Source: a virus. Taken from it: 28,480 nucleotides of DNA. Position 1 is the first letter of the stretch, and every line of letters starts with the position of its first letter. The stretch lies in IMG/VR virus record IMGVR_UViG_3300037963_000763, positions 1 to 28,480 of that record. One strand, 5' to 3'. Position numbers and translations under genes: made by a program. Of the stretch, positions 1 through 28,480 are shown in pieces. A model generated the notes under the pieces. It was given only the letters and a program-made list of their open reading frames with translations. It was not told the DNA's origin and ran no database searches.

Positions 1-62
1 ATGATATAGATGTGCCTACACTTTTAAATCACATTGAACTTTTAAATTGGAGTGATAAGTAA
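1..62 (+). CDS. 3' end of an unidentified gene cut by the window edge
   Basis: An open frame enters from the left edge (first full codon at 3) and reads DIDVPTLLNHIELLNWSDK before a TAA at 60-62. That stop shares one base with the ATG of the next gene (TAATG), the same coupling used elsewhere on this strand, which is the main reason to believe it. Only about 19 residues are visible, so no family can be named. The 10-bp direct repeat ACTTTTAAAT at 20-29 and 38-47 is explained by two Leu-Leu-Asn codon runs in this frame. Confidence 0.6.
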   Translation, partial: DIDVPTLLNHIELLNWSDK

Positions 63-1015
63 TGGATAATGTATCTAATATTTTTGGTGGGGAGTTGAGT
101 CAGAATTATGGTGACGCTGACTTTACTATAGCTAGATCACCTGTCTATTACGAGGCTAATGGTGATTTAAAATTGGACAGCGATAGCATTACTCTGGTTG
201 TAGAGGAAACAGGGCAGAAGATTGCTACGCATGGTAGTGGGTTTAATGATAATCAACCAAGAAGGCTCGTTGATGTAGGTCGAGCCATTCCAAGAAGAGC
301 TGGATCAAGTCTGCTTGGGAGTCAAGAACGCATTGACGTTTCGCCAGATAAAAAGAGAATGATTTACGAATTGTCTTTGCCTGAGTATTCTTTTATGGGA
401 TCAGATGGGTCTGAGGTGCAGCTTAGTTTAATGTTGTTGGATTCCTGGGACGGTAGCTGGACTTTTACACAAACAATAGCACGGAGGAGGATTCGTTGTA
501 AAAATATGCAAGTGTCTTTGGACAATACCGTAATGACATACAAGCACAAACATACCAAGAGTCTTGATATAGATTTTGGTGCAAGGATTCTTGTAAAGGG
601 ATTAGAGGTAGCGACTAAAGAGCCAGAGTTATGGAAGGATATGATGAAGGCATCAGTAACAGAGTTCGATGCGTTCATGGCCTTCGCAGATGCTACTGGA
701 AGACGTAAGTTCTTTGAAGATCATATGAAAGAGGCAGAACATCACGTTAAGTGTCAGTTCCCTAAAGCTCCACACCTCTTGCTTAGTTACCAGAACAAGC
801 AGAACAAGGATCTTAATTACCTGTGGGATAAGTGGTCGAAGTACAGTAGAGAGTTAGGTATGACTCAGTGGGCTGTATACAATACCTTAACTGATTGGAG
901 TACTCATGCTCCTGCATCCCGGGAATCTTCACAGCACAACATCATGTTCATCAGGCGTAAGCGTGAGGACATCGTGCGTAACACTGTCAACAAACTATTG
1001 AAGAGGGCTGCATAA
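62..1015 (+). CDS. DUF932-family phage/plasmid protein
   Basis: This 317-residue protein looks like the DUF932 (phage/plasmid-like, TIGR03299-type) family, whose biochemical role is unknown. The family landmarks are recognisable: a D-S-W-D-G-S segment followed by a strand ending R-R-R-I-R-C-K-N, then K-H-K-H-T, and a C-terminal W-A-V-Y-N-T-L-T-D-W block before a basic end. These correspond to the NSHDGS, RVVCSN and RHT signatures I know from the family. The ATG at 62 follows a GGAG about nine bases upstream and is coupled to the preceding stop, so the start is secure. The downstream gene starts in its TAATG. DUF932 proteins are common near replication genes in phages and plasmids. No signal peptide or membrane segment is seen. 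The family call rests on recall, not on a search. Confidence 0.8.
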   Translation: MDNVSNIFGGELSQNYGDADFTIARSPVYYEANGDLKLDSDSITLVVEETGQKIATHGSGFNDNQPRRLVDVGRAIPRRAGSSLLGSQERIDVSPDKKRMIYELSLPEYSFMGSDGSEVQLSLMLLDSWDGSWTFTQTIARRRIRCKNMQVSLDNTVMTYKHKHTKSLDIDFGARILVKGLEVATKEPELWKDMMKASVTEFDAFMAFADATGRRKFFEDHMKEAEHHVKCQFPKAPHLLLSYQNKQNKDLNYLWDKWSKYSRELGMTQWAVYNTLTDWSTHAPASRESSQHNIMFIRRKREDIVRNTVNKLLKRAA

Positions 1016-1239
1016 TGAAGCATAGATATCTGTTTAGTGAGATCCCTAATGACGATGAGGGATGGAGTTTAATTGAGTCCATGCAGAAGTACTTCAACTC
1101 AGAAGGCTATAAGCTACGGATACGTGGTCAGTACCTTGATCACTCCAAGTTGGAAGAGGGTGAGAGCTGGAGGAATTTCCAGGATGGACAGCCAATCAAC
1201 AAGAGCAAGTGTCTTAGACTTTATTTTGACAGGAAATAA
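1015..1239 (+). CDS. Small conserved-looking phage protein, unknown function
   Basis: A 74-residue soluble protein begins MKHRYLFSEIPNDDEGW and ends in a basic tail, CLRLYFDRK. Its ATG overlaps the TAA of the DUF932 gene by one base (TAATG), implying translational coupling. There is no membrane segment, cysteine cluster or recognisable domain. A longer frame at 1073-1414 overlaps most of it, but only the part from 1244 of that frame is likely translated. I do not recognise the family. The gene is supported by its tight packing, its ordinary composition and the good ribosome site of the gene that follows. Confidence 0.75.
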   Translation: MKHRYLFSEIPNDDEGWSLIESMQKYFNSEGYKLRIRGQYLDHSKLEEGESWRNFQDGQPINKSKCLRLYFDRK

Positions 1240-1243
1240 GTTA

Positions 1244-1414
1244 ATGACTTCTGTTTACATCGAAGTTAAGATAGACAAAGAGGCAGATAAGATTTGCAAG
1301 GAAGAAGTATACGAAGTCCTTGAAGATCTTATCTATAACGAGAAGCTAACTTGGTCTACCAGACTAAGCAGCTTCTTCAAACACAAGTACGTAAGGAGTA
1401 ATTACGATGAGTAA
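1244..1414 (+). CDS. Small hypothetical protein (56 aa)
   Basis: This gene was taken from a longer open frame by choosing the ATG at 1244, because AGGAAA lies at 1231-1236 and the upstream gene stops at 1239. The product begins MTSVYIEVKIDKEADKICK, is rich in Lys and Glu, and ends HKYVRSNYDE. It looks like a short alpha/beta protein without membrane segments. The next gene starts eight bases before its stop. The upstream extension (start at 1073) would read through the whole 1015-1239 gene in another frame and has no ribosome site, so I rejected it. Function unknown. Confidence 0.7.
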   Translation: MTSVYIEVKIDKEADKICKEEVYEVLEDLIYNEKLTWSTRLSSFFKHKYVRSNYDE

Positions 1415-1733
1415 ATCAATTTTAAATGGCTCAGAGATTAGAGCAGCCGTAGGTGTTGATAACCTTAAAACTATAAGGCACGAGTATAAAGTTTTAGAGT
1501 TAGTTAATTCTTTGTACGAACAAGTTTATGGTATGGAATGTTGTGACTATGAATCTGGTATTACAACAGAGGAATTAGCCATGTTAGGGTCAAAACTTGG
1601 TGACTTATTAAGAATAGTATCTGATGACTACGGTATGGTCTGTGCCAAAGATAAAGAGAATCCTAAATACAAATCACACTTTAGAACTTTCAAAGGTGAG
1701 CATGATGAGTGGAAGGAGATAAGCAATGACTAA
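1407..1733 (+). CDS. Hypothetical protein, paralogue of the next gene
   Basis: This acidic 108-residue protein has a strong ribosome site (TAAGGAG, 1392-1398) and overlaps the preceding stop by eight bases. Its C-terminal third contains LLRIVSDDYGMV, then K-x-x-x-N, then FKGEHDEWKE. The next gene, about 40 residues shorter, carries the matching pattern LLSFIRDEYKMV and YKGEPDAWVE, so the two look like a tandem duplication. No catalytic motif, zinc site or membrane segment is seen. Function unknown; small acidic proteins in early phage regions are often host-takeover factors, but nothing here shows that. Confidence 0.75.
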   Translation: MSKSILNGSEIRAAVGVDNLKTIRHEYKVLELVNSLYEQVYGMECCDYESGITTEELAMLGSKLGDLLRIVSDDYGMVCAKDKENPKYKSHFRTFKGEHDEWKEISND

Positions 1734-1944
1734 GAAAGAGTATCAACTTTTAGATTGGTTCAACACACTTAACCATACTGAACGTGGTTGTTGGTTTGAT
1801 AAAGACTATGATGCACTAGAGTCTCTACTTAGTTTTATAAGAGATGAATATAAAATGGTTCCATCCAAGTGTCGTGATGGTAGTGCTGATCACTACAATT
1901 TAACTTACAAGGGTGAGCCTGATGCGTGGGTTGAAGATGAGTAA
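1726..1944 (+). CDS. Hypothetical protein, paralogue of the preceding gene
   Basis: A 72-residue protein starts at an ATG overlapping the previous stop by eight bases, with GGAG at about 1712-1716 as ribosome site. It begins MTKKEYQLLDWFNTLN and ends in the LL-x-x-I-x-D-x-Y-x-M-V ... K-G-E-x-D-x-W-x-E pattern shared with the 1407-1733 product. It lacks the roughly 35-residue N-terminal part of its paralogue. No other domain is recognisable. It may be a compact copy of the same fold created by tandem duplication, or the longer gene may have gained an extension. Confidence 0.72.
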   Translation: MTKKEYQLLDWFNTLNHTERGCWFDKDYDALESLLSFIRDEYKMVPSKCRDGSADHYNLTYKGEPDAWVEDE

Positions 1945-2137
1945 TGTAATAAACATCTTTGGCAAACAGGAGGAGAAGGAATTACAATTTCTTTTTGTTT
2001 ATTTACTCGAACACAAAGAGTTGTTTGACTTCTATCCACCTGGGTATATGTCGAAACAAGGTGAGCTTTGGTTGCTAAGTACCTGTTTAGAAAAGCTTAA
2101 AGAAGCTGGCTACACAGTAGTAGACTTAGAAGAATAA
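1937..2137 (+). CDS. Small hypothetical protein with MSNVINIFG start
   Basis: I place the start at the ATG at 1937 (66 residues), which overlaps the previous stop by eight bases (ATGAGTAA). An upstream in-frame ATG at 1913 would overlap 32 bases with no better ribosome site. The N-terminus MSNVINIFGK resembles MDNVSNIFGG of the DUF932 gene at 62; the remainder is unrelated. The rest is a helical protein with a Leu/Phe-rich centre ending TVVDLEE. It is the last gene before the regulatory gap upstream of nrdJ. No family recognised. Confidence 0.7.
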   Translation: MSNVINIFGKQEEKELQFLFVYLLEHKELFDFYPPGYMSKQGELWLLSTCLEKLKEAGYTVVDLEE

Positions 2138-2152
2138 TGTTATTATTCACTA

Positions 2153-2181
2153 TTTACTACTGTTCGTTTTTGCTGTATACT
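2153..2181 (+). promoter_or_regulatory. Candidate sigma70 promoter for nrdJ
   Basis: A TTTACT box (2153-2158, 4 of 6 to the -35 consensus) is followed after 17 bases by TATACT (2176-2181, 5 of 6 to the -10 consensus). Transcription would start near 2188, about 100 bases before nrdJ. It lies in the longest gap on the plus strand. It is a pattern match only; AT-rich DNA gives such matches by chance, but position and spacing are good. Confidence 0.45.
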
Positions 2182-2192
2182 TACCTATACAG
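2173..2192. promoter_or_regulatory. Operator-like perfect dyad over the -10 box
   Basis: CTGTATA (2173-2179) and TATACAG (2186-2192) are perfect 7-bp inverted arms around a 6-bp spacer. The dyad covers the candidate -10 element at 2176-2181. It has the CTGT...ACAG ends of a gammaproteobacterial LexA box but is four bases too long between them (N12, not N8), so it fits an unknown dimeric repressor or a coincidental palindrome better than LexA. Confidence 0.4.
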
Positions 2193-2242
2193 TCTTTGAA
2201 GAAGAGGAGTTAAAAGTATTTATTATTATTTCTTCAAAGACT
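2191..2242 (+). promoter_or_regulatory. 13-bp stem-loop in the nrdJ leader
   Basis: AGTCTTTGAAGAA (2191-2203) is the exact reverse complement of TTCTTCAAAGACT (2230-2242), with a 26-base loop carrying an unpaired GAGGAG. If transcription starts near 2188 the structure sits at the very 5' end of the mRNA, where such stems are known to protect transcripts from decay. No T-run follows, so it is not a standard terminator. The right arm could alternatively pair with AGTCT at 2247-2251. Confidence 0.55.
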
Positions 2243-2286
2243 TTATAGTCTATCATAGTTATTTAATTTGAGGGGATGTTTTATTT

Positions 2287-4200
2287 ATGGATGCATATCA
2301 AAGTTACATTCACAAAAGTAGGTATGCTCGTTACCTGCCCGAAGAAGGAAGGCGAGAAACCTGGGAAGAGACTGTTCAAAGATACGTTCAGTTTTTCAAG
2401 GACAAAGGGTATTTAAAATCCAAGGAAGCTGAAGAACTCTATGAAGCTATCCATAACCTAGACGTTATGCCTAGCATGAGAGCTTTGATGACAGCCGGTG
2501 GAGCAGGTGCATTAGATAGAGATAATGTTGCAGGGTTTAACTGCTCGTATCTTGCAATAGATAACCCCAGAGCCTTTGATGAGATGATGTACATCTTACT
2601 ATGTGGTACTGGTGTTGGATATAGTGTTGAACGGCAGTATATTAACAAGTTACCTGAAGTAGAAGAGGATTTCCATGAAACAGAAACCATCATTCATGTC
2701 GCAGATTCAAAAATTGGATGGGCGAAATCATTTAGAGAGTTGGTATCGCTGCTTTATTCAGGCCAGATACCAAAATGGGACGTTAGTAGAGTTAGACCTT
2801 CAGGTGCACCCCTCAAAACTTTTGGAGGCCGGGCAAGTGGCCCTGAACCTCTTATCGAACTCTTCAACTTTACGGTCGGAGTATTTAAAGGTGCGTCTGG
2901 AAGAAAACTTACGTCCCTTGAATGTCACGATCTGGCATGTAAAATCGCAGAGATTGTCGTGGTTGGAGGCGTTCGCAGATCAGCCCTCATCTCGCTTAGT
3001 AACCTCACAGATGACAGACTGAAGAGAGCCAAGCATGGTAACTGGTGGGATCATACACCACACAGAGCCTTGGCAAATAACTCTGCTTGCTATACAGAGA
3101 AGCCAGACTTTGAAGCCTTCCTCAATGAGTGGAGTAGTCTATATGAGTCGAAGGCAGGTGAGCGAGGGATCTTTTCCAGAGTAGCTAGTCAAAAGCAAGC
3201 AGCAAAGAACGGTAGACGAGATGCTAACTACGCTTTCGGTACAAATCCATGTTCGGAAATAGTGTTACGTGGGCCAAAATTAGACAAGAATGGACATCCA
3301 ATACCAAATACAGGGGGACAGTTCTGCAACCTAAGTGAAGTGGTTGTTCGACCTGAAGATACTATCGAAGAATTGAAGTGGAAGGTACGCCTAGCTACAA
3401 TCCTGGGTACACTTCAAGCTACACTGACAGACTTCAGATACCTGCGTGGTATCTGGAAGAAGAACACAGAAGAAGAAGCATTGCTTGGTGTCAGCTTGAC
3501 AGGGATCATGGACAATTCTGCTATGACCTTAGAGAATCCAAGACTTCCAGAACTTTTAGAGGAATTAAAGAATGAAGCTATCAAGACTAATAAGGAGTGG
3601 GCTAAGAGGTTGGGCATCAAGCAGTCTGCGGCAATCACTTGCGTCAAGCCCAGTGGGACGGTATCGCAGCTCGTTGATTCAGCCAGTGGTATTCATCCTC
3701 GTTATAGTCAGTACTACATTCGTACAGTACGAGCCGACAAGCGTGATCCCCTCTGCACTGTCCTGAAGGACGCAGGAGTGCCCTGTGAGGATGATCTACG
3801 TTCACCTAGTACCCTAGTATTTAGTTTTCCTAAACGCTCACCAGAGGGCGTATACACAGCCTCAGAGGTGAGGGGCTATGATCAGCTATTACTATGGGAA
3901 GTCTATCAAGACCACTGGTGTGAGCATAAACCCAGTATGACATGTTACTACCGGGACGATGAGTTTCTAGAGATAGGGCAATGGGTCTACAATAAGTTTG
4001 ATTCTATATCAGGCATAAGCTTCTTACCCTATGATGGTCATGTATACGAACAAGCTCCGTACCAACCTATCTCAAAGGAGAAATACGAAGAGCTTATCGC
4101 AGACTTTCCTAAAGAGTTTGATTGGGATATCATTGAAGAGCAAGACAACACTGAAGGCACACAAACATTGGCGTGTACAGGAGATAGCTGTGAAATCTGA
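2287..4200 (+). CDS. nrdJ: Class II (adenosylcobalamin-dependent) ribonucleotide reductase
   Basis: This 637-residue enzyme reduces ribonucleotides to deoxyribonucleotides, supplying dNTPs for phage replication. It matches the monomeric class II type known from Lactobacillus leichmannii. All five expected catalytic cysteines are visible: C86 (FNCSYL) and C347 (GQFCNLS) as the redox pair, C322 in N-P-C-S-E as the thiyl-radical cysteine with N320 and E324 beside it, and the C-terminal C630-TGDS-C635 pair that regenerates the active site. The PSGTV loop (455-459) would bind substrate phosphate. It is about 100 residues shorter than the Lactobacillus enzyme. The ATG follows GAGGGG ten bases upstream. 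It has its own long leader with promoter-like and stem-loop elements. Being class II, it needs coenzyme B12 but no oxygen and no second subunit. The next gene starts 11 bases before its stop. Confidence 0.96.
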   Translation: MDAYQSYIHKSRYARYLPEEGRRETWEETVQRYVQFFKDKGYLKSKEAEELYEAIHNLDVMPSMRALMTAGGAGALDRDNVAGFNCSYLAIDNPRAFDEMMYILLCGTGVGYSVERQYINKLPEVEEDFHETETIIHVADSKIGWAKSFRELVSLLYSGQIPKWDVSRVRPSGAPLKTFGGRASGPEPLIELFNFTVGVFKGASGRKLTSLECHDLACKIAEIVVVGGVRRSALISLSNLTDDRLKRAKHGNWWDHTPHRALANNSACYTEKPDFEAFLNEWSSLYESKAGERGIFSRVASQKQAAKNGRRDANYAFGTNPCSEIVLRGPKLDKNGHPIPNTGGQFCNLSEVVVRPEDTIEELKWKVRLATILGTLQATLTDFRYLRGIWKKNTEEEALLGVSLTGIMDNSAMTLENPRLPELLEELKNEAIKTNKEWAKRLGIKQSAAITCVKPSGTVSQLVDSASGIHPRYSQYYIRTVRADKRDPLCTVLKDAGVPCEDDLRSPSTLVFSFPKRSPEGVYTASEVRGYDQLLLWEVYQDHWCEHKPSMTCYYRDDEFLEIGQWVYNKFDSISGISFLPYDGHVYEQAPYQPISKEKYEELIADFPKEFDWDIIEEQDNTEGTQTLACTGDSCEI

Positions 4201-4348
4201 AGAGTTTAGACAGGGTGTTCAAGACTGTATGGAAGGTACTCCTTGTAAGTCTGGTATGTCTGAGGACTACCAGAAAGGTTATGCCTATCAATATGAAACA
4301 GAGCAGCGATGGTCTGCTCAATATGATATAGAGGTAGTCTATGAATAG
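4190..4348 (+). CDS. Small phage protein with GTG start (52 aa)
   Basis: The start is a GTG at 4190, chosen because AGGAGA lies at 4179-4184, five bases upstream. It overlaps the end of nrdJ by 11 bases, over the codons of the last catalytic cysteine. The product (FRQGVQDCMEGTPCKSG, then Y-Q-K-G-Y-A-Y-Q-Y) has the F-x-x-G ... Y-x-x-G-Y-x-x-x-Y pattern I associate with small uncharacterised phage proteins. An ATG-initiated version would lose 13 residues, and the longer frame reaching back to 4031 is a shadow of nrdJ. The next gene overlaps by eight bases. Function unknown. Confidence 0.72.
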   Translation: MKSEEFRQGVQDCMEGTPCKSGMSEDYQKGYAYQYETEQRWSAQYDIEVVYE

Positions 4349-4574
4349 TGAACTGGCAATCAAGATCGAGGATGCTTGGGTCAGGGCATGGGTGATGTGT
4401 ATGGGTGTCAATCCACCAAACAGACACAGCATGTTGAAATTATTTCAGACATTCTGTTATAATAGATTAAAAGGTGGGGATGTTTTATCTTTGTCTCAAG
4501 AAGAATTTGAGACTGCTGTATTTGAAACAATTCCTAAATTCGTAGAAGCTCTCGCATCTGGCGAGATTCAATAG
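4341..4574 (+). CDS. Hypothetical protein (77 aa)
   Basis: The ATG at 4341 overlaps the preceding stop (ATGAATAG) and follows GAGGT five bases upstream. The product is largely helical: WVRAWVMCMGVNPPNRHSML near residues 13-32, then an acidic half with SLSQEEFETAVFETIPKFVEAL. No membrane span is convincing, and no catalytic motif is seen. It sits between nrdJ and the single-strand binding protein, so a replication-linked role is possible but unproven. I do not recognise the family. Confidence 0.75.
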   Translation: MNSELAIKIEDAWVRAWVMCMGVNPPNRHSMLKLFQTFCYNRLKGGDVLSLSQEEFETAVFETIPKFVEALASGEIQ

Positions 4575-4586
4575 AGGAGAAAGACT

Positions 4587-5027
4587 ATGGCAGTAATTGA
4601 AGGAACTGCGTATTGGAATAATATCACCACTCCTAATACAAAGTTTGAACCTGTGTACCAGACTAATCTGATTGTACCAGATGATGTCCTTGAGAAGTTC
4701 AAGGCCGATGGCTATTCAGTTAAGGAGCTGAACGAAGGCCAGGCTTTGGTTATCAAGCGGAAGGTTGCTAAGAAGGGGGGTGGTACTAATCCTGCACCTA
4801 AACTGCTTGATAAGGATAAGCAGCCGTTGGATGCTTTAGTAGGTAATGGGTCAAAGGTTCGTGTACAGTATCGACCTTGGCAAACTACCAATTCTTATGG
4901 TACTTTCAAAGGGCTTGATCTCCAAGGTATGCAAGTACTTGAGTTAGTTGAGTATGGTGATTCTGCTGCTGATGGAGAAGAACTTGGCTTTGTAGGGGCA
5001 GAGAATGATGCTGCCGATGAACTATGA
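4587..5027 (+). CDS. Single-stranded DNA-binding protein (phage type)
   Basis: This 146-residue protein resembles phage ssDNA-binding proteins of the T7 gp2.5/DUF2815 kind. It opens with EGTAYWNNITTPNTKFEPVY, a beta strand and aromatic pattern typical of the OB-fold N-terminus of these proteins, followed by the YQTNLIVPDD strand and a basic, Gly-rich loop (KRKVAKKGGG, about residues 57-66). Its last 20 residues are strongly acidic, as in gp2.5 and SSB, where the tail contacts polymerase and helicase. A good ribosome site (GAGGAGA) precedes the ATG. It would coat single strands at the fork and aid annealing, working with the primase-helicase and polymerase downstream. The call rests on overall pattern and context. 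Confidence 0.8.
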   Translation: MAVIEGTAYWNNITTPNTKFEPVYQTNLIVPDDVLEKFKADGYSVKELNEGQALVIKRKVAKKGGGTNPAPKLLDKDKQPLDALVGNGSKVRVQYRPWQTTNSYGTFKGLDLQGMQVLELVEYGDSAADGEELGFVGAENDAADEL

Positions 5028-5245
5028 GTGAGCAAGAAGAAGCAACATTTACTCATGGGGATATCTCGTACAAGTTTAGCGAACTTGATGACTATTCGCA
5101 AAAGTGTTATCAACTTATAATGAAAGTCACCAAGGAGATCGAGCAGCTTGAATCTGATGTAGCTATAAAAAAGGCTGCTTCGATCTATCTCTCTAAACAA
5201 ATACTATCCAACATGGATAAGCAGAAGGATGATGAGGGGCGATAA
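5024..5245 (+). CDS. Small acidic protein coupled to the SSB gene
   Basis: The ATG overlaps the SSB stop (ATGA), indicating coupled translation. The 73-residue product begins with acidic residues, then THGDISYKFSELDDYSQKCYQLI, followed by a heptad-like helix (EIEQLESDVAIKKAASIYLSK). This resembles small phage proteins with a G-x-x-Y-x-x-x-x-L start and a coiled-coil end (DUF6447-like, from memory). Its TAA stop lies inside the loop of the terminator hairpin at 5235-5258, so it closes a transcription unit. Likely a soluble helical dimer; function unknown. Confidence 0.72.
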   Translation: MSEQEEATFTHGDISYKFSELDDYSQKCYQLIMKVTKEIEQLESDVAIKKAASIYLSKQILSNMDKQKDDEGR

Positions 5246-5258
5246 GCCCCTTATTTTT
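5235..5258 (+). terminator. Rho-independent terminator containing a stop codon
   Basis: GGGGC (5236-5240) and GCCCC (5246-5250) pair around a five-base loop GATAA, extended by A5235-T5251 and a G-T wobble, and are followed by TTATTTTT. The loop holds the TAA of the preceding gene. This is the clearest intrinsic terminator in the window and would end or attenuate the nrdJ-SSB transcript before the primase gene. Confidence 0.75.
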
Positions 5259-5260
5259 CT

Positions 5261-5296
5261 ATATGCTTTAATATCTTTCGAGATATGTCTGCATAT
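5261..5296. promoter_or_regulatory. Nested 36-bp palindrome before the primase gene
   Basis: Outer arms ATATGC (5261-5266) and GCATAT (5291-5296) and inner arms ATATCT (5271-5276) and AGATAT (5281-5286) are each perfect inverted repeats, with TTCG as central loop and symmetric 4-base internal loops. It could be a dimer or tetramer binding site on DNA, or an RNA hairpin with a UUCG tetraloop. There is no T-run after it, and no convincing -35/-10 pair in the 46 bases that remain before the primase start. Confidence 0.5.
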
Positions 5297-5342
5297 CTTG
5301 GAATTATTTATTGATGTTCAACCCTATATAAACAGGTGAATC

Positions 5343-6992
5343 ATGGATACACATTTCGTAACACATCGTAAGCCTTGCCCAAAATGTAACAGTTCTGATG
5401 CTGTTTCAATCAACCAGGACGGCAGTGCTAAATGTTTTAGCTGCACTACGTTCTTCCCAAAGTTCGACTCACCCTCTAATGTGGAGAGAATTGTGACTGA
5501 AAAGAATCATGTCATGGATGTAGCTGAAGGTGAGTTTGCAGCCTTGAAAGATCGAAACATCTCACTTGAAACTGCAAAGAAATATAATGTACGTGTCACC
5601 AAGAATGACAAAGGTTATATCAATAGCCATCGTTATCCTTATTACGTTGAGAATGATTTAGTAGGCTATAAGATTCGCAAGCGAGATAAGAACTTTGCTT
5701 GGGAGGGTCAGTCAACTGCTGTAGGTCTGTTTGGTCAGCAGCTCTTTAAAGGTAAGGGTAAGTATGTCACACTGACTGAAGGGGAGTGTGATGCAATGGC
5801 TGCTTATGAACTCACTGGGTCTAAATGGCCTTGTGTTTCAATACGTAGTGGTGCAGGTGGTGCAGTCAGGGATGTCCAAAATAACTTGGAATTTCTTGAA
5901 TCGTTTGAGAATGTCATTATTAATTTTGATAGTGACAAGCAAGGTAGAGAGGCAGCTAAGAAGGTTGCAAGGCTGTTGAGTCCAGGCAAAGCTAAATTAA
6001 TGCTACTGCCTGACGAGTTCAAAGATGCTAACGATGTACTCCGGGCTAACCAACATACGATATATACTACTGCTTGGTGGGCAGCTAAGACTTACACACC
6101 TTCTGGTGTATATAACCTGTCGGATAAACGTGAAGATTATCACGATAGACCTCGCAAAGAATCCCTGCCTTTTCCTTGGGAGGGTTTAAACAATAAGATC
6201 TATGGACTACGGCAAGGTGAATTGATCACCTTCACAGGTGGTACAGGGCTTGGTAAGTCAAGTGTCACAAGGGAACTCAGTCACTGGTTAGTCACACAGA
6301 CTGAAGATAATGTAGGCATTATTGCTTTAGAGGAAGATTGGCACAGAACAGTGGATGGTATTTTATCTATTGAAGCGAACGCTAAGTTGCATATTGAACA
6401 AGAGCGTGAGATGTTCTCGAAAGATGACCTTAATGTCCTATATGACAAGGTATTCATGGGCAAGAACAAAGATCGTGTATGGATTCATTCACATCTAGGA
6501 CTACATAATATTGACGAGCTGTTTAGCAAGCTACGTTTTATGATTGTAGGTTGTGGTTGTAAGTGGATAATTCTAGATCACTTACACATGCTTGTGTTGT
6601 CTATGGTCGATGGAGATGAACGTCAAGGTATTGATCATATCATGGGTAGGCTTAGAGAACTTGTAGAAGAGACTCATGCAGGACTGATTCTTGTATCACA
6701 TCTACGTAGAGTGGATGGTAATCGAGGCCACGAGAATGGTATTGAGACAAGCCTATCTCACTTGAGAGGCTCTCAAAGTATAGCGCAGGTAAGTGATACT
6801 GTGTGTTCAATAGAAAGAGATCAGCAAGCTGACTGTCCTATTACAGCTAACACTAGCAAGATACGTGTACTAAAGTGTCGGTACTCAGGTGATGTAGGCT
6901 TGGCTACTAGTTTGCTATATGACAGAACAACTGGTAGGCTATCTGAAGTTGAGATGGATACAGAAGATGAGTTGACAGGAGAAACTCTATGA
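5343..6992 (+). CDS. T7 gp4-like primase-helicase
   Basis: This 549-residue bifunctional replication protein has the same domain order as T7 gp4. A zinc ribbon has C12-x2-C15 and C31-x2-C34. The TOPRIM primase core shows the TEGECD glutamate (E147) and the DSD pair (D196, D198). A linker precedes a RecA-type helicase with Walker A GGTGLGKS (299-306), Walker B IILDH (409-413), a conserved VSHLRR (451-456) and SHLRGSQSIAQVSD (472-485). It should form a hexamer on the lagging strand, unwind DNA and lay RNA primers for the family A polymerase next door. AGGTGA lies just upstream of the ATG. The polymerase start overlaps its stop by ATGA, so the two are coupled. Length and motifs look complete. 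Confidence 0.95.
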   Translation: MDTHFVTHRKPCPKCNSSDAVSINQDGSAKCFSCTTFFPKFDSPSNVERIVTEKNHVMDVAEGEFAALKDRNISLETAKKYNVRVTKNDKGYINSHRYPYYVENDLVGYKIRKRDKNFAWEGQSTAVGLFGQQLFKGKGKYVTLTEGECDAMAAYELTGSKWPCVSIRSGAGGAVRDVQNNLEFLESFENVIINFDSDKQGREAAKKVARLLSPGKAKLMLLPDEFKDANDVLRANQHTIYTTAWWAAKTYTPSGVYNLSDKREDYHDRPRKESLPFPWEGLNNKIYGLRQGELITFTGGTGLGKSSVTRELSHWLVTQTEDNVGIIALEEDWHRTVDGILSIEANAKLHIEQEREMFSKDDLNVLYDKVFMGKNKDRVWIHSHLGLHNIDELFSKLRFMIVGCGCKWIILDHLHMLVLSMVDGDERQGIDHIMGRLRELVEETHAGLILVSHLRRVDGNRGHENGIETSLSHLRGSQSIAQVSDTVCSIERDQQADCPITANTSKIRVLKCRYSGDVGLATSLLYDRTTGRLSEVEMDTEDELTGETL

Positions 6993-8740
6993 AATCTTTA
7001 GTCTTCGACATTGAAGCAAATGACATAGATGCTACAAAGATCTGGTGTCTAGCAGCAGTTGATGTAGATACTAATCAACAGTATTCCTATGGGCCTAGTC
7101 AGCTTGATGAAGCCTGGGAGCTATTGAAATCTTATGATAGATTAATAGGGCATAACATTATAGGCTATGACTTACCAGTAATAAAAAAGTTAGCTGGTGT
7201 TGATCTGTCTGATAAGACTGTACTAGATACACTTGTACTGTCTCGTTTATTCAACCCGGTACGTGAAGGAAATCATGGGCTTGAGAGCTGGGGCTACAGA
7301 TTGAATAGTCCAAAGGGAGACTTTGAAGAATTTGATAGTTTTAGCACAGAGATGCTAGACTATTGTGAGCGAGATGTTCTATTGAATGCTAAAGTCTTTC
7401 ATGCGTTACGGAAAGAAGCAAAAGGATTCAGTAAGAAGTCGGTTGCTTTGGAAACAGAAGTAGCCCACATCCTGCACGAACAACGTGAGCGTGGTTTCTT
7501 GTTTGATGTTGAAGCTGCTTCAAAGTTATTGGCTAAATTACAAGAACGTCTATCTCAAGTAGAAGCAGATGTTCAAGAAGATTTTAAATCCAAGATAGAA
7601 GTGATAAACATATATCCTTTCAAAACTAAGACAGGTTCCATCTCAAAAATGGGGTGTGTTAGTCCCGAAAAGAAAGTACGTTTAACTGATGAAGAGTATC
7701 AACAGTTTCAAGAAGGAACTAAAGTTATTGTACGTACCAATGAAAAGGAATTTAATCTAGGTAGCCGTAAACAAATAGGAGAATACCTACAAGAATACGG
7801 ATGGGTTCCTGAGAAGTTCACACCTACTGGACAACCTATTGTGGATGAAGGAATATTAAATAAGATTAAGGATATTCCACAGGCCCAAATGATTGCTGAG
7901 TATCTGATGTTGCAGAAGCGTATAGCTCAGATTAATTCCTGGTTTAAAAATCTCAAAGAAGACAATCGAGTACACGGCTTTGTTAATCCGAATGGTACAA
8001 TTACTGGACGGATGACACACAGAGATCCTAACCTAGCTCAAGTACCTAGCACGAAGTCAACCTATGGTTCTGAATGCAGGGCTTGTTGGATTGTACCTGA
8101 TGGATATAAACTTGTGGGCATTGATGCGAGTGGGCTAGAGCTACGCATGTTGGCACACTACATAGACAGTGAGGACTTTACAAATGAAATTCTCGATGGA
8201 GACATACACACCTCTAATCAAAAAGTTGCAAAACTTGAATCAAGAAATCAGGCGAAACATTGTATCTATGCCATCATCTACGGAGCAGGAGATCTTAAAC
8301 TTGGTCAAGTGGTCGGAGGAAGTGCAAGAGATGGTAAAAGAATTAGACAATCTATTGCTAGTAATATCCCATCATTTGAGGATCTTAGAAATCGAGTACA
8401 AGGAGCAGCTCGAAAAGGTTACATCAAAGGATTAGATGGTAGAAAGGTTACTATTCGTAGTGAACATGCTGCTTTAAATTCTTTGTTGCAATCGGCTGGT
8501 TCAATTGTAATGAAGGAAGCTTTGGTGTTGTTCAACAGGATTATAAAAGAAAAAGGACTTGATGCTCACTTTGTCGGCAACATACATGATGAGTGGCAGC
8601 TTGAAGTAAGAGAGGATCTGGCAGAACAAGTAGGCCAGTTAGGTGTCCAGGCTATTGAAGAGGCTGGTAAAACATTACAACTTAAATGTCCATTAACAGG
8701 AGAATACAATGTGGGGATTAACTGGAGTGAAACACACTGA
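6989..8740 (+). CDS. Family A DNA polymerase with 3'-5' exonuclease (T7-like)
   Basis: This 583-residue replicative polymerase has a DEDD proofreading domain: D7 and E9 (VFDIEAN), D61 (GHNIIGYD) and Y125-x3-D129. The polymerase domain follows: motif A VGIDASGLELR (D379), motif B R419-x3-K423-x7-Y431-G, and motif C HDE (533-535). The residue equivalent to E. coli Pol I F762 is Y427, as in T7 polymerase. No 5'-3' exonuclease domain is present. It is shorter than T7 gp5 (704), so the thioredoxin-binding insert is probably absent or small, though I cannot place it exactly. It is coupled to the primase-helicase by an ATGA overlap and is followed by recombination nucleases. It copies the phage genome in the cytoplasm. 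Confidence 0.96.
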   Translation: MKSLVFDIEANDIDATKIWCLAAVDVDTNQQYSYGPSQLDEAWELLKSYDRLIGHNIIGYDLPVIKKLAGVDLSDKTVLDTLVLSRLFNPVREGNHGLESWGYRLNSPKGDFEEFDSFSTEMLDYCERDVLLNAKVFHALRKEAKGFSKKSVALETEVAHILHEQRERGFLFDVEAASKLLAKLQERLSQVEADVQEDFKSKIEVINIYPFKTKTGSISKMGCVSPEKKVRLTDEEYQQFQEGTKVIVRTNEKEFNLGSRKQIGEYLQEYGWVPEKFTPTGQPIVDEGILNKIKDIPQAQMIAEYLMLQKRIAQINSWFKNLKEDNRVHGFVNPNGTITGRMTHRDPNLAQVPSTKSTYGSECRACWIVPDGYKLVGIDASGLELRMLAHYIDSEDFTNEILDGDIHTSNQKVAKLESRNQAKHCIYAIIYGAGDLKLGQVVGGSARDGKRIRQSIASNIPSFEDLRNRVQGAARKGYIKGLDGRKVTIRSEHAALNSLLQSAGSIVMKEALVLFNRIIKEKGLDAHFVGNIHDEWQLEVREDLAEQVGQLGVQAIEEAGKTLQLKCPLTGEYNVGINWSETH

Positions 8741-8741
8741 C

Positions 8742-9056
8742 ATGAAACAACAAAGCATTTTTGATGATATAAGTCCACATAAATTACACAGAAAAGATGA
8801 TCCTGAAACAAGTAAGGAAGCAGCTCGTACTACTCCTTTGTCTAAAAGGAGAGCTTTTGTTTTAAATTTAATTGAAGAAGCAGGAGCAAGGGGAGTAACT
8901 ATTAGAGAGATGACTAAACGCTTTCCTGAGATGCCCTCTAGTTCAATAACTTCTAGGCCAAACGAACTAGAAAAATTAGGCTTTATCTTTTATGCAGGAG
9001 ACAAACGAGATGGATCAAGAGTTATCAGACATATTGATTATAAAAAAGAAGTGTAG
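8742..9056 (+). CDS. Winged-helix-like phage protein (DPETSKEAA type)
   Basis: I start this at the ATG at 8742, one base after the polymerase stop, giving 104 residues beginning MKQQSIFDD. An upstream in-frame ATG at 8709 has a better ribosome site (AGGAGA, five bases away) but would add 11 residues overlapping the polymerase, and the protein pattern favours the shorter form. The text is [15 protein letters not shown], then helices [29 protein letters not shown], then [20 protein letters not shown] and a basic end. This reads as a helix-turn-helix followed by a wing, a type I have seen in many phages as a small putative DNA-binding protein. It may regulate transcription or bind DNA in the replication complex; this is inference. 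Confidence 0.75.
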
Positions 9057-9058
9057 TT

Positions 9059-9526
9059 ATGTCGGAAACAACTGGTCGGAAACTCACTGAGCAATCTGAA
9101 TTATTTGGAAAGCTTGAAGAACAACGTATACCAGGCGTAGAGTATCGTAAGTGTATTAAGTGTTTACAAGAACTACCTATTGATGTGTTTTCTTTTCACG
9201 ATAATAAAGGTGGTTATCGAAGAACAGAATGCAGATCATGTTCAAATGAACTTGAAAGAATTAGAAAAGAACTACGTTCTAAAACCGAACCTGCAAAAGA
9301 AGATCATCGTTGCCCTATATGTCTGATGGATAAAGATGAAGCAGAAGGTATTAAACACAATGGAAAACAATATGGAACGTGGGTACTTGACCATGACCAT
9401 ATAACAAATACTTTCAGAGGTTGGCTTTGCCAAAAATGTAATAGAGCTTTAGGTAACTTTAATGATAGTATAGAAAGATTAGAAAGAGCTGTCCAATACT
9501 TGAGGAAACATAATGAAAAATCTTAG
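9059..9526 (+). CDS. Recombination endonuclease VII (T4 gp49-like)
   Basis: This 155-residue nuclease should resolve branched DNA such as Holliday junctions before packaging. The C-terminal core has the endonuclease VII pattern: C85-x2-C88, then W-V-L-D111-H-D-H114 with the catalytic Asp/His cluster, then R-G-W-L-C124-x2-C127-N-R-A-L-G-N-F. The four cysteines bind zinc in the family. An extra N-terminal Cys4 site (C32-x2-C35, C58-x2-C61) precedes it, common in phage HNH proteins that scan DNA. It begins three bases after the previous stop with only a weak ribosome site. The next gene starts inside its end. A free-standing HNH homing enzyme is the alternative, but the spacing fits endonuclease VII well. 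Confidence 0.88.
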
Positions 9527-10373
9527 CACATTAGTTAAAGACATTTATGCAGCTTTGAATCCTTTAACCAAGGGCGAAGCCATAGCAATTACAGATGAAC
9601 AGATTGATGAGTTCGGAGAGTCCATTAAAAATGCATTAAGACAATGGGCTAGACCGGGAGAACGTAATAGTCAGTTCAATCTACGCATGTCTAACATAGG
9701 AAGACCAGCTAGGTTCTTATGGTTCGACAGACGAAGCAGCTCTGAAGATAATACAATGCTTGAAAGCACTATGATTAAGTTTCTTTATGGACATATGTTA
9801 GAAGAAATACTTATCCTGTTTGCCAAGTTATCAGGACACACAGTAACTGATGAGCAGAAACAAGTAGAAGTTTCAGGTGTGCAAGGACATATCGACTGTA
9901 AAGTTGATGGTGAAGTAGTAGATATAAAGACTGCTTCTAACTATGCCTATAAAAAATTCAGTGAACAGACACTACGAGATGATGATCCTTTTGGATACAT
10001 TGCTCAATTGTCTGGCTATGAAGAAGCAGAAGGTACAACAGAAGGTGGCTTTCTTGTTATCAATAAAGAGACAGGACAATTATGCTTGTATCAACCAGGA
10101 GAACTTGATAAAATTAATGTCAAGTCTAAAATTGATAGCTTGAAAAAAGCTATTGATTCAGATGAAAAGCCCCCTCTTTGTTATCAACCAGCACCCGAAG
10201 GCAAGAAAGGAAACATGAAGCTACATAGGAATTGTACTTACTGTAACTTTAAGTTTGATTGCTTTGAAGATGCTAACAATGGTAAAGGCTTGAGAGTTTT
10301 TCAATATGCTAAAGGCCCAATGTATCTGACTCGTGTAACAGCTCCCCCAAAAGTGCAAGAGATTACCCCATGA
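9513..10373 (+). CDS. PD-(D/E)XK exonuclease, Cas4/RecB-like, possible Fe-S site
   Basis: This 286-residue protein carries the RecB-type nuclease core: GHMLEE (H94, E97), D128 in VQGHIDC, then VVDIKT (D137, K139), and Y162-x2-Q165. Four cysteines (C223, then C241-x2-C244-x5-C250) sit at the C-terminal side of the core, in the layout that holds a 4Fe-4S cluster in AddB and Cas4-type nucleases. It probably acts as the phage 5' or recombination exonuclease, in the slot held by gp6 in T7, degrading host DNA or processing ends together with the SSB. The ATG follows GAGG and overlaps the endonuclease VII gene by 14 bases; the next gene overlaps by ATGA. The isolated setting without cas1 or cas2 argues against a CRISPR role. 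Confidence 0.85.
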
Positions 10374-10663
10374 ATAGTAAGAAGATGAAAAAGATTCGGA
10401 AGCAAGCGTTAGTTATCCTTAAAGAATGGATGATGACTCTTGTTTCTGATGAAGAAAAAGAACAAATTACTGATGATAAGTTACTCTCTTTGCTTCCTAA
10501 ACAAAAACATATCACTCATGGACGTACTACTTTTATGAGTGCTTTCTCTGTTAAATGGACAGTTAAAAAGCTAAAGCGTTTAGTTACTCAAAATCCTTCA
10601 CGTTCTATAGAAACCTATACTTATGAAAAAGATATTAAACCCCACGTTGTTACAGTTAGATGA
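10370..10663 (+). CDS. Small basic hypothetical protein
   Basis: A 97-residue Lys-rich protein is coupled to the exonuclease gene by ATGA. It begins [21 protein letters not shown], has an acidic middle (SDEEKEQITDDKL), then LLPKQKHITHGRTTF and a basic C-terminal part with WTVKKLKRLV. It looks like a helical nucleic-acid-binding protein. The composition would suit an anti-host RNA polymerase or ribosome-binding factor, but no motif proves this. I do not recognise a family. Confidence 0.72.
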   Translation: MNSKKMKKIRKQALVILKEWMMTLVSDEEKEQITDDKLLSLLPKQKHITHGRTTFMSAFSVKWTVKKLKRLVTQNPSRSIETYTYEKDIKPHVVTVR

Positions 10664-10823
10664 TAAAGATCAAGCCTTACCTATAGGTATATTTTTAATT
10701 ATATTAGGTAAAGCATTGTATGACCATGAGGGAGATATTGAAATTATAGGTGAAGATATTCTTGTTCACTTATATAATTTATTGCTAGATGAACTTGAAG
10801 AAAGACAAGGAACATTACATTGA
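10623..10823 (+). CDS. Small acidic hypothetical protein
   Basis: A 66-residue protein overlaps the preceding gene by 41 bases in another frame. The central sequence ALPIGIFLIILGKALYDHEGDIEIIGEDILVHLY is hydrophobic then acidic, and the end is Glu-rich. The hydrophobic stretch (about 10 residues) is short for a membrane span. There is no clear ribosome site before the ATG, and a TTG at 10647 is an alternative start that would reduce the overlap to 17 bases. The stop overlaps the TTG of endonuclease I by three bases. Function unknown. Confidence 0.6.
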   Translation: MKKILNPTLLQLDDKDQALPIGIFLIILGKALYDHEGDIEIIGEDILVHLYNLLLDELEERQGTLH

Positions 10824-11308
10824 AAAGATTGCCTAGAAAAAAAAGACCTATTGATAAAGCTCCTGTCGAGGGATATGATTCTAATTGGGAATATGAACTA
10901 CACATGGGCTTGCTTAAATCCTGGACACACCATGAAGGAAAGATTCCATATATTGTAGAGCATATGTACCATCCAGACTTTGTGTTAGAAGTTAATGGAC
11001 AGACAATTTTACTTGAAGCTAAAGGACGCTTCTGGGACTATGCAGAATACAGCAAGTACATCTGGATAAATAAAGTACTTCCAGATCAAACAGAACTTGT
11101 GTTCTTGTTTGCTAATCCTTCTGCACCTATGCCTCAAGCTAAACGCAGAAAAGATGGTACTAAACGCAGTCATGCTGAATGGGCAGAGTCACATGGATTC
11201 AGATGGTTTTCTGAAGAAAGTCTACCTGATATTTGGATAGATAAACGCTACCGTAATAGTAAAGAATTTCAAGAAGTCTCTCAAAACAACTTAAAGGAAA
11301 TGGAATGA
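10820..11308 (+). CDS. T7-type endonuclease I (Holliday junction resolvase)
   Basis: This 162-residue nuclease matches phage endonuclease I (T7 gp3). The catalytic set is in place: E24 in SNWEYE (T7 E20), D53 in YHPDF (D55), then E66 and K68 in LLEAKGRFW (E65, K67). The basic C-terminal region AKRRKDGTKRSHAEW and GFRW also match the T7 protein. The family works as a domain-swapped dimer that cleaves four-way and branched DNA and helps break down host DNA. The start is an unusual TTG overlapping the previous TGA (bases 10820-10823), with AAGG about ten bases upstream. It is the second junction resolvase on this arm, after endonuclease VII. Confidence 0.92.
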   Translation: MKRLPRKKRPIDKAPVEGYDSNWEYELHMGLLKSWTHHEGKIPYIVEHMYHPDFVLEVNGQTILLEAKGRFWDYAEYSKYIWINKVLPDQTELVFLFANPSAPMPQAKRRKDGTKRSHAEWAESHGFRWFSEESLPDIWIDKRYRNSKEFQEVSQNNLKEME

Positions 11309-11391
11309 AATCACATAATAAAATGGCAATAGGAATAACTCTTATAGGTTTGTGTATATGGTTAATGTCTATACTGGTGACAAGCATATGA
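11305..11391 (+). CDS. 28-residue single-span membrane peptide
   Basis: A very short gene lies between endonuclease I and the DUF3310 gene and is joined to both by ATGA overlaps (11305-11308 and 11388-11391). AAAGGA sits just upstream. The product has a short basic head (MKSHNK), then an unbroken hydrophobic stretch of about 20 residues (AIGITLIGLCIWLMSILVTS). This is a single transmembrane segment with the positive end probably inside. Double coupling plus a ribosome site make chance unlikely. Possible roles are a pinholin-like lysis factor, an antiholin or a membrane anchor for host takeover; none is shown. Confidence 0.7.
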   Translation: MKSHNKMAIGITLIGLCIWLMSILVTSI

Positions 11392-11765
11392 GTATTAATG
11401 AAGTAACACCAACAGAGTGGGACAGTTTAAAAGCTAAAGGGCCAGATAAACCAGAAGATTGTTTAATGTCAGCACAAAAACCAAAAACTATAACAGGTAG
11501 TTTATACCACCCGGCTGATAGCATGTTAGATAAGCAAATGTTCCCTGAAGAAGATGTGGTAAATCATCCAGCTCATTACAATAAAGGGGGTGTAGAAGCG
11601 ATAGACTATATCGAACAACAACTTTCCGAAGGCTTTAAATATTACTTAGTAGGCAACGTCTATAAATATCTCCATCGTTGGGAATACAAAGACGGCTTAC
11701 AGGATTTAAAAAAAGCTCAGTGGTATCTCAACAGAATGATTTCAGATATTGAGGATACAACATGA
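11388..11765 (+). CDS. DUF3310 (SaV-like) protein
   Basis: I take the ATG at 11388, overlapping the stop of the 28-residue peptide by ATGA and preceded by GGTGA, giving 125 residues. An ATG at 11352 would run 12 codons back over that peptide. The C-terminal half has the DUF3310 signature: VVNHPAHYNKGGVEAIDYIE, then YLVGNVYKYLHRWEYKDGLQDLKKAQWYLNRMI. The family is widespread in phages and sometimes annotated as nucleotide-kinase associated, but its function is not established. The N-terminal 50 residues are low in structure and variable. The next gene overlaps by ATGA. Confidence 0.88.
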   Translation: MSINEVTPTEWDSLKAKGPDKPEDCLMSAQKPKTITGSLYHPADSMLDKQMFPEEDVVNHPAHYNKGGVEAIDYIEQQLSEGFKYYLVGNVYKYLHRWEYKDGLQDLKKAQWYLNRMISDIEDTT

Positions 11766-12229
11766 TAAAATTACTATGTACTTTATTATTAATATGTTCG
11801 GGCATATCTTTTGCAGACACAGAACAGGCAGAAATTAATTGCCTCGCCCAAACAATTTACTTTGAAGCTAGATCAGAACCAGTAGAAGGACAATATGCAG
11901 TAGGTTTGGTAGCTCTTAACAGAGTTCAAAGTCCACAGTTTCCTAATACCTTGTGTGGTGTAACACAACAAGCGTGGCGAGATGAAAAAGGACAACCTAT
12001 TAAATATAAGTGCCAGTTTAGTTTTTACTGTGATGGAGAACCAGAGTATGTTAAAGATGAAAAAGCCTGGATATTGGCTTGGACATTAGCTGAAGGATTA
12101 GTACGACATACTCCATCTAGAGATATAACTAATGGAGCGTTATACTACCATGCGAATTATGTAAGTCCGTATTGGGCTGTAGCGCAAACACAAACCGTAC
12201 AAATAGATACCCATATTTTTTACAAGTAA
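11762..12229 (+). CDS. Exported SleB-type cell-wall hydrolase
   Basis: This 155-residue protein has an N-terminal signal peptide (MIKLLCTLLLICSGISFA, cleavage likely before DTE) followed by a Hydrolase_2/SleB domain. The domain opens CLAQTIYFEARSEPVEGQYAVGLVALNRV, with the conserved glutamate at E35, and continues with CQFSFYCDG and GALYYHANYVSPYW. SleB-family enzymes are peptidoglycan lytic transglycosylases. With a Sec signal it would reach the periplasm without a holin, and Cys pairs could form disulfides there. It overlaps the DUF3310 gene by ATGA. It lies in the replication arm, far in regulation from the M15 endolysin on the other strand. It may be the main endolysin or an early wall-modifying enzyme. 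Confidence 0.88.
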   Translation: MIKLLCTLLLICSGISFADTEQAEINCLAQTIYFEARSEPVEGQYAVGLVALNRVQSPQFPNTLCGVTQQAWRDEKGQPIKYKCQFSFYCDGEPEYVKDEKAWILAWTLAEGLVRHTPSRDITNGALYYHANYVSPYWAVAQTQTVQIDTHIFYK

Positions 12230-12247
12230 GAAAGTAAGGTAATAACT

Positions 12248-12376
12248 ATGACAGATTATTACAATCGCAAAGATGAAAGGCGTAAGAAATTTAACAAGAA
12301 AAAGAAAGATACTTTCAAACATAACAATCACCATAAGGATAAGTTAAAAGATGAAACAAAGCACAACAGAAGGTAA
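12248..12376 (+). CDS. 42-residue Lys/His-rich basic protein
   Basis: A small open frame starts with an ATG at 12248, with TAAGGT about eight bases upstream. It reads MTDYYNRKDERRKKFNKKKK and then a His/Lys-rich end. Roughly half of its residues are charged. It follows the SleB gene by 18 bases, and the next gene starts 26 bases before its stop. Probably disordered and nucleic-acid-binding. Simple composition makes it easy to mistake for chance, but the ribosome site and position support it. Confidence 0.5.
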   Translation: MTDYYNRKDERRKKFNKKKKDTFKHNNHHKDKLKDETKHNRR

Positions 12377-12581
12377 TCTAGCGTCCTTTAAAATCTTTGT
12401 AAATTCAAAGGGGGTAGTAATGACAGAGTTTAGTATGCTTCCCCCTAAAGAAGCCAACAAAGTTTTTAAAGATGATGAGTTGCTTTTAATAAAGAAATTA
12501 TTAACTGAAGCTGAAGTAAAACTTGGAGGGCTGCACGAATACTTAGAAAATGAACTAAGTAGTTTTGTACAGCCTACCTAG
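12351..12581 (+). CDS. Hypothetical protein at the end of the plus arm
   Basis: A 76-residue frame begins at 12351 with AAGGA about ten bases upstream. A second in-frame ATG at 12420 follows GGGGGT and would give 53 residues starting MTEFSMLPPKEANKVF. The shared part is acidic and helical (DDELLLIKKLLTEAEVKLGGLHEYLENEL). Its stop lies eight bases inside the 3' end of the convergent minus-strand gene. No family is recognised, and I cannot decide firmly between the two starts. Confidence 0.6.
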   Translation: MKQSTTEGNLASFKIFVNSKGVVMTEFSMLPPKEANKVFKDDELLLIKKLLTEAEVKLGGLHEYLENELSSFVQPT

Positions 12582-12592
12582 AATAGTTCATT
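12549..12592. terminator. Hairpin at the convergent gene junction, probable terminator
   Basis: AATGAACTA (12549-12557) and TAGTTCATT (12584-12592) are perfect 9-bp inverted repeats. They flank a second possible pairing, GTAG (12559-12562) with CTAC (12574-12577). The structure covers the 3' ends of both converging genes, including both stop codons. Read on the minus strand, the stem is followed by a short T-run (ATTTTCT), so it should serve the late transcript best; the plus-strand side is less T-rich. Confidence 0.5.
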
Positions 12593-13047
12593 AACACATT
12601 ATAAAAACCATATAAAATCGCAACACTTATTCCTATACCGATAAGTACAGCAATACCATCAAGGATTGAACGTCTTCTTCTTTTCTGTTTATAAACTAAT
12701 CTTTCTCGTTTAGTTCTTATATCTTTACGCATCTGTATCATTTCACGATACGTTTCAATTCCATATACAACAACGATTAGATCTCGTATCTCCCTCTCTT
12801 GCTGTTCAATCTTTTTCTTTACGATGATTGCATTCAGAGCTTCTTGTTCTACTGATCCTTTGTCTAATAGTTTTCTAAATATAGGAGGCTTTTCAGATTC
12901 TCTTTGAGCTTCATTGATATCAGCTACATAGCCATACCATCTGCCTAGATGTTGAGCAACATCTTCAATCTCTCGTCCACGTTTTACAAGGGTCTGAACA
13001 CCTTTAAAGGCAGTCGTAGCCATTGATAATAATGCAATCGGCTCCAC
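12574..13047 (-). CDS. Membrane-anchored hypothetical protein, last gene of the late arm
   Basis: This 157-residue protein starts at a GTG (13047) preceded by a strong AAGGAG eight bases upstream. The N-terminus is a helical region (MATTAFKGVQTLVKRGREIEDVAQ), followed by E/K-rich helices with EQQEREIRDLIVVVYG and a very basic stretch (KQKRRRRSI). A single C-terminal membrane span follows (GIAVLIGIGISVAILYGFY). By the positive-inside rule the large domain stays in the cytoplasm, with a tail-anchor arrangement. The order of segments, with a WxGxxxYREMIxxRKDIRxKR-like block, resembles an uncharacterised protein I associate with cyanophages and pelagiphages. The 3' end overlaps the last plus-strand gene by eight bases. 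Confidence 0.78.
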   Translation of the reverse strand: MEPIALLSMATTAFKGVQTLVKRGREIEDVAQHLGRWYGYVADINEAQRESEKPPIFRKLLDKGSVEQEALNAIIVKKKIEQQEREIRDLIVVVYGIETYREMIQMRKDIRTKRERLVYKQKRRRRSILDGIAVLIGIGISVAILYGFYNVLMNYSR

Positions 13048-13048
13048 A

Positions 13049-13129
13049 CTATTTGCTCCTTTTTTTCTTACGCTTAAATTCTTTCAAGCGTTTTCTTGGA
13101 TTTGTAACAGATACAAAATATGAACCCAC
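13049..13129 (-). CDS. Possible 26-residue basic peptide
   Basis: A GTG at 13129 shares one base with the stop of the upstream lipoprotein gene (TAGTG). The frame stays open for 26 codons, ending one base before the GTG of the next gene. It reads VGSYFVSVTNPRKRLKEFKR and then a Lys-rich end. There is no clear ribosome site, and the A-rich end doubles as the ribosome site of the next gene, so it may simply be a leader. It fills the only gap in this part of the operon exactly. Confidence 0.35.
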   Translation of the reverse strand: MGSYFVSVTNPRKRLKEFKRKKKRSK

Positions 13130-13920
13130 TATTGTAGAGTAGGACAAACTGGTAGTGCTGAATTACCCCCACCAACACCAATTACTCCAGATGTTTGGTT
13201 ATTTACACAGTTAACACCAGCAATCCAAACAGTATTAGAATTATTTAGTTGATCAAGTATATCCTGTAATTGAGCATCATAGTTTGGAATGTTAAGTCCA
13301 TTTATTTGATTTAATATTTGATTAAAATTGCTCGTATAATCTGGAAAGTTAAGATTACCTAGAGCATCTAATACAGCAGAATTATCTCCACCTGAACTAC
13401 CATTAATACTTGCTAGTCCTAATCCTAACCCAAGATCTACTGCTTGTTGACCTGCTACATTAATAGCATCATAAGATCCTAATCCTAGATTCAACATGTT
13501 CTCGCTATTTTGACCTAACATACCATAAAGAGCTGCGGTTTTTTGACCGTCTTGTTGTATACGAGCTAAGTTGCTTTGCATATTATGCCTGGAAATAGAT
13601 TTCTGAGCATCGCTAGACACCCACATACTTCCAAGGCTTCCGACAACCGGGAGGACTGCTTTAGTCCATTCTAATGCTACCGATTGTTGAGGCAATACTT
13701 GTGTGTTTGGAGACTGCATAAGGGCTAAAGCCATTACTGCTGAACCTGCTGCACTATTATCTCCACTAGCTGCTATCTTTGATAAAGCTTCAGACTTAGC
13801 TTGTTGAGCTTGTGCTTGAGCTATCGCTACTTTTTCTACAGCTTGATAGTATTCCATGCCAGCAGACTGACAGCCTGTTAAGACTACAAAGCATAACGCT
13901 GTAAATAGTTTTTTAATCAT
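13129..13920 (-). CDS. Phage-encoded lipoprotein with internal repeats
   Basis: This 263-residue protein has a type II signal peptide: a basic start (MIKK), a hydrophobic core and lipobox L-T-G-C17. Residue +2 is Gln, so sorting to the outer membrane is expected in a Gram-negative host. After an Ala/Gln-rich helix (25-50) comes a Gly/Leu-rich part (LGLGLGLA, 163-170), then two 19-residue repeats (190-208 and 209-227) with pattern L-N-x-P-x-Y-x-x-x-x-x-x-I-L-x-Q-x-N. The end has two cysteines (C238, C259) that could pair in the periplasm. GAGGA precedes the ATG. There is no C-terminal membrane span, which argues against a one-piece spanin. Superinfection exclusion or a lysis role are possible. 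Confidence 0.82.
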   Translation of the reverse strand: MIKKLFTALCFVVLTGCQSAGMEYYQAVEKVAIAQAQAQQAKSEALSKIAASGDNSAAGSAVMALALMQSPNTQVLPQQSVALEWTKAVLPVVGSLGSMWVSSDAQKSISRHNMQSNLARIQQDGQKTAALYGMLGQNSENMLNLGLGSYDAINVAGQQAVDLGLGLGLASINGSSGGDNSAVLDALGNLNFPDYTSNFNQILNQINGLNIPNYDAQLQDILDQLNNSNTVWIAGVNCVNNQTSGVIGVGGGNSALPVCPTLQ

Positions 13921-13932
13921 TTGTCTTATCCT

Positions 13933-14271
13933 CTAATATGTAAAATGTTTTAGGTATCTCAAAATACCTGTTAGTAAAATCACAGAAGCAGCACCATTAA
14001 CAATTATAATTGCTCTATCCTTCCAAAGAATACCTACCCATAACCAGCCAAGCATTCCTATAAAAGAAAGTCCAAGGTCTAGTACTGCATTAAACTGAGC
14101 AGATCGAATACACATGGCAACTAATAATAATATAGAAGATACCCACTTTATGTACCAATCAATCGTATACTTAGGAGTTGCAGACTTATAAATTCTTTTA
14201 GAGTTTGCAATTTCTTCTTGGGTATACTTAGCCTCACTCTCCCCAGACTTTTGTTTTTTTGCCGCCTTCAT
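13933..14271 (-). CDS. Three-span membrane protein (DUF6552-like)
   Basis: A 112-residue protein with a basic soluble N-terminus is followed by three hydrophobic segments at about 42-58 (WVSSILLLVAMCIRSA), 64-82 (VLDLGLSFIGMLGWLWVGI) and 88-106 (AIIIVNGAASVILLTGIL). The IKW..., L-x-x-x-G-x-x-G-W and W-x-D-R-A-I-I-x-x-N patterns recall a family found in marine phages that I remember as DUF6552. The role is unknown, perhaps host membrane modification. It starts 38 bases inside the upstream nuclease gene, with GAAGGA a little far (13 bases) from the ATG. Confidence 0.78.
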   Translation of the reverse strand: MKAAKKQKSGESEAKYTQEEIANSKRIYKSATPKYTIDWYIKWVSSILLLVAMCIRSAQFNAVLDLGLSFIGMLGWLWVGILWKDRAIIIVNGAASVILLTGILRYLKHFTY

Positions 14272-14599
14272 ATTCTACTGCGTGTCCTTCAGTTATTAGA
14301 GTTGAACATACATCTACATTATCAACGTATGGTATCCCTAATATTCTTCCAAATTTTCCTTTGCCTAAACTTTTAAGTTTAAACGTGTCTTTTAAAATCT
14401 CTGCTAATCTTTCTTTTGCCAATAGTCCTAACTTCTTTTCTATAGGTCTACGACAACGGCTTTCAGGTGCATCAATTCCAGCTAGTCTAATAAACTGTTC
14501 AGAGAGTACAACATCAAACCCTAAATCAATGTCACATACAATTGTATCTCCGTCTACTACACGAACTAATGTACAATTATATATGTAAGGTTCTACCAT
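14234..14599 (-). CDS. Staphylococcal nuclease-like (SNase/thermonuclease) protein
   Basis: A 121-residue SNase-fold nuclease. The active-site set of micrococcal nuclease is conserved: D16 in VVDGDT (D21), R38 in IRLAGIDAPE (R35), D43 (D40), E46 (E43) and R85 in GKFGR (R87). SNase cuts DNA and RNA with calcium. No signal peptide is present, so it should act in the cytoplasm, perhaps finishing host nucleic acid breakdown late in infection. It starts seven bases inside the upstream gene with a weak ribosome site, suggesting coupled translation. Lone SNase genes of this size are frequent in marine phages. It is somewhat shorter than the secreted enzyme, ending after the last helix of the OB core. 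Confidence 0.88.
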   Translation of the reverse strand: MVEPYIYNCTLVRVVDGDTIVCDIDLGFDVVLSEQFIRLAGIDAPESRCRRPIEKKLGLLAKERLAEILKDTFKLKSLGKGKFGRILGIPYVDNVDVCSTLITEGHAVEYEGGKKTKVWGE

Positions 14600-14907
14600 T
14601 TAACTTTATGTGACCAATATCTTGCTGATAACTTTGATGGTTTAGCATCTTGAGCATTGTGTCTAGCATAGTAAGATCTTTTTCTTGCTTTGTCTTTTTT
14701 AGTTTTAGGATTCTTTCCTGCACCTTTAACACCTTGCTGTCCAAAACGAATTGTTTTAATTTTGTCTCCAACTTTAGCTACAACCACATGAGACTTTTTA
14801 GGATGGTTAGGTGTACGCTTTGGTTTGTTAAAGCCAGATACCCCTGCTCTTTTTAGTCTAGGATCTCGTTTAGATTTACCACCTTTTTTGTAATCATCAC
14901 GCATCAT
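14593..14907 (-). CDS. Small highly basic phage protein (104 aa)
   Basis: A Lys/Arg-rich protein begins MMRDDYKKGGKSKRDPRLKR, with a conserved-looking core KVGDKIKTIRFGQQGVKGAG, then KARKRSYYARHNAQ and an aromatic end (ARYWSHKVKW). The R-F-G-x-x-G ... K-x-x-K-x-R-x-x-S-Y-x-x-R-H pattern is one I associate with small proteins of phages and some large DNA viruses. It is likely nucleic-acid binding, possibly packed with DNA in the virion or tied to late transcription. The ATG overlaps the upstream stop by ATGA, with AGGA seven bases before it. Confidence 0.78.
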   Translation of the reverse strand: MMRDDYKKGGKSKRDPRLKRAGVSGFNKPKRTPNHPKKSHVVVAKVGDKIKTIRFGQQGVKGAGKNPKTKKDKARKRSYYARHNAQDAKPSKLSARYWSHKVKW

Positions 14908-15152
14908 TTTGTTTTCCTATATCGTCTAGTTTTTTTAGCAATCTGTTTAGGTTGCTTAGAATGTTGTTTACCTTTCTTTGTATCTTCTCTTTTCTTACGT
15001 GTAGTTGCTGCGTATTCTTTAGAAGATAAAGACTTTATAGCTTTCTCTGGTAAGTATCTCTCTCCTGTCTTAGAAGATTTCTTACCAGACTTAGTACGCC
15101 ACTTTTGTTTTGTCCAAGCCTTTAAAGACTTTTGTGATTTTTTAAGTGCCAT
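14904..15152 (-). CDS. Small highly basic phage protein (82 aa)
   Basis: This is an extremely basic protein: ALKKSQKSLKAWTKQKWRT, then SSKTGERYLPEKAIKSLSSKEYAATTRKKRED and a Lys/Arg/Gln tail. The W-T-x-x-K-W-x-T-x-S-G and G-E-R-Y-L-P ... E-Y-A-A-T-T-x-x-K-R patterns look conserved in marine phage genomes from memory; one member of this gene run probably corresponds to DUF5872, but I cannot say which. The start is coupled to the upstream gene by TAATG. Histone-like or RNA-binding activity is plausible. Confidence 0.8.
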   Translation of the reverse strand: MALKKSQKSLKAWTKQKWRTKSGKKSSKTGERYLPEKAIKSLSSKEYAATTRKKREDTKKGKQHSKQPKQIAKKTRRYRKTK

Positions 15153-15298
15153 TACTTTTTATGAACCTTTTGAACTGCAAAGTTTGCTGTTAAGCTTGCA
15201 CCTTTATGTTTTACAAACTTACCTTTATGTTTCATAACTTTGTATGACCCATCTTTTTGTTTCATCCAATGATAACCTTTAGGTGCTTGTACTTTCAT
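15152..15298 (-). CDS. 48-residue basic phage protein
   Basis: This gene fits exactly between two others: its ATG overlaps the upstream stop by ATGA, and its TAA shares one base with the next ATG. GGAGG stands six bases upstream, the best ribosome site of this gene run. It begins MKVQAPKGYHWMKQKDGSYK, goes on with V-M-K-H-K-G-K-F-V-K-H-K-G-A-S-L, and ends FAVQKVHKK. The G-Y-H-W-M and H-K-G repeats look like a conserved small phage family. It is likely a structured basic peptide; function unknown. Confidence 0.82.
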   Translation of the reverse strand: MKVQAPKGYHWMKQKDGSYKVMKHKGKFVKHKGASLTANFAVQKVHKK

Positions 15299-15483
15299 TT
15301 GTAGCCTCCTCCAGCTTTTTTATATTGTTGTGCTAACATCTGGGCTTTACGTGCTGACCACTGACCTGGCTTACCACCTTTAGAGCCAGCTTTTATTTTA
15401 TTAAATAATCTTTTACGCATTGTAGGTTTAGTATAATTACCAGCTTCATTAACCCTAGATTTTTTCTTTTTTTTGGTTGTCAT
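15295..15483 (-). CDS. 62-residue basic phage protein
   Basis: It begins with a Lys run (MTTKKKKKSRVNEAG), then NYTKPTMRKRLFNKIKAGSK, GGKPGQWSARKAQMLAQQYK and a Gly-rich end. The Y-T-K-P-x-x-R-x-x-L-F-x-x-I-K-x-G-x-K-G-G-x-P-G-Q-W-S-A-R-K-A-Q pattern is one I have met in phage and large-virus genomes (DUF5872 is the name I would test first). GGGGA lies eight bases before the ATG, which overlaps the holin candidate's stop by ATGA. It is probably a nucleic-acid-binding protein. Confidence 0.82.
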   Translation of the reverse strand: MTTKKKKKSRVNEAGNYTKPTMRKRLFNKIKAGSKGGKPGQWSARKAQMLAQQYKKAGGGYK

Positions 15484-15680
15484 TCCTGTTTCCCCTTACC
15501 TAAAAATAATCCGAACACGGCTGTCATTGCTCCAGTACATACAGAAACTAACCCTGCCTGTTCAATTGTTGGAGCTTCTAAAGTTGTAAACCAATGAATC
15601 ACATCCCAACAAGCAAGAGCCATCATTAATACTAGTAATCGTGGGACTATACGCCACTTGTCAAATTCTTCAGGTGTCAT
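15480..15680 (-). CDS. Two-span membrane protein, holin candidate
   Basis: A 66-residue protein with two hydrophobic segments (about 13-31, VPRLLVLMMALACWDVIHW, and 41-60, AGLVSVCTGAMTAVFGLFLG), a short loop and a charged C-terminus (GKGKQE). This is the layout of small two-span (class II) holins, with both ends probably in the cytoplasm. It lies a few genes after the M15 endolysin, next to another holin-like gene, with ATGA overlaps on both sides. Size, topology and place support a holin or antiholin; no sequence motif proves it. Confidence 0.65.
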   Translation of the reverse strand: MTPEEFDKWRIVPRLLVLMMALACWDVIHWFTTLEAPTIEQAGLVSVCTGAMTAVFGLFLGKGKQE

Positions 15681-16057
15681 AGCTTACGCATCTTCATAAG
15701 CTTGTCAGCACCTCTAATACCAAAAGACGCACTGACCGCAATAAAAAGGAGGTACGAATACCACTCAGGGAGGTTAGACAAAGCATCAAAGGATGCATGA
15801 ACCCTATCTAATACAGCAGGATCATTAAAAGCTACAGCATAACCTACCATAAAGATAGGTACGGCTAACACAATTGTCCAAAACTCGTCTTTCCAACTAG
15901 ACCCTGATGCCGCAGCCATTTTAGATTCCCAATCAGCATCATGTTCGATGACAGCCATCTTAGCTTTGTGTTTAGCTTGTGACTGTTCATGCTTATTGTT
16001 CATCCATGTGCCAGCAAGATTAGCTACTGGCCCTACAATTGCGCTAAATATATTCAT
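15677..16057 (-). CDS. Membrane protein resembling three-span holins
   Basis: This 126-residue protein has a hydrophobic or amphipathic N-terminus (IFSAIVGPVANLAGTWM), a His/Lys/Ala-rich helix (HEQSQAKHKAKMAVIEHDADW), then S-W-K-D-E-F-W before a second span (TIVLAVPIFMVGYAVAF) and a third (YSYLLFIAVSASFGIRG), ending in a basic tail. The arrangement, with a charged helix before W-x-D-E-x-W, resembles the three-span holin group (Holin_3TM-like) of phages and gene transfer agents. AGGGA precedes the ATG. With the neighbouring two-span protein it could form a holin/antiholin pair for the M15 endolysin. Confidence 0.68.
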   Translation of the reverse strand: MNIFSAIVGPVANLAGTWMNNKHEQSQAKHKAKMAVIEHDADWESKMAAASGSSWKDEFWTIVLAVPIFMVGYAVAFNDPAVLDRVHASFDALSNLPEWYSYLLFIAVSASFGIRGADKLMKMRKL

Positions 16058-16059
16058 AC

Positions 16060-16245
16060 TTAATCCCTAAAAGTTGTTGTCTGTGCAACTAGTACAGGCT
16101 TACAGTATCCAGTTACTTTAGATTCCCTATCTTCTAATCGGTCTGCAAAGTAGCGACATCTATTAACATCTCTAAAGTGCATACCTTTGGTGTTGATTTC
16201 TTCTCCTTCTACAATTACTATTAGAAGGAAAGCCATAAGTCTCAT
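16060..16245 (-). CDS. Small protein with N-terminal hydrophobic segment
   Basis: A 61-residue protein with a short hydrophobic start (MRLMAFLLIVIV) then a soluble part: GMHFRDVNRCRYFADRLEDR and TGYCKPVLVAQ. The F-R-D-V-N-x-C-x-Y-F-A ... Y-C-x-P pattern suggests an exported fragment with a disulfide between two cysteines. The hydrophobic stretch could be a signal anchor; no lipobox is seen. It overlaps the upstream gene by ATGA and stands between a one-span protein and a holin candidate, so a lysis accessory or spanin-like role is possible. Confidence 0.7.
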   Translation of the reverse strand: MRLMAFLLIVIVEGEEINTKGMHFRDVNRCRYFADRLEDRESKVTGYCKPVLVAQTTTFRD

Positions 16246-16370
16246 TTAACTACCAATAAACCTAACAACAAAATAACAATAGCTAACTCAACTGCAAGTA
16301 TTGTATGATAAATTGTCCAAATTATTGGGTACTGTCCACCTCTTCCTAACTTCTTCTTTAATAACTCCAT
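16242..16370 (-). CDS. 42-residue single-span membrane protein
   Basis: This short gene fills the space between the M15 endolysin gene (13-base overlap) and the next gene (ATGA overlap). It begins MELLKKKLGRGGQYPIIWTI, and the last 20 residues form a continuous membrane span (ELAIVILLLGLLVV-K). A positive N-terminal part with K-K-K and R then a span suggests N-in orientation. The ribosome site is weak, which fits coupling to the endolysin gene. Likely a lysis-module membrane factor; unproven. Confidence 0.72.
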   Translation of the reverse strand: MELLKKKLGRGGQYPIIWTIYHTILAVELAIVILLLGLLVVK

Positions 16371-16732
16371 ATCCAGGGCCTTGGTCTTGTTGATGAATTG
16401 TCTATAATATCTAGATGTATAAACCTAGAGTTTACTTGTCCTTTTTGATTGATACCAATCCCTGTGAAACCAGCCTTCAGAGCCTCTTCTAAGAGCGTCA
16501 GAGCCTTTTCTCCAGTTACATGGATATCCATAGCCTTTCCAGTTACATGCGCTCCAGGCGTTGACTTACGCTTTTCTATTGGATGCTGCTCACATCTGTA
16601 TGCACTTGAGACTACGAATGGAAACCCTACTGCTTCTCGTAGAGCTTCTATCTTCTTTATAAATTCATCATCAATAACAAGATTACCGCAGTGCGAACAC
16701 TTTAGTTCATCTTCTGTAAAATACTTATACAC
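16358..16732 (-). CDS. Peptidase M15 endolysin (D-Ala-D-Ala or L-Ala-D-Glu type)
   Basis: I start this at a GTG at 16732, eight bases inside the end of the upstream gene and behind AAGGG, giving 124 residues; a TTG at 16759 would add nine residues with no ribosome site. The text YKYFTEDELKCSHCG opens the Peptidase_M15_3 pattern. The zinc ligands follow: H62 (TPGAHVTGKAMDIH, with D69) and H106 in RFIHLDI. Also typical are VSSAYRCEQHP and the Trp-rich end RPRPWIWSY. It would cleave peptides of peptidoglycan. No signal sequence is seen, so it needs a holin, and two candidates lie just downstream. Confidence 0.9.
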   Translation of the reverse strand: MYKYFTEDELKCSHCGNLVIDDEFIKKIEALREAVGFPFVVSSAYRCEQHPIEKRKSTPGAHVTGKAMDIHVTGEKALTLLEEALKAGFTGIGINQKGQVNSRFIHLDIIDNSSTRPRPWIWSY

Positions 16733-19700
16733 TAGCTTGCCCTTGTAATTTCTTGCCAAGTACTGCTGCTATTAGTCCTTGACGATCTTCAACATCTGTA
16801 TAGGCTTCACCTGCTTGTTCATCGTAGGGTACGCCTGTCATCTTATCTATTCTTTGATCAGGTTCGGCAGGTGCATTAGGTACTAAAGCAATCCCACCTT
16901 TATCTTTCTTCTTACGAATTACTCCATAAACCATACCACCTTTAGCTTTACTTCTTCTATCTTCAAGTAACTCATATCCACCTGTCGCAACACGCCCTAT
17001 ATCAAGAATTTCTTTTCCTAAAGGCGCACGTTTTACAAACTGTTTAGTTGCTCCTTCATAATCTTCATCGGCTATATTTGAACCTACTTGTATACCACCT
17101 TCAATAAGATCAGCAACCCATGCTGCTACAGGACTAATAGATTCTAAAGTTTGACGATACTGAGCAGCTCCTGCTGTTCTTCCCATCTTATCTACTAACC
17201 AGTTGACATTTCCTGAAAATACAAAAGTTCGTCCAGCTTGTAAGTCAGAAGCATATTTTTCTGCAAAGGTATAAAAGCCTTGATCTCCTAATTTTTCACC
17301 TGTTGGATCATTTAAAAAATCTCTAAAAGTTAATATACCATCATATAATACAAGAGAACCCATTGCTCTTATTGCTAATGCAGCATCTCCATCTTCTACT
17401 CGTTTTACAAGTCCGTTTAACTGTGATGTTTTAGCTTGTGCCCACGATAAGAATTGTCCTAGAGATCTTATATAAGGATCTCTTGATTGTGAAAAAGCTC
17501 TTCTATTACTTAACTGTGGAATAAGAGCATCTCTATCAGCTTGACGAATTCCAAGTCTATTTAAAATTTCTTTTGCTGAATCATTTGCAAATGCTTCATC
17601 GACATTTTTAAATTTTGCCAGTTCTTCAATAGACTCTGTAGTTAAACCTAATTGCTTAGCCTTTTCTAATTCAAACTTTTTAATTTTCCTACCACCAATC
17701 TTAGAAGCAAACTTAAAACCTTCTTCAACTCCTGCATTATAAGCATATCTTCTAGCAAAAGAAGTTAAAGGAGCTAGTCCAATAGCTTTAAAAAATACTT
17801 CATTGGTTTTTCTAGTAGTCTGTTGGACTTTATTAAGAACTCCTCCTGCTCCTGGTCGTTCAACACCTGCATACAAAGCCCTTAATTCTTGAGCCACTAC
17901 ATCTCTTGTATCAAAACCAGAGAGGGAAGCAAAGTCTTTCTGCTTATCTCTAGTCATCGCTCTTCCAAATCCTTTCATTGCTGAAAATGCACCACTATTT
18001 TGAAAAGGCTGTACAATATCACCTAATCCTGAAATAGCTGCTTTAGGTAAGTACGTTAAGTTTGCAAAGGTTGAAGCTATACCAAACATTGTATGTGTTA
18101 GATTACCTACATCCCGGGACTTTACACCATGATGATTTCCAAAGTATATATCTACACTCTGATGTACAGCTTTAATTTTAGTAGATAATTGTTTTTGTAA
18201 AAAAGCTACTTTTGCTGGATCATCAGCTTTAGATGCTATCTCAATTAAAGGATTATATTCTTCTTTTAATTTAGATATAATAGAACGAACACCTTCACCA
18301 TTAGCTCCGAAACGTCTAGCAAATTCAATAGATGCTGTATTATTATTTACTACAGATTTTAAAACTACATCTACATCTTTAATAAAAAAATCTTGTATTT
18401 CTTTTTGAGATGCTAAAGTGTCAAACTGTCTAGTCTTTTCAATGTTACCAGCAACAGAACGCATTACTAAGTTAGGATTTGAATAGTCTAAATCTTTTCC
18501 TTTAAAAGCAGTATATTGTGGAGGATCTATTCTTCCGTAGTTTTGTACATTTAATACTAAATTTCTGGCTTTTTCTTCAGCTTTTTCTTTAGTCATTCCT
18601 TTTCCTGATTTAAGAAAAGCACTAGTAAATTGTTTTGTAGCTTCTATAGGATTAGATGCAATTTTATTCATGTCAAACATTTGAGCAAGACCATAGTTTT
18701 GTTGTTTGACACCTGCTAGTCCTGCATTCTGTACAGCATCATTAAAATAATCATCTGAAAACTTTATACTAAATTGTGTTAAATCTTTTATAGTAGCTAT
18801 TTCTTCTGGTGAAAAGTCATCAACTAAATCAGTTTCCTTTTTAAATTTTTTAGCTAAATCATAAGCAGCTTCTCTAATCTTTTTAGCTTCTGGGCCTACA
18901 AGATTTAACTCTCGCATCTTATCATTAACTTGTTTGTTTAATTGTTGCATAACATTTTCAGTAGTCTCTTCTACTGATTGAGTTGTTATACCTTTAGAGT
19001 ATGCTCCTGTTGATCGAAACAAAGCATCTCCAAAGTTTTTTACTGTGCCTCCTAGTGTTTCAAACCAAGCACTATGTGATCCTGAAAATACTTGATTGGC
19101 TTGTGCCCATATATTTCTACGAGCCATATCTTCTATGCCTTTTAAACCAGCCTCTTTAGAAGCTACAGACATATTAGAATTAATTATTTTTTTAGATAAT
19201 TGACCTCCTGTCAATCCTGCTAATGCCCATACCCAAGGGCTAGAAGAATCAGGCTCATCACTTATTAATTTATTAGTAACACCAATACCATATCCTGTAG
19301 CAGCTCCCATTAAAGGGCGAGTAATTGCTCTCGCAAATGTATTTCCATTTAGAATACCAGCTTTGTCTAGTCCTTCTAAGTTTTCAAATAAACCATCAGC
19401 TAACTTTTGACTAGTCTCCTCATACTTATTAGCAGCATTTTTTATAATAGCATCAGCTTCTTCGACACCTTCTAATATTGCTTTTGGAACAAATTGTTTT
19501 AGTTGCGGATCATCTACTTCCATTTTATGTTTAATACTAAGTTCTTCAAGATGCTCAGCATATTGCTGTTTAATTCTTGTAGCATGTCCTAATTCTGCTC
19601 CCAAGACAGGTACATCATTTAAAGCACTAACAAGAGGTTTATTTGTAGCATCTACTTTTTTATGAATTTGATTTATTATCTCTTGTTCTTTTTCAGTAAC

Positions 19701-20453
19701 TACTCCATCATCAACTTTCTTTAATTGTTTGTTAATAGAATCAGTATCAAGAAATATATCTATAGAGTCTGGTCTATCCATAGCTTTAGCTGCATCTACT
19801 ACTTCATCTGCGGCACGAGAACCTACAAAAGCACCTCCAAGAACTGTGCCTAAACTAAACTGCAAAGCTAAACTATTAGGATTAATTTCTCTTTCTTGAA
19901 CTACAGAATCTATGACTTCATCTGCAACAAATAAACTACCTTCTGAAACACCAGCCTTGGCTCTACCTACTAGTTTTGAACCTATTGAAGCATTTTTAGC
20001 TACTTGTCCTATACGTAATGCTGGAACAGTAGCATAAATAGGATCAAGCACTTCTTTTACAAACCCTCCTGCTTTAGCAATACTTCCCTCTTTACTTCGT
20101 GTAGGCAAATAGCTATATTTAGCTTCATGTTTTCTACCTTCTTCATCTCTAATCTCGCCTATAGTTTTTTCAGATAAACCAGCCTTTAATAATAAGTAGG
20201 CATTTTCGAGTACTTGTGTTTTCTTACCAAACCCATATGCAAACTGCTCGAATTTACTACCTTCAGGTAAAGTTGCATCTAATTCTTCAGGGGTATGTGA
20301 AGCATTTAACTTACTTATTTCTTCACGGCTTAAAGTTAAAGGCTGTCCAAATGAAGGAGCTTCTTCTGTAGGCTCTTCAGCTTCTACTGTAGGCTCTTCA
20401 GCTTCTATAGTCTCTTCAGCTTCTGGTTCTCCTAATAAAGAGTTTACTGTCAT
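16725..20453 (-). CDS. Large internal-virion/ejection-type protein (1242 aa)
   Basis: This 1242-residue protein lies directly after the lysozyme-bearing virion protein, where podoviruses keep their largest ejection proteins (T7 gp16 for comparison). It opens with an acidic repeat (E-A-E-E-P-T, residues 11-32). Gly/Ala-rich hydrophobic patches follow at about 195-212, 380-395 and 406-420, which could insert in membranes, and then long helical stretches. The C-terminal part has VPNAPAEPDQRIDKMTGVPY, a motif I associate with marine phage virion proteins. No catalytic site is recognisable. The ATG follows AGGA by eight bases. The role in DNA ejection is inferred from size, position and composition, not from a family match. 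Confidence 0.75.
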   Translation of the reverse strand: MTVNSLLGEPEAEETIEAEEPTVEAEEPTEEAPSFGQPLTLSREEISKLNASHTPEELDATLPEGSKFEQFAYGFGKKTQVLENAYLLLKAGLSEKTIGEIRDEEGRKHEAKYSYLPTRSKEGSIAKAGGFVKEVLDPIYATVPALRIGQVAKNASIGSKLVGRAKAGVSEGSLFVADEVIDSVVQEREINPNSLALQFSLGTVLGGAFVGSRAADEVVDAAKAMDRPDSIDIFLDTDSINKQLKKVDDGVVTEKEQEIINQIHKKVDATNKPLVSALNDVPVLGAELGHATRIKQQYAEHLEELSIKHKMEVDDPQLKQFVPKAILEGVEEADAIIKNAANKYEETSQKLADGLFENLEGLDKAGILNGNTFARAITRPLMGAATGYGIGVTNKLISDEPDSSSPWVWALAGLTGGQLSKKIINSNMSVASKEAGLKGIEDMARRNIWAQANQVFSGSHSAWFETLGGTVKNFGDALFRSTGAYSKGITTQSVEETTENVMQQLNKQVNDKMRELNLVGPEAKKIREAAYDLAKKFKKETDLVDDFSPEEIATIKDLTQFSIKFSDDYFNDAVQNAGLAGVKQQNYGLAQMFDMNKIASNPIEATKQFTSAFLKSGKGMTKEKAEEKARNLVLNVQNYGRIDPPQYTAFKGKDLDYSNPNLVMRSVAGNIEKTRQFDTLASQKEIQDFFIKDVDVVLKSVVNNNTASIEFARRFGANGEGVRSIISKLKEEYNPLIEIASKADDPAKVAFLQKQLSTKIKAVHQSVDIYFGNHHGVKSRDVGNLTHTMFGIASTFANLTYLPKAAISGLGDIVQPFQNSGAFSAMKGFGRAMTRDKQKDFASLSGFDTRDVVAQELRALYAGVERPGAGGVLNKVQQTTRKTNEVFFKAIGLAPLTSFARRYAYNAGVEEGFKFASKIGGRKIKKFELEKAKQLGLTTESIEELAKFKNVDEAFANDSAKEILNRLGIRQADRDALIPQLSNRRAFSQSRDPYIRSLGQFLSWAQAKTSQLNGLVKRVEDGDAALAIRAMGSLVLYDGILTFRDFLNDPTGEKLGDQGFYTFAEKYASDLQAGRTFVFSGNVNWLVDKMGRTAGAAQYRQTLESISPVAAWVADLIEGGIQVGSNIADEDYEGATKQFVKRAPLGKEILDIGRVATGGYELLEDRRSKAKGGMVYGVIRKKKDKGGIALVPNAPAEPDQRIDKMTGVPYDEQAGEAYTDVEDRQGLIAAVLGKKLQGQASV
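20367..20424 (-). repeat. Three 21-bp direct repeats in the 1242-residue gene
   Basis: TGTAGGCTCTTCAGCTTCTA occurs exactly at 20367-20386 and 20388-20407, with a diverged third copy to about 20424. The unit is 21 bases, so it adds seven residues (E-A-E-E-P-T-V/I type) to the acidic N-terminus without shifting frame. Near-identity of the copies suggests recent slippage. Confidence 0.8.
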
Positions 20454-20461
20454 AAGTATTC

Positions 20462-23440
20462 CTAACCTTCTAATGTGCGTAATAGACTACTAAATAGTTT
20501 TGCTCTAGGGGTAGTTTGTTCTCTAGCCCATTTAGAATCTTCAATTTCATTAGCAGCTACATCCCATAATCCTTTAGTCATAGCGTCCCATGCTTTAGGA
20601 AACTTTTTAGTCCATCCTGTCCCTAATTGAAAATTAACAGAAGTTAGACGTTCTAATAAAGACTTATCTTTAATAGGAAGCTGTTCTTTTTGGGCAAGAG
20701 CAGCTTTATACTTTTTAGCTAAATCTTCTTTAAACCAAAGCTCTCGTTGCTCTTTAGGAACTTTACTACCTGGTGGGTACTTTTTTAAATCTTCTGCTGT
20801 CATTTGATGTCCATATCCTGCTACAAAAGTTGTAGCACCTTCTGTTTTTCTAACAAGCTTTCCTTTTTTATTTTTTACATATTCATCAGACACTACTGTA
20901 TCTAAATCTCCTTCTTCTTGTTTTATTAAAGCAGCAATAGACTCTAGGTCTTTAGTCTCATCTTGGTTATTTACAGGCTCTTCAGGTCTAGCTAACATTG
21001 AAGGTACTTTATTAGGCTCTGAAGTCTCTGCAACTACATCAGCTTCACCCCCAGCCATTTTCCCTTCTCTTGCTCCAAGATCTCCATAAGATTGCTGTAA
21101 GAAAGAAATAACTTCTTGCTTATCTTGCAAACCAGGAAGATCTATTTTAGCTGCAATAGCATTGCGTTCTTGTAGTAGTTTAGAAAGACCTGACGGTATA
21201 GCTGGCATTGCCCATTTTCTATCAGCTTGTTCTTGAGTTGAAAATATTGTTGGATCATCTAGTACTTCAGCACTTCCAAATCTTTCTGCTGCTTCTTCTT
21301 CTATCATACGTAACGCACTAGCCATTGTTAATACTTGATTCTTCTGTGCGTCATTTAAATGTGGAGCAACTTCTTTATAAGTAATAGAGCGTTTACGATC
21401 TGCCATACTTAGTCCAGAACGTGTAATATTTAATTGTCCTGTAGCACTAAAACTTGCTGTAACATTTGCCTTACCTTGTTTAAATTTAACTGGTGTTCTT
21501 AAAGACTGTCCTTTTTGTTGTGTAAGAGGATTGTCATTTGGATTTGTAGCTGCATGTATCATAGTCTCTTTACCAAAGTCTTCTATCATTGCAAGATTAG
21601 TTGGTATATTTGTAGACTTAGATTTAGTAATTGAATTTTTTACCTTATTAAGATTGTTTTTAGGAGTATTTGCAGAGGCGTTTATTCCAGAAGTACCACT
21701 AGCAGTACCAGGGCCACCTTTACCACTTCCAGCAGTTCCTTGATTTACTGGATCTGGCTTTTTATATGGAATACCTTTCCAATTTGGATCAGCAGGATCT
21801 GGTGCAACTTGGCTTAAAGCACCAGGAGCAGTAGTAACTACTTGAGGTTCAGGATCTTCTTCAAACAAGTTTCTATTTGTAGAAGGTGTTCTGTCTTCAA
21901 TTAATCCCGAAAGAAAAGTCTGTTCTTTTTTTGAAAAAATACCAGTCACACTTTTAACTTTCTCTAAACCATTTGGAGATGATGCTCTGCCTAAAGCTAT
22001 ATCGTATATTAATTCCTTTTGTCTTGCTCTCATATCTCCAAGATTTTCTGTAGAAAAATTAGAACCATAGATTTTCTCCATAAAAGCAATATTAGGATTA
22101 CCATTACTATCTAGACCATTCTCAGCTAAGAATACAGCAGCTTGATTATAGCTTTGATTAATTAAAGAATCTAATGTCCGATCAACATGCTCATCCATAG
22201 CTTTTTGATCTGCTTCTTTTGGCAACCTTCTATATAATCCTGTTTCTTCATTCAACTTTAAAGTTTTACCATTAGCTTCAGCCCATCCTTTTTCTAATTC
22301 TTGAATTATTGGCCTCCAAGTATTTTTCCCATCTTTAGAAGTAGCTTGTGTTCTAGCTTGAAGTCTTAATTCGTCTCGTAACTCATTGTTTAAGTCTAAT
22401 TTACTATGACCAAAACCAACTTGATTGCTTATTTCTGCAAGAAAATCAGCAGGAGTTTTATTTTTGTTATCTTTTTTAGAAATCCAATTCCTAGCATTTC
22501 TACCTAAAGAAGTATTATTATCTGACGAAGGACTTGTTAAACCGTAAAACCACTGTTGTAGTTGCAGTTCTGCTTTGCCTCTACGTATAAGATTTTCATA
22601 ATGAGGGTTTGTTTTTATTCGATTATTAATTGTAGCCTCTAAAGTTTTGGAATCTACAAATTTTGTAGCTTCTTCTAAATCTTTAATAAAAGCCTTACGT
22701 CCAGCTCCATCATCTGCAAAATATTCATTCACATCATTTGCACCAAGACCCATGTTGCTTAGCATGTTACGCATAGCATTTTCTTCATATTCTTCATTTG
22801 TCTGCCCTCGAAATTTACGAGTTGCAAAACGTCCTAATGAACTTAATAGTCCTTTAGGTGTAGGATCATATTTTTTTCGTGAAGCACGAATTTCATCATC
22901 AGATCCTAAAGTATTGAACCATTTATATTTTTCTTCTAATTCTTGTAGTTCTTTAGTAGCTCTTGCTATTTTATCACTTGCCCAACTATTTGGATTTTCT
23001 TTATTATTTACATTTATACCTCTTCTTATAAAGTTTTGATACGCTTCATCAGTATCCTCAATTGCTCCTTGATTACTAAGGAATCTTCTTTCAGCAGGTT
23101 CAATGTGGTTCTGAATAATATAATCTATTTTTGAGCCTTTGCCGTCATTTTGCCACGTATCCATTGACTTCATTACCTGATTTACTTTATCTCTTTCTCG
23201 TATTAAAGACTCTCCAAAACCTTTAACAGCTCGTCCTTCTGGATCATTTAAAAAAGAATTTATAGGGTTTCTATAAGGAGCATTAATTAAATCTCCAACA
23301 CCTTTAGCAATAGGTGCACCAAAAGCCTGTAGACCAAAAGCCATAAGCATATCTTTTCTAGCACTTCTACGTTCTTCTTTACGTCTACGCTTAGCTCCAC
23401 GTTGCGCTCGTCCTAATAAACTACTTAATCCATCTGTCAT
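20462..23440 (-). CDS. Virion protein with C-terminal lysozyme (GH24-like) domain
   Basis: A 992-residue protein with a basic N-terminus (RAQRGAKRRRKEERRSARK), long helical regions, and a low-complexity Gly/Thr/Pro linker around residues 550-600 (GTAGSGKGGPGTASGTSG). From about residue 832 there is a T4-lysozyme-type domain: IKQEEG with the likely catalytic glutamate at E843, then TTFVAGYGH (870-878), V-N-F-Q-L-G-T-G-W and a KFPKAWDAM helix. It is far larger than a free endolysin and sits among structural genes, so it probably rides in the virion and opens peptidoglycan during DNA entry. A strong AGGAG precedes the ATG, which overlaps the upstream stop (ATGA). The non-lysozyme part has no motif I recognise. 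Confidence 0.85.
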   Translation of the reverse strand: MTDGLSSLLGRAQRGAKRRRKEERRSARKDMLMAFGLQAFGAPIAKGVGDLINAPYRNPINSFLNDPEGRAVKGFGESLIRERDKVNQVMKSMDTWQNDGKGSKIDYIIQNHIEPAERRFLSNQGAIEDTDEAYQNFIRRGINVNNKENPNSWASDKIARATKELQELEEKYKWFNTLGSDDEIRASRKKYDPTPKGLLSSLGRFATRKFRGQTNEEYEENAMRNMLSNMGLGANDVNEYFADDGAGRKAFIKDLEEATKFVDSKTLEATINNRIKTNPHYENLIRRGKAELQLQQWFYGLTSPSSDNNTSLGRNARNWISKKDNKNKTPADFLAEISNQVGFGHSKLDLNNELRDELRLQARTQATSKDGKNTWRPIIQELEKGWAEANGKTLKLNEETGLYRRLPKEADQKAMDEHVDRTLDSLINQSYNQAAVFLAENGLDSNGNPNIAFMEKIYGSNFSTENLGDMRARQKELIYDIALGRASSPNGLEKVKSVTGIFSKKEQTFLSGLIEDRTPSTNRNLFEEDPEPQVVTTAPGALSQVAPDPADPNWKGIPYKKPDPVNQGTAGSGKGGPGTASGTSGINASANTPKNNLNKVKNSITKSKSTNIPTNLAMIEDFGKETMIHAATNPNDNPLTQQKGQSLRTPVKFKQGKANVTASFSATGQLNITRSGLSMADRKRSITYKEVAPHLNDAQKNQVLTMASALRMIEEEAAERFGSAEVLDDPTIFSTQEQADRKWAMPAIPSGLSKLLQERNAIAAKIDLPGLQDKQEVISFLQQSYGDLGAREGKMAGGEADVVAETSEPNKVPSMLARPEEPVNNQDETKDLESIAALIKQEEGDLDTVVSDEYVKNKKGKLVRKTEGATTFVAGYGHQMTAEDLKKYPPGSKVPKEQRELWFKEDLAKKYKAALAQKEQLPIKDKSLLERLTSVNFQLGTGWTKKFPKAWDAMTKGLWDVAANEIEDSKWAREQTTPRAKLFSSLLRTLEG

Positions 23441-24003
23441 TGTGCAGTCTCCTGTGGTGCAGCTAACAAGCTAGGAGCTTGTTGTAATTTGTCAATTATA
23501 TCTGGTGATAAAACTTCAGAAGGCTCTTTATCTAAAGTAGCTTTACCTGCTTTTTTCATAGTAGCTTCTAAATTAAACTCATCTTTTGGGCCATACTTGT
23601 CATCTAAAGTAACATCTTCATCTTCTTCAGGTCTTGTAATAACAGGATCAAACATAGCCATATCTGAAATATATAACAACATATAAGCTATAGGTTCTGC
23701 TAGTAAAAGAAGCATATCTGGATTTATTTTTCCTTCGACAAAAGCGTTATATAATAAAATTTCGGTCAAATCCATTATTGGAAAACTTCCTCTTAATAAA
23801 CTAATTAGACGAGGATATATGTTTTCATCTACAATCATAGCAAAAAAATATTCTACAGCGTCATCTATATTAGTAAACTCAGGGGGTCTTTCCCAAGGCC
23901 AAGGCTGGTTAGGATCATTTGTTAATGATTGTCCCGGAATAGGTCTATTAAAAGAAAACCTATTCTTTTCGTAGAGTTCAAAATCTTCGTCTGTTTCAGC
24001 CAT
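23437..24003 (-). CDS. Conserved phage structural-region protein (188 aa)
   Basis: An acidic protein begins MAETDEDFELYEKNRFSFNR, then PIPGQSLTNDPNQPWPWERP-PEFTNIDDAVEYFF, a helical middle (LTEILLYNAFVEGKINPDML) with L-L-L-L-A-E-P-I-A-Y-M, and a disordered C-terminal quarter. The R-P-I-P-G-Q-S-L-T-x-D-P ... P-W-x-x-P-P-x-F-T block is one I have seen repeatedly in marine phage genomes near structural genes. The function is not known; a virion-assembly or scaffolding role is possible. AGGA stands nine bases before the ATG, and the next gene overlaps by ATGA. Confidence 0.82.
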   Translation of the reverse strand: MAETDEDFELYEKNRFSFNRPIPGQSLTNDPNQPWPWERPPEFTNIDDAVEYFFAMIVDENIYPRLISLLRGSFPIMDLTEILLYNAFVEGKINPDMLLLLAEPIAYMLLYISDMAMFDPVITRPEEDEDVTLDDKYGPKDEFNLEATMKKAGKATLDKEPSEVLSPDIIDKLQQAPSLLAAPQETAQ

Positions 24004-24013
24004 GCTTATTATC

Positions 24014-25366
24014 CTATAATTGAATTGTCTGATCGTTTTGGTAATTTATATTTCCAGTATTAGAAGCAAACTGAAAACCACCAGAATCGGGTGCTAAACC
24101 TCGTATTTTATTTCCATAAATACCTTGACCCATATCAGTCTGCCAACCATATGCTTCATTAAGACCAAAGCTCTGAGGTTGTACAGGACTATTCAAATAA
24201 CCTTCTATAGTATTTATTGAAGCTGCCTGTTGTATAGGTGCTGTATAAAAAGAACCTAACTGTCCTTGTGCATAACCAGCATCATAGTCTTGAGCAGTCA
24301 AAAGACTTACACCTGTACTTAGTCCTGTATTTATTAAAGAACTTTGTAAATTTTGACCTAATGTTTCTGGATTTGTAATATTATCTCTTAAAGTTCCTCC
24401 AAGAGTTTTAGGAGGAGGAGCTACAGATTCAGTATAGCCTAGCTTTGGATTATATTTATATCCAATATCTTTAGGCATTTGTCGTAATTGATATTGTGCC
24501 TCTCGCATATAAGGTTGTGAAGGATCTAATTTTTGTAAATATTGTTCAAAACGTCCTTCACCTCCTGACCAAAGTGCAGCTTGTTCAGCCGTAGATTTAC
24601 TTAAAAGATCTTTTTCATATGCTTCATAAGTCTCTTTTAAAAATTTACCAGATTCTTTTTCAAGATCTACATTATCTAAAAACATTGCTTTTTCTTTTTC
24701 AATATATCCTTTCATATTGCCTGTAATATTTTCTGTCATTTGTCTAGTAGGTTCAGCTATTTTATCTCGTAGCCCAGTTTGGTATTGATCGTAATCTTTG
24801 TACGGACTATATGTTCCTGATTTTAAATCTGCTTGATACTCAAGTGTAGATTTACCTAAGTTTTCTTTTAAGTTACCCCAACGAGCAGACATATCATCCC
24901 AACGCTCACCAAAACTTTTTTCTACATTTTTAAATAAACCTTTATCACCCATTAAAGAACCATCACTTCCAGCAAAAAAGTTTTTCATTCCTTTTGGGCC
25001 AAGATTTCCTAATCCAACTTTTTTTCCAACAGCTCTAAAAGTTTCTTTTAGTACATCAGTTACTGCACCAGTTATATTAGAAACTGTCCCCGAAACGGCA
25101 GAACCCATAGAAGCTGCTTTGGTCATAAAGTTTCCTACACCTGACAACAAAGCATTACTTGAACCAGCTAATGTACCAGCCATGCCTGACCAAGCTTGTC
25201 CAAGCATACCTCCTATTCCGGGCAAGATCATACCCATAGCTATAGTACCTAATGGGCCTAGCTTACCCATAAACTTACCAAACTTTTTAAAGGCACTTTT
25301 AATTCCTTTACCTATTTTTTTAAACACCTTTTTTATAGGCTTAAAAACTTTACTAAGGATTCCCAT
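24014..25366 (-). CDS. Virion protein with cationic amphipathic N-terminus (450 aa)
   Basis: The first 35 residues (VFKPIKKVFKKIGKGIKSAF and on) alternate Lys with hydrophobic residues, like a membrane-active helix. A Gly/Met-rich hydrophobic part follows (LGTIAMGMILPGIGGMLG, about 38-55), then Ser/Gly/Ala-rich text, charged helices (EKEKAMFLDNVDLEKESGKF) and a Gln/Tyr/Gly-rich C-terminus. It lies between two structural genes, in the position where T7 has its smallest internal ejection protein. AGGAG precedes the ATG. It probably inserts in the host membrane during infection or forms part of the tail tube; this rests on composition and context only. Confidence 0.72.
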   Translation of the reverse strand: MGILSKVFKPIKKVFKKIGKGIKSAFKKFGKFMGKLGPLGTIAMGMILPGIGGMLGQAWSGMAGTLAGSSNALLSGVGNFMTKAASMGSAVSGTVSNITGAVTDVLKETFRAVGKKVGLGNLGPKGMKNFFAGSDGSLMGDKGLFKNVEKSFGERWDDMSARWGNLKENLGKSTLEYQADLKSGTYSPYKDYDQYQTGLRDKIAEPTRQMTENITGNMKGYIEKEKAMFLDNVDLEKESGKFLKETYEAYEKDLLSKSTAEQAALWSGGEGRFEQYLQKLDPSQPYMREAQYQLRQMPKDIGYKYNPKLGYTESVAPPPKTLGGTLRDNITNPETLGQNLQSSLINTGLSTGVSLLTAQDYDAGYAQGQLGSFYTAPIQQAASINTIEGYLNSPVQPQSFGLNEAYGWQTDMGQGIYGNKIRGLAPDSGGFQFASNTGNINYQNDQTIQL

Positions 25367-25378
25367 TATTTACTCCTA

Positions 25379-28300
25379 TTAACCTGGCCCATATGAAGTA
25401 CCATTAATTGTATTAATTATGTTATAAAGATCTCTAGCCATTAAACGTGGATCTTCATTCTCATCCATCATATCTCCATTAGCCAAAGCATTTTCAATAA
25501 TTCTTGCTGCCCTATCTTGATTGTTTGTAGACATTTGTACAGCAAAAGTCGCTGAATCTCTTAACTGTTGCCATATTTGAGATAAAGCTGAACTTTGCAT
25601 ATTAAACGCATTCTGCACATTAATCTGATTAGATTGATTTTCTGCGGCTGTATCAACTGTATTAGCTTTTCTACGCCATTCAACATTAGATTGTTCAACA
25701 GCTTGAGCATTAGCAGCATTCCATTGATCAGTTTGATATTCCATTTGATTATTAAACTGTTGTATTTGTAGCTTGTTAGCTTTATTGATTTGTTGTGCTT
25801 TCAACTGTTGATTAGAATTAAACTGTGTCATCGCATTAGTTTGCGTAGTATTCTGTAAATTAATTTGTGTTGCCATATTACTCATAAATTGATTTAATTG
25901 ATTTTCAGAGGTAGCATTAAACTGTTGAGCAGCATTATCAAAAGATTGATTAGAAAGCACTCGCTGTTGAATCTGTTGAGCAGATAACATTGCAGCTTGT
26001 TGCTCATTGTTTAAATTTGCTATATCTAATTGTAAGAATGCTTGAGCATTTTGAGCTGCTACTTTAGTTCGTTGATCTATTGTAGCCATATCTAGACTTG
26101 CTAAAGCTGTTGCATTTTGCATTGCTTCTTGTTGTTCGGCATTAAAGTCTGTTAGCGTCATAGTCTGCATAAACTTACTGTTAGCTAATTCAACTTGTTG
26201 TTCAGCATTAAATTGAGTTAAATCCATATTAGCTGTCATACTAGCATTTTGTATAGCTCGTTGTTGATCTACACTTAACTGAGCTACTCCTAACTGTTGC
26301 GCTATCTTACCTTGTAGTAAGTTAGTTTGTAGTCTTGCGTTTAAGTTAGCTAGTTCTGTTTGTTGATCAGCAGTCATTTGTTCTGAAGCTGTTTGATTTC
26401 TAGCAGACAAATTAGCTAAACGCATTTGTTGATCATTGTTAAGATTAGCTAGTTCCATCTGTTGTTTAAAAGCAGCGTTCTTGGATAAGAAGTCAGCAGC
26501 AATCTGATTTTCTTGTATTAAGGCTTGTTGTTGATTAGAAAGATTTTGTGTTGCTCGTGTTTGTAAAGCCTGTGCATTCGCCTGTGCAATAGGAAACGCA
26601 CTTTGAATAATTGAGTTAAACAAAGCATCCCTGCCTACTGTAGAAGCTTGTAAGCCTCTTTGAGCCATCATAGAATTAACAGCATCTACTGCTGGTCTAG
26701 CCCACGTAGGAACTTCATCGTCTTCCAAGTCTTCTAAGAGCTTGTCCATTTGTGCAGACACTAACGCTTCTTCAGGTAATTCAGCTACTGCTGCTACCAA
26801 AGCTGGTTGTGTTACATCTAAAGCTCCTGGATTAGTTACTATTGTTGAAGCAGCTTGTTGAGATAAATTAGAATTTTGTGCTAAGTTGGTAGCTGCTGGA
26901 TTAGTTGTTGAAGCCTTTAAAGAATCTATTATTTGTTTTCTTGTAGAACCAAAACCAAACGTATCTACAATTTGTGCCGCAGCTCTATCATCTGCTTTAG
27001 TGCCTGTTATTTCAGCTCGTGTAGCTGCTTCAGCTTCAACAGTAGGCGATACAGCAGCAGTACTTCTAAACGTAACATCTTGTACTTGTGCATCACTTCT
27101 TAAAGCTTTAGCTTCTGCTTTTGCAGCTTCTTCTTGTGCTGTATCTCTTTCGGCAGCTTGCGCTCTTTCTCTAAGCGTAGCTAGTTCTTCAGGAGAAACT
27201 TCTCTAGTTAAAGTTGTGACATCATCAGCAGCTCTAGCTGTAGAAATTTCATCAACACCTGTTGTATCTCTATCTATTGTAGAAGCTGCTATTGTTTCTG
27301 CTTGAGGTGTTGTATTAGCTTTTAACCAACTATCTTTACCTTTCCATGTTTTATCAAAAGGATCTACGCCATAAGGCAAAGCCATATCAGCATAATTACC
27401 TGTAAGTCTTTGAGGATCATCAGATACTGTTGAACCTGTAACTCCTAGTTTAGCTGTAGGCATTTGTGTTGTAGGAGTTTGAGTACCTGCACCATAGCCT
27501 CTTAAATTAAGAACATTTGCAGCCATACCACCAGGATCAACTATGGCAGCTTGTCTTAACTCTGCTAAAGACATATTACCTGTTGCATCTGGAGAAACTT
27601 CTCTATTAGGATCTAAAGTTGTGCCTTGTGGAACCCATTTTTCACCATTCCAAACTTCAACATAACTTCCATATGGGGGAACATTCCTAGTTCTTTCTGT
27701 TCCGATAGCTATGCCAGAATCAGTATCATCATCATCACCGGGTGGGGGATCAGTAGGTGTTTGTACGTTTGTAATCTTATCTGTTGGAAAATTTTTCGTA
27801 AACCAATTTAATTCTGGCCCACTTAAAGTACCAGCTTTAAAACTATTGTACATATTGACTATAGGTGCATATGAAGCAGCATTAGGATTATTAGGATCAG
27901 TCCATTTAGCATACTGATCTTTCATTCCTTGGGTAGCAGTACCATCAGCTACTTTATTTAAAATGTGTACAAAATTATTATCACTTTGACCTAATGGATC
28001 ATTTGGATCATCTCCACTATACCACCAAGACGGAAGTTCTGGTTCTTTAAATACTCCAGGTCTTTCATCAGGTATTTCAGGATCATCAAGAGGGGGAGGA
28101 GGAGGTCTATCTCCTGCGGCATCTGCGGCAGCTTTAGCATCTGCGGCAGCTTTAGCATCTGCGGCAGCTTTAGCATCTGCGGCAGCTTTAGCCGCTGCTT
28201 CTTCATTTATTTTTCTTTGAAGTGCTGCTAATCTTTCTTGTTGTTTAGCTAATTGTTCAGGCGTACTTGTAATATTTTGAGAGCTGCCAATACCACCAAC

Positions 28301-28384
28301 ACCTATACCACCAACAGCAGCACGTTTACGCTTCAAAGCCTTTGTAACTGAACGATTATTACGCTTTTTTCTTTTTTTAGCCAT
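25379..28384 (-). CDS. 1001-residue repeat-rich virion protein
   Basis: The first structural gene fully in view. It opens with a very basic tail (MAKKRKKRNNRSVTKALKRK), then an Ala/Asp/Lys repeat (A-A-A-D-A-K, four times), a proline run (PPPPPLDDP), and several hundred residues of mixed sequence, including TWKGKDSWLKANTTPQ. Residues 643-928 form 26 successive 11-residue units rich in Gln and Asn (for example MELANLNNDQQ, MDLTQFNAEQQ), which predicts a long right-handed helix bundle. A helical C-terminus follows (NGDMMDENEDPRLMARDL). No enzymatic motif is visible. A fibrous or tail/ejection part of the virion is likely. AAGG precedes the ATG. Confidence 0.75.
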   Translation of the reverse strand: MAKKRKKRNNRSVTKALKRKRAAVGGIGVGGIGSSQNITSTPEQLAKQQERLAALQRKINEEAAAKAAADAKAAADAKAAADAKAAADAAGDRPPPPPLDDPEIPDERPGVFKEPELPSWWYSGDDPNDPLGQSDNNFVHILNKVADGTATQGMKDQYAKWTDPNNPNAASYAPIVNMYNSFKAGTLSGPELNWFTKNFPTDKITNVQTPTDPPPGDDDDTDSGIAIGTERTRNVPPYGSYVEVWNGEKWVPQGTTLDPNREVSPDATGNMSLAELRQAAIVDPGGMAANVLNLRGYGAGTQTPTTQMPTAKLGVTGSTVSDDPQRLTGNYADMALPYGVDPFDKTWKGKDSWLKANTTPQAETIAASTIDRDTTGVDEISTARAADDVTTLTREVSPEELATLRERAQAAERDTAQEEAAKAEAKALRSDAQVQDVTFRSTAAVSPTVEAEAATRAEITGTKADDRAAAQIVDTFGFGSTRKQIIDSLKASTTNPAATNLAQNSNLSQQAASTIVTNPGALDVTQPALVAAVAELPEEALVSAQMDKLLEDLEDDEVPTWARPAVDAVNSMMAQRGLQASTVGRDALFNSIIQSAFPIAQANAQALQTRATQNLSNQQQALIQENQIAADFLSKNAAFKQQMELANLNNDQQMRLANLSARNQTASEQMTADQQTELANLNARLQTNLLQGKIAQQLGVAQLSVDQQRAIQNASMTANMDLTQFNAEQQVELANSKFMQTMTLTDFNAEQQEAMQNATALASLDMATIDQRTKVAAQNAQAFLQLDIANLNNEQQAAMLSAQQIQQRVLSNQSFDNAAQQFNATSENQLNQFMSNMATQINLQNTTQTNAMTQFNSNQQLKAQQINKANKLQIQQFNNQMEYQTDQWNAANAQAVEQSNVEWRRKANTVDTAAENQSNQINVQNAFNMQSSALSQIWQQLRDSATFAVQMSTNNQDRAARIIENALANGDMMDENEDPRLMARDLYNIINTINGTSYGPG
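25601..26458 (-). repeat. Array of 26 hendecad (11-residue) repeats
   Basis: Residues 643-928 of the 1001-residue protein divide without gaps into 26 units of 11 residues. Many end in QQ and carry Leu, Met or Phe at the same places (MELANLNNDQQ, MRLANLSARNQ, MDLTQFNAEQQ, LDIANLNNEQQ). The DNA copies (33 bp) are diverged, so this is a protein repeat, not a recent tandem duplication. Confidence 0.85.
28119..28190 (-). repeat. Four perfect 18-bp tandem repeats
   Basis: GCATCTGCGGCAGCTTTA is repeated four times without a mismatch (72 bp), with partial units on both sides. It encodes an Ala/Asp/Lys hexapeptide near the N-terminus of the 1001-residue protein. Perfect identity in DNA means a recent or actively slipping tract; copy-number change keeps the frame. 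Confidence 0.92.
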
Positions 28385-28386
28385 TA

Positions 28387-28461
28387 TTAATTACCTTGAA
28401 ATGTATAAATAAGTGCCGTAGCACACACAGTTATTAGTATCCACATGAACCTTTCTGACAT
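28387..28461 (-). CDS. 24-residue membrane peptide, or end of a gene cut by the edge
   Basis: An ATG at 28461 opens a frame of 24 codons ending two bases before the ATG of the 1001-residue gene. The product has a short charged head (MSERF), then one hydrophobic span (MWILITVCATALIYTF) and a polar end. The same frame stays open to the window edge, so this could be the C-terminus of a longer gene. In the frame one base further along, a TAA at 28463-28465 may be the stop of the true upstream gene, which would leave this peptide as its own small gene. The ribosome site is weak. Confidence 0.45.
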   Translation of the reverse strand: MSERFMWILITVCATALIYTFQGN

Positions 28462-28480
28462 TTTAATAGAGCTTGTATTT

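Follow-up and report, generated by a model that had tools for sequence, protein, structure and literature searches.

A conserved probable promoter with a stem-loop at its predicted transcript start in front of the RNR gene of a marine phage

The gap before the RNR gene

The window analysed here covers 28.5 kb of a virus record and belongs to a marine phage. Its DNA polymerase was ~50% identical to those of the pelagiphages HTVC115P, HTVC103P and HTVC104P, and all three shared its gene order (early genes, SSB, primase-helicase and polymerase, with the structural genes opposed). Based on its GC content (37%), the phage could be placed among the 'group IV' genomes, whose hosts are not known (PMC8528129). 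A search for a single-subunit RNA polymerase gene was negative, as it also was in the control genomes. In HTVC103P (L240), gp30 (4807–5064), located upstream of the SSB gene, is annotated as a putative LexA-like repressor; the scan of small proteins of the window showed no recognisable counterpart.

A gap of 149 bp (2138–2286) separates a small early gene (1913–2137) from the ribonucleotide reductase (RNR) gene (2287–4200). The same gap was present at 94–98% identity in four close relatives (L002/L216; L003/L236, the 51.7-kb record G002; L202/L215; L217), which together with the window form the five-sequence alignment used throughout. The features of the gap and of the genes behind it were:

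2153–2181, plus strand: sigma70-type promoter, -35 TTTACT, 17 nt, -10 TATACT; hexamers invariant in the five sequences
2173–2192, unstranded: candidate operator, CTGTATA-N6-TATACAG, a perfect dyad covering the -10 and start site
2187–2189, plus strand: predicted transcript start, +1 at ~2188 from the position of the -10; the hairpin starts there
2191–2242, plus strand: 5' stem-loop, arms 2191–2203 and 2230–2242, 26-nt A/U-rich loop 2204–2229
2185–2248, plus strand: stem extension, 2185–2189 with 2244–2248, C2190/T2243 mismatch between; invariant in the five sequences
2270–2275, plus strand: Shine-Dalgarno (SD) sequence of the RNR gene, GAGGGG, not part of the hairpin
2287–4200, plus strand: class II (adenosylcobalamin-dependent) RNR gene (phrog_367, 7.6e-177; Pfam RNR_Alpha, RNR-II_ins_dom)
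4341–4574, plus strand: small gene of the RNR-SSB unit, function not assigned, conserved in relatives
4587–5027, plus strand: Gp2.5-like ssDNA-binding protein (SSB) gene of the same unit (phrog_112)
5024–5245, plus strand: second small gene of the unit, function not assigned
5231–5260, plus strand: intrinsic-terminator-like hairpin with a T run, conserved in the five sequences

The conserved hairpin at 5231–5260 likely marks the end of the transcription unit, which suggests that the promoter drives RNR, the small gene, SSB and the second small gene. The gap before the helicase gene (5246–5342) was also conserved, and carried a terminator together with a second, 12-bp hairpin (5276–5303) in which one pair changed to G-U in relatives. 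The RNR of the window was 637 aa long versus 623 in relatives, and around 3201–3350 identity to G002 fell to ~50%, suggestive of a replaced or inserted segment.

The gap was among the most conserved stretches of the aligned 5-kb region. Variable columns numbered 5/15 at 2138–2152 versus 10/134 at 2153–2286, placing the onset of conservation near the -35, and 72 of the 230 four-fold sites in RNR varied across the same five sequences. Every one of the least variable 134-nt segments in the 5 kb started at 2164–2206. RNR homologues of other phages (65–75% identity) nearly all abutted the upstream gene (median upstream gap -1 nt; single exception 117 nt) and the helicase relatives (~60%) had no RNR match in the corresponding region, tying the gap to the present RNR insertion. 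Neither a covariance model nor an exact search for the promoter pattern found further copies of the whole leader, and a 21-mer from the loop also matched AT-rich sites bearing no relationship to it.

Promoter and stem-loop

The candidate sigma70 promoter of the original prediction was present, with the -35 at 2153–2158 and the -10 at 2176–2181 (9/12 matches). Its 17-nt spacing falls within the 16–18 nt required of such hexamers, and its -35 is weak (4/6). By count alone the match is not above background, as the first 10 kb of the window held 30 sigma70-like sites versus 26 expected. The -10/start segment, CTGTATACTTAnCTA, had exactly two occurrences in G002, one at RNR and one within TTGACA-17-TATACT, the early promoter of the divergent gap that separates terS from the first early gene. 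This early copy contained the left dyad arm without the right, and in a close relative, L252, it reads CTCTATAATTAACTA. The left arm is therefore best read, from these sequences, as -10 context rather than as half of an operator.

The stem-loop placed by the original prediction at the 5' end of the mRNA was a perfect 13-bp stem and the longest perfect inverted repeat in the 28.5 kb. Dinucleotide shuffling gave an expectation of 0.025 such stems per window (~1/40) and 0.0006 per gap. Five further pairs across a single mismatch bring the stem to 18 pairs, and this extension (2185–2189) overlaps the right dyad arm. Aligning the gap across relatives, as had been proposed, revealed a compensatory pair (G2198-C2235 to A-U in three relatives), a change of C2194-G2239 to U-G in L217 that keeps the RNA pair and breaks the DNA palindrome, and no broken stem pair in the five sequences. 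Paired cells amounted to 90/90 in the stem versus 36–53% in controls with slid partners. The probability of two substitutions of the same pattern landing on partners was P = 0.0015; 47/500 pair shuffles reached the observed score, which with five sequences makes this statistic suggestive at best. The covariation amounts to a single event among close relatives, for which template-switch mutation is a possible origin.

In predicted folds the stem had a probability of 0.84–0.99 for any assumed 5' end between 1913 and 2188 (0.76 in one relative). An RNA starting at 2187–2189 would have its first nucleotides inside or adjoining the stem, so that, given the predicted start, a stable hairpin lies within ~4 nt of the 5' end. 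RNAalifold over the whole gap preferred a different fold, and shuffle z-scores of the leader were modest (-0.6 to -2.1). A two-state switch between a dyad hairpin and the stem was rejected; nearly every fold kept the dyad hairpin at ≤0.24 (0.48 in one), with the stem dominant. The stem is no intrinsic terminator, lacking a T run after 2242 and not being among the terminator-like sites. The upstream hairpin at 2114–2163 was discarded as a terminator on account of its different fold in L217 and L236.

The loop was almost invariant (one variable column over 26 nt), which hints at a further function. The exposed GAGGAG emphasised in the original prediction was indeed found at 2204–2209 in the window, but it was not conserved, reading GAGAAG in the other four sequences, and was rejected as a functional loop motif.

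Early promoters of related lineages

The early promoters of four related lineages (11–12/12 matches) each carried a perfect hairpin at +1 or +2, the same layout as at RNR, with stems of differing sequence:

G002/G004: AGCCC/GGGCT
G006/G012: AACCC/GGGTT
G008: GAACCC/GGGTTC
G011: TGACC/GGTCA

As background, a stem of ≥5 bp begins at 1.1–1.3% of positions. The layout is not universal, since the hairpin was absent from the early promoter of cultured HTVC115P and weak in those of HTVC103P and HTVC104P. A promoter of this kind was also absent from the RNR gap of HMO-2011. The leftward terS promoters (TTGACA-17-TATAMT) in the divergent gaps of G002, G004, G006, G008 and G011 had no hairpin; in all five, and in the annotated isolate HTVC115P (54230–54266), the terS ATG follows the predicted +1 by ~1–4 nt, and the terS mRNAs would thus be nearly leaderless.

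Explanations for the gap and likeness to known systems

The reading we favour, at a probability of roughly 55%, is that the gap is a host sigma70-type promoter whose built-in hairpin sits at the 5' terminus of the RNR-SSB mRNA and protects it. Host sigma70-type RNA polymerase would start a separate transcript of RNR, small gene, SSB and small gene at or within ~3 nt of +1, and this RNA would begin with a stable stem-loop of 13 predicted pairs, or up to 16 with a start at 2187. The ribosome-binding site (2270–2275) would stay outside the main stem, which ends at 2248, and showed weak local pairing only. Hidden from pyrophosphohydrolase and RNase E-type decay by the hairpin, the 5' end would allow the RNR-SSB mRNA to remain abundant during replication. 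Several observations fit this poorly: a mere cap would not need a nearly invariant loop, the 5-bp extension begins upstream of the predicted +1, the -35 is weak, and the cultured relatives do not keep the early-promoter layout. The single covariation event, the different whole-gap fold and the modest z-scores also count against it.

Little is known of how marine phages without their own polymerase time and sustain dNTP synthesis. A +1 hairpin encoded with the promoter, which related lineages repeat at their early promoters beside nearly leaderless terS transcripts, would offer a simple rule by which the transcript starts and mRNA stability of uncultured phages in this group could be predicted. 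The promoter and hairpin are parts of known kinds; a repressor-binding site separate from them is possible.

Alternatively, the leader may exert translational control, either with the 5' arm sequestering the pyrimidine-rich 3' arm UUCUUCAA away from the SD UUGAGGGG, or with a loop-binding protein feeding back on RNR; we consider this doubtful. The almost invariant loop would suit it, RNAalifold on the gap alone returned 3' arm-SD pairing, and in folds lacking the 5' arm this pairing reached 0.93, 0.73, 0.49 and 0.49 in the four relatives. RNA control of a comparable sort operates at T4 genes 43 and e (PMC3014915). However, anti-SD pairing was weak (0.05) in the window's own sequence, and folds that included the 5' arm were dominated by the stem in 5/5 sequences from nearly every start tested. 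The alternative fold also showed no two-sided covariation and contained some broken pairs, and no Rfam family matched.

The dyad was found as originally described, a perfect pair of arms (2173–2179 and 2186–2192) over the -10, and a phage or host repressor bound over the -10 and start could block RNR transcription until removed. This is an unlikely account of the gap, despite a centre near -5 that is typical for repressors and despite the invariance of 14/14 arm bases in the five sequences, where the spacer varied once. Of the dinucleotide-shuffled gaps, 8% contained such a dyad (arms ≥7, loop ≤10), which alone is therefore not beyond chance. The left arm is explained by the -10 element, the right by the stem, and the early promoter has the first without the second. 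The suggested search of the rest of the genome returned a single perfect copy per genome and no further one in four records of this phage group, hence no regulon, and none of the small window proteins that were scanned was recognised as a DNA-binding regulator. Of the proposed regulation by both a DNA-binding protein and an RNA structure, the promoter and RNA stem-loop were thus upheld and the protein at the dyad was not; that the gap controls dNTP supply is something we infer.

A collection search using the exact dyad as its term gave, among the matches listed, at least nine unrelated T4-like contigs (L094, L103, L110, L121, L130, L142, L146, L150 and L189) whose nrdA-nrdB gap carries CTGTATA-N6-TATACAG over a promoter-like -10 before nrdB, with differing spacers. 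This favours an operator, but the invariance of these arms is by construction, ~32 of the 91 distinct dyad sites listed were intergenic, making one RNR match unsurprising, and cultured T4-like relatives lack such an nrdA-nrdB gap. With the dyad itself as the query and so many of the listed sites intergenic, the nrdB match may be coincidence, and we report it as a lead rather than proof. The same gaps contain another inverted repeat, ATACAGCC-N5/6-GGCTGTAT, that overlaps the dyad, and the two repeats could form competing RNA hairpins.

It is improbable that the 18-pair stem is an RNase III type processing site on read-through from the early operon, with the promoter match incidental. The extension does require an RNA started at or before 2185, and read-through is likely given that the terminator-like repeat at 2114–2163 was not kept in L217 and L236. 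Against this, the -35 and -10 were as conserved as the stem, the start segment also occurs in the early promoter, and other promoters likewise have a hairpin in register with +1. Most improbable is a shared operator at the -10 serving one kind of regulator at RNR promoters of unrelated marine phages, class II here and class I nrdB in the T4-like contigs.

Cobalamin and other riboswitches occur upstream of RNR genes. The present leader resembles them in preceding an adenosylcobalamin-dependent RNR gene, but at ~99 nt it matched no Rfam covariance model at gathering score, with chance-level matches only up to E 10, and was rejected as a riboswitch. Like the RNA operators and leader hairpins of T4 genes 43 and e (PMC3014915), it has a hairpin ahead of a replication gene's start codon, although its stable stem does not occlude the SD and has no known binding protein. 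The dyad shares the half-sites CTGTATA/TATACAG with the LexA (SOS) box but, as the original prediction recognised, has the wrong spacing: the spacer is 6 rather than 2, giving CTG-N14-CAG where CTG-N10-CAG is required. With one copy per genome, a LexA site at 2173–2192 was rejected.

The E. coli ompA and papA leaders have 5'-terminal stem-loops that stabilise the mRNA. As there and in the T7 gene 10 leader, the stem-loop lies at the predicted 5' end, the ribosome-binding site is outside the main stem and the gene would be a strongly expressed phage gene. Stem-loops are reported to protect mRNA (PMC7509114); that of T7 gene 10 raised expression 1.5–3-fold along with the mRNA level (PMC6146998), and B. 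subtilis RppH requires ≥2 unpaired 5' nucleotides (PMC3997798). The phage leader differs in its longer, nearly invariant A/U-rich loop and in its use of a host polymerase promoter, and by analogy with these systems its hairpin may stabilise the RNR-SSB mRNA.
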